Origin: Chryseolinea sp. H1M3-3
Lineage (GTDB): Bacteria > Bacteroidota > Bacteroidia > Cytophagales > Cyclobacteriaceae
Length of the DNA stretch: 64,000 nt
Direction: 5' to 3'
NCBI RefSeq assembly: GCF_029360725.1
Contig: NZ_JARKMY010000002.1
Coordinates: 1,250,730-1,314,729, forward strand
Part shown: piece by piece, positions 1 to 64,000 of the stretch
How the letters are laid out: each line of letters opens with the position of its first letter
Numbering within the stretch: the first letter of the stretch is position 1
The notes under the pieces: generated by a model
Database searches by the model: none
The model's input: only the letters and a program-made list of their open reading frames with translations
What the model was told of the DNA's origin: nothing
Program-made: the position numbers and the translations under genes

Positions 1-1305
1 GGCCAATCTCAAAGTAAGTCTGAATTGGTAAAAGTTGACCCCAGTGAGGAGAATGAAATGGATGCCGATTCCGGTGAATCAGTGGTGGTCTCTTTCTCAG
101 ACCTCGTCCAGGTTCCTGTAAAAAAGCTTGATGATCTTCTTGACCTTGTGGGTGAGTTAGTGATTGAGCGTGATCGAATCATTGCAAATAATATGAGATC
201 GCATTCGACAAATGAATTTTCCAGATTGAATAGGATTTCTTCAGACTTGCAATATTCTGTAATGGATGTTCGCTTGGTTCAAGTTGGCTTCTTGTTTAAT
301 AAATTTCATCGCATTGTTCGTGATGCATCCACTAAGGAGAGCAAGCATGTAATGTTAAAGCTTGAAGGTTCTGAGACTGAGATTGATCGAAATATTCTGC
401 AGGTTATTAGCGATTCTCTTATTCACTTGATTAGAAATGCTATTGGGCATGGAATTGAAAGACCTGAACAAAGAAAACAAAACGGTAAACCTGAAGAAGG
501 CACCGTGACACTTTCTGCCAGCAGCGAATCAGATACTGTAATTATTAAGATTAAGGATGATGGTGTTGGAATTGATCCACAGCGTATAAAAAATAAGGCA
601 ATAGAAAGGGGTCTAATTAGTTTGCAAGACGCAGCTTTGATGACCAACAGGGACTTGACTATGTTGATTTTTGAGCCCGGCTTTTCTACTATCGATGAGG
701 TGACTGCGATTTCGGGTAGAGGTGTTGGAATGGACGTTGTGAAGAAAGCTATTGACTCTGTGGGAGGCACCGTGGCGGTAGATTCTATGATTGGCGAAGG
801 CACTATCTTTACCTTGACATTACCTTCTTCAATGGCAGTAAAATCTACCTTGCTGTTTGAACTTGGTTCTCAAACCTATGCCATTCCACTTTCGTATACC
901 GAGTCCGTTATTTCAATATTTAAATCGGATATTCATAAGACAGGAAATGAATTAATTACAATATATCTGAATAAGACGATTCACATCGTGTTTTTGAGCG
1001 ATTTGTTTGATCCCAGCTATGACAAAAAAGCCGGGAAATATAAATCATTTGACAAGCTACAGTCGAAGGCGAAGCTCGAGGTAGTTGTTGTATCCTTTGG
1101 TGGAAATAGAATCGGATTCATCGTGGACAAGCTCCTACAACAGAAAGAGATCGTCGAAAAACCATTGAAGAAGCCATTTGACTCCATTTCTTTTTTAAGT
1201 GGTGTAACGATTCTGGGCAATGGGAATGTATGTCTTGCCTTAAGCATACCAGGTGTCCTCAACGCATTGTTTAATAGCCAAGTCAATAGAACAATTAATG
1301 CTTAA
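1..1305 (+). CDS. cheA: Chemotaxis histidine kinase CheA (5' end outside window)
   Basis: The reading frame is open from base 1, so the N-terminal Hpt (P1) domain lies outside the window. What is visible: a P3 dimerisation helix pair (motif LVGELVIERDRI, about residues 41-52 counted from base 25), the P4 ATPase with N box HLIRNAIGHGIE (133-144), G1 box DDGVGID (178-184) and G2 box GRGVGMDV, then a C-terminal CheW-like P5 domain of about 130 residues. CheA autophosphorylates in response to chemoreceptors and passes phosphate to CheY/CheB. The usual N-box Asp (NAIDHG) is Gly here, a mild deviation. The stop codon overlaps a possible start of the next gene, so the two are co-transcribed and probably translationally coupled. 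Family assignment is secure; the output (gliding, pili or other) is unknown. Confidence 0.93.
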   Translation, partial: GQSQSKSELVKVDPSEENEMDADSGESVVVSFSDLVQVPVKKLDDLLDLVGELVIERDRIIANNMRSHSTNEFSRLNRISSDLQYSVMDVRLVQVGFLFNKFHRIVRDASTKESKHVMLKLEGSETEIDRNILQVISDSLIHLIRNAIGHGIERPEQRKQNGKPEEGTVTLSASSESDTVIIKIKDDGVGIDPQRIKNKAIERGLISLQDAALMTNRDLTMLIFEPGFSTIDEVTAISGRGVGMDVVKKAIDSVGGTVAVDSMIGEGTIFTLTLPSSMAVKSTLLFELGSQTYAIPLSYTESVISIFKSDIHKTGNELITIYLNKTIHIVFLSDLFDPSYDKKAGKYKSFDKLQSKAKLEVVVVSFGGNRIGFIVDKLLQQKEIVEKPLKKPFDSISFLSGVTILGNGNVCLALSIPGVLNALFNSQVNRTINA

Positions 1306-1312
1306 ATCCATA

Positions 1313-1897
1313 ATGAAAAATAAATCTGATATTGAAAATAATTTAGTTAATGCATTTGAATCTGGTTACTCAAACGCAGCGAACTCATTAGCGCAATTAA
1401 CCAAAAACAAAATTGGCTTCAGGAAGTCCGACAATGGATTTCATAGTCTTGAGTCGGATTTTTTTTCTGTTGGTAATGAAATTATTGCCAGAGGGAATCA
1501 TCGGATAATCATTACAGAAATTTTTGGTGATGTAACCGGAAAAAGTTATTTATTTCTTTCGGAAAGCGACTACAATTTGTTTTCAGCCGGGATACCAGAA
1601 AGCAAAGATCCTTCAATCAATTTAAAAGAAGAATTTTTAAAGGAGTTAGATAACATATTGTCTGCGTCTGTTATCACACGACTCTCTAATGAATTGCACT
1701 TAAAGATGTATGGTAACGTACCAACGCTATTGGAGAAAGTTACGGCAAGAATTAGTGATATTATTTATGATGATTTTATAGATGAAAGTGAAGAAGTGTA
1801 TATCGATACAACATTTTTTGTGGTTGATAATAATAATCATGTGTGCCCATTTTTTGTATGGGTACTGGATAGTAAAACTTTGGCCAAAACAGCTTAG
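1313..1897 (+). CDS. CheC/CheX-like chemotaxis phosphatase
   Basis: About 194 residues. CheC-family proteins dephosphorylate CheY-P and use two pseudo-symmetric helices, each with a [D/S]-x3-E-x2-N-x22-P motif. The second helix here fits this pattern, E-x3-E-x2-N-x22-P, around ELDN and ending at GNVP. The first helix aligns with the EIGNIGAGNAA region but does not carry E-x2-N, so only one active site appears intact. It lies directly behind cheA. ATG codons at 1298 (overlapping the cheA stop) and 1313 are both possible starts; the 15 residues upstream of 1298 lie inside cheA and are unlikely to be translated. The assignment rests on this motif reading and the context. Confidence 0.68.
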   Translation: MKNKSDIENNLVNAFESGYSNAANSLAQLTKNKIGFRKSDNGFHSLESDFFSVGNEIIARGNHRIIITEIFGDVTGKSYLFLSESDYNLFSAGIPESKDPSINLKEEFLKELDNILSASVITRLSNELHLKMYGNVPTLLEKVTARISDIIYDDFIDESEEVYIDTTFFVVDNNNHVCPFFVWVLDSKTLAKTA

Positions 1898-2078
1898 TTG
1901 AAAAGTATCATATCAGCCTCCGCTCATCAACAGTTTTTAAAAACGCCTTATGGTAAAGGAATGGTAGCGAAAAACATTAGCAAATGGTTGAAAGGCTCAT
2001 TTACAAGAGCCGGGAATTTAAAAAAAAAATAGTCACTGGGTGGTAATTGAAGGCCCTGTAATTTAACAAACCAAGAGC

Positions 2079-2936
2079 ATGAAAATCGAAACACTGAATG
2101 AGGTAATGATCATTTCAGACGAAGAGCTCAAATCTCTGACTGATGCCATCCAGCAACGTCATGGAATTGATTTTTCGTGTTACGAACCGAAGTCATTGAA
2201 ACGAAGAATAATAAGGGCACTTCATGTACTGAAATTTAATTCTGTGCACGAGCTGTGGGTAAAAATTTTAAAGGAACATGGATTCATTTATTCCTTTATG
2301 GATGAAATCAGTGTCGGCCTTACAGCTATGTTCCGTGATCCCATTCTGTGGATCAAACTAAAGGAACTACTCAATAGTGATTTTTTTTCGAGCAAAGACT
2401 TGACGGTCTGGCATGCCGGATGTTCCACAGGGGAAGAGGTTTATACGATGGGGATTGTATTAAAAGAATCGTCTTTTTCGAAGCCAGTAATAGCAAAAGC
2501 AACAGACATTAGCAAGAATGCCATAGAGATAGCCCGGGCTGGTTCATATATAAATATGAAAATGGATGAGTATCAACAAAATTATGTCTCGTTTAATTCA
2601 CGTGGGACGTTAAGGAAATATTTCAGCGATACAAATGCGGGGATTGGCATGATGGATACAAAGTTAGTCAGTCACGTTACGTTCGAGTATCACAACCTGA
2701 TTACCGGTGACTTCAATGCGCGGTATGATATAATTTTTTGCAGGAATGTGATGATCTATTTTGATAATGGTGCGAAGTTAAAATTGTTTGATAAATTTTA
2801 TAATTCCCTCAATGATAATGGCCTGTTGATTATCGGATTTTACGACGCAGTTCTTCCTTTAATAGACGATAAAAAATTTAGGGTGCTCGATATGGATTCT
2901 AAGATCTTTCAGAAAAACAGTTCGAGTGTATCTTGA
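2079..2936 (+). CDS. cheR: Chemoreceptor glutamate methyltransferase CheR
   Basis: 285 residues, normal for CheR. It methylates glutamates of methyl-accepting chemotaxis proteins using S-adenosylmethionine, to set adaptation. The N-terminal helical CheR_N domain (about 15-85) ends in the TxxFR-like segment LTAMFRDP (81-88). The SAM-binding motif HAGCSTGEEVYT (112-123) and the late Rossmann motif FCRNVMIYFD (about 223-232) are both present. It follows the CheC-like gene by 181 bp in the same orientation, so it may have its own promoter but belongs to the same chemosensory locus. A second ATG at codon 10 is possible. Confidence 0.93.
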   Translation: MKIETLNEVMIISDEELKSLTDAIQQRHGIDFSCYEPKSLKRRIIRALHVLKFNSVHELWVKILKEHGFIYSFMDEISVGLTAMFRDPILWIKLKELLNSDFFSSKDLTVWHAGCSTGEEVYTMGIVLKESSFSKPVIAKATDISKNAIEIARAGSYINMKMDEYQQNYVSFNSRGTLRKYFSDTNAGIGMMDTKLVSHVTFEYHNLITGDFNARYDIIFCRNVMIYFDNGAKLKLFDKFYNSLNDNGLLIIGFYDAVLPLIDDKKFRVLDMDSKIFQKNSSSVS

Positions 2937-3180
2937 GAAGAATATACAATATAGTTAACAAAATCAGACATAGAAGTCCCTGGTTATGTAGTCGAAGAAC
3001 TTAACTAGAATCGTTGATATTGTGTTTTCCTGAAATTTTGCCGTTGCGTTGGTAGCTATGGCGTTTATACGTTGGAAGCGTAGATTTCATGCCTATTCGT
3101 ACCGGGAGTAATTTCCACGGTTATAATATTTGATATATCCATCACGTTAGTTCGCATTGTTGATTGCTTCTTGCTACTTA

Positions 3181-4719
3181 TCATTCATAATAAAACTCTG
3201 CTTTGCTGTGATACGGAGAAACCGGATCAGCATCTCCGAAGCCGGATTTGTAGGATGTAATTTGTTTTGTGGGATAGCCATCCGAATCGTATGTATAATC
3301 ATATGATACCGGAATAAGCGTTGGAAATACACAAGCTTGATGGTCGACACGTTCTGTGAGTTTATTGTTGTTCGCCCAGTTTCGGAATTGAACGTCTAAA
3401 TACCCAAGATGCCTGAAAGGATTGATTTGCTTATCGAAGGCATAGATTCCTTTGCTACACAATTGTCCGGCTTTTATAATTTGATCGCTGACGATATTGT
3501 TAAAACTGGTGTTGAAATCATAACGGAATGAATTACCGTTGGAGAATGTGAAGGCTACACTTCCGTTGTGGGTATCTTCATTGTTTGTCACTACCAGGGT
3601 AGTGGTAATTCCGCTATTTAAGTTTGTCTCAACGATTTTATCCTGTTCGCCGTAAGTATAGTTAAGCTCTTTAAAGTATTTACCCTGCTGACGCCCTACG
3701 ATTTTTGAAACCCGCGTGCCTTCGTACGTAAAATTCTCTGTGGTGAATTCTTCAAATTGCATTGTTTGAGCATTGAATAGTTCATAACGAATTTGGTCCA
3801 GACGGCCGTCTCCTTTGTACACAAAAAATGTTCTGGACTCAGGTTGATAAGTTATTCCTGTAGGAACATTGACTTCGCGAGACGTGATAAGAGACGTTAA
3901 TTTTTTTGCGGCCTTGGATCCCACCAGCGCATATGTATGGGGTTGCGGCCCATCGGCTCTGCCCTCCCAAATGGTTTGCGCCGGAATATCGGATACAACG
4001 GCGCTAACGCCCCACGTGTCTACGAGTTCAATGCTGTAGTGGTGAAATCCGTTTTTTATCGCGATGATATTGTCTTCGGGTCCTACGAAATTATAGTCCT
4101 TTGTCCAGCGCACACTGTTGGATATATCATAACCTTTAACCCGGAGCGTTGCATCCACATTTTCATAATGGACACCGCCGATATCAATCTTTACGTTACA
4201 TTTCAGAGATACGTTTGCGATCTCAAATCCAAAACCAACGTAGCCAAAACTTTCTGGTCTATCATCTTCATTTACAGTCAATACCTGAGGGGACAACCGG
4301 GTTGTAATGTTTCGTGATACGGAAAAATTGATGGGTAGGGGGTCGTCAACAAAGCTTTCAAGATCAGCACCTTCTAAAGGTGTGGCATAGATTACAATAT
4401 TGGCTGCGTCCTGAACAAGGAATTTGGTGAGTTTGTAATCACCAGGTGTTAATTCAATAGCTTCAGTTACATAGCTTTCCCCAAAAGTATGCAGCGTCAG
4501 CTTTTTATCTTTTATAATTTCTTTTCCATTAATGTCTTCCAGACTGAGAAGAATGAAAGCTGGAACTGACGTGCCGGATATTCTGCCACCAGTACTTTTT
4601 TGTTTTTCGGAGAAAGTGAAAGTAGCGCTTGCTTTTGTGGGTGTCACTTCATCAGGCTTGTCACAAGAATGTAAAATCAGGATAACAGCCAAACTGGCAA
4701 TCAATTTTATTGTTTTCAT
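3181..4719 (-). CDS. Hypothetical lipoprotein with Rhs/YD-like C-terminal part
   Basis: 512 residues. A type II signal peptide with lipobox LHSC (Cys19) predicts an outer-membrane or periplasmic lipoprotein. The next ~120 residues form a beta-rich segment rich in 'SLED' and 'LTPGDYKLTKF'-like strands, resembling carbohydrate- or adhesion-type modules of Bacteroidota. The C-terminal half has repeats of the form 'NYTYGEQDKIVETN' and 'YDYTYDSDGYPTKQIT', which look like the YD-type beta hairpins found in DUF4595-like lipoproteins. No catalytic motif is seen. It stands alone, divergent from the hybrid two-component gene. Function is unknown. Confidence 0.75.
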   Translation of the reverse strand: MKTIKLIASLAVILILHSCDKPDEVTPTKASATFTFSEKQKSTGGRISGTSVPAFILLSLEDINGKEIIKDKKLTLHTFGESYVTEAIELTPGDYKLTKFLVQDAANIVIYATPLEGADLESFVDDPLPINFSVSRNITTRLSPQVLTVNEDDRPESFGYVGFGFEIANVSLKCNVKIDIGGVHYENVDATLRVKGYDISNSVRWTKDYNFVGPEDNIIAIKNGFHHYSIELVDTWGVSAVVSDIPAQTIWEGRADGPQPHTYALVGSKAAKKLTSLITSREVNVPTGITYQPESRTFFVYKGDGRLDQIRYELFNAQTMQFEEFTTENFTYEGTRVSKIVGRQQGKYFKELNYTYGEQDKIVETNLNSGITTTLVVTNNEDTHNGSVAFTFSNGNSFRYDFNTSFNNIVSDQIIKAGQLCSKGIYAFDKQINPFRHLGYLDVQFRNWANNNKLTERVDHQACVFPTLIPVSYDYTYDSDGYPTKQITSYKSGFGDADPVSPYHSKAEFYYE

Positions 4720-5165
4720 AAAGGTTGTGTGCGCTATTTTAAACGTCCAAAATTATAGACAAAGCCAACGATATAGCGAGACAATTGTTGCAAACCCGGA
4801 TATTCTTGTTACACGGTACTGTAACACAAGAAAATAGCAGCTGGGTAAGCCGGACGCGTTTTCAAAGGTTATTTGTGGTGGATGTGTGAATTCTATAGAA
4901 TGATGTCTCAACGTTCTCTTGTACAAAGGGGTTGTCGGCGAAGTATAAATAGGGTGAACGCTGATGACGCCGGGGTAACAAGTTTGCTCGTACTTTTTAT
5001 AACAGCATTAATAATGGAGCTTCGTATAAACGTTTACAAATTGGTTACGTAACATGTCTTTGCACTGAGGTCAAATCAAATTTGCTTTGTACATCAAAAT
5101 CAAACCAGAGCGGATCAAGAGCCCGTGTGATTATCTCTGAGCCATTTTTTTTCTTTGGACTTTCT
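4720..5165. promoter_or_regulatory. Divergent intergenic region with GTTAC/GTAAC inverted motifs
   Basis: 446 bp between two divergent genes, so both promoters should lie here. Seen directly: an inverted pair TGTTAC-N8-GTAACA at 4807-4826, a single GTAAC at about 4975, a perfect palindrome TAAACGTTTA at 5027-5036, and a perfect palindrome GTTACGTAAC at 5044-5053. These are plausible operators for an AraC-type or other dimeric regulator, possibly the hybrid regulator encoded just downstream. No clear TTG-N19-TAnnTTTG promoter was found. Interpretation as operators is inference. Confidence 0.35.
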
Positions 5166-7943
5166 ATGAACAGATTATTTTTTGCATTGCTGTTGCTATG
5201 TATGAGCTGCGGAGCGTGGTGTCAGAATAAAAAGCTGGACAGCCTCTATACTGAATTGCGAAACCACACAGGCGAGGATTCTGTACGTGCGTTGCTATTG
5301 GTCAGCATCTGCTATTATGAATACACTGCTAACAATGAAAAGAACAAAGCGCTTGCGGCTGAAGCATTGAGAATTTCAAAAAACATCAACTATACTCGAG
5401 GTATAGGGATGGCTTTAAAGTATCATTCACTCTACTATTGGGTAAATGGTAATTACGAGCAGGCGATTGTTTACGCGATTGAGATGCTAAAGGTTTTTGA
5501 AGGGACCTCCGACAGACTTGGAGTGAGTCAGTCTTATAATTTGCTGGGTCTTATCTATGAAAGAAACAAAGAGTTTGACAAAGCGGAAGCATACTATTTT
5601 AAAGCATTGGAAGTTCGGCAAAAAGCCGGATTACGAAAAGATGTTGCCTACAGTTATAACAGTCTGGGGAGTTTGAGTTTCAGTCAGGGAAAATATGATG
5701 ATGCTTTAGCATACTTTCATAAATCACTGGAGATAAGAAAAGAAATACACGATGAAGAAGCCTTAAGCCAAACGTATGGAAATATTGCTGCTGTTCATGT
5801 TACAAAAAAAGACTACATCCGCGCGCTGGAGTATTCGCAAAAAGCATTTGAGCTACTTCAAAACTCACCCAACCAATATCGCATTGCAGTCAATCTTTCT
5901 ACGCTTGGAGAAATTTATAGTCATTTAAAAAAATATGCACTGGCAGAATCGTATTTGTTTAAGGCAGAATCGTTGGCAAAAAATATGCGTCACAAGGAAG
6001 TGCTGGTTGAGACGTATAGTCGGTTACGACTACTGGAAAATTTACGGGGTAGATTTAAATCAGCAATGGACTATTCGGAATTAATGCATACTTACAAAGA
6101 CAGCATTTACACCGAAAACAAGGCGAAACAAATAGCGCAAGCAGAGGCTTTGTACGAAAGTGAAAAAAAGGACAGAAAAATACTTGAGCTTGAGCAGCAT
6201 GAGCAATTTCAAAAGTTGAAACAACGGTATTTATTAATTGCATTGTTTACGGCTATTTCGGTCTTTTTATTGATTTATCTACTACAACGGTCGCACAATA
6301 AAAAGATTCGGTCATTTCTCGAAGTTCAAAAATCACTCAATCAGAAGCTTCAGGAGACCGATCAGTTAAAATCAAAATTTTTTGCAAATATCTCCCATGA
6401 ATTTCGTACACCTTTGTCGCTCATCCTTGCTCCGGTTGAAGCAAAATTATTGTCACCTGCTCTGATGAAGTCCGACCGAGAGTCTTTCATGCTTATTCGG
6501 CGCAATGCTAACAGGTTGCACGCGTTGATCGATCAGTTGTTGGATTTGTCCAAGCTTGAGGCGGGTAAGATGGAGTTGCAAATACAAAAAGGCGACATCA
6601 TAAAATTGATTAGAGAAATATGTGCATCGTTTGACTCGCTTGCGGAGCATAAAGAAATTCAATTTTTAAAAAACCTTCCTTCTGATATGGATGATGGCTG
6701 GTATGATCACGATAAACTTGAAAAAATTTTTAATAATCTTTTATCGAATGCTTTTAAGTTCACACCGTTTGGTGGCAAGGTGGAATTGTCTGTGAATGGC
6801 TCGGCTGCATCTGGTGAACTTAATATACGCATAATGGATACCGGTAAAGGCATTCCTGCAGTAGATCTGCCTCACATCTTTTCTCCGTTTTATCAAACAA
6901 ATTATACAGTAGATGATGGACATCCAGGAACGGGTATTGGATTGTCGCTGGTGCATGAGCTGGTGCGGCTTTATGGCGGCACTGTGGCGGTGGAAAGCGA
7001 TATAAATGTGGGCTCCATTTTTTCAGTGACGCTGCCAATCGTTGAAAATCGGTTTCCGCCTTCAACGGTTAAGGTGATCGTAAATGAGGTTCAATCTACT
7101 GCATCAAGGGAGATAGGATCAGTTCTCACCGATGGCCCATCCGTTGATGAGTCAGACACGGAAATAAAAAAACTGCAGCAAGATGTTGTACTCGTTATAG
7201 AAGACAATCGTGATTTGAGAAATTTTATTTCAGCAAACCTGAGTGACGCATTTTCGATCTTAACTGCCCAGGATGGAGAAGAGGGATTAACAATGGCTGT
7301 AAATCATATTCCTAATTTGATTATTTCCGATGTAATGATGCCTGTAATGGATGGTATTGAATTCGCCGAGAAAATAAAATCGGATGAGCGTACATGTCAC
7401 ATCCCAATTGTACTACTAACAGCGAAAGCAGATTTAGAATCGCGTATAGAAGGATTAGCGACTGGTGCCGACGATTATCTTTCAAAGCCTTTTTCTACCG
7501 TTGAACTTCGGGTGCGTGTTGAAAATTTAATAGCGCAAAGAAAAAAGTTAGCGAACAAGTACAAGGCCGGATTGGCAGTAGCAGGCCCGGTGCACCGGGA
7601 AAATTCACTCGACGAAAAGTTTTTACAAAAGGCAAAAGTAATAGTGGAGACAAATATCGGTAATCCACTTTTTGGTGTCGAGCAAATGGCGGAAGAGATC
7701 AATTTAAGCCGTGCTCAGCTATTTCGTAAACTGAAAGGTATCACTGGACTTTCTCCCATTGAATTTATCAACGATATCCGGTTAAATAAAGCCGCCGCAC
7801 TTATACAAGCAAAAGCGGATATCCTGACACAGATCGGCTACTCTGTTGGTTACAATGAACAATCTTATTTCGCGAAACGCTTTAGGAAAAAATTTGGAAT
7901 GTCACCACGTGAGTATGCTGCACAATCTGAGAAGCATAATTAA
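5166..7943 (+). CDS. Hybrid two-component system: TPR sensor, histidine kinase, receiver, AraC domain
   Basis: 925 residues from the ATG at 5166, which gives a clean signal peptide; an upstream in-frame TTG at 5082 would bury it. Order: signal peptide (1-20), TPR repeats of the 'YxxLGxIYxxxxxYxxAxxYYxKAL' type (about 60-320), one membrane helix (about 355-373), HisKA with phospho-acceptor NISHEFRTP (His411), HATPase (about 515-650, GTGIGLSLV box), receiver (about 674-790) with phospho-acceptor in ISDVMMPVMDG (near 722), and an AraC-type HTH (about 818-920). The TPR sensor sits in the periplasm and would sense a protein or glycan-related ligand. Unlike SusR-type HTCS it lacks Reg_prop/Y_Y_Y domains. 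Target genes are not evident; neighbours on both sides are unrelated. Confidence 0.92.
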   Translation: MNRLFFALLLLCMSCGAWCQNKKLDSLYTELRNHTGEDSVRALLLVSICYYEYTANNEKNKALAAEALRISKNINYTRGIGMALKYHSLYYWVNGNYEQAIVYAIEMLKVFEGTSDRLGVSQSYNLLGLIYERNKEFDKAEAYYFKALEVRQKAGLRKDVAYSYNSLGSLSFSQGKYDDALAYFHKSLEIRKEIHDEEALSQTYGNIAAVHVTKKDYIRALEYSQKAFELLQNSPNQYRIAVNLSTLGEIYSHLKKYALAESYLFKAESLAKNMRHKEVLVETYSRLRLLENLRGRFKSAMDYSELMHTYKDSIYTENKAKQIAQAEALYESEKKDRKILELEQHEQFQKLKQRYLLIALFTAISVFLLIYLLQRSHNKKIRSFLEVQKSLNQKLQETDQLKSKFFANISHEFRTPLSLILAPVEAKLLSPALMKSDRESFMLIRRNANRLHALIDQLLDLSKLEAGKMELQIQKGDIIKLIREICASFDSLAEHKEIQFLKNLPSDMDDGWYDHDKLEKIFNNLLSNAFKFTPFGGKVELSVNGSAASGELNIRIMDTGKGIPAVDLPHIFSPFYQTNYTVDDGHPGTGIGLSLVHELVRLYGGTVAVESDINVGSIFSVTLPIVENRFPPSTVKVIVNEVQSTASREIGSVLTDGPSVDESDTEIKKLQQDVVLVIEDNRDLRNFISANLSDAFSILTAQDGEEGLTMAVNHIPNLIISDVMMPVMDGIEFAEKIKSDERTCHIPIVLLTAKADLESRIEGLATGADDYLSKPFSTVELRVRVENLIAQRKKLANKYKAGLAVAGPVHRENSLDEKFLQKAKVIVETNIGNPLFGVEQMAEEINLSRAQLFRKLKGITGLSPIEFINDIRLNKAAALIQAKADILTQIGYSVGYNEQSYFAKRFRKKFGMSPREYAAQSEKHN

Positions 7944-8196
7944 TATTTACATTTTTGAACAAGTTACGTTGTTTTTGCTACGCAAGTCCTGAGGCCGGCT
8001 AACCTTTTGCAACAGTAACTTCACGCTCGTCCTGCCTGAAAGTATGCTATTAAGTCTGAATCGCCATTAAATTCAACAATAGTATCTGTCGTTGCAACAA
8101 ACGTACGGCTCGCAAATGAGGCTGGCCAATAGATTTGCCGTTAAAAGTATTCAAACACGGAGGAGCAGGTTTGATCACTTTTAACTACAACTTTAT

Positions 8197-9474
8197 ATGA
8201 CGAAAATTCACGAAGGGCTCATAAACCCAGATGCGGGGTTGCGGGAGCATGCGGATCGAAACACACTGGGTGATCGAATCGTCGCTAGCATTAAACCAGC
8301 GATCAGAGTTGAATCAATTGATACGCTGAGGGGGATAGTGATGATCATCATGGCGATAGATCACGTGAGGGATTATTTTCATTTCGATGCTTTTTTGTAT
8401 AGCCCTGTGGATGTAAATCAAACTTCGGCGCCCTTATTCCTGACGCGTTGGATCACACATCTTTGCGCACCTACGTTTATTTTTCTGGCAGGCGTGTCGG
8501 CATATTTTGTCGCGCAAAAGAAAACGATACATGAAACTTCTTTCTTTTTACTTACCAGAGGCATGTGGCTCGTTCTTCTACAACTCACACTGATTCGTTT
8601 CGCCTGGAATTTTGATCCCGCTTTTCATTATAATTCCAACACAATCATATCCGTCATTGGCATCTGCATGATTGTTCTTTCAGGACTCATCTATCTCCGG
8701 ATGAAAACAATTTTCATCATTGGAATTGTCCTGGTACTCGGACACAACTTATTTGACGGCTTATCTTTTGAAGACGGATCTGTTGCCGATGTGCTTTGGT
8801 CGTTTCTTCATGTAAACAAATCTTTTGATTTTGGCGGAGGTTACTCTTTTACTTTCCTCTATCCTGTCATTCCCTGGGTAGGTGTTATGGCGTTGGGTTA
8901 TTGCTTCGGTTTACTCTATCATCCCGATTATTCATCAAGGAAACGAAAAAAAGTAATCATTGATTTAGGTATCCTATGTCTACTTGTCTTTGTTATCATG
9001 AGGGCTATTAATAAGTATGGCGATCCGCTTCCCTGGAGTAAACAAACTGAAGTAGGAGCCACTGTTATGTCCTTTTTCAATCTCGAGAAGTACCCGCCGT
9101 CCATGCTTTATTTATTGGTAACATTAGGTATTTCGTTGTTATTGCTCGGTGCGATGGAAGGGAGAAATTTAAGGCGCTGGAAACCTGTCGCGCTATTCGG
9201 CAACGTGGCGTTATTTTATTACGTGGCCCATGTTTTTCTAATCCACTTGCTGGCAGTAATGGCAGCAGTTTTCACAGGTTTTCCGTGGTACGCCATGATA
9301 TTTTCAGCGTCGCCCGCGAAAGGTAATCCATTGCTGAATGGAAGTTACGGTTTCAGTCTGTGGATGGTCTATTTGGTTTGGATCGTGGTGCTACTACTTC
9401 TTCACCCACTCTGTGTATACTGGAACGAATTTAAAATTCGAAACAAGAAAAAATGGTGGGTTAGTTATGTTTAA
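8197..9474 (+). CDS. DUF1624 / HGSNAT-like multi-pass membrane protein
   Basis: 425 residues with about ten hydrophobic segments. The first cytoplasmic-to-membrane junction carries the family signature SIDTLRGIVMIIMAIDHVRDYF (about 41-62; key DxLRG and DHxRD), typical of DUF1624 and of the heparan-alpha-glucosaminide N-acetyltransferase-like fold. Members are predicted acyl-group transferases across the membrane. The C-terminus is positively charged and probably cytoplasmic. It is followed by an intrinsic terminator, so it is transcribed alone or as a last gene. The substrate cannot be read from the sequence. Confidence 0.82.
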   Translation: MTKIHEGLINPDAGLREHADRNTLGDRIVASIKPAIRVESIDTLRGIVMIIMAIDHVRDYFHFDAFLYSPVDVNQTSAPLFLTRWITHLCAPTFIFLAGVSAYFVAQKKTIHETSFFLLTRGMWLVLLQLTLIRFAWNFDPAFHYNSNTIISVIGICMIVLSGLIYLRMKTIFIIGIVLVLGHNLFDGLSFEDGSVADVLWSFLHVNKSFDFGGGYSFTFLYPVIPWVGVMALGYCFGLLYHPDYSSRKRKKVIIDLGILCLLVFVIMRAINKYGDPLPWSKQTEVGATVMSFFNLEKYPPSMLYLLVTLGISLLLLGAMEGRNLRRWKPVALFGNVALFYYVAHVFLIHLLAVMAAVFTGFPWYAMIFSASPAKGNPLLNGSYGFSLWMVYLVWIVVLLLLHPLCVYWNEFKIRNKKKWWVSYV

Positions 9475-9513
9475 GTTATATGTTGTCAATTCGAAAATAG
9501 GAGCCAATAGGAA

Positions 9514-9540
9514 AGGTGCTGCATTCAGCATCTTTTTTTA
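9514..9540 (+). terminator. Intrinsic terminator after DUF1624 gene
   Basis: Arms AGGTGCTG (9514-9521) and CAGCATCT (9526-9533) form an 8-bp stem with one G-U pair and a 4-nt loop, followed directly by a run of T (9533-9539). It sits 40 bp after the stop codon of the DUF1624 gene. Confidence 0.75.
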
Positions 9541-9582
9541 TTTTAGGGGGAAGAAAGCAAGGGGAACTAAAACAGACTTATC

Positions 9583-10539
9583 ATGAGGCTCACCAAAACG
9601 TTAGTATTTTCTTTGTTTGCATTTACGATGTTGACGGGTGCAAATACAATGGGGAATAAGGACATTTCAGTTATTTATATTTCAAGCGATGGAGGCAAAA
9701 CGTGGATGCCTTTTGATAATGGAATTCCAGAAGACGCAACTGTAAGTTCGTTCCTGGTGGTGGATGATAAGATTTTTGCCACAACAGATTACGATGGAGT
9801 TTATTCTAGTAGGGAAGGTGACAGGGAATGGAGACGCATTGATGAAAACTTACCAGACAACGTTGATGTCAACGCAATATCTACCCTTCAAAATGTTTTC
9901 GTTATAGGAACACGGAAGCATGGCGTTATGATATCAAAGGATAATGGACGGCATTGGGACAACCCGGTTGTTCAAATAAATAACACGGCCGTCAGAACTC
10001 TTCACGCAACAGGGAATACTTTATTTGCCGGTGCAGACAACGGAATTTACAGGTCATTTGACAATGGCAACACTTGGCAACATGTGTGGAAGGACATTCA
10101 GGTCAATGGATTTACGGAAATGAATAATACGATTTATGCCGCCGTGAGGAATGGTGCTGTCATGACAAGGGACAATGGAGCAAACTGGCAATACGTTTAC
10201 CAGCCTCATACGTTGCATGACATCTCCACAGATGGTCAAAGAATCTATGCAATGACGTTGGGTGATGGACTTCAAAAATCGGATAATTCCGGTTTGGCTT
10301 GGGAGAACGCAAACAACGGATTAGGCAAACAGAAGCTTTACACGTTTGAGGTGAAGCGATTTAATAACAAGATTTTTGCCGCTCAATGGGACGGTATCTA
10401 TGCATCTGAAGATTGGGGAAAAAGTTGGAGTTTAATAAAAAATGGTCTACCTGATTCTACGGCCTTTACAACCCTGGAAGCAACCAGAAGCGGTTTGATA
10501 GCAGGAATTGGATTAAGAAAAAAGCAAGTCAGGCAATAA
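9583..10539 (+). CDS. Secreted BNR/sialidase-like beta-propeller protein
   Basis: 318 residues with an N-terminal signal peptide (about 1-20, ending at a GANT-like region). At least five repeats contain the Asp-box/BNR pattern S-x-D-x-G-x-x-W (SSDGGKTW, SKDNGRHW, SFDNGNTW, TRDNGANW, SEDWGKSW) spaced about 40 residues apart. This predicts a beta-propeller like those of Ycf48-type assembly factors and sialidase-fold proteins. The catalytic Arg triad of true sialidases was not identified, so an enzymatic role is not claimed. It lies after the DUF1624 terminator and before a small membrane protein. Confidence 0.8.
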   Translation: MRLTKTLVFSLFAFTMLTGANTMGNKDISVIYISSDGGKTWMPFDNGIPEDATVSSFLVVDDKIFATTDYDGVYSSREGDREWRRIDENLPDNVDVNAISTLQNVFVIGTRKHGVMISKDNGRHWDNPVVQINNTAVRTLHATGNTLFAGADNGIYRSFDNGNTWQHVWKDIQVNGFTEMNNTIYAAVRNGAVMTRDNGANWQYVYQPHTLHDISTDGQRIYAMTLGDGLQKSDNSGLAWENANNGLGKQKLYTFEVKRFNNKIFAAQWDGIYASEDWGKSWSLIKNGLPDSTAFTTLEATRSGLIAGIGLRKKQVRQ

Positions 10540-10617
10540 TTCATAATTGTTAAGTTAGATACCAATTTGGATATGTAAGTGCAGCTTTGTTTAGCAAGTC
10601 GTTTGTATTTAAATTTC

Positions 10618-11163
10618 ATGGAACGATTAATTATAACTAAACGCCGAAAATCATTCTTAAGCCGGTTCGTGCAACCACACCTCGTTGTCCTTTCAATTTT
10701 ATTTATAGGGGGAACAATTTCGCTAATAGTTGCTATAAAAAGCACGAAGGAAAATCTAGAGCTAATATCTTTTATCTTCATAATAGTCTTGGGGTTAATC
10801 TTGTTGATCAGACTACTCACTGAATACCATAAGGAAAGAAAGACCATGACCAAACTAGGAATTGATGCGAATAATAATTTTTTAATCGAGTTTACGGATT
10901 TTGAGAAGTTGGCGCGGGTGATTGTCAACCAGGATAACTTGGACGTTACCTTAAAACGCTCTTATAGAAATGGTGCTAGTCGACTAAGTATCGACTTCTG
11001 GATTACAGAAAATGACATGAAAAAGAAAATATTTAGACAGCACAGCAATGCATTATGGACTAGTCGTGATGTTAAGAATTTATTCTTAACAATTAATGGG
11101 TTAAAAAATAAAAAGTTATCTCAAAAGGAAGTAAGCATACTGGACGATGTTGAATTCTTATAA
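10618..11163 (+). CDS. Hypothetical membrane protein, two TM helices
   Basis: 181 residues from the ATG at 10618; the longer frame starts at a GTG and adds 13 residues with no support. Two hydrophobic helices occupy about residues 20-70 with a short charged turn, then a soluble C-terminal region of about 110 residues that includes 'DANNNFLIEFTDFEKLARVI' and ends Lys-rich. This resembles small PH-domain-like or YcxB-like membrane proteins in layout only; no family is recognised. It converges on the PhyH gene with only 17 bp between stops. Confidence 0.55.
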   Translation: MERLIITKRRKSFLSRFVQPHLVVLSILFIGGTISLIVAIKSTKENLELISFIFIIVLGLILLIRLLTEYHKERKTMTKLGIDANNNFLIEFTDFEKLARVIVNQDNLDVTLKRSYRNGASRLSIDFWITENDMKKKIFRQHSNALWTSRDVKNLFLTINGLKNKKLSQKEVSILDDVEFL

Positions 11164-11180
11164 TGCAAACTCCCTGCGCC

Positions 11181-11975
11181 TTATTTCATATCCTTCTTAT
11201 CCGCCAGTCCCAGAATTCCTATCGCCGCCGGCGACAATCGATTCAATGTTTCACTTTTAATATAGCGTGATTGGTCGACTTGCTGTGGTTGATCCGATCG
11301 GCAAAAATAGCTGTGAATCGATCGCCTGCTTTTGTTTGTATGATTAGTTGTGCCACCATGCCAGGTATGCGAATTAAAAATGAATACGGAACCTGCCGGT
11401 GCTTCTATTATCACCTCGTCCGGATGTGGCGCTTCCGGATCAGATAAAATATCCTGTGGCAACGTTCCGGCTAGATGCGTACCTGGAACGATACGGGTTG
11501 CACCATTGTCCTTTGTGAAGTCGTCCAATAACCAAATTGAATTGCACACTTTGTACTGTCCTGGAGCAACCGCTTCATGCCAGTCGACATGAAGTTTCTG
11601 TAAACCCATCCCAGGTTTTGCCGCTCGATAATTCAACGAAGAAAGTTTTATGGATTGTCCTAACACATGGGCTAGACCAGCCAGCACGCGTGGATGTGTA
11701 TAAAACATATCAAAAATTTCTCCCTTGTTTACCAGGTCAGCGAGACGGTCGGCGCCAGCTTCTTTCGGATGTCTGATATAAGGAGAGTCCAATAATTCTG
11801 ATCCGGCCCGGTCACCCTCGGCTTCCATCAGCGAATAAATCTTCTCATTTATCATTTTAACCTGCTGATCCGACAGCAACTGCCCAAGGTTTAGATATCC
11901 TTTTTCATCGAGGAATTTTTTTTCAGCTTGTGTCAGGGTGTTCTCAGCAACACCCAGGTGATATAAGGTCTCCAT
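11181..11975 (-). CDS. Phytanoyl-CoA dioxygenase (PhyH) family Fe(II)/2-oxoglutarate oxygenase
   Basis: 264 residues, typical PhyH length. The facial triad is visible: H129-x-D131 in KLHVDWHE and H206 in SHTWHGG. Arg217/Arg218 in KSRRSIH are positioned to bind 2-oxoglutarate. PhyH proteins hydroxylate lipids or small molecules at unactivated carbons. It is the last gene of a minus-strand set with the damaged TIM-barrel isomerase and the haem-c dehydrogenase. In Bacteroidota and Planctomycetes this combination is associated with unusual sugar or aglycone catabolism. No signal peptide, so cytoplasmic. The substrate is unknown. Confidence 0.85.
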   Translation of the reverse strand: METLYHLGVAENTLTQAEKKFLDEKGYLNLGQLLSDQQVKMINEKIYSLMEAEGDRAGSELLDSPYIRHPKEAGADRLADLVNKGEIFDMFYTHPRVLAGLAHVLGQSIKLSSLNYRAAKPGMGLQKLHVDWHEAVAPGQYKVCNSIWLLDDFTKDNGATRIVPGTHLAGTLPQDILSDPEAPHPDEVIIEAPAGSVFIFNSHTWHGGTTNHTNKSRRSIHSYFCRSDQPQQVDQSRYIKSETLNRLSPAAIGILGLADKKDMK

Positions 11976-12078
11976 AAATAAATGTTACCAGATTAAATTA
12001 ATGATGTTGCTGAAAAGGAATAAAGTAAATTAATCGTTATTGCGTTTCATTTTAAATCGAACAACGATTTTAAATCAA

Positions 12079-13010
12079 TCATACCGTTATACCGATATCT
12101 TTACCTACCGATCGCACAAATGCCGCTGCCTTTTCGTATTCGTCTGCTGTAGGCAAATGTTCGAGCATCAGCGGAATATCTTTCAGCTTGCTTAGCTCTT
12201 GTAAATATACGCGGTATTCCAACTGCCCTAAACCTGGGCGGCATTCTTCGAGCTGCGTCGAATAAGCATCTTCTTTCAAAGTAATATCTTTGCCATGGCA
12301 ACTGCGGATGAGGTGTCCTAACTTTTTAAAACATTCTTTGATCAACACACCATTGCCGAAATATGCTTTAGGACTATTAATGATGTTCACGGGATCCATG
12401 TGCACTGCAAACTGTTTACGGTCGACCGCCTTGATGATCCGTAGGTAGCTGTCAGCGGAATCAGGGTGAATCCAGGGCATGAATTCAAGTGTGAAATACG
12501 TCCGTGTTGGCTTTACTTCATCAATGATTTTGCGTGTAACCTCTACGATCTGACCAAATGTTGCTTCAGATAGGTTGTCTTTGTGAGGGCCTGCCCAATG
12601 CTTTGGGTTTTTCGATCCACTAATATTGACGCAACAGTTTGCGCCGATAGTTCAGCCAATTTCAGCGAGTCAACACAACGCTTAAACGCCTGTTGTGCCA
12701 TTTCAGCATCGGCACTTAACGGATTGCTCCAGGCTCCCACTTCCGCGATAACAATGTCTGCCTTTCGCGCCGCCGAGGCATATGCTTGAACAACATCCGC
12801 AGCTGCATCAAGTTTAAGAGGGCAGTAGGCAGCCCGATATCCAAGCCTTTTAACCGCCGCGATCCACGAATCGGGATCATCAGTGCGTTCAAACAACGGA
12901 CCGCCCAGGCGAACGGTTGGAGTATCAGCGATCATTCCAGAGAGGGCAGAAGCCGCTGCTACCAACGAGGTGGTCTGAAATGTTGTTCGGACAAAAGTTC
13001 TGCGGTTCAT
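12079..13010 (-). pseudogene. Tat-exported sugar-phosphate isomerase/epimerase-like TIM-barrel gene, one-base frameshift
   Basis: Two adjacent minus-strand frames form one protein. The first (from 13010) starts with a Tat signal (NRRTFVR, then a hydrophobic stretch) and reads in frame to about 12650, after which it becomes nonsense and stops at 12543. Shifting frame near 12648-12650 restores a TIM-barrel sequence: GANCCVNISGS, then WAGPHKDN, TYFTLEFMPWIHP and the C-terminal part to 12079. The span is 932 bp, one base short of 311 codons, so a single-base deletion explains everything. Intact, it would be a periplasmic xylose-isomerase-like enzyme. It lies between the haem-c dehydrogenase and PhyH genes. 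A sequencing error is as likely as a real mutation. Confidence 0.8.
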
Positions 13011-13050
13011 AATTTATTTACTTTGCATTTTCTTTTTAATCGTGTTTGCA

Positions 13051-15324
13051 TCACTGCTGGGGTTTGGCGCGTTCGCCCATCAATTCATTCCATGTCCAGG
13101 GAGCCTTACGCCCAGGATTTTTTTCACGGATATTTTTTACCTGTTCCGGAGTAATGATAACCCAGTTCAGGTAGCCTTCATTCATCTGGGGAAAGCTGCG
13201 CATACATAAATCATATCGCACGTAGTTTAAAACAGAAGCAACCCATTCATCGCTGTTGGCACCCATGGGAGGCATTTGGTCCAAGTAAGTTACGCCGTCC
13301 ACGGGCCCGGTCAGTCCATGCAACATAATTTTGATTACTTCGTCTCTGTTTTCAATCAGCTTAAATTTGCTGATCAATGGTGGTGCAATATTCGTTGGCA
13401 ATCCTTGTCCTTCCGGTCCATGACACGATGCGCAAAGTGATTTAAAAATAGTCGCACCCTCGATAACGGACTGGCGCGCCTCCGGTCGGAGTCCCACAAG
13501 TTTATAACCGTGGTGACGGGCATCTTCAGTTTTTTTCAAACTCGTCTTGATGCCGGCCAGCAGTTCATCTTCGGGTTTTTTTTCGAGAATCCTTTGGCCA
13601 ATTGCTTTTGACACTCGAGCGTCAGACCGGCTTAACGAAAGCAGCAATTGACTTTGTACATCCCGGCTTGCATGAGAGGCGAGGTGTTCCAAGGCCGTCA
13701 TTACTTCAGCATCGGATTTTTCCAGCCATGGCTCGCTCATCCTGATAGCAGCTTTTAGGATTTGCACCTCCTTATCTTTTAAGGCAGATAGTAACATCTC
13801 CTTATCGAGCATGTTCAGTCCTTCAAGCGTCCATAGCGCATGTAACCGTCCAGTTAGATTGCTACTGGCATCCGGCCCAATAGCTTTTTCTTTGAGCACG
13901 GAGATGACCGATTTGTCGCCGCGGACAATGAGTTCTTTTTGTGCATTGTCGCGCCACCATCCGTTGGGATGATCTAAATAAGAAACCAATTGGCTGACTT
14001 CCGCATCGAGCATGTTCGGAGTTTTTCCCCGGGACATGCCATCATAAACCAAGCGGTAGATCCGTCCATGTCTGATATTCTTGTGCAGTCCTTTGCTCAA
14101 GATTTGATCATATAAAAAACTCCCAGGCTGAGCCCATGTTGATTCCTGAATAATTCCCCGATACATGTCAACAATGTATAGATTGCCATCCGGACCGGTG
14201 TATGTATTGACGGGACGAAAATTCATATCGGTTGAGGTAATGAATTCATCTTGTTGATAGACATTCTTTAGGGAGATCTTCCCATCGTTGTCTGTGATAT
14301 AGGCTCTTCGTATAAAGCGGCCAACAGGTTCTGCTACAAAATAATTGCCGACCATGTTTTCCGGCAGGCGATCACCTCTGAAAATAGATTGGCCCGTCAC
14401 TGACGTGAAACCAAAGATCGTACTGTCAGGTCGTAACGTCTTGGGTCCTCCGTTGACATCCGGTGTTTTCACGGTAGGCCATACTTGCGCGAAATCTTCA
14501 TCCCACGATCGCTCAAGGTCAAGCTGGCCATAAGCGAGATTGATTTGGAACCCAGTGGCTGCCATTCCTGAAGCAGCGCGACTAAAATACAGCCTGCCAA
14601 AATCATCGTGCGTTAAACCCCATTGACCGTTGGAACCACTCACAAGACTGTCAACGATTAGCGTGCCATCTTTGTATTTAAAGCGAACAGGATCGGTGGT
14701 CACGTAAATCCAATTGTCCAGGTTCCAATCGAGTCCGCTACGTTGATGTTCGATATTTCCAAAAGCACGCTTTGGGTTTTCGTACACTGGCCGTTTCTGA
14801 TCAGCCTGACCGTCTCCATCACGGTCTTGATAAGCATAAATATTATAAGTGTTCGTTTCATTAACAAACAACTCATGTCCAACGCAAAGTAACATGCGTG
14901 GCGCCGACAGGCTGTCGAGAAAGACGGAACGCTTATCCATCTTTCCGTCATTGTCAGTATCTTCGAGTAACAGGATGCTGTTCATGGGTTCATCCTGACC
15001 TTGTGCATCAACGGTCTGCATATACGTTTCCATTTGGGCAACATACATGCGGCCATTGCCATCCCATGCAATGGCTACTGGCTCGTGGATCATCGGTTCG
15101 CTGGCAACCACTTCCAGCCGATAGCCTTTGGGAAGCCGGAAGGATTGAAGTGCTTGTGATGGAGATTGTGGTACTGTAATGGGATTTTGACTGACTACGT
15201 GAGGAATTGCAAAAATATCTTCGGACTCATTGCTGGAAGTTGACTGGCAACTAGTCAGCGTGAGAAAACAAGCAAAGACTACCAGGACGCAACGGAAAAT
15301 GTCTTTCAAGAAAATTGTTTGCAT
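13051..15324 (-). CDS. PVC-type haem-c membrane-bound dehydrogenase lipoprotein
   Basis: 757 residues. Lipobox LTSC (Cys26) predicts a periplasmic lipoprotein. A six-bladed propeller of the soluble sugar dehydrogenase/NHL type spans about 55-400, starting with 'GYRLEVVASEPMIHEPVAIAWD' features and containing DxDxDG-type calcium loops (DTDNDGKMD, DRDGDGQAD). HEAT-like helices follow (about 430-600). A C-terminal cytochrome c domain carries CASCH (about 629-633) with a later Met in QMPPMG. The architecture matches the 'PVC-type haem-binding CxxCH protein' family, thought to oxidise sugars or alcohols and pass electrons to the respiratory chain. It is the first gene of a minus-strand trio with the isomerase pseudogene and PhyH. 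Confidence 0.88.
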   Translation of the reverse strand: MQTIFLKDIFRCVLVVFACFLTLTSCQSTSSNESEDIFAIPHVVSQNPITVPQSPSQALQSFRLPKGYRLEVVASEPMIHEPVAIAWDGNGRMYVAQMETYMQTVDAQGQDEPMNSILLLEDTDNDGKMDKRSVFLDSLSAPRMLLCVGHELFVNETNTYNIYAYQDRDGDGQADQKRPVYENPKRAFGNIEHQRSGLDWNLDNWIYVTTDPVRFKYKDGTLIVDSLVSGSNGQWGLTHDDFGRLYFSRAASGMAATGFQINLAYGQLDLERSWDEDFAQVWPTVKTPDVNGGPKTLRPDSTIFGFTSVTGQSIFRGDRLPENMVGNYFVAEPVGRFIRRAYITDNDGKISLKNVYQQDEFITSTDMNFRPVNTYTGPDGNLYIVDMYRGIIQESTWAQPGSFLYDQILSKGLHKNIRHGRIYRLVYDGMSRGKTPNMLDAEVSQLVSYLDHPNGWWRDNAQKELIVRGDKSVISVLKEKAIGPDASSNLTGRLHALWTLEGLNMLDKEMLLSALKDKEVQILKAAIRMSEPWLEKSDAEVMTALEHLASHASRDVQSQLLLSLSRSDARVSKAIGQRILEKKPEDELLAGIKTSLKKTEDARHHGYKLVGLRPEARQSVIEGATIFKSLCASCHGPEGQGLPTNIAPPLISKFKLIENRDEVIKIMLHGLTGPVDGVTYLDQMPPMGANSDEWVASVLNYVRYDLCMRSFPQMNEGYLNWVIITPEQVKNIREKNPGRKAPWTWNELMGERAKPQQ

Positions 15325-15615
15325 GGCTTTAGGTTAGACTAAAATGCGATAAAAATAGCAGTATGTAAAGAAAATTATTGTTCATTGGAATAAGTGCTCA
15401 CGTACGGGCGATTGTTGAAAGCCGGGCTTCAGCCAATGGATTGAAGACCGGGTCGTACGTGATTTGGGATGCCGGACTATCTTTGTACGTGTGACAGTTG
15501 GCCAAACAAGTTATCTATATTCGGCAATAGCCTCATATGCAGGGACGACATTTACCACATTAGTCCCGCACAAACAATCTTGGCTTTTTAAAGACGAATT
15601 TTTGAAGTAATTAAA

Positions 15616-16201
15616 TTGAGAGAAGTGACGACCATCAGACCAGCGAAAACAACTGACGCCCGAGAGATAGCCCAATTATTAGTTCAGGCGCTGGGTGACT
15701 TGGCATTAAAATACCTTAACGGTGAAAAGATCGATAAAGCTTATCCTTTGTTTGAAAACTTCGTCATCCAAAAGGATAATTTATATAGCTATGAGAACAC
15801 CTTTGTATGTGAAGATGCAGATGGAATTGCTGGCTGCATCACAGCATACGACGGAGCCAAATTTTTTGGACTGCGGCAACCGGTTTTAAATTATTTGAAA
15901 AAAGAATTCGGTTTCGATAGAATTCCCGAAAAAGAAACGAGTGGCGGAGAATTTTATCTTGATACAATAAGTGTATTTCCTCACAAGCAAGGAATGGGCG
16001 TCGATCCGCCATGCAGCCAATGAGGGGCATCATAAAGTGAGCCTATTAGTCGAGAACAATAATCCCTTAGCAAAAAGACTTTATGAAAAGTTAGGATTTC
16101 GAGGTTTAGAAACTGTAAAACTAATGGGTGCAACATATGAGCGTTTAGTTTATATCATTAATATGGATAGGCATGAAATCAATAAGCCATCGTCCTCTTA
16201 A
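15616..16201 (+). pseudogene. GNAT N-acetyltransferase, disrupted by a small deletion
   Basis: The first frame (non-ATG start, TTG 15616 or GTG 15625) encodes the N-terminal GNAT fold to FYLDTISVFPHKQGMG, the beginning of the acetyl-CoA loop (motif A). After this it reads PPCSQ and stops at 16023. The other frame continues IRHAANEGHHKVSLLVENNN, LAKRLYEKLGF and ends at 16201: the second half of motif A and motif B. The residues normally between GMG and IRHAAN (about four) are missing, and the frame change needs a loss of 2 mod 3 bases, so a deletion of about 8-11 bp at 15999-16006 fits. The acetyl-CoA binding loop is destroyed, so the product should be inactive. Confidence 0.75.
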
Positions 16202-16475
16202 CTTCCGGGAACTGGACAAGAGCAGGGCATTAAAATTCCGGTGAAAATTTAAATTTGTAGACTGTGCATTTGCAAGTAGTAATATATGTTTTGTTATGTC
16301 GGCGGATGCGCGTAAATTTATTTAAAACCATTCATGTGATGCCGTGGTAAAAACACGCACACATCATTCGGATCGTTGTTATCTTCAGATCGAGACAATT
16401 TCTACTTTGATAAAACAATGATGACTCTCTATTCGGCGGTCGGTATATTCTTTTTTCTTTTAAAGCATCCGTGAT

Positions 16476-18881
16476 ATGAGCTGGGTTGCTATGGGAAGTT
16501 CTATTATGGTAAACTTTTGGCTTTGGCAGTTCTTAGGCCGTCTGCATCCGTTGATTGTTCATTTTCCCATTGGCTTATTGGTTGTCGCGCTGGTGCTGGA
16601 AGTCTTCACGTTAAATAAAAGAAATCAGGAGCTACGTTCAGGAATAAATCTTCTTCTGATCATAGGTTCCTTGAGCGCTATTGCCGCCGTAATATTTGGA
16701 CTGTTACTGAAAACCCAAGATCAATACAGCGGAAGTGTGCTCGCGATTCATCAATGGTCAGGAATAGTAACTTTGATATTTTCGCTTGTAACGGTTGCGC
16801 TACACCGGCGCGTGGTCATGCAAAACAAGAAGCATCTTCTTAAAACTTACCGCGCGGTTCTTATTATTACGGTCTTGAGTGTCACGGTTGCGGGCCACTA
16901 TGGCGCTTCTCTAACCCACGGCGCCGATTTTTTAACGAGTGTGCTGCCTTGGAGGAACATGCCCCGCAACGCTGATTTTGATATTACACAATTCACGAAT
17001 GATGGAAGCACGCCGGTGATGAACGCCAAACAAATTGCTGATCTTAATCTGGAAGTAAGGTCGATATTTGCTCACAACTGCTATAAATGCCACAGTTCGG
17101 AAAAAATCAAAGGTGAACTCCGACTCGATAAAAAAGTATTTGTTATGAAGGGTGGCAAATCAGGAGCTGCGATCGTTCCTGGTCATCCGGAAGAAAGTGA
17201 AATGATCCGGAGATTATTATTACCCAGGGAAGACGAAGAATCAATGCCTCCCAAAGGAAAGACGTTAAGTGAAAAAGAAATTGCCACCTTGAAATTATGG
17301 ATCAAAGCAGGAGCACCATGGCCCGATAACGCCGATGAGAAAAGCGTTTATCGTGTTGCTGAACTAGCACCAAGAATGCCAGCGTTGCCAAAGGAAGAGT
17401 CAGGATTCAATAATCCAATTGATCTGTTTACCAATGCTTACTTTAAGGAAAAAAAAATCGCATGGCCAGCAATCGTAGATGATAAAATTTATATCAGGCG
17501 CGTTTACCTCGATATTATCGGACTGCTACCACCACCTGAAGCTGTAGAAGCATTTGTTAAAGACTTAGACCCAGACAAACGCGCTGGATTGGTAAAGGAG
17601 TTGCTCCAGAGAGATGACGACTATGCACAGCATTGGCTGACATTCTGGAATGATGCACTTAGAAATGATTATACAGGGACCGGATACATCACGGAGGGAC
17701 GGTTTTCAATCACCCAATGGCTATACGAATCACTAAAAACCAACAAATCCTATGATGTTTTTGTGAAGGAACTCATTAGCCCAAATAAGAGCTCAGAAGG
17801 TTTTATCAGAGGAATAGAATGGAGGGGAACAGTGAACGCCAGCCAGCGTGTTGAAATGCAGGCAGCACAAAATATTTCACAGGTATTTCTGGGACTAAAC
17901 CTGAAATGCGCTTCCTGCCATGATAGCTTCATCAGTGATTTAACGCTTAAGCAAGCGTATGCCTTTGCAAACATATTCTCGGATACCACTCTTGAAATTA
18001 ACCGGTGTGATGTGCCCACTGGAGAAATGGCAGGTACTGGAATTATTTTCGAGGAACTGGGTACCATTGACAGTACGGTGAGTGTCGACAAAAAATTAAA
18101 GCAACTGGCTGAATACCTGACATCACCAAAAAACGGAAGACTTTACCGTACGATCGTGAATAGGATCTGGTCGCAGTTAATGGGAAGAGGAGTTATAGCA
18201 CCTGTAGACTTGATGGATAATATACCCTGGAGCCAGGACTTACTCGACTGGATGGCTTCAGATTTTTTTGAAAATGGAAATGACATCAAGCAATTAATCT
18301 TTACAATAACAACCTCCATAACATATCAACTACCTTCTGTAGAAATCAAAAGTGAAAGCGAGCTTATTGCTGACGATTATACTTTCAGAGGCATGCATCG
18401 CAGACGATTAACTGCCGAACAATTTGCAGATGCTGTCAGCGCTGTTGTTTACCCGGTGTACGATGATACCCTTAAGGTATTTAATCCAATCAAGAAAACG
18501 GCATCGGTTTCATCAGCTTCTCCATTCGTGAGGGCTTCATTAGTAAAAAATGATGGCTTCTTAACGGCCTTAGGCCGTCCTAACCGTGAGAATGTTTTAA
18601 CAGGAAGAACAACAGAAGCTAATCTGTTGCAGGCGCTGGAGCTTACCAATGGGAATCTGTTTACAAAGGTATTAAAATCAGGCGCTAAAAAATGGAAGCG
18701 CAAATACGGTACAAGCTTGGAACTGATTCATTCAGTTTATAAAGAAGCTTTGAGTCGCGAACCTGAACCTGATGAAGTGAAGGTGGCCTTAGAGCTACTT
18801 GGGCAATCACCCGATGACGATAGCGTGGAAGATTTTTTGTGGGCGGTAATGCTCTTACCTGAATTTCAATTAATTTATTAA
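16476..18881 (+). CDS. DUF2231-PSCyt1-DUF1549-DUF1553 membrane cytochrome protein
   Basis: 801 residues. The N-terminus has about four to five membrane helices beginning WLWQFLGRLHPLIVHFPIG, the DUF2231 signature. A Planctomycete-type cytochrome c domain (PSCyt1) with CYKCH (about 202-206) and MPPKGK follows. Next is DUF1549/PSCyt2 (about 320-530) with IYIRRVYLDIIGLLPPP and a second CxxCH (CASCHD, about 478-482). The C-terminus is DUF1553/PSD1 (about 540-800) with NRIWSQLMGRGV. Such proteins are always found beside DUF1501 genes, as here, and are thought to be periplasmic oxidative enzymes of unknown substrate. Three candidate Met starts lie within the first 11 residues. Confidence 0.9.
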   Translation: MSWVAMGSSIMVNFWLWQFLGRLHPLIVHFPIGLLVVALVLEVFTLNKRNQELRSGINLLLIIGSLSAIAAVIFGLLLKTQDQYSGSVLAIHQWSGIVTLIFSLVTVALHRRVVMQNKKHLLKTYRAVLIITVLSVTVAGHYGASLTHGADFLTSVLPWRNMPRNADFDITQFTNDGSTPVMNAKQIADLNLEVRSIFAHNCYKCHSSEKIKGELRLDKKVFVMKGGKSGAAIVPGHPEESEMIRRLLLPREDEESMPPKGKTLSEKEIATLKLWIKAGAPWPDNADEKSVYRVAELAPRMPALPKEESGFNNPIDLFTNAYFKEKKIAWPAIVDDKIYIRRVYLDIIGLLPPPEAVEAFVKDLDPDKRAGLVKELLQRDDDYAQHWLTFWNDALRNDYTGTGYITEGRFSITQWLYESLKTNKSYDVFVKELISPNKSSEGFIRGIEWRGTVNASQRVEMQAAQNISQVFLGLNLKCASCHDSFISDLTLKQAYAFANIFSDTTLEINRCDVPTGEMAGTGIIFEELGTIDSTVSVDKKLKQLAEYLTSPKNGRLYRTIVNRIWSQLMGRGVIAPVDLMDNIPWSQDLLDWMASDFFENGNDIKQLIFTITTSITYQLPSVEIKSESELIADDYTFRGMHRRRLTAEQFADAVSAVVYPVYDDTLKVFNPIKKTASVSSASPFVRASLVKNDGFLTALGRPNRENVLTGRTTEANLLQALELTNGNLFTKVLKSGAKKWKRKYGTSLELIHSVYKEALSREPEPDEVKVALELLGQSPDDDSVEDFLWAVMLLPEFQLIY

Positions 18882-18899
18882 TCGACATGAAAAGGGTGT

Positions 18900-20324
18900 A
18901 TGAATAGAACCTGGAATCGTCGAGAATTTTTACAAAGGACCGGTGCTGCTACGATCGCTGCCTTAGCGGCAGGAATGCCCACGGCAAGCCTTTTAAGTTC
19001 TTGCAGCAGAAACAAGATCAAGTCAACCGCCGACACCGTGATCTTGCTGTGGATGGCGGGAGGAATGGCACATACAGATACTTTTGATCCAAAGAAGTAT
19101 ACGCCGTTCGAGAAAGGTATGCAGGCCAACAGTGTCTTAAGCACCTTTAAATCAGTACCCACAGCGTTGGATGGTATTCATTTTTCTGAGGGCCTTGAGT
19201 CGATTGGAAGTGTAATGAATCTCGGTACCATCATTCGTTCTTATGTAGCCGCTGACCTTGGTCACATTTTGCATTCAAGACATCAATATCACTGGCATAC
19301 TTGCTATGAACCTCCGCAGACAGTCGCTGCTCCACACATAGGTTCGTGGATCGCGAAGGAATTGGGTCCGAAAAATCCCGTGATCCCGGCGTTTATTGAT
19401 ATTGGACAAAGATTTACCGTAGGGGAGGCCGAAGAACTAAAAGCTTTTCATACCGCAGGTTTTTTGGGAAATGAATTTGGTCCATTCTTTATCCCTGATC
19501 CGAGTGCAGGGTTGGAAAGTGTAAAGCCTCCAGTGGGTATGAGTTATCAGCGCTTTGAAAAGCGTAATCAACTTTATAATGAACTGATCAGTAAGAGTCC
19601 CTACAATGAATCTGGTAGTGATTATCAAAAAGAGTCGCTGAAACGTTCGATGGAACAAGCATACAGGTTGCTGAATTCTCCGGAAGCAAAGGCGTTTGAT
19701 TTGAGTACGGAGCCAAAAGAAAGTTATGCTAAATATAACACCGGCAGATTTGGACTTGGTTGTCTCCTTGCCCGGCGACTGACGGAACAAGGTGCAAGAT
19801 TTATAAGTGTTACCACGGAGTATGAACCCTTTAAAGGTTGGGATACGCACGAAAATGGATATACGCGGTTAAAGGGTATGAAAAAACAAATTGATGGTCC
19901 TGTGTCGCAGTTAATAAAAGACCTGAAGCAATCAGGACATTTGGATAGAACGCTGGTTATTCTCGCCAGTGAGTTTAGTCGTGATATGATGGTGGAAGGT
20001 CGCCCCGGAGCAAAGGTCAAGGAGCAGGTCGATCAGCCGGACGTAATCCATAACATAAAACATTATGGCATGCATCGTCATTTTACAGATGGGTGTTCCA
20101 TATTAATGTTCGGTGGCGGTATTAAGCAAGGCTTTGTTTATGGGAAGACATCCGATGAGCGTCCGTGTAAGACAATAGAAAAGCCCATTAAAATTGATCA
20201 GGTACACCAGACGTTGTACCATGCGTTAGGGATTGCAGAAGATACGCATTACGTAATCGAAAAGAGACCATTCTATACAACACCTGATGGCAAGGGGGTG
20301 GCGGAGATGGAATTGTTTGCATGA
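18900..20324 (+). CDS. Tat-exported DUF1501 protein (alkaline-phosphatase fold)
   Basis: 474 residues. A Tat signal (WNRREFLQRTG, then a hydrophobic Ala-rich stretch ending SLLSSC) predicts export, perhaps as a lipoprotein. The body matches DUF1501: VILLWMAGGMAHTDTFDPK near the start, YQYHWHTCY-like region, LLARRLTEQGARFISV in the middle, and TLVILASEFSR and HYGMHRHFTDGCSILMFGGGIKQG near the end. DUF1501 is related to sulfatase/alkaline phosphatase folds, but no sulfatase Cys/Ser motif is seen. The start is 18 bp after the PSD1-type gene, forming the conserved pair. Probable partner in periplasmic oxidation or hydrolysis. Confidence 0.9.
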   Translation: MNRTWNRREFLQRTGAATIAALAAGMPTASLLSSCSRNKIKSTADTVILLWMAGGMAHTDTFDPKKYTPFEKGMQANSVLSTFKSVPTALDGIHFSEGLESIGSVMNLGTIIRSYVAADLGHILHSRHQYHWHTCYEPPQTVAAPHIGSWIAKELGPKNPVIPAFIDIGQRFTVGEAEELKAFHTAGFLGNEFGPFFIPDPSAGLESVKPPVGMSYQRFEKRNQLYNELISKSPYNESGSDYQKESLKRSMEQAYRLLNSPEAKAFDLSTEPKESYAKYNTGRFGLGCLLARRLTEQGARFISVTTEYEPFKGWDTHENGYTRLKGMKKQIDGPVSQLIKDLKQSGHLDRTLVILASEFSRDMMVEGRPGAKVKEQVDQPDVIHNIKHYGMHRHFTDGCSILMFGGGIKQGFVYGKTSDERPCKTIEKPIKIDQVHQTLYHALGIAEDTHYVIEKRPFYTTPDGKGVAEMELFA

Positions 20325-20377
20325 TGGGAAGTGTTGGGGTGTTGAAGTTCGAAGTGTTGGAGTGGCGGTGATAAGGT

Positions 20378-21838
20378 AGGTTGTACTTCGCAGTAGGCGT
20401 GGGGTTGATCGGTCGCGTGGTTTTACGAGTACGGGATCAACGGTGGTACAAATTTTTCTTCTTGAGAACAACAAGACCGTAAAACGCCGCCCTCGCCATT
20501 GTTGGTATTGCGGGTTGCCTAGTGCCCAAGCTCTACCAACAACCGCAGTCACTTGTATAACCGGTCTTTGAATTTTACAATTAAAAATCTAACGCTGCGG
20601 CCGTCTGCCCTTCAATTTGTTTTTTTCATTTCTGCATTATTGTGCCATAGAAAGTCTGTTATCCACTTGCGTGCGGTTGTTGGTCCGCCGCGCACGATCT
20701 TACGCACAAGACCAACAACGGCGGGTGTCGGATGTCCTTCATCGTCGTGAATAGGAAGAACGTGACAACGTCGCCGTAGTTGGTATTGCGTGAGAGCTTA
20801 GTGCGTGAGCTCTACCAACAACCGCACTCACCTGGATAACAGGTTTTGGTTGTGATAAATTAAAATCTCACAGTACGGCCCGTTTGTTCTTCCATTTGGT
20901 TTTTTCATTTCTGCATTATTGTGCCATAGAAAGTTTGTTATCAGCGTGCGTGCGGTTGTTGGTCCGCCGCGCACGATCTTACGCACAAGACCAACAACGG
21001 CGGGTGTTGGATGTCCTTCATCGTCGTGAATAGGAAGAACGTAACAACGTCGCCGTTGTTGGTATTGCCTGAGAGCTTAGGGCGTGAGCTCTACCAACAA
21101 CCGCACTCACTTGGATAACAGGTTTTGGTTGTGATAAATTAAAGTCTTACAGTACGGCCTGTTGTTGTTCCATTTGGCTTTTTTCATTTCTGCATTATTG
21201 TGCCATAGAAAGTCTGTTATCAGCGTGCGTGCGGTTGTTGGTCGGCCGCGCACGATCTTACGCACAAGACCAACAACGGCGGGTGTTGGATGTCCTTCAC
21301 GGTCGTGAATAGAAAGAACGTAAAAACGTCGCCGTTGTTGGTATTGCGGGAGAGCTTAGTGCGTGAGCTCTACCAACAACCGCACTCACTTGGATAACAG
21401 GTTTTATTTGTGATAAATTAAAATCTCAAGGTACGGCCCGTTTGTTCTTCCATTTGGTTTTTTTCATTTCTGCATTATTGTGCCATAGAAAGTCTGTTAT
21501 CAGCGTGCGTGCGGTTGTTGGTCTACCCACAAGACCAACAACGGCGGGTGTTGGATGTCCTTCACGGTCGTGAATAGGAAGAACGTAAAAACGTCGCCGT
21601 TGTTGGTATTGCGGGTGGCCAGTGAGTTAGCTCTACCAACAACCGTGCTCACTTGGATAACAGGTTTGGTTGTGATAAATTAAAATCTCAAGGTACGGCC
21701 TGTTTGTTCTTCCATTTGGTTTTTTTCATTCTGCATTATTGTGCCATAGAGATTCTGTTATCCACTTGCGTGCGGTTGTTAATGAGCGGCGCGCAAGGCC
21801 AACCGCACAACACCAACAACGGCGGGTGCAGGAACAAA
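20378..21838. repeat. Tandem ~279-bp repeats, each with two long hairpins
   Basis: The non-coding interval between the convergent DUF1501 and TIM-barrel genes is filled by about five units. The anchor GTGCCATA recurs at 20642, 20921, 21200, 21480 and 21741 (periods 279, 279, 280, 261), with a diverged partial unit on the left. Each unit has hairpin 1 with 10-bp arms GTTGTTGGTC/GACCAACAAC (for example 20676-20685 with 20710-20719, loop 24 nt) and hairpin 2 with GTTGTTGGTA/TACCAACAAC (for example 21055-21064 with 21092-21101) and a nested AGAGCT/AGCTCT stem. In unit 4 the loop of hairpin 1 is reduced to 9 nt while both arms stay perfect. The left partial unit has GTTGATC/GATCAAC with the same 24-nt loop. 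No coding frame is conserved between units. Confidence 0.9.
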
Positions 21839-21927
21839 AATGTGACCTGAATTTTATGCGATTGATAAAGCCGCCAGAACTTATTGAATATTGTGGTACG
21901 TTGAAGCCGTTATACTTCAGCGCCCAT

Positions 21928-22782
21928 CTATTTCAACCCGTGAACCTGGCACATTTGTTTAATAAATGCGTAACCCTTTTCAGCAATATCCCAGGGCTTA
22001 TCGTATTCACGCCAGACGTTAATGGCATTTGCAAAATCGGGGTCGTTGCGCGAGAAGGCTTCTATAGTAAGCCATCCTTCATAATTTATTTTTGCTAAGG
22101 CAGAATACGTTTCATCCCAAAGGACATGTCCACTACCGGGAGTGCCACGGTCATTTTCGCTGATGTGGACGTGATGTAAAACTGGTGCAATGGTATCGAG
22201 GGCCGTTGCTATTTTTTTTTCTTCAATGTTTGAATGATGTGTATCATACATGGCCTTAACACGGGGATGATCAGCTGTCAAGACTAGGTACTTCAGTTGG
22301 TTCATGGTGTTACACAAATAACATTCAAAGCGATTCAGCGCCTCTAAGGCCAACGTTATGTTGGCTTGTGCTGCATATTCACCGGCAGTGTGAAGTACTT
22401 CTGCGCTCCATTGATATTCCTGCTCTTGCGGAGCGTTGCGTGAAAAGTTTGCGTGGGCAGAATGGAAAGGCCCACAAAGTACTTTTGAATGCATACCATG
22501 CGTTCTGTCGATGGCCCACTTGATCCGGTCCAATGCTTTTGCCCTCACCGTTGCAGAAGGGTCAGCAGGATTAGTATCCTTATCCATAACCGTTACTGCC
22601 GTAGTCTCTAATCCTAAAGCATGTGCATGATCACCAAAGCGCCGGTAAGCGTTGGCATCGGGTGATCCAATAAAACATTCGACACCATCGTAGCCTATTT
22701 TTTTTAGTCTGTCGACGGTGGGCAATACTTTATCAGAAACATCGGCTGTCCAGGCCAGCACATTAAATCCTATTTTTATCAT
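21928..22782 (-). CDS. Ketose 3-epimerase-like TIM-barrel protein (D-tagatose/psicose 3-epimerase family)
   Basis: 284 residues, standard length. The Mn-binding set of D-tagatose 3-epimerase (E152, D185, H211, E246 in the Pseudomonas cichorii enzyme, from memory) appears here at E147, D180, H206 and E241, a constant offset of five. The catalytic His and Arg equivalents are at H183 and R212. The N-terminus MIKIGFNVLAW is also typical. There is no signal peptide, so it is cytoplasmic. It is the last gene of the nine-gene minus-strand operon, 58 bp after the SGNH-dehydrogenase gene. A C3 epimerase fits a pathway that handles 3-oxidised sugars. Hydroxypyruvate isomerase is the main alternative. 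Confidence 0.83.
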   Translation of the reverse strand: MIKIGFNVLAWTADVSDKVLPTVDRLKKIGYDGVECFIGSPDANAYRRFGDHAHALGLETTAVTVMDKDTNPADPSATVRAKALDRIKWAIDRTHGMHSKVLCGPFHSAHANFSRNAPQEQEYQWSAEVLHTAGEYAAQANITLALEALNRFECYLCNTMNQLKYLVLTADHPRVKAMYDTHHSNIEEKKIATALDTIAPVLHHVHISENDRGTPGSGHVLWDETYSALAKINYEGWLTIEAFSRNDPDFANAINVWREYDKPWDIAEKGYAFIKQMCQVHGLK

Positions 22783-22840
22783 CGCTATAATCCTTTGCTG
22801 TATTGCATATTTAAAAAACTATTTTGACGTAATCACTACG

Positions 22841-25800
22841 TTACCGCTCCATCGGATGTTGCTTTAGCAACTCCGCTGGTGAATAGAAACCGGATTTTTC
22901 TTTGGTGGCCTCCCGTATTTTTTTCACTTGTTCAGGAGAGATCGGGGATGCTTTATTACCGAATGAATTTCGTACGTAGGTAAGTACCGCAGCTACTTCT
23001 TCATCGTTAAGCAATCCCGCAAAAGGTGTCATTGGAACTTGTCCTCCGTATTTTTGTCCAAGCACTTCAATCGGTCCATGGAGCCCGTTCAGTACAAGCT
23101 TGATCAGGCGCTCACTGCTGCCTGTTACCCACGGAGTCCCGGCGAGCGGAGGGAAGCCTGACGCAGAAAGGCCTGCACCGTCCGGTTGATGACAGGTATT
23201 ACAAAAACCATCACGGCTATAGATTGCTTTGCCTTTTGTAAACAGTGCTAAATCATTTCCTTTAAGATGCGTTTTGATTATTTCTTCTTTCTTCTCTTCT
23301 ACCGACCTTCCGTTAAGATGCGCCACTGCTGTCTCATGAGCAGGCGCCATCCACTCGTCAAGTGGAAGTTTGGCAGCTTCGTTAAGAATTTCAAGTCCTT
23401 GTTCTTTGTTCAACCATGACGCAGCTACTATAGCTTCTAATCGTACCCGACCATGGTCGTCTTTTGCGGCTTGCATTAATAAATCGGCTTGATCTTTTAC
23501 CTGATGGCCGGTATAACGAAGGACTCTTACGGCTGCTGCCCTTACATGATAATCTTTTGCAATGAGTAATTGTCGAAGGAGCGGTTGATCCACTTGATTC
23601 ATACCCCAGCTTACCCAAAGCGCTTCCAGCAAGTGATGCTCGTAACGGGGATCGTTTTTATCCAGCTTCTTCATCCAGGTGGTCAGTTGTGACAGAACTT
23701 CGGATACGTTCCGTCCTCTTAATTCCCGGCGCGTCCGGTAGCGGGTCCGATATTCCGGAAGCTTCAAGTTATCCAAAAGGGCTTCGATGCTGGCGCCGGC
23801 TATTACTGCAGGTGTAATCAACGGCCGTGATGGATAGGTAATGCGATAGATACGGCCGTGCGCGTGATCACGAAGTGGGTCCCTTGCATTATGTTGCATG
23901 TGACCAATCAATATGTTATGCCAGTCGGCAACATACAATGAACCATCGGGGGCAAACTCCATGTCAACGGGTCGGAAGTTTCTGTCTTCTGATTTTATCA
24001 GGTCTAAACGATGATTGCTTTTATAGCCTGTGCCGTCATCAATTAAGGTATGCTGTTTGGTGCCAAGAAAACCTATGGTATTGTTGATCAGAAAATCACC
24101 CTGAACATCATCCGGAAAATGGCGGCTTGAAACAAACTCCAGGCCGGACGTTGGACGTACCCGATGTTTTTCTTCAATCAGTTGTTTTGATTTTGGATTC
24201 GAAACACCGTATCGTGATTTGACGGAACCTGGCATCATCCACCTTACATCAGGGCTTGAAGTTTCTGCGAAGAAGTTCTGTCCCCATTCGTCAAAGGCAA
24301 TCCCCCAGGGATTAGGAATGGAGAGTTGCGCCGTCCGTTCCAAGTGATGACGTGCTGGATTATAACGGTAGAAGCCCCCGTTCGTTGCTCGCACGGGACC
24401 ATAGGATGTTTCGACATTCGTATGTAAAAATACACCTTCCCCCATGTAGATTGCGCCTGAAGGATCGGCACAAAAGGCATGAATTTCGTGATGCGTGTCG
24501 TGGTCATCAAAACCACTCAATAAGATTTCTTTTTTATCGGCTTTATCATCACCATCGGTGTCACTAAATAAAACCAGGTTAGTTCCTTGCGAGATATAAA
24601 CGCCCTCCGGTGCAATCTCAAAGCCATTAGCAAGATGTAAACCGCCCACGAACGTTTTTTGTTTGTCGGCTTTACCATCGGCGTCAGTGTCTTCAAGAAT
24701 AATAAGTTTATCATCGGGGCGCTTGTCGCCTGGTTTATAATGCGGGTAACTCGGCATGGTTGCTACCCACAGCCGACCTTTGTTGTCGAATGATATCTGC
24801 GATGGTTTGGCCAGTTCTGGAAACTCCTTTTCGGAAGCGAACAATTCAATTTTATAACCTGGGGCTACTTTAATTTTGTTAAGAGCATCCTGGCCATACA
24901 GATATTCCAGACTTCCATTTTTTTCGGGATTATAATTTGTCTTTACTTCAGGAAGCGTAGAAGTTTTTTTGTCCGCTTCTGCGAGATCCATTTTTTTTCC
25001 TTTAGCTGCTTGCCATATGGCTTCATCCCGTATTGCGGTCATTTCGCGGATCTTCCTGATTTCAGCAGGGTAATTCTCCGGACCGAAAGGATTGTATCGT
25101 CGACCATAAACATGGACACCATTGGGGATCTTAATATCATTGTGCCACATCCAGTTTTTTTCCTGTACGGCGGCATGAACCAATTCCCGGTGCGCTTCTG
25201 CTGTTGGTGTAACCCTACCAAAAATTTCATCTGCCAGGAGCTTAGAAAATTTAGCGTATCCTTCGTCTGTTAGCTGTGAGCCATCGATGGTTAGGGGTTC
25301 ATTACTGTTGTTAAACCAGGCTTTAGATGGTGTAAAGGCATCCACAAACGGAACATTGTTTTTCGCGGCGATTTCCTTCATTCCCTCTGCATATAGTTTA
25401 AGGTTATCGTTTTCAGTTTTACCATTGGGCAAATCAAATTTCGAAGAAAGATCTTCAAAGGCGATAGGGGATACAATGATTAACTGGGGTGGCACTTTTC
25501 CATTGTATTGTTGACTTTTCGTATGCCGGATGAATGCGTCAAGCTCATCTTTGTAATTCTCCAATCCCTCTTTACCCTGGAAAGACTCATTGAACCCAAA
25601 AAATGCGATGATAACATCTGCCTGAAGTCTTGATAGCCATTGATCCTCTGTTTCGAAATGACCCTGGCTGTCGGAATAATTTCCTAGCTCCGTTTGAAAT
25701 TTCTCCGCTCCTGGAAATGCCCACGGAGATACCCTTGAAGCATGAGGACGAAAGCCCGGCGTATTTCCTCCATCACACATATTACGGATAAATAACAAAC

Positions 25801-26062
25801 TGTCGGGATAACGAAGATGCATTTCTGTTTCGAAGTGGCCGAAGTTCATCATTCGTGATCCAAGATTATTGCCGATCAAAACAATGTGAGAATTTTTCTT
25901 AATGTCAATCTTCGGAGAAGGAGATTGAGAGCACTGAATAAGAAATAATGAAATGAAGAAGATTCCAAAAATTTTATACGTAGCGACGAGGTGCTTTTTC
26001 GGTATTTGGATCATGTTGATATTTAATTGCATTATCCCGAGCTTCACTTCGGGCCGATGCAT
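22841..26062 (-). CDS. Fusion: SGNH hydrolase, PVC-type dehydrogenase, HEAT and cytochrome c (lipoprotein)
   Basis: 1073 residues from the ATG at 26062, whose A overlaps the preceding stop (TAATG). An internal ATG at 26014 would give a proper lipoprotein signal (hydrophobic run ending LIQC) and is the more likely functional start. Order: SGNH/GDSL-like hydrolase domain (about 50-290, IVLIGNNLGSRM, later FFGFNES and DGSQLTDEGY), sugar-dehydrogenase propeller (about 390-750) with DTDADGKAD-type loops, HEAT repeats (about 770-930), and a C-terminal cytochrome c with CNTCH (near 950) and Met ligand region VPMTPF. The canonical GDSL Ser is not obvious: block I reads GNNLGSR. It probably deacylates and oxidises a periplasmic substrate. 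Confidence 0.87.
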   Translation of the reverse strand: MHRPEVKLGIMQLNINMIQIPKKHLVATYKIFGIFFISLFLIQCSQSPSPKIDIKKNSHIVLIGNNLGSRMMNFGHFETEMHLRYPDSLLFIRNMCDGGNTPGFRPHASRVSPWAFPGAEKFQTELGNYSDSQGHFETEDQWLSRLQADVIIAFFGFNESFQGKEGLENYKDELDAFIRHTKSQQYNGKVPPQLIIVSPIAFEDLSSKFDLPNGKTENDNLKLYAEGMKEIAAKNNVPFVDAFTPSKAWFNNSNEPLTIDGSQLTDEGYAKFSKLLADEIFGRVTPTAEAHRELVHAAVQEKNWMWHNDIKIPNGVHVYGRRYNPFGPENYPAEIRKIREMTAIRDEAIWQAAKGKKMDLAEADKKTSTLPEVKTNYNPEKNGSLEYLYGQDALNKIKVAPGYKIELFASEKEFPELAKPSQISFDNKGRLWVATMPSYPHYKPGDKRPDDKLIILEDTDADGKADKQKTFVGGLHLANGFEIAPEGVYISQGTNLVLFSDTDGDDKADKKEILLSGFDDHDTHHEIHAFCADPSGAIYMGEGVFLHTNVETSYGPVRATNGGFYRYNPARHHLERTAQLSIPNPWGIAFDEWGQNFFAETSSPDVRWMMPGSVKSRYGVSNPKSKQLIEEKHRVRPTSGLEFVSSRHFPDDVQGDFLINNTIGFLGTKQHTLIDDGTGYKSNHRLDLIKSEDRNFRPVDMEFAPDGSLYVADWHNILIGHMQHNARDPLRDHAHGRIYRITYPSRPLITPAVIAGASIEALLDNLKLPEYRTRYRTRRELRGRNVSEVLSQLTTWMKKLDKNDPRYEHHLLEALWVSWGMNQVDQPLLRQLLIAKDYHVRAAAVRVLRYTGHQVKDQADLLMQAAKDDHGRVRLEAIVAASWLNKEQGLEILNEAAKLPLDEWMAPAHETAVAHLNGRSVEEKKEEIIKTHLKGNDLALFTKGKAIYSRDGFCNTCHQPDGAGLSASGFPPLAGTPWVTGSSERLIKLVLNGLHGPIEVLGQKYGGQVPMTPFAGLLNDEEVAAVLTYVRNSFGNKASPISPEQVKKIREATKEKSGFYSPAELLKQHPMER

Positions 26063-26928
26063 TATTTTGTTTCTGTTCTATACGGAACGTCAATGGCGAT
26101 TTTTCCCTTCCATTTTTTTGGTACCGGTTTGCCAAGTGTCCAATGAATGGCGTTGACTAAAACACGCTGGAAGGCTTCAACACTAAAATCTGCCGGGTGA
26201 CCCAGCGTTGTTGCAAACACTTTTCCACCTGCATGAGTCTGCCACGTCCAGGCTACCGGGTTGTCTTCAAATCCGGCTTTGTCCGGATTGACAGCTTTTC
26301 CCATCAGGAGCCAGGTAGATCCTTTCGCTGGATAATCGGGAAGCACTTTATAAAGCCACGAGCTCACGTGAAAGGAGGGATCTACTCCAGTTAAAATGGG
26401 ATGTTTTGCAGCATCTGGTATGACAGTAACGTCGGTACTGCATCCATGGCCGCAATGGGTATGCCCCGCTTTTCCACCCCAGCCGGGAGGGGAGCCCAAT
26501 GCAAACTCTCCGAAAGCATTCCACTTTTCCAATGGATGACCCTTTGGATAATTGAACGCATGGGTACTGGTCCGTAAACCCACGACAGGCCTTCCGGATT
26601 TCAGATAGTCATCAATATATTTTACCTGGTCTGCCGGCAATCTCCTCCACCTAAGGTAGAATACAGCAAGGTCTGCATCCTTTAGCGCTTCTAATCCGGG
26701 AATATTTTCTTCCGCGTTGTGGTCCGGATGCGATTTAAGCACGGTCACCTGCAGACCATACTGTTCTTCAAGCGCTTTCGCCAATAGCGGCATCGTTGCT
26801 TCGCTGCTATACTCATGATCACCGGTTACAAAAACTATCTTTGTTTTTTTCGAAGCTGGTTGCGCCGACGCGAAGACGGTAAGCGCTATAACCAGGGCGA
26901 TGGTGAGTGTGATGATTGTGAGTTTCAT
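26062..26928 (-). CDS. ThuA-domain protein, secreted
   Basis: 288 residues with a signal peptide (about 1-22, ending ASA). The ThuA domain is a flavodoxin/glutamine-amidotransferase-like fold: IVFVTGDHEYSSEATMPLLAKAL at the N-terminus, DLAVFYLRWRRLPADQ, and the conserved tail VAWTWQTHAGGKVFATTLGHPADF. The THCGHGCST segment is typical of the group found next to haem-c dehydrogenases. ThuA of rhizobia takes part in trehalose use through 3-ketotrehalose together with a Gfo/Idh dehydrogenase, which matches the Gfo/Idh gene upstream. Its stop overlaps the next start by one base. Confidence 0.87.
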   Translation of the reverse strand: MKLTIITLTIALVIALTVFASAQPASKKTKIVFVTGDHEYSSEATMPLLAKALEEQYGLQVTVLKSHPDHNAEENIPGLEALKDADLAVFYLRWRRLPADQVKYIDDYLKSGRPVVGLRTSTHAFNYPKGHPLEKWNAFGEFALGSPPGWGGKAGHTHCGHGCSTDVTVIPDAAKHPILTGVDPSFHVSSWLYKVLPDYPAKGSTWLLMGKAVNPDKAGFEDNPVAWTWQTHAGGKVFATTLGHPADFSVEAFQRVLVNAIHWTLGKPVPKKWKGKIAIDVPYRTETK

Positions 26929-27023
26929 ATCATAATTTTATAGATAATCAATGATCAACATCTAGCAATCAGCGGCAGTACCATTGTCCCACCGATTACC
27001 GATTACCTGATAACCGATCACCT

Positions 27024-28184
27024 TTAATACTGTTTCCCCTTCACCCCCGTATCCTTCCAGCTTTTTGAAGATGCCGATGAAAGTACAGCTTCACAAACTT
27101 TTTGAGTTTGCAGGGCATCTTCGAAAGTAGGGTGACACGCGCTTCCATCTTCGAGGCTTTTCAGAAAATCTGCTACCTGGTGAACAAAGCTGTGTTCATA
27201 ACCGATTCCTAAGCCGGGCACCCACCATTTGTCCATATAAGGTTGGTCGCCATCGGTTACATGAATCGAGCGCCATCCTCTTACGATAGACTCATCGCGA
27301 TGATCAAAATATTCGAGGCGATTCAGGTCGTGCAAGTCCCATCGAATGGAAGCATGCTCGCCATTGATCTCAAAAGTATACAGCGCTTTATGTCCCCTGG
27401 CGTACCGGGTTGATTCAAAAAGTCCTAATGAACCGTTTTCAAAGTGGCAATGGAAAATGCAGGCGTCATCAATGCCTACTGGCTGGACCTTTCCTGTAAG
27501 CTGATGAAGTCGTTGCTTCACGAAAGTTTCTGTAACCGCTGAAACATCTTTGATGGCACCATTTAACCACATGGCTGTATCGATGCAATGGGCAAGCAGG
27601 TCGCCCGTTACACCGGATCCTGCAGCGTCTACATCCATCCGCCATAGACCCGTTCCTCCCTGGGGAAGGTCTGCATTGATGGTCCAGTCTTGTAAAAAAT
27701 TCGCACGATAGTGAAAAATCTTTCCCAATTTACCCGAGTCGACCAATTGCTTGGCCAACGACACGGCTGGTAGCCGGCGGTAGTTGTACCATACCGTGTT
27801 AGCAACGCCAGCTTTTTTTACAGCATCGACCATGCGATTTCCTTCTTCCAGCGTTCTGGATAGCGGCTTTTCGCAAAGTACCATTTTACCTGCTTTAGCA
27901 GCGGCAACTGCAATTTGTTCGTGCGTGTCATTGGGTGTGCAGATATCAACGGCATCGATGTCGTTTCGGTTAACAAGGGTTTTCCAATCTGTTTCAAACG
28001 ACTCGTAGCCCCACTGTTGGGAGAACGCTTGAACATTATTCCTGCTTCGCGAACAAACTGCTTGTAACACCGGGCGGTACGACAATGTTGGAAAAAAATC
28101 ACCGACACGTTTATATCCATTAGAATGCGTCCGGCCCATAAAGCCACAGCCGACCAATCCAATTCTTAGCGTTTTCTCACTCAT
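27024..28184 (-). CDS. Gfo/Idh/MocA-family NAD(P)-dependent dehydrogenase
   Basis: 386 residues. The Rossmann motif is [16 protein letters not shown] (about 9-24). The family catalytic Lys lies in the CEKP motif (about 103-106) and the later His in [12 protein letters not shown]. No signal peptide, so cytoplasmic. Enzymes of this family oxidise or reduce hydroxyl groups of sugars, often at C3. It sits between the TIM-barrel gene (28 bp upstream) and ThuA (95 bp downstream) in the nine-gene operon. It would supply either the 3-keto sugar or the final reduction back to the hydroxyl sugar. The direction cannot be read from sequence. Confidence 0.9.
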
Positions 28185-28212
28185 GTTTAACTTCTGTTAG
28201 TAGATTAAAATA

Positions 28213-29271
28213 TTAATTTCCGACCGCCAGTTTTTCAGTTTGATACCAACCGTGCAACTCGCGCACACGGATTAAAGTGGCCAGCACATCGTTCCAGGTT
28301 TGTTGCTCCATCATGACGGCATTTGGAAACATGCATCCGTCCCAACAAATGTGTTTGAAGGCTCTGGTAAGGTTACCTTTTTCATCTCGAAGCCAATAAC
28401 CTGCGTCTTTGGCGATATCCAGTTTTCCGTTTGGATCAGTAGCCTGACAGTGGCGACCGGTTTTATCATGAGAACCTGAACCAAATACAGTCCCATCGTT
28501 TTGTGCCACATGAAAGTCAATGGTCCACGGACGAAGGGCCGCCGTAACTTTTTTCAACCCTTCTGTAAGGGTTTTACGATCGTTCCAATCAAAATTTTCC
28601 GGAAGAATTCTATCCTCAGGGTGGTTGTAGCCGAGCAAATACAATAAAGTATGCGCCATGTCTGCCTGAAATCCAATATTCGGACGATCAACAGCTTCTA
28701 AAGTTTCGACCATTGTCTTCCAGCTGTGCATACCGCCCCAGCAAATTTCTCCTTCGGCAGCTAATTTTTCACCATAGCCTGCAGCGACATCGCATGCTTC
28801 TCGAAAAGTCTGTGCAATAAGTTTCGTGTTATTTACAGGATCAGCCTCCCAACTTTGAGGCGAGCATGCGGAGTCGATCCGGATGATGCCGTAAGGCCGT
28901 ACCCCTAATTCGCGCAAGCGTTGTCCGAACTTGCAGGATTTGCGTACCATATCAACAAACAATGCACGGTCTTCTTTGCTGCCCATGGCGGGACCACCCC
29001 AAATGGGTGCTACCAGGCTACCGATGTTAAGATTCAGCGAACTAACTTTATCTGCAAGTTTTTTGATATCATCATCTTTGCTGTTCAGCAAATCAATATG
29101 AGGTTCAAGCAATCCGAGGTCGACGCCATCGAATCTCGTTCCATTTACTTCAGCATTTGCTGTCAGCTCAAGCATGGTATCGAAAGGGATGGGTGGCTCT
29201 GAATTTTGTCCTTTTCCGACAACGCCGGGCCAAGTAGCATTATGCAGTTTGGGGAAATTGTTATCAGGCAT
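28213..29271 (-). CDS. Sugar-phosphate isomerase/epimerase-like TIM-barrel protein
   Basis: 352 residues, somewhat longer than the 280-300 of the epimerase family. Candidate metal ligands of the AP-endonuclease-2 TIM barrel are visible: Glu in [11 protein letters not shown], Asp in GFQADMAH and His in TIDFHVAQ. Cytoplasmic, no signal peptide. The last ~90 residues contain a Cys-rich insert ([21 protein letters not shown]), not usual in simple epimerases. It is the fifth gene of the nine-gene operon, next to the Gfo/Idh dehydrogenase, an arrangement seen in 3-keto-glycoside loci of Bacteroides. It is distinct from the 284-residue ketose-3-epimerase-like gene at the operon end. Confidence 0.83.
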
Positions 29272-29326
29272 ACATTAATGATTTAAGTGGAACGTAATTT
29301 TTCTTTCATAATTATTGAAATGTATT

Positions 29327-30553
29327 CTATTCAAGCTTCAGGTCGGGATTTCCCGGGCCAAAGTGTTTCAGCATTACAATTGGATCTGTTTTAGAAGAAT
29401 TGACGATGGTGACGCCTTCACGTGCAGCTTTTTCACTCACGAAGAACTCATCATGGGTGAGTTGACCATAGCGGATGAGGGCGGGTGTTTCAATATCCCA
29501 AACTCCCATTTTCCCATGTCCTTGCATCATGATCATGCCGTAGGCAGCGTTGTCTTTAATCGTAACATTTGCGCCCGGCATCACCGTTAGTTCTTTCGCA
29601 CTATAGGCATGTGACTTGTAACAAATCCATTTTTCCATATACCCATCAGCTTTCATTTCTTCTGCCGATCGTACGGCTTTAGGACGCATGAAATGTGTTG
29701 CCATCAGCTGTGGATTTACATTCAGCTCCCAATCAATTACTTCCATCAGCTGATCAAAATCTCCAATCCGATCTTTCGGAGTACCATTCCATAATAACTC
29801 TTCAGGAATAACGGCATCGTTGACCAGCGATTGATACATGGCAAATACATCAGAAGCTTTTTGAGGTTCATACGTGCACAAGCTTCCTGGCGCGTGAAGC
29901 ATGCCTGGAGGAACATCCCACCCGGTGCCTGGTTCAAGACGATAAGCGGAAGAAAAATTTGTAATCTTGTTATCGCCTTTGGTAAAATTCACAAGGCACT
30001 CACGGATTTGTTCTTTTGTTGTTCCCGGGGCTATACCAAAAAAAGTATAGGGGAAGTCTCCGCCGTGATTATTCAGTTGAGGAGGGAAATAATAGGCCTC
30101 GGGCTTTCCCAGCTGACCGATTAACTTGGCATGTTCATCGTTGTGATGAATGTGATGAGGCAGCGGCCCTTTGTTGTCAAAAAATTTGGAATACATGGGC
30201 CAACTGCCATATTCTTTCCATAACCGCGCGCCGATGATTTCTGCCTTTAATTCATCGATCGCGTCTTTTAATAAAATTTGTTTATCCTGCGTGCCGTCAC
30301 TGAAAACAACAGCGCTCAAGCCTTCGTTTTTTCCTGTGAGCGGACCGTTCTTAGCAGGCGTCGTAGACGACAACCAACGCTCATCAATACCTCCGCGCTG
30401 TCCACCAAGGACGTAGTAGTCGTCCGGATGTAATTTGATACGTCGTCCGGGAACACAAAACGACCGAGGAACCCACGTGGGCGCCAGACGCAAAATTCCT
30501 TTGCCCTGATCCAGTGCTTTTTCTGCTAAGCTTGTTTTTTCCATTGTTTCCAT
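29327..30553 (-). CDS. Class I mannose-6-phosphate isomerase-like cupin protein
   Basis: 408 residues. The N-terminal part places a cupin metal site in PLPHHIHHNDEHA (His-x-His pattern) followed by KPEAYYFPPQ, and a later strand VPPGMLHAPG supplies another His; this is the layout of type I phosphomannose isomerases. A second cupin-like half with LTVMPGANVTIKDNAAYG and GMIMMQGHGKMGVW completes a bicupin. Cytoplasmic. It starts 9 bp after the DUF4432 gene, so the two are probably translationally linked. In this context it is likely to isomerise a free or keto sugar rather than mannose-6-phosphate; that is inference. Confidence 0.78.
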   Translation of the reverse strand: METMEKTSLAEKALDQGKGILRLAPTWVPRSFCVPGRRIKLHPDDYYVLGGQRGGIDERWLSSTTPAKNGPLTGKNEGLSAVVFSDGTQDKQILLKDAIDELKAEIIGARLWKEYGSWPMYSKFFDNKGPLPHHIHHNDEHAKLIGQLGKPEAYYFPPQLNNHGGDFPYTFFGIAPGTTKEQIRECLVNFTKGDNKITNFSSAYRLEPGTGWDVPPGMLHAPGSLCTYEPQKASDVFAMYQSLVNDAVIPEELLWNGTPKDRIGDFDQLMEVIDWELNVNPQLMATHFMRPKAVRSAEEMKADGYMEKWICYKSHAYSAKELTVMPGANVTIKDNAAYGMIMMQGHGKMGVWDIETPALIRYGQLTHDEFFVSEKAAREGVTIVNSSKTDPIVMLKHFGPGNPDLKLE

Positions 30554-30562
30554 AAATAAAAA

Positions 30563-31657
30563 TTAATGACTTTGATGATGTGTATGTTGTAAAAGCCGTT
30601 TGATGGTGGCTTCCTGGTCTAGCACTTCTATCTCCAGATCGTAGTGACGTGTTTCTCCCGGTTCCAAAAAAATCAACTGATGCTGTGCTCTTGCTTTAGC
30701 CTGGCCGATAGGAGGGTTGGTACCCGGTTCCAAGCCTGTTACATATTCTCCTTTTCCCCAATGCTGCCAATTTGTTAGCCACGGCAGCTCTTTTTTGTTA
30801 AACCGGATCGCGACTGCGATATTCAATTGCGCATTATATAACCCAGCAGTACAGAGCCCCGATGGGTCTGCCGCAATATCAATAAAGGCAACTTCTTCAC
30901 CGTTGCCGTTATGCAACGGTAAGGGCGGTGAACATTTTCGGAAGTTATTTCCCTCCTGGAAGATTTTGTTGGCGTTTTTTTCTCCCGGAGATTGCCATGT
31001 GCCATGCCAGAGAAGGTCAGTACCTTCGTCGACGAGGGGCCATCCAAAATTTAGATGATAAAGCAGCATGTGTGGTGCTGGCGTGTTCGCGCAATTTGTA
31101 ATTTCATCGTGGATGTGAATGGCCGGCTTCCCAATTGATCCCGACAGCGTGCGCTTTAATTCGAAGCTCGGACCAAAAACCTGCGTTTGTTTTATTTTTC
31201 CCGTCAGGCTGAAATCCATTTTATCATGGAGCGGATCGGGTTGTATAATGGACTCAAGTTCTGCAGGTATGTTACTGATCAGGCTATGCAGTCCGCGTTC
31301 ACCATATTCATCTTTTTCTGGCCCACCCACATGATCCAGTCCGCACGTTGTAACTAAGCCACCGCCAAAGGTTCGTATCCAATCTGCTCCACGATGAGAA
31401 AAAGGTTGTGGCGAAGTAACACCGCCATGACTCAACCAGGCTAAACTATGCTGATTGTAAAAAGCATCTGCGATGTCCATGGCACGATCGATAACCACTT
31501 TGTATCGCAGCCCTGTACCGGTGTTGATCCACGCGATGCGCGTTCCCCGTCCGGCACCATTATCCAGTACCGACATTTCGATACCACCTAATTGGGTGGG
31601 ATTAATTATTTTCTCTTTCCAGGGTTGATGTGCCAAGCGGGTTTCTTTATAGTTCAA
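30563..31657 (-). CDS. DUF4432 aldose-1-epimerase-like protein
   Basis: 364 residues with a galactose-mutarotase-like fold. It begins with a 'VLDNGAGRGTRIAWINTGTGLRYKVVIDRAMDIADA'-type segment, typical of DUF4432, and contains GGLVTTCGLDHVG, HDEITNCANTPAPHMLLYHLNFGWP and LEPGTNPP with EPGETRHYDLEIEVL at the end. The conserved HxxLYHxNFGWP stretch is where mutarotases hold the catalytic His. Cytoplasmic. It lies 34 bp after DUF1080 and 9 bp before the cupin gene. Probably a mutarotase for the oxidised sugar released by the DUF1080 enzyme. Confidence 0.84.
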   Translation of the reverse strand: MNYKETRLAHQPWKEKIINPTQLGGIEMSVLDNGAGRGTRIAWINTGTGLRYKVVIDRAMDIADAFYNQHSLAWLSHGGVTSPQPFSHRGADWIRTFGGGLVTTCGLDHVGGPEKDEYGERGLHSLISNIPAELESIIQPDPLHDKMDFSLTGKIKQTQVFGPSFELKRTLSGSIGKPAIHIHDEITNCANTPAPHMLLYHLNFGWPLVDEGTDLLWHGTWQSPGEKNANKIFQEGNNFRKCSPPLPLHNGNGEEVAFIDIAADPSGLCTAGLYNAQLNIAVAIRFNKKELPWLTNWQHWGKGEYVTGLEPGTNPPIGQAKARAQHQLIFLEPGETRHYDLEIEVLDQEATIKRLLQHTHHQSH

Positions 31658-31691
31658 GATTAAACAAAAGATAGTTCAGCAGATCTTTAAA

Positions 31692-32465
31692 TCATAATTG
31701 CTTAAGTTGAATGCTTCGGAATTCTACTTTCATTGGTGGGCCTACGTGTACCTGCACGCCGAGCAGCCCTTTCATCTTTCGATTGGCAACATCGTTGTCC
31801 GTGACGTCGCTCATAAGAATACCATTGACAAAATGCTGCAGCCGGTTCCCTTTTATGATCAGGTGGATTTCGTTCCAATCGCCGGTTTTGATATGCTTTT
31901 TTAATGCGTCCCTGTCCCCCAAAGATTCTGATACTTTTAATCCTGTCCATGCGTTATTTTTAACGTCATCCCGCAAAGTGGCTCCGGGTTTTTCTAAAGG
32001 ATCAATTATGGTTTTTTGGCCTCTGTAGGCTAATGTTGTCCGTCCGCGTTCTTCATAGTTTTGTCCTGTATAATTATTTTTGCCATCGATGTCCGCCTGG
32101 TATCCCCGTAGTGCGTGTGGTACATCCGTTAGTTGCTCGCTTCGGTAATTTATGCCACTGTTGCCTGCTTCTGTGATGCGATACTCTACGATCAACTCAA
32201 AATCCGCAGGCTCTCCGCCTTTCCAAATGATAAAGGAGTTTGTTTTGAGGAGCTTCTCCGGTGTTATTTCACCCACCAAATATCCGTTTTCCACGCGCCA
32301 ATAATTCGCGTTGCATTCCCAGCCGTTTAATGTTTTCCCATCAAAAAGCTCTACAAATCCCGCTTTTTTGGATTGAGCAACACCAGCGGTATAACAACTG
32401 CTCATCATCACAGCGATGAGTATCAGCATCGGGTTTATAAAATTGAGATGGATGCGGTTTACCAT
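31692..32465 (-). CDS. DUF1080 (3-keto-disaccharide hydrolase family), secreted
   Basis: 257 residues with a signal peptide whose hydrophobic run ends SSCYTAGVAQ, so it is either SPI- or lipoprotein-processed. The DUF1080 signature is clear: GFVELFDGKTLNGWE, then WRVENGYLVGEI, DFELIVEYRITEAGNSGINYRSE, GYQADI, and a C-terminal GDWNEIHLIIKGNRLQHFVNG. The family adopts a concanavalin-like fold, and characterised members cleave 3-keto-glycosidic bonds. It sits 20 bp downstream of a haem-c dehydrogenase gene, which is the expected partner for making the 3-keto substrate in the periplasm. Confidence 0.9.
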   Translation of the reverse strand: MVNRIHLNFINPMLILIAVMMSSCYTAGVAQSKKAGFVELFDGKTLNGWECNANYWRVENGYLVGEITPEKLLKTNSFIIWKGGEPADFELIVEYRITEAGNSGINYRSEQLTDVPHALRGYQADIDGKNNYTGQNYEERGRTTLAYRGQKTIIDPLEKPGATLRDDVKNNAWTGLKVSESLGDRDALKKHIKTGDWNEIHLIIKGNRLQHFVNGILMSDVTDNDVANRKMKGLLGVQVHVGPPMKVEFRSIQLKQL

Positions 32466-32485
32466 ATCGTTTCAGTTTAGCTTGT

Positions 32486-35188
32486 TTATTTTGCAGCCTG
32501 ATTTTTATTTTTATAGAGCTCGTGTTCTTTATTTCCTCCGGCCATTAAATAGGCTAGCAGATCTTTGAGTTCTTCATTGTTCAGACTATTGATTAACCCA
32601 GGCATCATCACAGAAACGCGTGATAGTTTAGTCGACGTCACATCTTTCTTTGGAATTTCGCGCAATGTCTGTGGCGAAAATGGATTCTGAGAGACATAAT
32701 ACTTTTCTTCATCTTCATTGGTAAGTCGGCCGACGATTGAACTACCATCTTTCATAACAAATACGGTCGCTGCATACTGATCAGATACAACCTTATTAGG
32801 ATCGAGAATGGACACTAACATATCCTTTGTTGTAAAGCGTGTGCCGAGTTGCGTCAAATCCGGACCGATATTTCCTCCTTCTCCCTGCATGGTATGGCAC
32901 GTGGCGCAATACGTCGCAGCAAACATCATCTTACCTTGGTCAAAATTTCGGTTTACGAGTCCGCTATCGGCTACCAATGACGCAGTTTCTACATTCCATC
33001 TTCTTCCGGGTCCTTTGGGTCGAGGCAACTCTGCAAGATCGATTCCGGAACCGTCTACCAACGAATCGCCTGAGAGTGTGTTAAAATGCGCAAACTGATT
33101 TTTAGGAACTTTACTTAATGCCATTTGGCGTGCCTTGTCAATAAAACCAATATAACTTCTACCGCCTTTAAAAGTGAATGCCTGGGCAAACCATTTGAAG
33201 TATTTTTCCTGGAGATCGGGTGTCCAACCACTTTTAGCCTGACTCAAGACTACAGCATAATACGTTTGTTGCCTTGGCGGAACCTTAGACAACATGCCTG
33301 CGATGTCCAAGCCATATTGTGGATTTCTTAAAATTAGGTCAGAGGAAGCGCTGGCTGTTTTATCCAAGGGATCGTCTTTCGCGGTTTCCAGTAGGGCAAG
33401 CGTTTTCTTCACTGCTCCGGGCGCTTCGATGTGCACCAGCAGGTTACTCAGCATGCGATTCAAATCATTTGCATTTGAAGGAAAATGTGAATCCAAATAC
33501 GAAATGACCTGCGTCTTTACAGCACCCGCAGGATTTCCCATGCGAAAGAAAACGAGTTCGAAAGCGCGCAGTAGATCTATTTGCTGTGGAGGTGAAAGCT
33601 TTGCATAGTCCACCCTCATGAGGGCTTGCAGCAAGTTATTTTTAAGATCCTGTTTTCCATGACGTACGAGCGCGATGATAGCCTGTGTCAGAATCTGCGG
33701 ATCTGTTTCTTTCAACGCACGTTCCTGCCACTCGCTTACAGGTTGGTGTTCTACGGCAATCCGTGCAGCGTAGCGAACAAACCGGTCTTCGTGTTTCAAA
33801 TTAGGCCATGCAAAATCAACCGCCCCTTGCTGCGGGCCGGTATGGAATTCTTCTAATTTTCTTCTTAGCTTGTTTTCTTCAGTAATTTCATTCGAGATAT
33901 TATCGCCCCCATCTTTTTCAGCGCCGTCATAATATACACGGTACAAGTCGGACTCCAACCTGCGGCCCCCCGTTAGAAAATACAACGCACCGTCTGGACC
34001 AATTACGCCATCGGTTAAAGGCAGTGGTGAGCCCGAGAGAAATTCTTCGGCCTTCCCATCATAAGACGAACCATTCGGCGTAAGTTGAATGGCATAAATA
34101 ATCCCGAAGCTCCAATCAAATGCAAACAAGGTATTGCGATATTTCGCCGGAAATTTTGCACTCATTCCATAAATTAAATTTGTAGGAGAACCTTGTCCGA
34201 TGTTCAAGACCGGTGGCAGGTTATCGGGGTATGCAGGTGACCATTTTCCGTTTCCTGTACGCCAGCCGAATTCACTTCCACTGGTGACATGACAGATACG
34301 TGTTGGTCGGTACCAGGGCATTCCGAAGTCCCACTCCATGTCGGAGTCGTAAGTGAACAAATCTCCGGCTTGGTTAAAAGCGATATCAAACTCATTGCGA
34401 TAGCCGGCACTGATCAGTTCCCAGCGTTGTCCTAATGAATCAAGGTGAGCAATCCACCCGCCAGGTGCCTCGCGGTTATTTGCGTGACCTCTTGGGTCCT
34501 TGATTTGAGGAAACAAATTGTCTTCTTTCCAAACGGGAGGCAATCTGTAAGCGTCCATGGCAGGAAGATCCGTGTGGTTTCCTGCAGCGATGTAAATCGA
34601 TTTCTTATCTGGTGCCAGGATAATGCTGTGTGGTCCATGTTCGCCAGGTTCGCCTTTGAGCGATTTGAGCAAGGTAATTTTGTCAAACTGGTCATCGCCG
34701 TCTGTATCCTGAAGCCGGTAAAGCCCAGTGTTTTTGTCAAAATCTTTATTGCTGTTATGATTAACCATAACGTACAGGCTATTGAACGCATACAAAAGGC
34801 CTTGGGCATAGCCCATGCCGATCTTTAGGGTAGTGGTGTCCTGGCGTTGTGAATCTTGGGTACCTATAATCAGTTTTTCAATTTTTGGTGGTGTTGTTGA
34901 CCCGATAGGAGAAAGCTCCAAACGGTATAGCGCACCATATTGATCCGATGTGATAAGGCGTCCTTTGTTGTCGAAGGTCATAGACACCCAAGAGCCCTGT
35001 TCGTTTGCCGACGGACTATAAAGATGCTCAGCTCGAAATCCGTCTGCCAACTTCAACTTTTCCAGTTTGGTTGTCGCGGTTGGTTCGTTTTGTTTTGGTG
35101 ATTCTTTTTCCTGTTTACAAGAGCTTGAAATCAGGACAATCACAGAAAGGATAAGGATAAATTGTTGTGGGAGAGTCTTCCGACGCAT
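32486..35188 (-). CDS. Haem-c sugar-dehydrogenase-like lipoprotein with HEAT repeats
   Basis: 900 residues. A lipoprotein signal ends ISSSC. A propeller of the membrane-bound dehydrogenase type (about 45-420) begins with KLADGFRAEHLYSPS and contains DTDGDDQFDK and PDGALYFLTGGRR. HEAT-like helices (about 450-700) follow, then a cytochrome c domain with CATCH (near 763), GGNIGPDLTQLGTRFT and MPGLINSLNNEELKDLLAYLMAGG, the tail of the Planctomycete-type cytochrome family. It is the first gene of the nine-gene operon, so its upstream region should hold the operon promoter. It probably oxidises a glycoside at the outer leaflet ahead of DUF1080. Confidence 0.88.
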   Translation of the reverse strand: MRRKTLPQQFILILSVIVLISSSCKQEKESPKQNEPTATTKLEKLKLADGFRAEHLYSPSANEQGSWVSMTFDNKGRLITSDQYGALYRLELSPIGSTTPPKIEKLIIGTQDSQRQDTTTLKIGMGYAQGLLYAFNSLYVMVNHNSNKDFDKNTGLYRLQDTDGDDQFDKITLLKSLKGEPGEHGPHSIILAPDKKSIYIAAGNHTDLPAMDAYRLPPVWKEDNLFPQIKDPRGHANNREAPGGWIAHLDSLGQRWELISAGYRNEFDIAFNQAGDLFTYDSDMEWDFGMPWYRPTRICHVTSGSEFGWRTGNGKWSPAYPDNLPPVLNIGQGSPTNLIYGMSAKFPAKYRNTLFAFDWSFGIIYAIQLTPNGSSYDGKAEEFLSGSPLPLTDGVIGPDGALYFLTGGRRLESDLYRVYYDGAEKDGGDNISNEITEENKLRRKLEEFHTGPQQGAVDFAWPNLKHEDRFVRYAARIAVEHQPVSEWQERALKETDPQILTQAIIALVRHGKQDLKNNLLQALMRVDYAKLSPPQQIDLLRAFELVFFRMGNPAGAVKTQVISYLDSHFPSNANDLNRMLSNLLVHIEAPGAVKKTLALLETAKDDPLDKTASASSDLILRNPQYGLDIAGMLSKVPPRQQTYYAVVLSQAKSGWTPDLQEKYFKWFAQAFTFKGGRSYIGFIDKARQMALSKVPKNQFAHFNTLSGDSLVDGSGIDLAELPRPKGPGRRWNVETASLVADSGLVNRNFDQGKMMFAATYCATCHTMQGEGGNIGPDLTQLGTRFTTKDMLVSILDPNKVVSDQYAATVFVMKDGSSIVGRLTNEDEEKYYVSQNPFSPQTLREIPKKDVTSTKLSRVSVMMPGLINSLNNEELKDLLAYLMAGGNKEHELYKNKNQAAK

Positions 35189-35722
35189 GTTGATTTGTTG
35201 CTAAATTGTTTAAAGTATTTTTTAAATCGTTATTCATAGTGACACACTTGTGAGGCACATGAACACATTACTACGTTTATTAACTCATGAATCTATAAAG
35301 GATGAAAAAAAGAGGTATCATAATCTCTTTATATAAAACAGATTTTAAGTTGCAGAATTAAAACAAGAAACCTGTCATGTACTATCACGAATGCACGGCA
35401 CGGTTTTTTCACCTCATATCCATAACAAAAATATCGTGTAGAGTTTTTACGGCTACTTAAGATGCCTTTTTCCAAGTTTATGATGGTCGTAAAAAGCGCA
35501 TTTGAATGACGCTTTTGCGTCCGTTGTTTTAATCGTGATGTATTTTCGTTTAAGCTGAAGTAAAAATTTTGTACTAAGTATAACAAACTAGCTCCCTGCT
35601 ACCGTACAACACTGATATTTTCCGCCAGACGCAAATGAAAGTATTAATCATTTTCCCTTAGTTAATAAAAAGCCCAATGCAACCTTTCGCTGCCATCCGG
35701 GTCGTTGAAAATAAAGTACGAT
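35189..35722. other. Intergenic region upstream of the nine-gene operon
   Basis: 534 bp between divergent genes. It must hold promoters for the minus-strand operon and the acyltransferase gene. It is AT-rich (many T/A runs at 35200-35350). An 85-codon minus-strand frame at 35329-35586 shows no recognisable protein features and is judged spurious. No clear operator, RNA element or complete TTG-N19-TAnnTTTG promoter was found. Confidence 0.4.
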
Positions 35723-36844
35723 ATGGAAGAACGAACGCCTAAACGGCGGCTTTATTTTCTGGATTGGTTGCGCGTGATTGCTTTTGGGCTTCTGGTTTTT
35801 TACCATACTGGTCTTATGTTTGTAGACTGGGGCTTTCATATACAAAACAGTTCGTTTAGCGAGACGCTCAAACTGCCCATGTTATTTCTCAATCAGTGGC
35901 GGCTCCCGTTATTATTTTTTGTTTCAGGTGCCGGAATTTGTTTTGCATTGGGTACGCGTACTGCCGGTATTTTTGCTCAGGAGCGATTTAAACGCATCTT
36001 TCTGCCGCTCGTATTTGGTATAGTGGTGATCATTCCCCCACAGGTATATTTCGAATGGCTGCATCATCAAACTTTCAAAGGAAGTTATTGGCAGTTTTAC
36101 CCGCTATTCTTTAGTAACATTACTTGGAACCATCTCTGGTTTCTGGCGTACCTGTTTGTATTTACTTTTATTGCACTGCCATTTTTTTTGTATCTGCGAA
36201 GCAAAGCGGGGACGTCGATTGTTGCGCCCATCTCTACTTGCCTCTCAAAAAGATTTTATCTTCTATCACTATTTGTTATCCCGCTTTTTCTAACAGAATT
36301 GTTTCTTCGTCCGCATTGGCCGGATACGCGAAATCTTGTTAGCGACTGGTACAACTTTTTATTTTATTTTCTGATATTTATCTATGGCTTTTTTTTCGCA
36401 ACGGCCGGATCTTTTTGGGACATGTTGGAACACCGTCGTAGCATGTATCTTTTGCTTGGACTTTTTTCATTCAGCATGATCTATTTTGGTTGGCACCAAC
36501 CGGGGAAAAATTTTCTTGAAACATTTGTAGTAGGAAGATATATTTTTGATTTCCTTAAATGTGTAAATATCCTCTCCTGGATATTTTGTTCACTTGGTTA
36601 TGCGCGGCATTATCTTGCCCATAACAGTGCCAGACTTCAGTATGCCAATAGAGCAGTATACCCTTTCTATATTCTTCATCAAACCGTTTTGATTGCAATA
36701 GGATTCTATGTGATCAGGTGTGAATGGAGCATAACCGCCAAATACATTATCATCGTAACAGGGACTTTCTTCTTTACCATGTTGCTATATGAATTTTTGA
36801 TACGAAGGGTAAAATTAATTGGCGTTTTCTTCGGAGTGAAATGA
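35723..36844 (+). CDS. Acyltransferase 3 family (OpgC-like) membrane protein
   Basis: 373 residues from the ATG at 35723 (an ATG six codons upstream is also possible). About ten membrane helices. The first carries the acyltransferase-3 signature RLYFLDWLRVIAFGLLVFYHTG (key LDWLRV and a catalytic-type His in FYHTG), then WRLPLLFFVSGAG with the conserved Phe-Val-Ser-Gly. These enzymes move acyl (acetyl or succinyl) groups onto sugars at the membrane; OpgC succinylates periplasmic glucans. It is monocistronic between the sugar operon and an amine oxidase gene. The acceptor is unknown. Confidence 0.86.
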   Translation: MEERTPKRRLYFLDWLRVIAFGLLVFYHTGLMFVDWGFHIQNSSFSETLKLPMLFLNQWRLPLLFFVSGAGICFALGTRTAGIFAQERFKRIFLPLVFGIVVIIPPQVYFEWLHHQTFKGSYWQFYPLFFSNITWNHLWFLAYLFVFTFIALPFFLYLRSKAGTSIVAPISTCLSKRFYLLSLFVIPLFLTELFLRPHWPDTRNLVSDWYNFLFYFLIFIYGFFFATAGSFWDMLEHRRSMYLLLGLFSFSMIYFGWHQPGKNFLETFVVGRYIFDFLKCVNILSWIFCSLGYARHYLAHNSARLQYANRAVYPFYILHQTVLIAIGFYVIRCEWSITAKYIIIVTGTFFFTMLLYEFLIRRVKLIGVFFGVK

Positions 36845-37150
36845 TTTCATTTCACGGAAACGATTCAAACAACAAACTTCACTTTGACTATAATATCAGG
36901 CTGGCCATTTAACACACGAAATGCGATTAAAACACTGGAATTAGCAGACTATCCGGCCGACGTTATCGAAGAACCAAGAAATTCAGTTCAACCTGTATGC
37001 AGCCAGCGGTGAACTCTTGAAAAAGGACGTGAAGAGTTTTTATGCTGAATGATTTCTCAAAGAAGATAATTTAAGATATTGTTGTAAAAATGATTGGCTT
37101 GCTAATCTAACGTCAAAAAAGTATACAAGCTTTCCGGTATTAATATCAAA
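36845..37150. other. Intergenic, possible decayed C-terminal gene fragment
   Basis: 306 bp. A short plus-strand open stretch at 36945-37052 reads like a beta-strand tail (NQEIQFNLYAASGELLKKD) ending in TGA, reminiscent of type IX secretion C-terminal sorting domains. Upstream of it the frame is closed by TAG at 36942, so if real it is a remnant. Otherwise only the upstream region of the amine oxidase gene. Confidence 0.25.
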
Positions 37151-38497
37151 ATGAACAGACGAGAATTTATTCAGCGCACCTCGCTTGCTGCCTCTGCACT
37201 GGCGCTCAACCCTTCATTTGCTATTGGCAAGAAACCCAGGTTCATAATTATAGGAGCCGGATTCTCAGGCCTGGCTGCAGCGTATAGACTTTATCAAAAA
37301 AACAGCGAGTTCATAATTTTGGAAGGTCGGAATAGAATAGGTGGCAGGGTGTTTTCGCACGTTTTGGATGAGGGCGAGAATTTAGTAGTCGAGCTCGGTG
37401 CAGAATGGGTTGGTGAATCGCACACGCGGTTAAGACAACTTTGTGATGAAATGCAACTGCCCATTGAGAACAATCAAATGGACAGTCACCTTATTTTGGC
37501 AAACCGTTATTATAAACATGGAGAGTGGGATTTTTCGGAACAATGGAAAAAGAAATTTGATCAGCTAAAAAAAGGATACAGCACGTTATCGGCGGCCGAG
37601 CGGAATAAATTGGATAACATGGATTGGTGGCGCTTCTTAAACAATAATGGATGTGAAGGATTTGATCTGATGGTGCATGAGTTAAATGACACCACGGATT
37701 TTGGAGAAACCATTCGGCAAGTCTCGGCATTGGCAGCGCTGAACGAATATGCCCTTAGCAGCGAGAAGAATGAAATGGATTACAAAATAAAAGGCGGCAA
37801 CGGCATGCTGGCAAAAAAAATAGTTGAAAAGATCGGGATGGATAAAGTCAGGCTTAATTGTACCGTTACTAAAATAATTCAAAGTCATGCAGGCGCTGAG
37901 GTGTTTTGCAGCAATGGAGAAAGCTTTAAAGCAGATAAAATTATTTGTACGATGCCGACCTTTGCGCTGGGAAAAGTTGCCTGGCAACCTGCATTGCCAA
38001 CGGAGCAGGTGGACGCCATGCATGCTTTGCAGTATGCCAGGATAAATAAGAACCCCCTGCTTTTCTCGACACGTTTTTGGGAAGCAGAAAGCTTTGATCT
38101 CCTGACCGATATGCCAGCCCATTATTTTTATCACGCAACAAAAAATCAACCTTCGAAAAAGGGGGCGTTAATTTCTTATACTATTGGTGACAAAGCGGAT
38201 GTAATGGGAAATCAATCCGACGAAGAACGGTTAAGCCTGGTACAGCTTTCATTACAACGTGGATTCGGCTCAATTGCTTCTAATTTTGAAAAGCAGGCAA
38301 ACTACAATTGGGGCTCCGATATTTTTACAAGAGGTGCTTACGCTGTCTACAAGCCAGGTCAATGGAGTACTGTGCAGAAGCATTTGAGAAAGCACTTTAT
38401 GCATACTCATTTTGCCGGTGAACACCTGGCAGACTGGCAAGGATTTATGGAAGGTGCCATTAACACGGGTGAAGCTGCGGCGGATGCTGTGTTGTGA
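37151..38497 (+). CDS. Tat-exported flavin amine oxidase
   Basis: 448 residues. The N-terminus MNRREFIQRTSLAASALALN is a Tat signal. The FAD-binding Rossmann motif IIGAGFSGLAAAYRLY (about 32-47) is followed by ILEGRNRIGGRVFSH, and the C-terminal FAD-contact region FAGEHLADWQGFMEGAINTGEAAA is the classical amine-oxidase ending. Substrate cage residues cannot be assigned. It oxidises a primary or polyamine, or acts as a related desaturase, in the periplasm after folding with FAD in the cytoplasm. It is preceded by a 306-bp gap and followed by a serine hydrolase gene 137 bp downstream. Confidence 0.9.
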   Translation: MNRREFIQRTSLAASALALNPSFAIGKKPRFIIIGAGFSGLAAAYRLYQKNSEFIILEGRNRIGGRVFSHVLDEGENLVVELGAEWVGESHTRLRQLCDEMQLPIENNQMDSHLILANRYYKHGEWDFSEQWKKKFDQLKKGYSTLSAAERNKLDNMDWWRFLNNNGCEGFDLMVHELNDTTDFGETIRQVSALAALNEYALSSEKNEMDYKIKGGNGMLAKKIVEKIGMDKVRLNCTVTKIIQSHAGAEVFCSNGESFKADKIICTMPTFALGKVAWQPALPTEQVDAMHALQYARINKNPLLFSTRFWEAESFDLLTDMPAHYFYHATKNQPSKKGALISYTIGDKADVMGNQSDEERLSLVQLSLQRGFGSIASNFEKQANYNWGSDIFTRGAYAVYKPGQWSTVQKHLRKHFMHTHFAGEHLADWQGFMEGAINTGEAAADAVL

Positions 38498-38634
38498 TCT
38501 TATCTCGGTGATTGGTTGAAGGAGATCGATGTCGTAATTTTGGTTCGACAGTAGTCTATTGGAACGCCGTCAGGTAAGCTGAGATAACGGCGAGAGTTTA
38601 CTAAGCCATGAACCAGCAATAAACGTTATGTAGC

Positions 38635-39870
38635 ATGATGACCAAATTTCTGTTTACGCTGATCATGCTTTTTCCGCTAGGGTTGTCATCGCAGTCAATT
38701 GACAAAAGGGCGTTAGATGTTCTGGTGGAAAGAGCAAAGGAAACCCATTCAAGTGCGCTCGTTATTTATCACGACGATAAATTGATCTTAAATCAATGTT
38801 TTGATGATAATTATTCCCCGTTGGAGTCAATGTCTGCCACAAAATCATTTGTTAATCTTGGCGTTGGCCTCCTATTAACTCACGGAAAAATCAAGTCGAT
38901 TGATGAGCCTGTTCATCGGTTTTACCCAGAGTGGAATAAGGGAATAAAAAAGGACGTAACCATTCGGCATCTTTTAAATCATACATCAGGCATTCAATCA
39001 CAACGCTATACGAGTGAAATATATTCGAGTCCGGATTATGTGAAGCTTGCCTTAGATGCGGATATAACTGACAATCCCGGTTCCAAATTTTTTTATAACA
39101 ACAAGGCTGTGAATTTGCTCGCAGGTATAATTGAAAAAGCAAGTGGAATGAGAATGGATAAATATATTCATCAATACATTTTTAAACCTCTCGAAATTCA
39201 AAATTATACATGGCTCACCGATGCTTTTTTGTTCAATTCCCGAGGTAAATATGATTCTGCTTTCCTAGAAAAAGGAAACCCGATTTGTATGGCAGAACTT
39301 ATTATTAAAGCTGATGATATGGCAAAAGTTGGGCTACTCGTGCTTCATAGGGGAAGTTGGAAGGGAATGCAAATCATTAATGAAAGCTGGTTTGATGAAT
39401 CGATGAAACCGGGACAACCGTATGTGCCGACGAATGGATTGCTGTGGTGGTTGGTGCACGACCCGGCAATAAGTTATCTTACGTTTGACGACCACAACAT
39501 TCAGAAGCTGCAACAAGTTGGTCTTAAGGATACACTAATTAACGATTTAAAAAAAGTAACGGGTCGATACCAGAATGATATCGACTTTTGGAATGCCATC
39601 GACACACTTGAGTCTGTGAAAAAAATGGGGGGATGGACACGGTTACGAGATTTACTTTTCAATAAATCTTATTTTGATAACATCTACACGTTCGTAACAA
39701 ATGATGCTGACATCGTAGGTTTTGCAGCCAGAGGATACCTCGGTCAGCGAATGACTATATTTCCTCAAAAAAAATTGGTAGTTGTAAGAATGATTAGCAC
39801 GAGAAATGCCAGATCGCCGGACGACAGCTTTTACGACTTTGATATACTATCCTATCAGCTCGTGAAATAG
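38635..39870 (+). CDS. Beta-lactamase-family serine hydrolase, secreted
   Basis: 411 residues with a signal peptide (about 1-20, ending SSQS). The active-site S67-x-x-K70 lies in SMSATKSF, and the YxN motif is in FFYNNKAVNLLAGI. The fold is class C beta-lactamase/D-alanyl carboxypeptidase-like (esterase EstB family); the KTG-like third motif may be GFAARGYLGQ, where family members vary. About 40 extra residues between the core strands (AISYLTFDDHNIQKLQQ region) are unusual. Periplasmic esterase or peptidase; antibiotic resistance is not implied. An ATG pair at 38635 and 38638 makes the start ambiguous by one codon. Confidence 0.88.
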   Translation: MMTKFLFTLIMLFPLGLSSQSIDKRALDVLVERAKETHSSALVIYHDDKLILNQCFDDNYSPLESMSATKSFVNLGVGLLLTHGKIKSIDEPVHRFYPEWNKGIKKDVTIRHLLNHTSGIQSQRYTSEIYSSPDYVKLALDADITDNPGSKFFYNNKAVNLLAGIIEKASGMRMDKYIHQYIFKPLEIQNYTWLTDAFLFNSRGKYDSAFLEKGNPICMAELIIKADDMAKVGLLVLHRGSWKGMQIINESWFDESMKPGQPYVPTNGLLWWLVHDPAISYLTFDDHNIQKLQQVGLKDTLINDLKKVTGRYQNDIDFWNAIDTLESVKKMGGWTRLRDLLFNKSYFDNIYTFVTNDADIVGFAARGYLGQRMTIFPQKKLVVVRMISTRNARSPDDSFYDFDILSYQLVK

Positions 39871-39980
39871 AAAAATTGCAAGTAAATCGCAGCAGCGAAG
39901 AGGCGTCGAAAAGTTTGGAAACTAATCGCTGCGTCTCAGCTGCTGCAACGTAATATCTCATTTATCAACCGGGCATCCCA

Positions 39981-42395
39981 TCAAAACGTAAACCTCACAT
40001 ACGGAACTGGAAAGAATGGCTGCTGATATAATGTCATCACGGAATTGGTACGTGGATTATAGCTTTGTGAAAAAATATTCTTGTGGTTTGTCAGATTCTG
40101 AAGATCCAGCGATGCCTCCAGGGTACTTCTTTTAAATTCTTGTCTGAAGGACAATCTCAGATCAACACGAAAATACGGATCCTGCTTCACACTAAAGGCT
40201 TTACTTTCTTCATAAACCGCTCTGCCACGAGCCTGCGACAATTCGTAGTTTAATGGTGTAAGATAAGGTCCGCCGATTGTAGTAGCTTTCAAATTCAAAG
40301 AGAAAAATTTTCCACCGTTCAACGCCCATTCTTTTCCAGCCAATACATTTAATACAAACTTGGTATTGTAGGCTGTATTGCGCGCGATCCCATCACTGCC
40401 TTCATAACGCGAATTAAATAGGGAAGTGGTAAGGAGATAATAATATCCATCGTTGAAAAAACGTTCGAGGGTAAGTTCAATGCCATAGTTGGTTCCAACG
40501 CCTTTGTTTACAAGGCTGTCCTGGTTTGAAGGACCAAATGAAATGCCGGTGTTCAATGCTGAGAAGGAAGAAGCATTTTGTTCAACCGGCACGTTCTTCA
40601 GGGATTGGTAATATGCTTCCGCTTTCAATCTCAATTTTTCGGAGATGTTCCAATCGTAAGTAAAAACAAAATGATTGCTGGTAGTAAAGCCAAGGTCTTT
40701 ATTCGTCAGAATGGATTCATCGCCCTGCCTTGTTTGTGCATAAGACGTAGTGATGTTTTGTGCCTGATTATAAATTCCATAGCCCAGGCTAAAGACCTGG
40801 TTGCCCTGACCTGGGATAAATTGCAATCCCATCCGGGGTTCGATGGCCCACTCGTTATTCAAACTATAATATTGAGCATGAATGCCGTTCTGCCAGGACC
40901 AGTGTTCATTGAAACGATGTTTCCACGTTGTATGGAATTGATACAAAACCGTCTTATCCTGGACATTAAGCCTAACGGTGTCGCTGGACACATTGGCGAA
41001 TACATCACGTTGATAGAGATCAACATCCATCATATCGATCGTGACTCCCGAGGTAAGTGAATTTCTGCGGTTGAATTTTGTGCGTGTCAGCAGATTCGCA
41101 GCATATTTGGTTGTTTGGAACGAAGCTTCGTTCCAAAGGTATTTGTTGATAACCTCCTGCTGATCGTTGCGCACCAGCGAATCATTTTTGAGCTGTTCGT
41201 CGGTATAACTGACGCCCGTCACCAGTCGAATAAATGTTTTATTTGTCAATGTTCGTTCATAAGCTACTCCAGCGACGCCTGTTTTATAACGCGGATAGCT
41301 GTCGACATTTTCGCTTCCGTATAGTTGGTTTGCATCGTCAAGCTTGGCTTCGCTTCCCAGCAAGTCTATGGCACTGCTCCCGCCCATACCGAAAAAGGAA
41401 AGCTTACCTTTTTCTCCTGCCGGAAGTGCAATCTTGAAATTAAGATCCTGGTAAAGCGGTACACTAGTTCCGGTCCCAAACTCAATGCCCAGGGCATTGA
41501 ATACACCCAATGTTGAATAACGGTAGTTAACTAAGTAAGAGCCTTTTGAATTTTTAGTGAATGGTCCTTCGGCGCCGAGTTCAAATCCGTTGAAACCCGC
41601 CTGTGCCATGAGTTCCGTTTTTTCATTGTTTCCCTGGCGAAGTTTTATATCAAATACCCCGGCCGTTGCATTGCCATACTGTGCAGGAAATGCACTGGTC
41701 ATAAAATCTGACTTATCGATCGTGTTATTGTTCAGCATGCTGACCGGTCCACCGGTGCTCACCAGCGTGCCGAAGTGATTGGGATTCGGAATGTTCAACC
41801 CTTCCAGTTGCCATAACATTCCGGTTGGCGAATTGCCCCGTACGACAATATCATTGCGGGCGTCGTTGCCACCCACCACGCCTGCAAAATTGGCGGCCAT
41901 ACGGGCGGGATCACCAATCGATCCAGCATACCGTCGCGTATCGTCGGTATTGAATGACCGCGCGCTAACCATTGCAAGATCGTTGTTGGTTGCGGTTTTG
42001 TCATCGTGTGCGTCGGCGGTGATCGTAATTTCTGAAAGTTCGCTTATACTTTCTTGTAGTGCTATATTAAGCACAACCTCTTTTCCGGCCGTTACGATAA
42101 TATTCGGGAGGGTCTGCGTTTCATAACCAATGTAAGAGATGATCAGCGTGTGGCGGCCTAACGGTACCTGCTCAATTTTGAAATCTCCATTTTCGTCGGT
42201 TATACTTCCCATTAGTGTGATAGAATCTAAAGGCATACGAACAGTGACGCCAATGAGTGCTGAATTGCTCACACCATCCGTCACGCGTCCGCGGAGGATT
42301 TGGGTGGACTGCGCAAACGTGACATGTGAAACAAATAGGGTACTCATCAGGAGCAAGACGTTCAGGAAACCGGTGGTTTTCAGATTGTGTATCAT
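39981..42395 (-). CDS. TonB-dependent receptor with carboxypeptidase-like N-terminal domain
   Basis: 804 residues, a medium-length Bacteroidota receptor. A signal peptide (ending THVTFAQ) is followed by a CarboxypepD_reg-like beta-sandwich (about 32-115, LRGRVTDGVSNSALIGVTVR and GSITDENGDFKIEQVPLGRHTLIISYIGYE), then the plug (about 130-245) with RDNI-like NDIVVRGNSPTGMLWQLEGLNIPNPNHFG and a 22-strand barrel to the C-terminal Phe. It takes up a substrate across the outer membrane using TonB energy. No SusD partner is adjacent. It is 137 bp downstream of, and co-oriented with, the LytTR regulator, so an operon or direct control is likely. The ligand is unknown. Confidence 0.93.
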   Translation of the reverse strand: MIHNLKTTGFLNVLLLMSTLFVSHVTFAQSTQILRGRVTDGVSNSALIGVTVRMPLDSITLMGSITDENGDFKIEQVPLGRHTLIISYIGYETQTLPNIIVTAGKEVVLNIALQESISELSEITITADAHDDKTATNNDLAMVSARSFNTDDTRRYAGSIGDPARMAANFAGVVGGNDARNDIVVRGNSPTGMLWQLEGLNIPNPNHFGTLVSTGGPVSMLNNNTIDKSDFMTSAFPAQYGNATAGVFDIKLRQGNNEKTELMAQAGFNGFELGAEGPFTKNSKGSYLVNYRYSTLGVFNALGIEFGTGTSVPLYQDLNFKIALPAGEKGKLSFFGMGGSSAIDLLGSEAKLDDANQLYGSENVDSYPRYKTGVAGVAYERTLTNKTFIRLVTGVSYTDEQLKNDSLVRNDQQEVINKYLWNEASFQTTKYAANLLTRTKFNRRNSLTSGVTIDMMDVDLYQRDVFANVSSDTVRLNVQDKTVLYQFHTTWKHRFNEHWSWQNGIHAQYYSLNNEWAIEPRMGLQFIPGQGNQVFSLGYGIYNQAQNITTSYAQTRQGDESILTNKDLGFTTSNHFVFTYDWNISEKLRLKAEAYYQSLKNVPVEQNASSFSALNTGISFGPSNQDSLVNKGVGTNYGIELTLERFFNDGYYYLLTTSLFNSRYEGSDGIARNTAYNTKFVLNVLAGKEWALNGGKFFSLNLKATTIGGPYLTPLNYELSQARGRAVYEESKAFSVKQDPYFRVDLRLSFRQEFKRSTLEASLDLQNLTNHKNIFSQSYNPRTNSVMTLYQQPFFPVPYVRFTF

Positions 42396-42532
42396 GTGAA
42401 ATTTTGATTTGGATCTGAAAACGCGAGCGAATTATCAGGGTTAGTTTGGAGCCCTTTATTGTTGAATCTGACGCGAAATTTGAGGCGAATTGCTAAGGCG
42501 TGGTACGAATAACAAAGCCTTGGGGCGAACAG

Positions 42533-43429
42533 CTAGGCTGATTCGGCCATATTTCTGATCTGTTCTATCTTCTCAATGACTTCCCGGCCCTTTCCGCGGG
42601 ATACCGGAACGGTGAAGTCGGTGTCCCGGAGTGATAATCTGTAACCATTGGTATTCCCTTCCACTTCTGTGATGGCATTGATGTTCACCATGTACGAGCG
42701 ATGACATCGTACTACAAGTGGGTTGTTCAGTTGCGTCTCAATATTTTTAAGATTAACGCGCAACATCTTTTTTTGAAGTCCGTTTGTGTTTTTCCAGTAT
42801 AGGGTAGAATAATTGTCGCTTGCTTCGATATAAAGAAGCTCCTCCGGGTTAAGATGCGCCGTCTCACTTGTGTCGGATTGAATCGTAATGTTTTGTTGAG
42901 CATTAGTGATGGCAGGCGTATACTTTAGACCACGTATCTTTTCCAGTTCTTCGTTGGCATGAAGCGCTCTTCTAAGGCTGTTTTTTAACATGACATTTCG
43001 CAAAATGAATGTAAAGAGGATGATGGAGAAGCTTCCATACATCATCATTTCGATAAAGAAATATTTCACATTCATCCAGAGCGATAGTTCTGGGTGGAAA
43101 TTCAAAACATGAATCAGTATCGGAGTTACTATCCCGATGATCATCAGTTGAAAAAAGGTGAAGAGAATGTATTTCCCAATCGTCCAGGTTTCAGGGTTGA
43201 TGATTTTTGGAAAAATTTTCGGAAACCAGAGTATGGTCGGAAAAAGGACAGCGAAAATCACGGTGCCAATGAGGCTGAACTTTAAAACCCATATCAGCTT
43301 CATGGGTAGCAATACAATTAGAAATACTACCATAAAAACACTGAAGCCGGCAATCAGCCACGCGTTTTTTTTATCATCATTAAGGTAGTAGGGAAACGAT
43401 TCCTGCAATATGTTTAGCAAACGCCTCAT
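42533..43429 (-). CDS. Membrane-anchored LytTR-domain transcriptional regulator
   Basis: 298 residues. Four hydrophobic segments occupy about 25-155 and a linker leads to a C-terminal LytTR DNA-binding domain (about 195-290) with EELLYIEASDNYSTLYW, the core VRCHRSYMVNINAI and a final VPVSRGKG. It is not preceded by a receiver domain, so it is a one-component membrane sensor of the type common in Bacteroidota. It directly precedes the TonB-dependent receptor and the two may form a sensing/uptake unit. Confidence 0.88.
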   Translation of the reverse strand: MRRLLNILQESFPYYLNDDKKNAWLIAGFSVFMVVFLIVLLPMKLIWVLKFSLIGTVIFAVLFPTILWFPKIFPKIINPETWTIGKYILFTFFQLMIIGIVTPILIHVLNFHPELSLWMNVKYFFIEMMMYGSFSIILFTFILRNVMLKNSLRRALHANEELEKIRGLKYTPAITNAQQNITIQSDTSETAHLNPEELLYIEASDNYSTLYWKNTNGLQKKMLRVNLKNIETQLNNPLVVRCHRSYMVNINAITEVEGNTNGYRLSLRDTDFTVPVSRGKGREVIEKIEQIRNMAESA

Positions 43430-43745
43430 AATGGAAAATCAAGCAGGCTTGAAATTAATAATTTGGAAGGAAATATGAGAGAAGAGGAATCTTAAATCGA
43501 TTTTTGTTAAAGTTGAAAAAGGTACGAATCTGGATCCGCCAATCAGTCAATGGTCGTGCCGCCGGTTTATGCATTTCTAACTTTCTCAACCTTTATAAGT
43601 GTATTGCTATTTAACCAGACACATCAAGAAGTGGAAAACCATTGTAAATTAGTGGCAAGTTATTTAGACCTTGATTAAGTCATAATGTAACTACATCGAA
43701 TTGAAACCCTCATATAAGCGGGGACTCTTCCAGACGAAATTCCGA
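43430..43745. other. Divergent intergenic region, LytTR to AraC
   Basis: 316 bp between divergent regulator genes. AT-rich, with no hairpin or clear promoter recognised. The AraC gene could begin at a TTG at 43701, but the ATG at 43746 is preferred. Confidence 0.4.
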
Positions 43746-44606
43746 ATGAGAAATATTCCAATAAGGCATATTCAGGCAACTCAAAAAGAGCAGCGTATTT
43801 TTGAAAGCTTCAGGATACGCGATGTCCAGAATGTGCTTGGTGGAAAAGACATGACCCAAGAGCTTCATAGACATGATTTCTTTTTTATTCTAGCCTTGAG
43901 AAAGGGACTCGGTAGCCATAAAATCGATTTTACACCCTATACAGTTGCCGACCACGTTGTTTTTTTCCTTCGCCCCGGTCAGGTACATCAGCTTACATTA
44001 AAGTCAGGCAGCAAGGGATATTTGCTAGAATTTAATAATGGCTTTTTTTCTCATGACAAGATCTCACATCAGTTATTGCGGAAGTCGAGCCATGTAAATT
44101 TTTGCCAACCGAATGCTAATGGTTTCAAAAAATTGGACGCGATATTGAGGAATATTTCTCAGGAGTATGTGAATCAGCAGGAGAGTTATTTAGACGTTAT
44201 TAAGGCGAATCTCAGTATTTTCTTTATAGAGCTTCTCCGTCAACGAAAACAACGCAAAAGGCCTTTACCTGATGCCAACAACTACGCGCAAGACCGTCTT
44301 GAACAATTTTTTGAACTTTTGGAGACCCATGTTGCCAGTCATAAGCAAGTGTCTCAATATGCAGAGATGTTAAACCTTTCAAATTTTCAACTGAACGCAA
44401 TTACGAAGAGCACACTTGGTAAAACATGCTCAGAGCTTATTGATGAATATATTATTCTAGAATCCAAGAGATACCTTCTTGCGACTTCCAACCAGGTAAC
44501 GCAGATAGCATATCACCTGGGTTACGAAGATGTCTCATACTTTATCAGATTTTTCAAAAAACACACGGGACATTCACCGGAGTCTTTTAGAAACAATTTC
44601 AGGTAA
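43746..44606 (+). CDS. AraC-family transcriptional regulator
   Basis: 286 residues from the ATG at 43746. The N-terminal cupin-like sensing half contains LHRHDFFFILALRKGLGSHKIDF and HVVFFLRPGQVHQL. The C-terminal double helix-turn-helix has YAEMLNLSNFQLNAITKSTLGKTCSELIDEYI and the second HTH VTQIAYHLGYEDVSYFIRFFKKHTGHSPESFR, which is a strong AraC match. A small membrane protein gene and a TrxR-like flavoprotein gene follow on the same strand and are plausible targets. Confidence 0.9.
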   Translation: MRNIPIRHIQATQKEQRIFESFRIRDVQNVLGGKDMTQELHRHDFFFILALRKGLGSHKIDFTPYTVADHVVFFLRPGQVHQLTLKSGSKGYLLEFNNGFFSHDKISHQLLRKSSHVNFCQPNANGFKKLDAILRNISQEYVNQQESYLDVIKANLSIFFIELLRQRKQRKRPLPDANNYAQDRLEQFFELLETHVASHKQVSQYAEMLNLSNFQLNAITKSTLGKTCSELIDEYIILESKRYLLATSNQVTQIAYHLGYEDVSYFIRFFKKHTGHSPESFRNNFR

Positions 44607-44697
44607 GTCCTATTCAACTTTATTTTTGTCCTATTCTTCAGATTTCTGCATGAAATACCTTTGTGCTAACAAAGTAATAATCAAAAAAAAAATCTGC

Positions 44698-44928
44698 ATG
44701 AAAACAAAAGTAAAATTAATCGCATCCTTAAAGATATGGATTGTAATCTATCCATCAATCACTCTGTTTCTTTATCTGTTTGGAGAAACATTATCTGTCC
44801 TGCCATTGTATCAAAGGACGTTGTTACTTACCCTATCATTGGTTCCATGGATAGTTTTTGTCGGTATGCCGCTTGTGGAGTCATTGATCCGCCTGGCTTC
44901 ACCGACCCGTAATAAAGATAATTCGTAA
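44698..44928 (+). CDS. Small two-helix membrane protein
   Basis: 76 residues from the ATG at 44698 (MKTKVKL). An upstream in-frame ATG at 44650 is less likely because the longer frame overlaps the AraC stop region. Two hydrophobic helices (about 10-30 and 38-62) with a short turn, and a basic C-terminus. No family is recognised. Such proteins of 70-80 residues often accompany AraC regulators in Bacteroidota. Possible partner of the downstream flavoprotein. Confidence 0.6.
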   Translation: MKTKVKLIASLKIWIVIYPSITLFLYLFGETLSVLPLYQRTLLLTLSLVPWIVFVGMPLVESLIRLASPTRNKDNS

Positions 44929-45026
44929 ACGCGATAGCCATGTTGTTATTCACAGCCTTTCTTTGAAGCATAAGAAGGTGTTGGAAAGTTTCTTATCGTT
45001 TCATCTTAATAAAGCAAAAAAAATCG

Positions 45027-45938
45027 ATGGCAGATCATAATAAATTCGATGTCATAATAATCGGAGGGAGCTATTCGGGCCTCGCGGCAGCAATGGCTCT
45101 AGGCCGAGCGTTGCGGAAAGTGATGGTTATTGACAGTGGCAAACCATGCAACAGGCAAACGCCTTACTCACACAATTTCATTACGCACGACGGAAAACCA
45201 CCTGGGGAAATAGCCACTCTTGCAAAACACCAGGTGCAAATGTACGATACAATACGGTTCTTTAACGGTATGGCTATTAAAGGGACTAAAACAGAAAGTG
45301 GATTTGAGATTCAAACATTGTCAGGTGAAAGGTTTGGCGCCAAAAAATTAATATTTGCCACCGGCATCAAAGATATACTGCCCAACGTGGAAGGATTTGG
45401 TGAGTGCTGGGGAATCTCAGTACTTCACTGTCCTTATTGCCACGGGTATGAAGTTAGGAATGAGCGAACAGGCATCGTTGGTAACGGTGAATATGGGTTT
45501 GAATTCGCGAGTCTAATTTCAAACTGGACAAAAGATCTCACATTATTCACCAACGGAAGATCTACTTTAACAACCGAACAAGCTGCAAAAATTAAAAGTC
45601 ATCGCATAAATATTGTGGAGACTGAAATCGATAGGTTTGAGCATACAAAAGGGCATCTGCATAGCGTAATTTTTAGAGATGGCACAACAGCGTCTACTAA
45701 AGTCATATATACACGTGTCCCGTTTGAACAACATTGTGTTATCCCGGAAACGTTGGGATGTGAATTAACGGATGAAGGATACATTAGGATTGATTCTTTT
45801 CAAAGAACTACTGTTTCCGGAATTTTTGCATGTGGTGATAATGTAAATCGTATGCGCACGGTGGCCAATGCTGTAGCGATGGGCACAACCGCTGGTATGA
45901 TGGTAAATAGAGAAATGACTTTGGAGGAATTTGCCTGA
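45027..45938 (+). CDS. Thioredoxin-reductase-like FAD/NAD(P)-dependent oxidoreductase
   Basis: 303 residues. The FAD motif is IIIGGSYSGLAAAMALGRA (about 10-28), the redox-active disulfide motif CPYC is at 135-138, and a terminal GIFACGDNVN holds the FAD. The CxxC replaces the classical CATC of TrxB; the CPYC type occurs in ferredoxin-independent and gliotoxin-oxidase (GliT)-like branches, which can act on small disulfide substrates or on partner thioredoxins. It is preceded by an AraC regulator and a small membrane protein. The partner is not identified. Confidence 0.88.
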   Translation: MADHNKFDVIIIGGSYSGLAAAMALGRALRKVMVIDSGKPCNRQTPYSHNFITHDGKPPGEIATLAKHQVQMYDTIRFFNGMAIKGTKTESGFEIQTLSGERFGAKKLIFATGIKDILPNVEGFGECWGISVLHCPYCHGYEVRNERTGIVGNGEYGFEFASLISNWTKDLTLFTNGRSTLTTEQAAKIKSHRINIVETEIDRFEHTKGHLHSVIFRDGTTASTKVIYTRVPFEQHCVIPETLGCELTDEGYIRIDSFQRTTVSGIFACGDNVNRMRTVANAVAMGTTAGMMVNREMTLEEFA

Positions 45939-45967
45939 ATCTTTTAAAACCATTTAATCATTCCTTT

Positions 45968-45975
45968 TATCTTTG
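45968..45975 (+). promoter_or_regulatory. Candidate -7 element (TAnnTTTG) for map
   Basis: TATCTTTG matches the Bacteroidota -7 consensus exactly and lies 58 nt before the methionine aminopeptidase start. No TTG was found at the usual 19-bp spacing, so support is limited. Confidence 0.25.
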
Positions 45976-46032
45976 GAATTCGATTAATCATAAAACGCAT
46001 CAGCAGCGCATAAATTCATTAAAAATAGAAGT

Positions 46033-46794
46033 ATGTCCATCACAAAAGAGTCTGATTTAATCGGAATGAAAAAGGCAAGCGAAGCCGTTGCATATACCTT
46101 GAAGCAAATGAGAGATTATGCGCGGCCTGGGATGACGACAAAACAATTGGATAACTATGGTGGACAAATTCTCCGGAACTTCGGCGCAAAATCTGCACCG
46201 TTTTTGACCTATGGTTTCCCTGGTTGGACGTGTATCAGTGTAAACAATGAATTCTGCCATGGTATCCCATCAGATAGAAAAGTTCTGAGTGAAGGGGACT
46301 TAATTAATATTGATGTCTCTGCGGAACTGGATGGCTATTGGTCGGACAACGGAGGTTCCTTTGTTCTTGGTACAAAAGTGAACCAACATCAAAAGTTAGT
46401 CAATGCTTCAAAGGAGATTTTGCATAAGGCAATCTACAATATAAAAAGTGGCGTTCGCCTTTCCGACATTGGGTTTCTCATGGAAACAGAGGCGAAGAAA
46501 AGAGGCTACCGTGTAATCAAAAATCTGACAGGCCATGGAATCGGCCGAAGCCTTCACGAAGCGCCTGCCGAGATAGCAAACTTCAGAAATCCCCTGAACC
46601 TGACCAGGTTTAAGAAAAATTCGGTCGTTGCCATTGAGACTTTTATTTCTACCACGTCAACATACGCTGAAACTTTACAGGACGGCTGGACAATGGTTGG
46701 AAACAAAGGAGGTTTTATGGCACAGCACGAACACACTATTGTAGTCACAGATGGTAAGCCGATTGTGTTGACGGAGATGAATGAGATATGGTGA
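46033..46794 (+). CDS. map: Type I methionyl aminopeptidase
   Basis: 253 residues, standard for MetAP-I without extension. The metal ligands of the pita-bread fold are visible: H76 (EFCHGIP), D94 (INIDVSAELDGYWSD), D105, H168 (TGHGIGRSLHE), a Glu in VAIETF and a Glu in QHEHTIVV. It removes the N-terminal Met from nascent proteins. The segment DGYWSDNGGSF differs from the DGYHGDTSRTF of the main housekeeping enzyme, so this may be a second paralogue. Stand-alone, with a candidate -7 promoter element upstream. Confidence 0.93.
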   Translation: MSITKESDLIGMKKASEAVAYTLKQMRDYARPGMTTKQLDNYGGQILRNFGAKSAPFLTYGFPGWTCISVNNEFCHGIPSDRKVLSEGDLINIDVSAELDGYWSDNGGSFVLGTKVNQHQKLVNASKEILHKAIYNIKSGVRLSDIGFLMETEAKKRGYRVIKNLTGHGIGRSLHEAPAEIANFRNPLNLTRFKKNSVVAIETFISTTSTYAETLQDGWTMVGNKGGFMAQHEHTIVVTDGKPIVLTEMNEIW

Positions 46795-47112
46795 TGGCTG
46801 GGTTACGCTTTTCCAGATTACATGATTTAGAGTTGTCAGTTGCCTAATAACTTGGATTTAGGGGTCACCCTGTCTCTTCCGATCTAAGAATTGATAATAC
46901 CGATTGCCTCAAGGAAATACAAGACTGTACAACCTACTTACGCAGACCTTACACGTCTTTTACCGGCGTGGAGCGTATAACTATGTTCTGAAAGTTTCGT
47001 TCCACGGCATTTACCTTTTATAAAATACCTTTTGCATAAATGAAGCTACTTTTCTCATAAGTACCGGAGTGATCATGCGTCGTTTGAATCTTCAAAAAAC
47101 TATATAACGATC
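46795..47112. other. Intergenic region carrying an adapter-like 12-mer
   Basis: 318 bp with no gene. It contains CTCTTCCGATCT at 46874-46885, identical to the 3' end of the standard Illumina TruSeq adapter. It also holds the upstream region of the haloperoxidase gene, where no clear promoter was recognised. Confidence 0.5.
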
Positions 47113-48420
47113 ATGAAAAAACGTATTTCTCTTTTGCTGGTATTTACAGCAATCTTTTTTTCCGCCTGCTCGGATTCCGAAGGTTTTGGTTACGGAGAGT
47201 CGCCGCGTAAGAAGAACCCTTTCCGGAACCATTCAAATGCAATTGTTCTTCAGTGGAACACCATTGCTTTTGAAACTATGCAAGGGCCAACGTACGACCC
47301 GATGATTGCATCGCGAATTTTTGCTATGGTTCACATCGCCATGCATGATGCACTCAATGGTATTGCGCCCATGTATGAAACATACACGTTGCAGCAACAA
47401 GATAAGAAGGCAGATCCGATAGCGGCGATTTCTTCGGCAGCGTATACTGTGCTTGTCGAAACGTTTCCAGATAAGAAGGGCCAACTGGATGCCGCGCTTG
47501 CACAAGCCATCAAGGATGTTAAGTCTGCCGACGCGAAGGAACGCGGTGTGGCATTAGGAGCATTGGCAGGAAAGGCAATCATTACGCGACGAATTAATGA
47601 TGGTGCTTTCCAAAATCCAATTGCTGAAATCAACAACCCTCAGCAACCAGGGTTATATCAACCCGTTCCTCCAACACCATTTGTATATGCGCCTTTTTGG
47701 GCAACACTTCCGACATTTGGACTTGAGTCGCCAAACCAGTTTCGCATTGCAGCAATGCCAGCGCTCAATAGTGCGGAGTATACCGAAGATTTTAATGAAG
47801 TAAAGGCAAAAGGGATAAAGGAAAACAGTACGCGAACATCTGAAGAAACAACCATCGCGAAATTCTGGTACGAGTTCTCAGAGATCGGGTGGAACCGGGT
47901 AACAGCTACTGCCGCCGCGGACAAAAACCTCGACCTTATATCAACGGCGCGCCTATTTGCGTTGGTAAATATCGCGCTTGCCGATTCATACATCGCTGGC
48001 TGGGATTCCAAATTTCACTATAACTTCTGGCGCCCGTATACTGCAGTACGTGCTGCTGCAACCGACGGAAATGATAACACCTCCGAAGATGCATCCTGGG
48101 AGCCACTGATGAACACGCCGCCCGTGCACGACTATCCATCAACTCATAGTACTTTGGGTAACGCTGCGGCTACTGTTTTAAATGAATTGATCGGTGCTAA
48201 TACGGGTTTTACCATGACGTCTACCAGTGCCGAGCCTGCAAACAGTACCCGTACATTTGTGAATTTCTCGAAGGCTGCTGAAGAAAATGCTGATTCACGG
48301 GTGTTCGCCGGAATTCACTTCCGCTTCTCCTGCGAACAAGGCCTTGAGCTTGGAGAAAAAATCGGGAATTGGGTTGTTGAGCATCAGCTAAAAGCCAAAC
48401 CGGATAACAAAGGATTTTGA
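47113..48420 (+). CDS. Vanadium-dependent haloperoxidase (PAP2-like) lipoprotein
   Basis: 435 residues. Lipobox FSAC (Cys19) predicts a surface or periplasmic lipoprotein. All vanadate-binding positions of vanadium haloperoxidases are seen with correct spacing: K300 and R307 (KFHYNFWR, +7), S343-T344-H345 (YPSTHST), R396 and H402 (RVFAGIH, +6), matching K353/R360, S402/H404 and R490/H496 of Curvularia chloroperoxidase (numbers from memory). It should oxidise halides with H2O2. An intrinsic terminator follows, so it is monocistronic. Confidence 0.9.
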   Translation: MKKRISLLLVFTAIFFSACSDSEGFGYGESPRKKNPFRNHSNAIVLQWNTIAFETMQGPTYDPMIASRIFAMVHIAMHDALNGIAPMYETYTLQQQDKKADPIAAISSAAYTVLVETFPDKKGQLDAALAQAIKDVKSADAKERGVALGALAGKAIITRRINDGAFQNPIAEINNPQQPGLYQPVPPTPFVYAPFWATLPTFGLESPNQFRIAAMPALNSAEYTEDFNEVKAKGIKENSTRTSEETTIAKFWYEFSEIGWNRVTATAAADKNLDLISTARLFALVNIALADSYIAGWDSKFHYNFWRPYTAVRAAATDGNDNTSEDASWEPLMNTPPVHDYPSTHSTLGNAAATVLNELIGANTGFTMTSTSAEPANSTRTFVNFSKAAEENADSRVFAGIHFRFSCEQGLELGEKIGNWVVEHQLKAKPDNKGF

Positions 48421-48430
48421 GATGATAAAA

Positions 48431-48458
48431 AAGAGACTCACTACAAGTCTCTTTTTTT
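48431..48458 (+). terminator. Intrinsic terminator after haloperoxidase gene
   Basis: Perfect 8-bp stem AAGAGACT (48431-48438) with AGTCTCTT (48446-48453), 7-nt loop, followed by a T run. It lies 10 bp after the stop codon. Confidence 0.85.
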
Positions 48459-48532
48459 ATGTTTAAATGTAATATATCGAAATACCCATGCAGGACAATT
48501 CCGAATAAAAAATCTTGCGATATAATTCGAAT

Positions 48533-48563
48533 AATAGCTGTCTCCAAACTGGAGACAGCTATT
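48533..48563. promoter_or_regulatory. Perfect 13-bp inverted repeat upstream of AraC-type gene
   Basis: AATAGCTGTCTCC (48533-48545), 5-nt loop, GGAGACAGCTATT (48551-48563), all 13 pairs matched. No T tract follows on either strand, so it is not a typical terminator. It lies 73 bp before the GTG start of the AraC-type gene and could be an operator or a 5'-leader structure. Confidence 0.55.
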
Positions 48564-48636
48564 AAACGTTATTTCAGCTCGCACACGTAACGAAATTCCA
48601 AACTCCCCGTTCCACTACTCTGTTAATCTTCGTTTT

Positions 48637-49656
48637 GTGAATAAATCAGAAATCAAGGCTGACATCATCTCTTCCATTGGTTCCCTGTTATCAAAAGTTC
48701 AGGATGGCAAAATTACAAAGTCTGCTGATTTCGGAACCTTTGTCTGCTCCATTGAAAACTATGATCACTTTAGTATCGTCCGGCGAGATTTTGAGACTTC
48801 CGGCGACGCGATGAGTATCCCGTTTTCTTGCAACGAGGCGACTATACAAATGATTTTTTCGTTAAATGGCTATTCGGCTTTCAATGACCGGTTTGATCCG
48901 TTTCTTTTATCACCGGTGAGCCATTGTATAAACTTTTTTAAGCATTATGAGTGCCGCAATTTGCTGGATGAGCATGCGCGGCAGAACGATATTACTTTCC
49001 GTCTGAAAAAGAGTTTTTATACTGATCTGCTTACAAATCATCTTTCGGTATCCGAAGACAGGATGCCTGAAATGATACTTCATCAAACAGAATTCAATAC
49101 CATCAATGAGCACATTCCGGCAGATGCAGGAATTCTCGGAATTCTGAAAAATATCATGGACTGTCCTTACAAAGGGGATATGAAAGCAGCTTTTATCCGT
49201 GAACACATAAGGGCCCTGCTTACGTTGCAACTATTCCACTTCAACCCAATCATCAGCGGAAAAAAAATCCGGCAGGATGGAAGAATCAATAGACGTGATG
49301 CGGATATCCTGCATGAAGTAAAGAAATATATAGATCAACATTTTCTCGACCCTACATCACTTGAGATGCTGTCGAGGCACTTTGGTATCAATGACTTCAA
49401 ATTGAAGCATGGTTTCAAAATGCTGTTCGACACTTCTCCGATTAGATATTTGCAGTATAAGCGGTTGGAATACAGTCGCTTTTTGTTACGTGACACTGAC
49501 AAGACGATTAAAAAGATTGCGGATGAAATCGGATATACACACGCCGCAAATTTCACTGCCGCATTCACGAAGACTTTCGGTAAGTCACCGCTCTACTATC
49601 GCAGCGGAAGCCAGGAACGTTACGAACTGATAGCGAACGAAATGGCAGCCAGTTAG
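48637..49656 (+). CDS. AraC-family transcriptional regulator (GTG start)
   Basis: 339 residues with a GTG start. The C-terminal AraC HTH (about 225-325) is clear: LEMLSRHFGINDFKLKHGFKMLF and KKIADEIGYTHAANFTAAFTKTFGKSPLYYR. The N-terminal ~200 residues match no simple cupin and have an LDEHARQNDITFRL region; this resembles the sensing half of PchR/YbtA-type regulators, which often bind a siderophore or iron chelate. It is preceded by a perfect 13-bp hairpin. No uptake genes lie beside it, so a siderophore role is a guess. Confidence 0.85.
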   Translation: MNKSEIKADIISSIGSLLSKVQDGKITKSADFGTFVCSIENYDHFSIVRRDFETSGDAMSIPFSCNEATIQMIFSLNGYSAFNDRFDPFLLSPVSHCINFFKHYECRNLLDEHARQNDITFRLKKSFYTDLLTNHLSVSEDRMPEMILHQTEFNTINEHIPADAGILGILKNIMDCPYKGDMKAAFIREHIRALLTLQLFHFNPIISGKKIRQDGRINRRDADILHEVKKYIDQHFLDPTSLEMLSRHFGINDFKLKHGFKMLFDTSPIRYLQYKRLEYSRFLLRDTDKTIKKIADEIGYTHAANFTAAFTKTFGKSPLYYRSGSQERYELIANEMAAS

Positions 49657-49754
49657 CTCTTTTGTTTGTGATGCAATTGATCATTCTCAGCTTACATCTT
49701 TTTTTTAACCTAACGAAAGGCGGCATCGTACCTACGATTTTTCGGGTGTAGTTC

Positions 49755-50282
49755 CTACATTGCTTTTCCTCGGTACTCTAGTAACGTCAATGATAAATTT
49801 CTATTGTGAACTGGCAATTCTGTGCTGTTTGGTGTGGTATAATTTTCCACCGTTTCAAAACCAAAACTTTTATAGTATTGGATGATCGTTGGATTTGCAG
49901 CCCAAGTGTCCATCCGAATGGAGCTTAACCCTTTCTCCCTCGCATGCCCGATTGCCCATCGAACTACGGCTCCGAAAAGTTTTTGTCCTTTGAATAGCGG
50001 ATTGATTACGATTCTGTGCAAATAAATAGAATTTCCTTTATCTAAATCTCTCCAGATTATTTTGTCACTGTATGCAACGCTAAAGACAATCGCAATTGTG
50101 TTATCAATGATGATCTTGTATTGATTTTTATTTTCAATGTCTTTTACAATAGCGCCTTTATCGTAGTCTCTCCAGACCGGAAAACCTTTCTTTTCCTGAT
50201 ATAAAATTGAATGTTCAAACAGTTGGTAGATAAAGGGAAGATCATCCAATCCCGTATGGCAAATTTTGTGGTGATTTTGCAT
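49755..50282 (-). CDS. GNAT-family N-acetyltransferase
   Basis: 175 residues. The fold is recognisable by the central strand SIYLHRIVINPLFKGQKLFGAVVRWAIGHAREKG, corresponding to acetyl-CoA loop motif A (IVINPLFKGQKLFG, a loose Q/R-x-x-G-x-G/A), and SIRMDTWAANPTIIQYYKSFGFETV, motif B. It acetylates an amine of an unidentified small molecule or protein. A conserved His precedes YLHRIV as in the PA4866-type group. Convergent with the AraC gene; unlike the broken GNAT gene at 15.6 kb this copy is intact. Confidence 0.85.
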   Translation of the reverse strand: MQNHHKICHTGLDDLPFIYQLFEHSILYQEKKGFPVWRDYDKGAIVKDIENKNQYKIIIDNTIAIVFSVAYSDKIIWRDLDKGNSIYLHRIVINPLFKGQKLFGAVVRWAIGHAREKGLSSIRMDTWAANPTIIQYYKSFGFETVENYTTPNSTELPVHNRNLSLTLLEYRGKAM

Positions 50283-50488
50283 AGCGATACAGTAAGCAAG
50301 GTTTTAAAAGAGCACCAATTACGTCAAACTATTATGATGCGCATAAGTTGCGTTGTGCCAGTAGTAGACTGTATCTACCGTCTGGGGAAGAAATAGCCTC
50401 CCATATTTCATAAAATTCGGATAATAAAGAAAACTTGTAACCTTTTTAAAGCGTGCGAGTATTCCCATTATACCCAAAATTTTACGCT

Positions 50489-51109
50489 ATGAGATTCCCC
50501 ATCTACGCCCTCTTTGTTTGCATGACCATGTCACTCATTTCAACTTACGGCTTTTCCCAGGAAGTGGATCCAAAAGCTGACGAGCCACAATCTGAAAAAG
50601 AACCCTCCAAGATAAAAGAGACTGACGAAGAATCATCGAGACACAGGGGTTTGAGAAAAATAGCGACGGGATCCGGGGAGATGGATATCAATATCCATAT
50701 TGAGGAAGCGGTGGAGGAAGTCAACATAGAGGCAGTTGTCGAGGAGGCTTTGGAGTCAGTTGAGTTTGCCCTTGGAGATATCGAGACCGAGATTGACCAC
50801 ATCGAAACCAACCTTCACGAGCTGAACGTTGATCTGGAACTAACCAATGCTGATATCGAGGACATAGACATCATCGAGGACATAGACATCGAAATTAAGC
50901 CCATTGAGATTGATTTAGATGAGATGAATCTTGACATTGAAATCGATGCTGACTGGGTCCAGGATAACGAAGTTGACTACCGCCATGACGAGTCTAATTC
51001 AGAAGTTGATCTGAATGAGGACAACGAGGAAATTAAAATCAATTTGGATGATAGTGTCGATCAGTCACAACAGAACGATCCTACTAAAGGGCTTAAAAAG
51101 GTCAACTGA
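50489..51109 (+). CDS. Secreted, highly acidic Asp/Glu/Ile-rich protein
   Basis: 206 residues from the ATG at 50489, which opens a clean signal peptide (MRFPIYALFVCMTMSLIS..., cleavage near GFSQ). The remainder is strongly acidic. Residues about 60-165 show alternating acidic and aliphatic residues such as DIEDIDIIEDIDIEIKPIEIDL and DIEIDA, which favours amphipathic beta strands or coiled segments. No known domain is recognised. Extreme acidity with I/D alternation suggests divalent cation (Ca2+) binding or interaction with a positively charged surface; function is unknown. Confidence 0.65.
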   Translation: MRFPIYALFVCMTMSLISTYGFSQEVDPKADEPQSEKEPSKIKETDEESSRHRGLRKIATGSGEMDINIHIEEAVEEVNIEAVVEEALESVEFALGDIETEIDHIETNLHELNVDLELTNADIEDIDIIEDIDIEIKPIEIDLDEMNLDIEIDADWVQDNEVDYRHDESNSEVDLNEDNEEIKINLDDSVDQSQQNDPTKGLKKVN

Positions 51110-51638
51110 GACGTCTCTAATTCATTTTGATAATTCACCTATCTCCCCTTCAAAGCAATAGCTTTCTTTAAATTCCGTGATGAGCTCAAATATTACAGCG
51201 GTGAAAAATGCGTATAATTGATTATAGATCACAATTGTAGATATACTACTTCCAGATCTAGAGTCATTTTACGCAATCCCGCACGCGCGGAGACTGACTG
51301 CCCGATGAGCCCATGAACTTGCCTCCAATTATGGAACCGCGTAAATGAATACACGAATTTTTTTTGGTGTATCACAAGCAGAATATTTTTAAAATCACTG
51401 TGCGGTGTGCATTTTTCGGCGGTACCTTCCATGAAGCATTTTATTGAATTTTCTAAGTAGTTTTTATTTTGAGTTCAGGTTAGCAACCTTTCCATTTCCT
51501 TGTGACGGATAATTTTGATGAAAAAGTTAAAAAAAGTTATGAAATACGAGGAGAAAAATCGAAACTGTGTCTCTCGTACTTATAAAGATTTCAGAACTCA
51601 GGACATTAATATTTTCGGGAGAACTTAAAAAAAACAAA
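51110..51638. promoter_or_regulatory. Intergenic region with candidate -7 box for the GH109 gene
   Basis: 529 bp. TAATTTTG at 51510-51517 fits the Bacteroidota -7 consensus (TAnnTTTG) exactly, about 120 nt before the GH109 start; the -33 TTG is not well placed. A 67-codon minus-strand frame at 51229-51432 looks random. No RNA gene is seen. Confidence 0.35.
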
Positions 51639-53039
51639 ATGGATACAAGTCGCAGGGAGTTTTTAAAAATTTCGGGCCTTACCGGAATGGGATTAGCTAG
51701 CACCTCTGTATTGAATGATTACAACGTGGCGGCAGCGACCCTTAACAGACCTAAGGCCAAACGATTCAATATGTGCGGATATGCCGCGCCAAAAATTCCG
51801 ACCGTCCGGATCGGCTTTATCGGATTGGGTAACAGAGGACCAGGGGCTGTTGAAAGGATGACGCATGTGGAAGGGACAGAAATAAAAGCATTATGCGACA
51901 TACGTCCCGAAAAGGTGAACGCGGTGAAGAAAAAACTGGAAGGATCGATACATCATCCGGAAGTATATACAGGTCATGCAGAAGAATGGAAAAAAATGTG
52001 TGACCGTTCGGATATTGATCTGGTATACATTGCAACGCCTTGGTCTTTACACGCACCCATGGCCGTTTATGCCATGAACCACGGAAAGCATGTATGTATT
52101 GAAGTGCCTGCAGCCAAAACGTTGGAGGAGTGCTGGCAATTGGTCGAGACATCAGAGCAGACAAAAAAACATTGTATCATACTGGAAAATTGCTGCTATG
52201 ACTTTTTTGAATTATTAACACTGAACATGATCCGGCAGGGTTTGTTTGGAGAGATTATTCATGGTGAAGGCGCTTATATCCATACGTTACTTCATGAAAA
52301 TTTTGAAAAAGATCAATATTATGACATGTGGCGTCTGAAAGAAAATTTGCGCAACGGCAATTTATATCCGACGCATGGTTTAGGACCTATCGCGCAAGCA
52401 ATGGATATTAATCGCGGAGATAAAATGGACTACTTAGTTGCAGTCTCTAGTGCGGATTTTCAAATGGCAGCTATGGCAAATGAGCTGGCCTCCAAGGATG
52501 ACTTTTATAAGCCTTTTGCAAATAAAAAGTTCCGGGGAAATATGAATACAACAACCATCCGAACCAGCAAAGGTCGCACGATCATGTTGCAGCATGATGT
52601 AACATCTCCGGCAGTGTATTCACGCATTCATAAAGTCAGTGGCACCAAAGCCTCTTGTTTGAAGTATCCGCAACCTGGGAAAATTGCTTTCGGTCATGGA
52701 GACTGGGTGAACGAGGAAGAATTTAAAAATCTCGAAAGCAAATACGTGGCGCCTATCGTGAGTAAAGTCGGGGAGATGGCAAAGCAGGTGGGCGGACATG
52801 GCGGAATGGATTTTTTAATGGACTGGCGTACGATTGACTGCCTTCGCAATGGCTTACCAGTGGACATGGATGTTTATGATGCCGCGCTCTGGAGTGCTAT
52901 TGCACCATTAAGCGAGAAATCCGTTTCCAATAGATCAAATTCTGTGGATATTCCTGACTTTACATCAGGCTCTTGGAAAGAAAATGTTCCGGTTGACATT
53001 TCGCTTACAAAAGGAGGGACCACAAAGGTGGTTATGTGA
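51639..53039 (+). CDS. GH109-type Gfo/Idh/MocA glycosidase with Tat signal
   Basis: 466 residues from the ATG at 51639; this gives the Tat signal MDTSRREFLKISGLTG. The NAD-binding motif is IGFIGLGNRGPGAVERM, and the second signature of GH109 is YPTHGLGPIAQAMDINRGD with the conserved H and INRGD. GH109 enzymes use a tightly bound NAD+ to cleave alpha-N-acetylgalactosamine by redox-assisted elimination. EVPAA replaces the CEKP of simple dehydrogenases, as in other GH109 members. It is monocistronic, and a bidirectional terminator lies 272 bp after the stop. Confidence 0.88.
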   Translation: MDTSRREFLKISGLTGMGLASTSVLNDYNVAAATLNRPKAKRFNMCGYAAPKIPTVRIGFIGLGNRGPGAVERMTHVEGTEIKALCDIRPEKVNAVKKKLEGSIHHPEVYTGHAEEWKKMCDRSDIDLVYIATPWSLHAPMAVYAMNHGKHVCIEVPAAKTLEECWQLVETSEQTKKHCIILENCCYDFFELLTLNMIRQGLFGEIIHGEGAYIHTLLHENFEKDQYYDMWRLKENLRNGNLYPTHGLGPIAQAMDINRGDKMDYLVAVSSADFQMAAMANELASKDDFYKPFANKKFRGNMNTTTIRTSKGRTIMLQHDVTSPAVYSRIHKVSGTKASCLKYPQPGKIAFGHGDWVNEEEFKNLESKYVAPIVSKVGEMAKQVGGHGGMDFLMDWRTIDCLRNGLPVDMDVYDAALWSAIAPLSEKSVSNRSNSVDIPDFTSGSWKENVPVDISLTKGGTTKVVM

Positions 53040-53361
53040 AGAGAAAATAGCGTCGTGCCTTTACGTCGGGTAACTCTTTGATCCCGTTTAATTTTATATT
53101 TCGTTTAATAGTCGGTCTGAAAAAGGCTAGAGCGAGCGGGGTTCAAGTGTATCTAAGCACCGTAGGAAAACATTCTCGGAGATAAGTAAATGGTGTTACA
53201 GGTCAGCTAAAGTTTGTTGAGAATTAAACGGAGTTGCAACGCATGGGCTACAAGTAATTGGTTTGCCAGTGTAACTTCCGTGAATAATATCCCAGGATAG
53301 ATAATCAATAAAAAGGCTGCCCTTTTGAGGCAGCCTTTTTACACTTGAGTGGTCCTTATGA
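53040..53361. other. Intergenic region with a bidirectional terminator
   Basis: 322 bp between convergent genes. It has no open frame of note. The only clear structure is the hairpin at 53311-53339. Confidence 0.6.
53311..53339. terminator. Bidirectional intrinsic terminator
   Basis: AAAAGGCTGCC (53311-53321) pairs fully with GGCAGCCTTTT (53329-53339) around a 7-nt loop. A and T tracts on both sides allow termination of transcripts from the GH109 gene and from the PepSY-like gene. Confidence 0.88.
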
Positions 53362-53712
53362 CTATTTCTGTACGCTTTTGTCTTTATCTTTGTCTTTGCC
53401 CTTCATCATATTTCCGTCGGCATCAAATTTTACTGTTTTTGTTTCGGCACCATTTTTTAATTCCACTTTGTAAATTGTCTTTCCATCTTTTTCCTTTTTA
53501 AAAGCATTGCTTACCGTCCAGCCACTATAGTCCTGACCTTGCAGCGATGCTGTAATAGCTGCAGGAAGATCGCTTGTGGCAATAGGTTGCATTTCAGTAC
53601 TGGTATTTTGACCTTGGGTGGCAGGTTGTTGAGCAGCAGGGGTAGAAGCGTCCTGAGCAAGAGCGGCAATCGAAGCGGAGCACATAACTAGTGCAAATAA
53701 TAATTTTTTCAT
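53362..53712 (-). CDS. PepSY-like secreted small protein
   Basis: 116 residues. A signal peptide (MKKLLFALVMCSASIAALAQ) is followed by a Gln/Ala/Thr-rich linker and a single PepSY-like beta-alpha-beta unit (about 48-100) containing LPAAITASLQGQDYSGWTVSNAFKKEKDGKTIYKVELKNG, ending with a KGKDKDKDK tail. Such proteins of Bacteroidota are often called DUF2874 or BLIP-like. They are periplasmic and of unknown role. Bidirectional terminator 23 bp past its stop. Confidence 0.8.
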   Translation of the reverse strand: MKKLLFALVMCSASIAALAQDASTPAAQQPATQGQNTSTEMQPIATSDLPAAITASLQGQDYSGWTVSNAFKKEKDGKTIYKVELKNGAETKTVKFDADGNMMKGKDKDKDKSVQK

Positions 53713-53883
53713 AACTGATAATTTTTTAGGTGAGAGATTATTTTATTACTCCACTATAACACGGGGGCAAGGGTAGTGTTTATTTCTGGGCAAATAAAAA
53801 TTTAAAAAAAGCGGGCTATCGCCTATTTCTGGCACTGCTATTGAGAGGCCCGTTTTTATAAACGAAGGCTAACGTCGGACGAG

Positions 53884-54462
53884 TTACAAAATTTCGTAGC
53901 CGATAGGCTTGTAGCTAAAGTTATTAGACATCCCTGCTGAACAGGCGGTCATACCCACTATAAGATCCATTTTTGCTTCAAGCGTTATGGAGTCGCCTGC
54001 TTTACTCTTCGGCGGCAGAACAGATAGTTTACCAGTTTCTCCGTTAACATCTACATGCATAAAGATATTGAAGCACGTTGGAATGGTGTCGCCTGAAATG
54101 CCATATTCTGCAAGGGCACCTTTAAGATTACCAAAACATCCATGATGAGGATCTGTGTGCCCATAAGTAATTCGAAACATTTCTGCACTGCAAGGCGCTA
54201 AAAGAAAATCATGCCTGCCCACCGTGTCTTCGATAATTTGAAACATTTCATTGCTCCTGTTGGAATAAAATACATGCCCCTTTGTTAAAAATAGCGTCTC
54301 GGCATAGTCCAGTGTACGACCTGACGAGAGGTATTCTGTTCTGTCTTGCAGGTTATAACATATAAAGTCAGAAACCTGCTCACCCTGAACGTCGTAAACT
54401 TGGAGCTTGTCACCTTTCTTTAACGTAAAGGCTACACCTGACCGTGGTGGAATGATGTTCAT
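53884..54462 (-). CDS. DUF1989 (urea-carboxylase-associated) family protein
   Basis: 192 residues from the ATG at 54462, which follows the previous stop by one base (TAA-T-ATG); the longer open frame starting at 54579 overlaps the upstream gene in another frame and is discarded. Signature stretches: MNIIPPRSGVAFTLKKGDKLQVYDVQGEQVSDF at the N-terminus, LLAPCSAEMFRITYG with HTDPHHGCFGNL, and TCFNIFMHV with LPPKSKAGD. DUF1989 is linked to urea and guanidine metabolism by genome context, and Cys/His residues are typical of a metal site. Third gene of an overlapping operon with YqcI/YcgG and ATP-grasp. Confidence 0.85.
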   Translation of the reverse strand: MNIIPPRSGVAFTLKKGDKLQVYDVQGEQVSDFICYNLQDRTEYLSSGRTLDYAETLFLTKGHVFYSNRSNEMFQIIEDTVGRHDFLLAPCSAEMFRITYGHTDPHHGCFGNLKGALAEYGISGDTIPTCFNIFMHVDVNGETGKLSVLPPKSKAGDSITLEAKMDLIVGMTACSAGMSNNFSYKPIGYEIL

Positions 54463-54463
54463 A

Positions 54464-55117
54464 TTACTTGAATAAAGGACAGCGCCAATCGGTGGGATAC
54501 TTTCTGCCACTGTATTGATAAACCTCCGATGCTTCGTTAAAATCTTTAAGCATCGGGTTGACAGATCCGGAATAAACAATATCTCGTTGGCGAACCACGT
54601 CTCTCATTTTTTGGAATTTGTTCGACGCTCTGAGTTTTTCAAATTCAGCATGAGGATTAAAAACCAACGTTGGATAAGTAAATTGTCGTGCCTTTCTGCT
54701 GCTTGAAGCATGAAGTCCAACGATAAAGAAGGCCTCTGCTTTCAAACTGAAACTATAACTGGTTGACAGAGGATCTGAAGCTACCCGTGGATCGTGTTGA
54801 AAATATTTCTTGTCCAAAGCTGAGAGGGCGCTCAATCGCTGCCACAGCAATTCATCAAAATCATTTTCAGATATGTGAAGCGGTTCTTTAAAAATTACGG
54901 CAGCGCTATAGTACATGTCATTTGATGACCGGTATCCATCTACAAAGTCATAAATGAATTGCAAAATATCAGTGTCCTGTCCAGGACTTTTCATATCGGA
55001 TACCACCATACACTTAATATGATTTCTGGCAAGCGCTGCCTTGGCGCCAACGCATGGAAAGCTCTTTTCACCCAGAAATTCCCTGTACTTCTTTTCGATC
55101 AACACTTCTGATTTCAT
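54464..55117 (-). CDS. YqcI/YcgG-family protein (GntA-like haem-dependent N-hydroxylase family)
   Basis: 217 residues. The family motif FPCVGAKAAL (about 20-29) and the DPLSTSYSF-like and TYPTLVFNPHAEFEKLR stretches identify the YqcI/YcgG family. Members include GntA, the haem-dependent enzyme that N-hydroxylates a cyclic guanidine in guanitoxin biosynthesis, and relatives of the DcsA arginine N-hydroxylase. An N-hydroxylation of a guanidine or amine is therefore the likely reaction; the substrate is unknown. Its first 50 bp overlap the end of the ATP-grasp gene, and DUF1989 follows by one base, so the three should be translated together. No other gnt genes are in the window. Confidence 0.82.
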   Translation of the reverse strand: MKSEVLIEKKYREFLGEKSFPCVGAKAALARNHIKCMVVSDMKSPGQDTDILQFIYDFVDGYRSSNDMYYSAAVIFKEPLHISENDFDELLWQRLSALSALDKKYFQHDPRVASDPLSTSYSFSLKAEAFFIVGLHASSSRKARQFTYPTLVFNPHAEFEKLRASNKFQKMRDVVRQRDIVYSGSVNPMLKDFNEASEVYQYSGRKYPTDWRCPLFK

Positions 55118-56261
55118 GACTTTCTTGCTTATTTAGGGTTAATGCATAGTGATGCACTTCGCGTTTAGTTTTCTGGTTGTCAGTTTGTATTTCGTTGAAA
55201 GACTTGAACTCTAATGCTCTCAACTTCTTGAAATGTTTTCTTGCTTTCAGCAGATGACGAACGCCTCGGAGGAAACCCCAGTACGGAACGCCTTTTTTAT
55301 TGTTTAAAACTGAAATCTGAAAGAGTATATGCCAATGTTCCAGTAAAATCTTTATTGCTTTTAAAAGGGAGTTGCCATCGCCATAAACGTGGTGTGGCTC
55401 TGCACCACTTCCATTGAATTCCAGGATCGAAAAATTCTTCCCATTTTTTAAGTCGTCAATACTTCGGCATTTGATGTCATAGCGACCGAAATAAAAATCA
55501 CCAACATGACTTAGGTTGTCGAAAAATTCAAGGAGCTTTTCATCCTTTTCGTGTTCGAGGCTAACAAGTTTTCCGCCGCGGCTTAAGTTTAGCGCATCAC
55601 ATAGAACGAAATTCTCGCCGCATGGTATAACGTGTTTTAAAGATGTCGCGTGCTTTATCTTCATTTCCTCGAGTCGGAATTGAACACGTGGATATTTCAG
55701 CATTAATTCATACAGGTTGGAAACCCCATTTCCTGTTATCGAAAGACATTCTTTTCGAACGAATCCTGTAATAGTACCTTTTACGTTGTTTGGAAACCTA
55801 TAGTAAAAGACACTTACTTCTAAGGGGTATGGAATATATTCCTGGAGAAGATAATCGACTTTCATCTTACCATGATATTCAAGGAGCTCCTGAAGGGAAT
55901 GGATCTTTCGGAACATCAGGCCCATTCGTCCCACGTCTGGCTTCACAGCCACTGGAAAATTGAAACACATTGCTTGAGCTTCAACTTCTGTGTCTGATGC
56001 AGTAGTGCAAATGTATCTTGTTCGTGGATAAGTACCCTCTGGCAGCCTTTTATACATTTCCATTTTATTTTCTCCCTCGTATCCGCCGAAAGTCAGCGTT
56101 GGATTCGCCGCCGTAAAAAACCAACAAGACCTTGCTCTAATGCAGTGTAGAATCCAGAATGGAATCATGGGAATGTACTTTATCAGCCAGGGCCAGGTTT
56201 CCCAATGTTTCAGTCTGTAAATATTTTTTTTCAGGTTTGACTGAAGGGTATTTTTTTTCAT
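55068..56261 (-). CDS. ATP-grasp-domain ligase
   Basis: 397 residues. After an N-terminal hydrophobic part (LIKYIPMIPFWILHCI) the protein reads as an ATP-grasp enzyme: MCFNFPVAVKPDVGRMGLMFRKI (nucleotide-binding strand and glycine loop), YLLQEYIPYPLEVSVFYYRF, and the Mg-binding SILEFNGSGAEPHHVYG (Glu and Asn before GxG). ATP-grasp enzymes form amide bonds by phosphorylating a carboxylate. The unusual N-terminus suggests membrane or hydrophobic-substrate association. It is the first gene of the operon and overlaps the YcgG gene by 50 bp. A product that joins an N-hydroxylated guanidine to another acid is a natural hypothesis, not shown. Confidence 0.84.
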   Translation of the reverse strand: MKKNTLQSNLKKNIYRLKHWETWPWLIKYIPMIPFWILHCIRARSCWFFTAANPTLTFGGYEGENKMEMYKRLPEGTYPRTRYICTTASDTEVEAQAMCFNFPVAVKPDVGRMGLMFRKIHSLQELLEYHGKMKVDYLLQEYIPYPLEVSVFYYRFPNNVKGTITGFVRKECLSITGNGVSNLYELMLKYPRVQFRLEEMKIKHATSLKHVIPCGENFVLCDALNLSRGGKLVSLEHEKDEKLLEFFDNLSHVGDFYFGRYDIKCRSIDDLKNGKNFSILEFNGSGAEPHHVYGDGNSLLKAIKILLEHWHILFQISVLNNKKGVPYWGFLRGVRHLLKARKHFKKLRALEFKSFNEIQTDNQKTKREVHHYALTLNKQESHEIRSVDRKEVQGISG

Positions 56262-56738
56262 AGTACAGTGTAGGCAGAACCGAGGTGCTGTGACTGGTTC
56301 TTCTTTTTAACTATCAGAATTGTTTTTTGTTCAGAAGGAAATGCTGTAAAGAATTATAAAATGCTCTAAAAGGAGATCTTAAATGACAGTCGGTATTTCA
56401 AAGGAAAATGTAATTATTGCAGGTTCTCGTACAGCCTCGCAGATGCCGGAGTAACTAAGAAAAAGGACCGTTTAAAAGTATCTTCGATCCACTAAACTTT
56501 GTTGATTCGACCTTCCACTTGCCAATTGGATTAAGAACCCAAATATTCTCCGTTTTAACGTCGGCCGCCGCATGTACAAAAGCTCAACCATAAAGCGTTT
56601 CTGCCGTTGATGTTTGCGACAATCGTTTGCAACTTAGTCTTTGTTTGAAAGCCATAAAAGATCGTTTGAATTCCATAATTTTTAATCCAAACATTCATGC
56701 AAACTTTGCATTTTAGACGGACTACCCACTACAGAGAT
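56262..56738. other. Divergent intergenic region with a possible 23-codon peptide gene
   Basis: 477 bp. It holds promoters for the ATP-grasp operon and the efflux operon. A short plus-strand open frame lies at 56383-56454. No other structure is recognised. Confidence 0.4.
56383..56454 (+). CDS. Possible 23-residue small peptide with a Shine-Dalgarno
   Basis: ATG at 56383 with AGGAG seven bases upstream (56371-56375), unusual for this genome where Shine-Dalgarno sites are rare. The frame encodes 23 residues (MTVGISKENVIIAGSRTASQ, then MPE) and stops at 56454. No Cys and no signal peptide. It lies between the ATP-grasp operon and the efflux operon. It could be a leader or regulatory peptide, or chance. 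Confidence 0.2.
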   Translation: MTVGISKENVIIAGSRTASQMPE

Positions 56739-58139
56739 ATGACTCCCAGATCCAAGCTATTATTGATTATGTTTTTTTTGTCGATGCTATCGCATCACGT
56801 CTCAGGGCAGGATGTCCTTACGATGCAGGAAGCGCTCACGCTTGGCGTTATGAACTATGGAACTATAAAGTCTAAAACTTTTCAGGTTCAAAGTTCTCAA
56901 CATGCGTTGTCGCAGGCAAAACGGGAATACCTGCCTAACATTGTTTTGTCAGCACAGCAAACTTATGGCACCATCAACGGACAGAATGGTCCGCTTTATG
57001 GTTTCGGAGGTTTTGGTGTCGGATCTTCTGGTTTGCCATTGCCGGAACAAAATTGGAATGCCGCCTTTGGTGCGTTATACCTCGCAAATATTAATTGGGA
57101 AGTGTTTACGTTTGGTAGAGCACGTGGGAGAATTCAAGTCGCGCGGGCCACGCAGGCAATAGCTGCGCGTGACCTTGAACAAGAACAGTTTCAACATCAG
57201 GTTAGAGTCGCTGCGGCATATCTCAACGTTTTGGGTACGCAACGCCTTGCGGCGGCCCAACAAAAAAATCTTGCACGTGCGGAGGTTGTTCAGCGCTCGG
57301 TCTCCGCACGTGCAAAAGGTGGATTGGTCGCAGGCGTAGACTCTGCACTTGCGAACGCAGAAGTTGCGAATGCTAGGATCGCTTTGTTACGAGCGTTGGA
57401 TTTCCAACAGGAGGAGGAGAAAAAACTTGTACTGTTGTTGGGCACGGTAGGTTCCAACACGCCATTAGACAGCAGCTTTGCTTTTATAACGCCAGCCCTG
57501 GAGCCAAAGGATACGAGCGTGATAAGTTCTCATCCGATACTTAATTTCTATCAAAGCAGGGTGCAGCAAAGCCAGGCGCAAATTAATCTTAGCAGGAAGT
57601 CTTACTTTCCCTCGCTTAGCCTTGTCGGTATTTTTCAAGCACGAGCCTCTGGCTTTGAAGCGCAGTATGTGCAGGATCAAACCGCGTTTACGCACAGTTA
57701 TGGCGATGGTATATCCCCAACCAGGGCTAACTATCTGGTAGGCATCGGGCTGACATGGAATCTGACATCTCTAATGCGCACGAATGCACAAGTGAAGTCT
57801 TTGAGTTATTTGAATATGGCGGCGCAAGCCGAACTGGAGCTCGCCTCTCAGGAAATAAATACACAAACACAGATCGCTAACGCAAAGCTTTCTAATGCGC
57901 TTCACATCCAACAAGAGGCGCCTATCCAAGTACAGTCTGCAACGGATGCCTATACGCAAAAAAGCGCGCTGTATCGAAATGGACTAACAACGCTGGTAGA
58001 CGTCACTCAAACATTATATGCACTTAACCGCGCAGAAACAGATCGTGATCTTGCTTTTATCAATGTATGGCAAGCCCTGTTATTAAAAGCCGCAGCCACT
58101 GGCGATCTTAATTTATTTACAAACGAATTGACCAGATAA
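56739..58139 (+). CDS. TolC-family outer-membrane efflux protein
   Basis: 466 residues from the ATG at 56739; an ATG at 56697 adds 14 residues and does not improve the signal peptide. A signal peptide (LLLIMFFLSMLSHHVSGQ) is followed by two OEP repeats. Each repeat has the coiled-coil segment of TolC (ALSQAKREYLPNIVLSAQ and SQAQINLSRKSYFPSLSLVG) and the equatorial helix IQQEAPIQVQSATDAYTQKSALY with LYRNGLTTLVDV-type ending. It forms the outer-membrane duct of the tripartite pump. Its stop overlaps the RND start (TAATG at 58137-58141). Confidence 0.93.
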   Translation: MTPRSKLLLIMFFLSMLSHHVSGQDVLTMQEALTLGVMNYGTIKSKTFQVQSSQHALSQAKREYLPNIVLSAQQTYGTINGQNGPLYGFGGFGVGSSGLPLPEQNWNAAFGALYLANINWEVFTFGRARGRIQVARATQAIAARDLEQEQFQHQVRVAAAYLNVLGTQRLAAAQQKNLARAEVVQRSVSARAKGGLVAGVDSALANAEVANARIALLRALDFQQEEEKKLVLLLGTVGSNTPLDSSFAFITPALEPKDTSVISSHPILNFYQSRVQQSQAQINLSRKSYFPSLSLVGIFQARASGFEAQYVQDQTAFTHSYGDGISPTRANYLVGIGLTWNLTSLMRTNAQVKSLSYLNMAAQAELELASQEINTQTQIANAKLSNALHIQQEAPIQVQSATDAYTQKSALYRNGLTTLVDVTQTLYALNRAETDRDLAFINVWQALLLKAAATGDLNLFTNELTR

Positions 58140-61100
58140 TGAATTTAATACAACTCGCATTACGCAGACCAATCTCTGTTTTAGTACTGGTAGCAGGCTT
58201 ATTCTTCTTTGGTATATTGGCTATTCGCGATATCAAAGTGGATATTCTGCCGAGAATGAATTTGCCGGTCATTTATATCGCTCACCCGTTTGGCGGATAT
58301 ACTCCCAATCAAATGGAAACTTATTTCGGTAAACAGTATAACAACATCCTGCTGTTTGCGAATGGTGTGAAAAGTATTGAGACAAGAAATATTCAGGGCC
58401 TTACCTTGATGAAACTGACGTACTATGAGGGTACGAACATGGCACAGGCTGCTGCCGAACTGAGTTCGTTGTCCAGTAGGATTCAGGCAATTTTTCCTCC
58501 TGGTTCCAATCCTCCTTTTATCATCCGGTTCGATGCATCTTCATTACCGGTAGGTCAGTTGGTCTTGAGTAGTCCGACACGCAGCAACAACGAACTACAA
58601 GATCTGGCTAACATTTATGTCCGGGCATCGTTCACATCGATACCTGGATTATTGGCACCAGCGCCATTTGGTGGTAACGTGCGTACCATTGAGATCAATG
58701 TCGACCCTGAACGACTGCGTTCGCACAATCTCACGCCCGATCAGATTGTAGAAGCTATTCGGCTGAATAACCAGACAGCGCCGTCAGGCAACGTTAGAAT
58801 AGGTGACACGAACTACATCACCCCAACGAATAATACGTTGAAAGAGATTAAAGACTTCGAAAATATTCCCCTTTTTAAAGGGGCGGTTCAGAATCTTTAC
58901 CTGCGGGATGTGGCCACGATCAACGATGGTGCCGACGTAACGGCAGGTTATGCGTTGATCAACGGGAAACGATCTGTTTATATTAGCGTTGCAAAGTCAG
59001 CAGATGCATCTACCTGGGACGTTGTAAACCAGTTGAAGGCGAACCTTCCACGCATCCAAAGCACGTTACCGGAAGATGTTAAGTTGTCGTACGAGTTCGA
59101 TCAATCGGTTTATGTAATCAATTCTGTCAAGAGTCTGATAACAGAAGGCGCAATAGGCGCCATTCTTACCGGCCTGATGGTTTTGCTTTTTCTGGGTGAC
59201 AGGAGAGCTGCGTTGATTGTTATTCTCACGATTCCCACCGCAGTAATTGCGGGCGTGCTGTTCTTGAAATTATTTGGGCAGACAATCAACATTATGTCCC
59301 TCAGCGGACTTGCCCTGGCCATCGGTATACTCGTTGACGAAAGCACGGTAACCATCGAAAATATTCACCAGCATTTCGCGATGGGGAAACCTAAGGCTGT
59401 CGCCATTTGGGATGCATGTCGTGAAATTGCACTGCCTAAATTACTGATCCTGTTCTGTATCCTGGCTGTATTTGCTCCTGCGTTTACGATGGTTGGAATA
59501 CCTGGCGCTTTATTCTTGCCACTTGCACTCGCCATTGGGTCTTCAATGGTTGTATCATTCCTGCTATCGCAGACCTTCGTTCCAGTAATGGCCAACTGGT
59601 TAATGAAACCGCATGAAGGCCATGCACATATTAGTGATGGTAAACGCAGTACGAACTTATCCCGGTTTGACAAATTCAAAAACAGGATAGTGAATTTTGT
59701 TGATCGGTTGTCCCCTTCGAGGAGGGTTATAGGAATCGCATATTTAATTGTTGTCACGGCGCTGGCGGTATTGTTCATTGAAAACATTGGAAGAGATGTA
59801 CTTCCACGCGTAGACTCCAGTCAATTCCAGCTGCGTCTTCGGGCGCCGAATGGAACGCGGATCGAACGTACCGAAGAGAAAGTGCACACAGTTCTAAAGG
59901 AAATTGAAACCATGGTTGGGAAAGAACGCGTTGCCATCAGTTCTGTTTATGTGGGGCAGCATCCGGCTTTATTTTCGATCAGCCCAATCTACCTTTTTAC
60001 AGCAGGTCCCCATGAAGCCGTATTTCAAGTAAGTCTAAAAAATTATGATGGCGATATGGATGATTTCAAAGACCAGGTGCGTGATCGGGTTCGGGAGTTA
60101 ATGCCAGACGTGAAGCTGTCATTCGAACCGATTGAACTGACAGAAAAAGTGTTAAGCCAAGGTTCCCCAACGCCAATAGAAGTGAGGGTTGTTGGAAAAA
60201 ACAAACAGATCAATGAAACGTATGCAAAGAAGTTGGTGGAAAACCTATCAAATATTAACTACTTCCGTGATGTACAGATTGCCCAACCGTTGGAATATCC
60301 CGCGTTAAACATAGACATTGATCGTACGCGTGCCGCGCAGTTGGGTATTGACATGAATGACATTTCACGGTCGCTGATTGCTGCGACTTCATCGTCGCGT
60401 TACACAGAGAAAAATGTTTGGGTTGACGAGAAGGGCGGCTTTTCTTACAGTGTTCAGGTACAGGTACCGTTGAACCAAATGAAAAGTCAAGAGGACATCA
60501 ACGCTATTCCTTTGCTTAGGAATGCGAACCGCCCCGTACTTGGCGACGTAGCGACCATTACGCCCGGGGTTACCTATGGTGAAAATGATAACCTGGGTGC
60601 AATTTCGTTTCTTTCGGTGACAGCTAACGTGTACCAAACGGATTTGGGATCGGCTCAAAAGGATGTACAGTACGCTATCGAATCCCTGGGAGAATTGCCC
60701 AGAGGATTATTTATTGAATCGATCGGCTTGGGTAAAGTTTTAAACGAAACATTGTCAAGCCTTCAGGGAGGATTATTGGTAGCCGTGGTGGTTATTTTCC
60801 TGATGCTTGCTGCAAATTTCCAGTCGTTTCAAGTTTCATTTATTGTGCTTACGTCTGTCCCTGCCGTTGTACTGGGTGCGTTGTTGTTGCTTTTGCTTAC
60901 GGGATCAACTTTAAATCTTCAATCGTACATGGGCATCATCATGTCTGTGGGCGTATCCATCGCCAACGCTGTATTATTGATTACCAACGCAGAACAGATA
61001 CGGAAACGCACAGGTGATGCTGTGTCGGCAGCGAAGGAGGCCGTAAGTTTGCGTTTGCGCCCAATAATCATGACCAGCGTGGCTATGATTGCCGGTATGT

Positions 61101-61303
61101 TGCCGATGGCGATTGGACATGGTGAGGGGGCCGAACAAGTTGCGCCCTTAGGACGTGCAGTCATAGGAGGCTTGTTGTTTTCAACCGTAGCAGTACTGAT
61201 TGTCCTACCCTTAATTTTTTCCTGGATTCAAAACAAGGCAAGTATTGCTTCTGTGTCGCTCGATCCAACCGATCATGAAAGTAAATTTTATACTCCGAAC
61301 TAA
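58139..61303 (+). CDS. RND efflux pump inner-membrane transporter (AcrB/HAE-type)
   Basis: 1054 residues, normal for AcrB/CusA-type permeases. Twelve TM helices in two repeats are separated by large periplasmic loops. Helix 4 carries the proton-relay motif LALAIGILVDESTVTIENIHQ (Asp followed by Glu, where AcrB has DD), and LPRMNLPVIYIAHPFGG starts the first porter domain. It is coupled to TolC by a one-base overlap and followed 5 bp later by the adaptor gene. The substrate could be a hydrophobic or cationic toxin or metal; no metal-binding Met cluster of CusA type is evident. Confidence 0.95.
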   Translation: MNLIQLALRRPISVLVLVAGLFFFGILAIRDIKVDILPRMNLPVIYIAHPFGGYTPNQMETYFGKQYNNILLFANGVKSIETRNIQGLTLMKLTYYEGTNMAQAAAELSSLSSRIQAIFPPGSNPPFIIRFDASSLPVGQLVLSSPTRSNNELQDLANIYVRASFTSIPGLLAPAPFGGNVRTIEINVDPERLRSHNLTPDQIVEAIRLNNQTAPSGNVRIGDTNYITPTNNTLKEIKDFENIPLFKGAVQNLYLRDVATINDGADVTAGYALINGKRSVYISVAKSADASTWDVVNQLKANLPRIQSTLPEDVKLSYEFDQSVYVINSVKSLITEGAIGAILTGLMVLLFLGDRRAALIVILTIPTAVIAGVLFLKLFGQTINIMSLSGLALAIGILVDESTVTIENIHQHFAMGKPKAVAIWDACREIALPKLLILFCILAVFAPAFTMVGIPGALFLPLALAIGSSMVVSFLLSQTFVPVMANWLMKPHEGHAHISDGKRSTNLSRFDKFKNRIVNFVDRLSPSRRVIGIAYLIVVTALAVLFIENIGRDVLPRVDSSQFQLRLRAPNGTRIERTEEKVHTVLKEIETMVGKERVAISSVYVGQHPALFSISPIYLFTAGPHEAVFQVSLKNYDGDMDDFKDQVRDRVRELMPDVKLSFEPIELTEKVLSQGSPTPIEVRVVGKNKQINETYAKKLVENLSNINYFRDVQIAQPLEYPALNIDIDRTRAAQLGIDMNDISRSLIAATSSSRYTEKNVWVDEKGGFSYSVQVQVPLNQMKSQEDINAIPLLRNANRPVLGDVATITPGVTYGENDNLGAISFLSVTANVYQTDLGSAQKDVQYAIESLGELPRGLFIESIGLGKVLNETLSSLQGGLLVAVVVIFLMLAANFQSFQVSFIVLTSVPAVVLGALLLLLLTGSTLNLQSYMGIIMSVGVSIANAVLLITNAEQIRKRTGDAVSAAKEAVSLRLRPIIMTSVAMIAGMLPMAIGHGEGAEQVAPLGRAVIGGLLFSTVAVLIVLPLIFSWIQNKASIASVSLDPTDHESKFYTPN

Positions 61304-61308
61304 TTGAT

Positions 61309-62409
61309 ATGTTAAAAATTGTAAGCCCATCTTTATTTTTTATTATGCTGTTGAGCATTGTCACCAGCAGCTGCAATAATTCTCCGGCGACGGATGAATC
61401 AAAATCTGATACCAAGCCCGCGGACGCTGCCTCAGAAAAGATCATACTGAAAAAAGACACATTAGAAACTACCTTGACGATTCCCGGCGAGCTTATGGCA
61501 TACCAACAGGTTGACCTTTATGCTAAGGTGACAGGATTTGTGAAGGAATTGAAAGTTGATATCGGCTCAAAAGTAAAGATGGGCCAGGTGTTGATTACCT
61601 TAGAGGCACCGGAGATGATGTCACAACTTTCGGCAGCACAATCAAGACTGAAATCTCAGGAGGCATTGTTTACCGCAAGTCAGGCTAATTATAACCGCCT
61701 TGTAGAAACCAGCAAGACACCGGGAACGATCTCACAAAATGATCTTGAACAAGCAGAGGCGAAGAAAAGCGCCGACTATGCTAACCTTGAGGCTGCACGC
61801 GCCAGTTTCAGAGAAGTCACGGATATTAAAAACTACCTGGTCATTCGGGCACCCTTTGACGGAACAATCACCGCGCGAAATGTAAATGTAGGGGCGTATG
61901 TTGGGCCTAGCGGCAAAGGATCTGAGCTCCCGGCGCTTACACTTCAGCAGCAGGCCAAACTCCGATTGGTCATCTCGATTCCGGAAAGTTATTCTGGTTA
62001 TTTCAAGCAAGGTGATGAGGTGGCATTCAAAGTGCGATCGATGCCCTCGGAAAATTTCAAAGCGAAGTTGACAAGGCTTTCAGGTGCCCTTGACCTTCGG
62101 CTTCGTTCTCAACGGGCGGAAGCAGATATTGAAAACAGCGATGGTAAGCTGCTGGCTGGTACGGTGGCGGATGTTAGTACAACGCTTCATTCTTCCAGCA
62201 ATTCCTTCATCGTTCCTAAAAGCACGGTTGTAAATGCAGCAGAAGGCGTCTACGTGATAAAAATTGTAAATGGAAAAGCTGCATACGTTCCAGTGAAAAA
62301 AGGATTGGAAGCAAATGGGATGGTGGAAGTATTTGGTGCGTTAGCTGAAAACGACACGTTGTTAAAAAAAGGGAGCGACGAGATAAAGGCAGGGCAGGAG
62401 GTAAGATAA
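61309..62409 (+). CDS. RND efflux membrane-fusion (adaptor) lipoprotein
   Basis: 366 residues. Lipobox SSC (Cys22). Order: barrel-sandwich/lipoyl half (about 60-90, VDLYAKVTGFVKELKVDIGSKVKMGQVLITLE), alpha-helical hairpin (about 95-160), returning lipoyl half (about 165-190, YLVIRAPFDGTITARNVNVGAYVG), beta-barrel domain (about 200-280) and membrane-proximal domain. It connects the RND pump to the TolC duct. The gene order TolC-RND-MFP is the reverse of the acrAB-tolC order but common in Bacteroidota. Confidence 0.93.
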   Translation: MLKIVSPSLFFIMLLSIVTSSCNNSPATDESKSDTKPADAASEKIILKKDTLETTLTIPGELMAYQQVDLYAKVTGFVKELKVDIGSKVKMGQVLITLEAPEMMSQLSAAQSRLKSQEALFTASQANYNRLVETSKTPGTISQNDLEQAEAKKSADYANLEAARASFREVTDIKNYLVIRAPFDGTITARNVNVGAYVGPSGKGSELPALTLQQQAKLRLVISIPESYSGYFKQGDEVAFKVRSMPSENFKAKLTRLSGALDLRLRSQRAEADIENSDGKLLAGTVADVSTTLHSSSNSFIVPKSTVVNAAEGVYVIKIVNGKAAYVPVKKGLEANGMVEVFGALAENDTLLKKGSDEIKAGQEVR

Positions 62410-62580
62410 TGAGCAGCAAAGCTAATGGTTATAGTTTCTGATATCAACCGCCGTGCACGTAATTCTTGGAACATAACATATATCATATTCTGATTATTCC
62501 ATTCATGATTTAAATCATTGGATGAAGCTGCTGCATTCATTAACATTGAGAACACTTAAAGTTAGCATAGACAGGCCGTT

Positions 62581-63594
62581 ATGAAATATGATTTTAGTTT
62601 TCTTTTTAGTAGAGAAGAAGGTGTATGCCAAATTTCGCTTGTTCTCGCCCTTTCGTTAGCATTGATTTTGCCTGGCTGTTCTGATTCTGAAGTGGATTCT
62701 AGCGCGAGAAAGAATGTATGGACAAGAATGAGTGATTTTCCAGGTGAGGCGAGATTTGAAGCACAGTCATTTACGATTAATGGAAAAGGTTATCTTGTTG
62801 GAGGATATTCGTCGAACCAATACAATCATTATACATCATATCGAGATGTTTGGGAATACAATCCGGACAGTGATGAGTGGACAAGAAAAAATGATGTGCC
62901 AGGGATATTTGCAATCATGAAAATTTCAGTAATAGATACCAAAGCGTATGTTTTTACACAATCTACTGTTCAATTTTGGATGTATGATCCCTTCAATGAT
63001 ACATGGACAAGAAAGGCGGATTTTCCTGGCGGCTATCGATCTTCAACCAGTACCTTTACTATTGGTGGAAAAATGTACGTGACCTGTGGTCGGGAAAAAA
63101 TTGGTCCTACTTACTACAACGACGCGTGGGAATACGACCCGGTTACTGATGCTTGGACACAACTGGCTGACCTGCTATTTGGGGCTAGATATTTTAGCCT
63201 GGCGTGCGCTACCTCTCAACATGGGTACTTAGCATACGGTTATTACAATATTGATACCTTAAATGAATTTTTGGAGTATGATCCAAAGATTGATACCTGG
63301 AAAGAAAAGACCCCAGTTCCTTTTCCTTCTTTCGTGTTCAGCAGCCAGACAGCAAATGCTGTAACGATCAATGATAAGCCATTTATCCAAAGTATTTCTT
63401 CGGAAAACAGTAAGACACTCCAACTTTTTGAATATGATCCTGCCGGTGATAAATGGCAACAGATGTCGTCATTGACTTATGAGTATAATGGAGGAATGAC
63501 TATGTTTTCTATACAGTCCTTTGGCTATCTGGTAGGGGGGACCATTCCCAACTCGCACATATTTAGTAATCAAGTGTGGAGGTATGAGTATTAA
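62581..63594 (+). CDS. Kelch-repeat beta-propeller lipoprotein
   Basis: 337 residues. A signal with lipobox LPGC (SPII) follows a charged start. At least five kelch blocks have the pattern W-x-R/K-(M)-x-D-F-P-G, G-G/K, YxxxxxxWEYDP (for example VWTRMSDFPGEARF, GYLVGGYSS, VWEYNPDSDEWTRK, TWTRKADFPGGYR, DAWEYDPVTDAW, FLEYDPKIDTW), spaced about 48 residues. Kelch propellers of this kind are secreted binding or scaffold modules. No enzyme motif is seen. Starts 171 bp after the adaptor gene. Confidence 0.85.
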   Translation: MKYDFSFLFSREEGVCQISLVLALSLALILPGCSDSEVDSSARKNVWTRMSDFPGEARFEAQSFTINGKGYLVGGYSSNQYNHYTSYRDVWEYNPDSDEWTRKNDVPGIFAIMKISVIDTKAYVFTQSTVQFWMYDPFNDTWTRKADFPGGYRSSTSTFTIGGKMYVTCGREKIGPTYYNDAWEYDPVTDAWTQLADLLFGARYFSLACATSQHGYLAYGYYNIDTLNEFLEYDPKIDTWKEKTPVPFPSFVFSSQTANAVTINDKPFIQSISSENSKTLQLFEYDPAGDKWQQMSSLTYEYNGGMTMFSIQSFGYLVGGTIPNSHIFSNQVWRYEY

Positions 63595-63773
63595 TCACTG
63601 GTTATTACTACATTAACCGTTGCTAAGTATTCCGCTTCATCTTGCCAATTGGTAAATATTGGTATAAACCGATCCTCCTGCACTGTATCATTCGACAAAC
63701 GCCGTAAATCCCTTCTTTGATTGCAATTGTGTGTATTTAACAACCCGCTGAAAAAGTAACCTTGAGACAACAT
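63591..63773 (-). pseudogene. Possible SseB-like gene remnant
   Basis: A 60-codon minus-strand frame that ends within the kelch stop. Its C-terminal half (QEDRFIPIFTNWQDEAEYL) resembles the start of SseB-family proteins, which usually continue for another 100 residues. Nothing of the rest is present, so if real it is a truncated copy. Confidence 0.22.
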
Positions 63774-63783
63774 TCCTCGCGTA

Positions 63784-63813
63784 TTGTCGGCCCAATTGCT
63801 TTTTTTACTTTTA
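63784..63813 (+). promoter_or_regulatory. Candidate promoter of the antiporter gene (TTG-N19-TACTTTTA)
   Basis: TTG (63784-63786) is followed after exactly 19 bases by TACTTTTA (63806-63813), a 7/8 match to the Bacteroidota -7 box TAnnTTTG. The start codon is at 63830. Confidence 0.35.
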
Positions 63814-63829
63814 CAAATTGCTATCCATT

Positions 63830-64000
63830 ATGCAGGTCATTTTCATTGAATACGTATATCTTATTTTTATCATCATAGCGCTGGTGATGCTGGCGAATAA
63901 ATTAAAGATTGCCTACCCGATTGTACTCGTGTTGGGAGGATTAGCCCTAAGTTTTACAAAGTTCTTTTCGAATATCACGATTGACCCGGAATTGATTTTC
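63830..64000 (+). CDS. Cation/proton antiporter, CPA1 type (5' part only)
   Basis: 57 codons to the window edge. After MQVIFIEYVYLIFIIIALVM (first membrane helix) comes NKLKIAYPIVLVLGGLALSF (second helix) and the segment FFSNITIDPELIF, the standard beginning of CPA1 NhaP-like Na+/H+ antiporters, in which DPELIF precedes the third helix. It exchanges protons for Na+ or K+ across the inner membrane. The rest lies outside the window. It follows a candidate Bacteroidota-type promoter. Confidence 0.75.
   Translation, partial: MQVIFIEYVYLIFIIIALVMLANKLKIAYPIVLVLGGLALSFTKFFSNITIDPELIF

Follow-up and report, generated by a model that had tools for sequence, protein, structure and literature searches.

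YqcI/YcgG family (YcgG) enzymes form a recently recognised thiolate-heme class, with members described in a few natural-product pathways. The characterised members are guanidine hydroxylases, and in the accessible part of the AglA structure report, R166 touches a heme propionate, R179 touches the substrate backbone and Q177 holds the water that positions the guanidine (PMC12866846). For argolaphos, the ATP-grasp protein AlpC is listed beside the YcgG protein AlpD in the available excerpt (PMC8976061). The YcgG protein ChmN is proposed to act with an SznF-like partner, and GrbE/GrbD are treated similarly in the accessible sections of that literature. DUF1989 enzymes with a known activity catalyse carboxyguanidine deimination or N-oxide demethylation, as far as the available parts of those papers go. 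In open-licence papers, in which the two families were looked up separately, no prior description of a YcgG-DUF1989 pair was found.

A YcgG-DUF1989 pair conserved across lineages

The window, a stretch of 64,000 nucleotides from Chryseolinea sp. H1M3-3, carries an ATP-grasp, a YcgG and a DUF1989 gene on the minus strand (Table 1). A sequence-only reading had described these as three tightly packed genes, the first two overlapping by 50 bp and the third starting one base past the YcgG stop; the coordinates were confirmed and the three-gene operon is real. DUF1989 starts with the ATG at 54462. The longer frame of 53884-54579 with a TTG start is a mechanical ORF call, and the conserved protein begins at 54462. 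The overlap of the first two frames likely leads to translational coupling; it amounts to 20 bp in a Chryseolinea relative (L018). A terminator scan of the window gave 3 sites against 3.3 expected, and a promoter scan was likewise at chance level. The family assignments of the same reading also held. YcgG matched PF08892 (YqcI_YcgG) with an E-value of 2.1e-50 and 171.9 bits at a gathering score of 27, and DUF1989 matched PF09347 with 9.1e-57. The ATP-grasp protein alone missed the Pfam cut-off of 27 (E 0.057, 13.5 bits), and a profile of 15 ATP-grasp rows matched solved ligases of the glutathione-synthase/RimK type with a best E-value of 0.0028.

Table 1. Features of the operon in the window.
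Feature	Position	Strand	Remark
ATP-grasp amide ligase candidate, 397 aa	55068..56261	-	first gene of operon; partner only in part of Bacteroidota
YqcI/YcgG family heme-thiolate N-hydroxylase candidate, 217 aa	54464..55117	-	'GntA' by NCBIfam score
DUF1989 protein, 192 aa	53884..54462	-	constant partner of YcgG; metal-site cysteines C91, C109, C174
Overlap of ATP-grasp and YcgG frames, 50 bp	55068..55117	-	
Terminator-like hairpin and T run, 3' of DUF1989	53809..53824	-	site frequency no higher than in shuffles

The distribution of the two smaller genes was analysed in two genome sets that both include the window genome and in which phylogeny was handled only by genus counts. Among 395 Bacteroidota genomes, YcgG occurred in 9 and a close DUF1989 in the same 9, and a tenth genome (G210) held only DUF1989 copies of 28-29% identity. 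The co-occurrence had a Fisher value of 1.7e-17, or 2.2e-10 on genus counts. In the set of 59 relatives, YcgG was found in 5 genomes and DUF1989 in the same 5 and in one more (G020, 37% identity), with a Fisher value of 1.2e-6. The genes were neighbours in all 13 distinct genomes, window included, and in one of the genomes (G034) YcgG is flanked by a DUF1989 on either side. A search of 296 Bacteroidota genomes with PF08892 gave 7 matches, all of them with the pair. The arrangement of YcgG and DUF1989 exceeds chance.

We then examined the best 80 named loci of at least 560 relatives, which are those closest to the window and not a fair sample of the family. They comprise 43 loci from Bacteroidota, 36 from Pseudomonadota (Methylobacterium and its kin, Legionella, Alteromonas, Parvularcula and others) and one from a 'Rickettsiaceae' MAG that groups with Bacteroidota in the YcgG tree. 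DUF1989 adjoins YcgG in 78 of the 80. In one exception (L088), the same genome holds a second YcgG adjacent to its DUF1989, and the other (L081) comes from a genome with a DUF1989 of 61% identity and no YcgG within 1.5 kb of it. YcgG comes first in 68 of the 75 unfused adjacent pairs and DUF1989 in 7. In the remaining 3 loci, all from Legionella, the two are fused without a stop into proteins of 414, 430 and 421 aa; the one that was scanned (L062) contains both Pfam domains. The pairwise identities of YcgG and DUF1989 correlate at 0.80 over 79 rows, a value uncorrected for species phylogeny.

The pair is also found on plasmids, where 14 of 23 YcgG matches (33.2-55.6% identity) adjoin the 14 DUF1989 matches of at least 50% identity, among the 40 of 445 DUF1989 matches listed. 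One of these plasmids belongs to Deinococcus ficus, so that the pair is distributed over Bacteroidota, Pseudomonadota and one Deinococcus plasmid. The other 9 YcgG matches (21.9-36.0% identity) were not among the paired ones, and three viewed regions of this kind, from Rahnella, Streptomyces and Priestia, had no annotated DUF1989 neighbour. This suggests that other YcgG branches have other partners, like the known natural-product members. Bacillus subtilis matched both families in control searches; we take its gene order ycgF-ycgG-ycgH-ycgI to be LysE, YcgG, permease and DUF1989.

We conclude that the conserved unit is YcgG with DUF1989 and not the trio with ATP-grasp, which accompanies the pair in 15 of the 80 loci and in part of the Bacteroidota. 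The earlier reading was to be refuted by genes that do not stay together elsewhere; YcgG and DUF1989 do stay together, and the novelty lies in the pair.

Residues and family placement of the two enzymes

The residue alignment contained 79 rows, the window and 78 loci, with the two loci that lack an adjacent DUF1989 left out. In YcgG, C22, R141, R144, F153, N154, H156, F159, D179, N187 and Q201 were invariant in all rows. The N-terminal C22 is the presumed heme-ligand cysteine; it lies outside the segment aligned to AglA and was equated with Cys44 of that protein by position only. An absolutely conserved cysteine had already been remarked in 2010 and was taken as a peptide anchor in the accessible text of that paper (PMC2922099). 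The YcgG profile matched the AglA crystal structures with an E-value of 6e-5 over part of the chain, and more weakly with a larger alignment (0.025). In this alignment F152, R166, Q177, R179 and F182 of AglA correspond to F131, R144, N154, H156 and F159 of YcgG; position 131 is F in 75 rows and Y in 4. The oxidising core of the paired YcgG therefore looks retained and its substrate pocket altered, and since Q177 and R179 are replaced by N154 and H156, the substrate may not be arginine. The residues fit the earlier view of YcgG as a GntA-like heme N-hydroxylase, and heme binding, N-hydroxylation and a substrate of the guanidine class are what we would predict from the sequence.

The window YcgG scored 229 bits against the GntA equivalog model NF041366 with its cut-off of 145, as would be expected if the operon belonged to a true guanitoxin-type pathway. 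However, the cut-off was also passed by a fused Legionella protein (258.8 bits) and a Methylobacterium YcgG (245.7 bits), that is, by all three pair members tested, and therefore the model does not single out the guanitoxin pathway. In nine plasmid regions with an annotated gntA, no other gnt-named gene was present within about 6 kb on each side, in an annotation that is incomplete. The absence of other guanitoxin genes, noted before for the window, thus extends to the regions viewed. We regard a guanitoxin pathway as extremely improbable, and 'GntA' is probably an over-called and misleading automatic name for members of the pair.

In DUF1989, C91, C109, C174, D24, D32, N68, D79, H84, D85 and N132 were invariant in the 79 rows. 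In a wider set C174 was kept in 41 of 42 rows, the exception being a truncated fragment (L148), and H84 lost its invariance. The window protein reached 113.2 of 284.7 bits with the UAAP2 model and 97.5 of 205.95 bits with the UAAP1 model of NCBIfam and missed both cut-offs. It shares residues with the UAAP2-type subunit that are absent from the UAAP1-type subunit, and the metal site of the UAAP2 type is retained. D52, G48, S70, P90 and N180 are its own; position 52, which has no known active-site role, is R in UAAP2 and K in UAAP1, as judged from two rows of each type. In the DUF1989 tree, in which long branches were flagged, the YcgG-linked proteins formed a separate cluster of 42 rows (91/96), apart from a UAAP-type branch (100/97) of 6 rows that includes two annotated UAAP1/2 proteins and one gene counted twice. 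Three rows of the cluster were not labelled as linked. Two of these belong to the genomes of L088 and L081, and the third to a scaffold labelled 'phage', a label that is unverified; this scaffold carries YcgG as well.

With a metal-site protein as the partner, a route like that of graminine was considered, in which YcgG hydroxylates arginine and DUF1989 takes the role of the SznF-type cupin, converting the hydroxyguanidine by rearrangement into an N-N bonded or nitrosated amino acid that serves as a metal ligand or signal. ChmN and GrbE/GrbD with their SznF-like partner are precedents, to the extent described above, and the DUF1989 relative Tdm binds Zn and Fe according to the accessible part of its description. 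However, the DUF1989 protein gave no cupin match in Pfam, NCBIfam and PDB sequence searches and the DUF1989 chemistry known so far is C-N cleavage, which makes such a route very unlikely.

The ATP-grasp ligase and other neighbours

The ATP-grasp gene lies directly upstream of the pair in the window and in 15 of the 80 best named loci; for 10 of the 80, the upstream sequence is shorter than 1200 bp. The contig start truncates the gene in L042, and in L064 it is split in two pieces. Most carriers belong to Chitinophagaceae or Chitinophagales; the rest are Chryseolinea and a small number of further MAGs from Bacteroidota. The gene is on the strand of the pair, and the spacing ranges from the 50-bp overlap to a gap of 138 bp, with the values for L020 and L036 depending on the chosen start or stop. 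K107, E281 and N283 were invariant in 15 of 15 aligned rows; from their motif positions, we take them to be the ATP-binding Lys and the Mg-binding Glu and Asn.

A tree was computed with the window and 14 named loci, omitting the short pieces of L064. The YcgG-linked ATP-grasps formed one clade (100/99) of 17 rows including two further window copies, nested in a larger family that is present in 56 of 296 Bacteroidota genomes. When the ATP-grasp label was placed on the YcgG tree, 5 changes were needed, at least 2 of them forced by supported branches, showing that gain, loss or transfer happened more than once. The ATP-grasp gene thus seems to have joined the pair later in some lineages.

Several members of the larger family are associated with LysE-type exporters. 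The ATP-grasp of L059 carries a fused LysE translocator domain (PF01810) at its N-terminus, and that of L020 has a LysE gene ahead of it. A LysE-type gene was also found beside the ATP-grasp in 8 of 13 fetched neighbourhoods of unlinked relatives, including one in the window's own genome, and none of these 8 has the pair. The ligase-exporter association thus probably predates the link with YcgG and DUF1989. There was no LysE gene beside the window ATP-grasp, and the ATP-grasp pattern had no match in viral contigs in a search that covers close relatives only. The ATP-grasp could be a passenger that shares the transcript while its biochemistry is unconnected with that of the pair. The wider family lives elsewhere, in places next to LysE as just described, and 65 of the 80 loci show no ATP-grasp beside the pair, with the upstream limit for 10 of the 80 given above. 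However, it is one supported clade that sits directly upstream on the same strand at short spacing, and we hold the passenger explanation to be unlikely.

The flanking genes were surveyed in the same 80 loci, of which 70 had at least 1200 bp upstream and 79 downstream. The only neighbours that recurred across lineages were the ATP-grasp/LysE group, in 15 loci, and a permease, in 2 loci. An amino-acid permease is present in L019 and L022. In L043 and L044, a PLP decarboxylase follows after 3 bp (Pfam on L043) and is, like LysE and the amino-acid permease, an accessory gene related to amino acids. Accessory genes unrelated to amino acids also occur, a nucleoside deaminase in one region and a phosphorylase-superfamily gene in L060. 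Since no third partner besides ATP-grasp/LysE is common across lineages, the survey does not point to a dedicated cluster of several genes as the general case. Of the biosynthetic operon that had been suggested, the pair is kept across lineages and a wider set of partners is not.

Export by the adjacent RND operon, which the same reading had suggested, was not borne out. The closest relative (G004) has no RND match in 19 kb around the operon, and RND-like genes were found in 5 of 92 clustered neighbourhoods (the window, L007, L009, L049 and L060). In G031 and G034, RND-like genes lie several kb off on the opposite strand. The conserved unit does not include the RND pump.

A catabolic or detoxifying role is another explanation. 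YcgG would prime free guanidine, or some small guanidino compound, by N-hydroxylation, DUF1989 would hydrolyse the product to usable nitrogen, and the ATP-grasp would be accessory. DUF1989 relatives are found in nitrogen-use clusters, UAAP1/2 beside urea carboxylase and another beside a cytosine permease, an amidase and a polysaccharide deacetylase, and most pairs have no common third neighbour. On the other hand, neither the window nor any of 24 loci had an Rfam riboswitch, for guanidine or otherwise, at gathering score, and no carboxylase, allophanate hydrolase or urease is named in the annotated pair regions viewed. The ATP-grasp and a LysE exporter also suit production more than uptake, and a catabolic pair seems rather improbable to us.

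Proposed function and comparison with known systems

A constant pair of YcgG and DUF1989 that can be fused is most simply explained by an N-hydroxylation followed by a metal-dependent cleavage or rearrangement of the hydroxyguanidine. We tentatively favour, at not quite an even chance, a two-enzyme guanidine-oxidation module that is joined in some lineages by an ATP-grasp ligase. The heme-thiolate YcgG, with Cys22 as the ligand, would draw on O2 and a redox partner and place a hydroxyl group on a guanidine nitrogen; its substrate would resemble arginine, and arginine itself is our leading guess. The redox partner would be encoded elsewhere, and none was seen beside the pair. The dedicated DUF1989 metalloenzyme would then attack the guanidine carbon of this hydroxyguanidine. 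Hydrolysis or deimination seems most likely, giving a product of the (hydroxy)urea type with release of ammonia or hydroxylamine; the exact reaction and product are guessed. The Legionella fusion fits the handover of a reactive intermediate. In many Chitinophagaceae, Chryseolinea and a few other Bacteroidota, the ATP-grasp may form an amide conjugate for export. The N-hydroxylation chemistry that had been proposed is plausible.

In a broader and more doubtful reading, the pair would be a general, self-contained two-step oxidase-hydrolase of arginine (guanidine). It would release a small, diffusible N-O compound that Bacteroidota and Pseudomonadota employ in signalling, defence or nitrogen metabolism, and that some Bacteroidota have developed further into an exported amide. 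If so, the product would be hydroxylamine, hydroxyurea or a precursor of nitric oxide. In its logic, the pair would then parallel nitric oxide synthase or DcsA-DcsB as a bacterial counterpart.

Taken together, our results suggest that a large branch of YcgG has DUF1989 as its constant working partner and, for the most part, shares no biosynthetic neighbours. The pairing gives two poorly understood families one joint, testable reaction. Caution is advised with the label 'GntA, guanitoxin biosynthesis', which is probably misleading for pair members.

Several known systems share parts with this locus. The guanitoxin N-hydroxylase GntA is represented by NF041366, whose cut-off the window YcgG exceeds, but here the protein is paired with DUF1989, and the nine annotated regions had no other gnt-named gene. 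The carboxyguanidine deiminase CgdA/CgdB (UAAP1/UAAP2) has the DUF1989 domain in common, and the UAAP2-type metal site is retained here, whereas the paired DUF1989 is far under both cut-offs, forms a separate cluster, has D52 and has no adjoining urea or guanidine carboxylase in the viewed regions. The TMAO demethylase Tdm (9q59) aligns over the DUF1989 domain with an E-value of 5e-23; the paired DUF1989 lacks its GcvT-type domain and, apart from the Legionella fusions with YcgG, consists of a single domain. AglA/AlpD of argolaphos belongs to the same Pfam family, and its R166 and F182 correspond to the invariant R144 and F159 and its F152 to F131. It differs at Q177/R179, where all 79 paired YcgG proteins have N154/H156, and the partner here is DUF1989. 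Finally, ChmN/ChmM and GrbE/GrbD of the graminine systems likewise combine a YcgG-type N-hydroxylase with a second metalloenzyme, which is SznF/cupin-like there and DUF1989 here.

Neighbours of the pair

The genes adjoining the YcgG-DUF1989 pair, and the fusions of related ATP-grasp proteins, are listed in the table. In G004, the close relative of the same genus that carries the operon, no RND efflux operon was found beside the pair.

Features near the pair and among ATP-grasp relatives
Feature	Locus	Coordinates	Remark
RND efflux operon (OEP, AcrB-type, adaptor)	window	56697-62409	divergent
PLP-dependent decarboxylase gene	L043	7245-8972	starts 3 bp past DUF1989
PLP-dependent decarboxylase gene	L044	1735-3462	starts 3 bp past DUF1989
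Nucleoside deaminase gene	L151 (Sphingomonas insulae plasmid)	6648-7142	overlaps DUF1989 gene end
LysE exporter-ATP-grasp fusion	L059	4222-5919	natural, 565 aa
TANGO2-ATP-grasp fusion	L144		Pfam
ATP-grasp-VTT fusion and adjoining acyltransferases	L142	5569-10145	acyltransferases OlsA- and OlsB-like

ATP-grasp relatives at loci without the pair

The wider ATP-grasp family was accompanied by DinB-like, TANGO2/NRDE-like and LysE-type genes (L135, L140, L143-L146 and L147). Pfam assigned the L135 DinB gene and the L144 fusion, and the others were judged by eye. Since the VTT fusion of L142 adjoins the two acyltransferases, this locus suggests an aminolipid or dipeptide-lipid system.

Unexpected hosts and other DUF1989 genes

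The pair was also observed on the unverified 'Bacteriophage sp.' faecal scaffold MT836826.1 (L186:4252-5555). Either a contig of bacterial origin or a mobile copy is the probable explanation. In a MAG titled Rickettsiaceae (L053), YcgG takes a basal position in the Bacteroidota group, and DUF1989 likewise in the cluster of YcgG-paired DUF1989s, a placement that would point to transfer or mis-binning.

Other DUF1989 branches lie in clusters with amino-acid ABC transporter and M20 hydrolase genes (L183:3875-4576) or with cytosine permease and amidase genes (L185:4959-5573), and the family therefore likely has additional activities. At L009:8543-10746, YcgG has a DUF1989 gene on either side; the two differ but each keeps the three cysteines, and their products are perhaps a heteromer resembling the two-subunit carboxyguanidine deiminase CgdAB.
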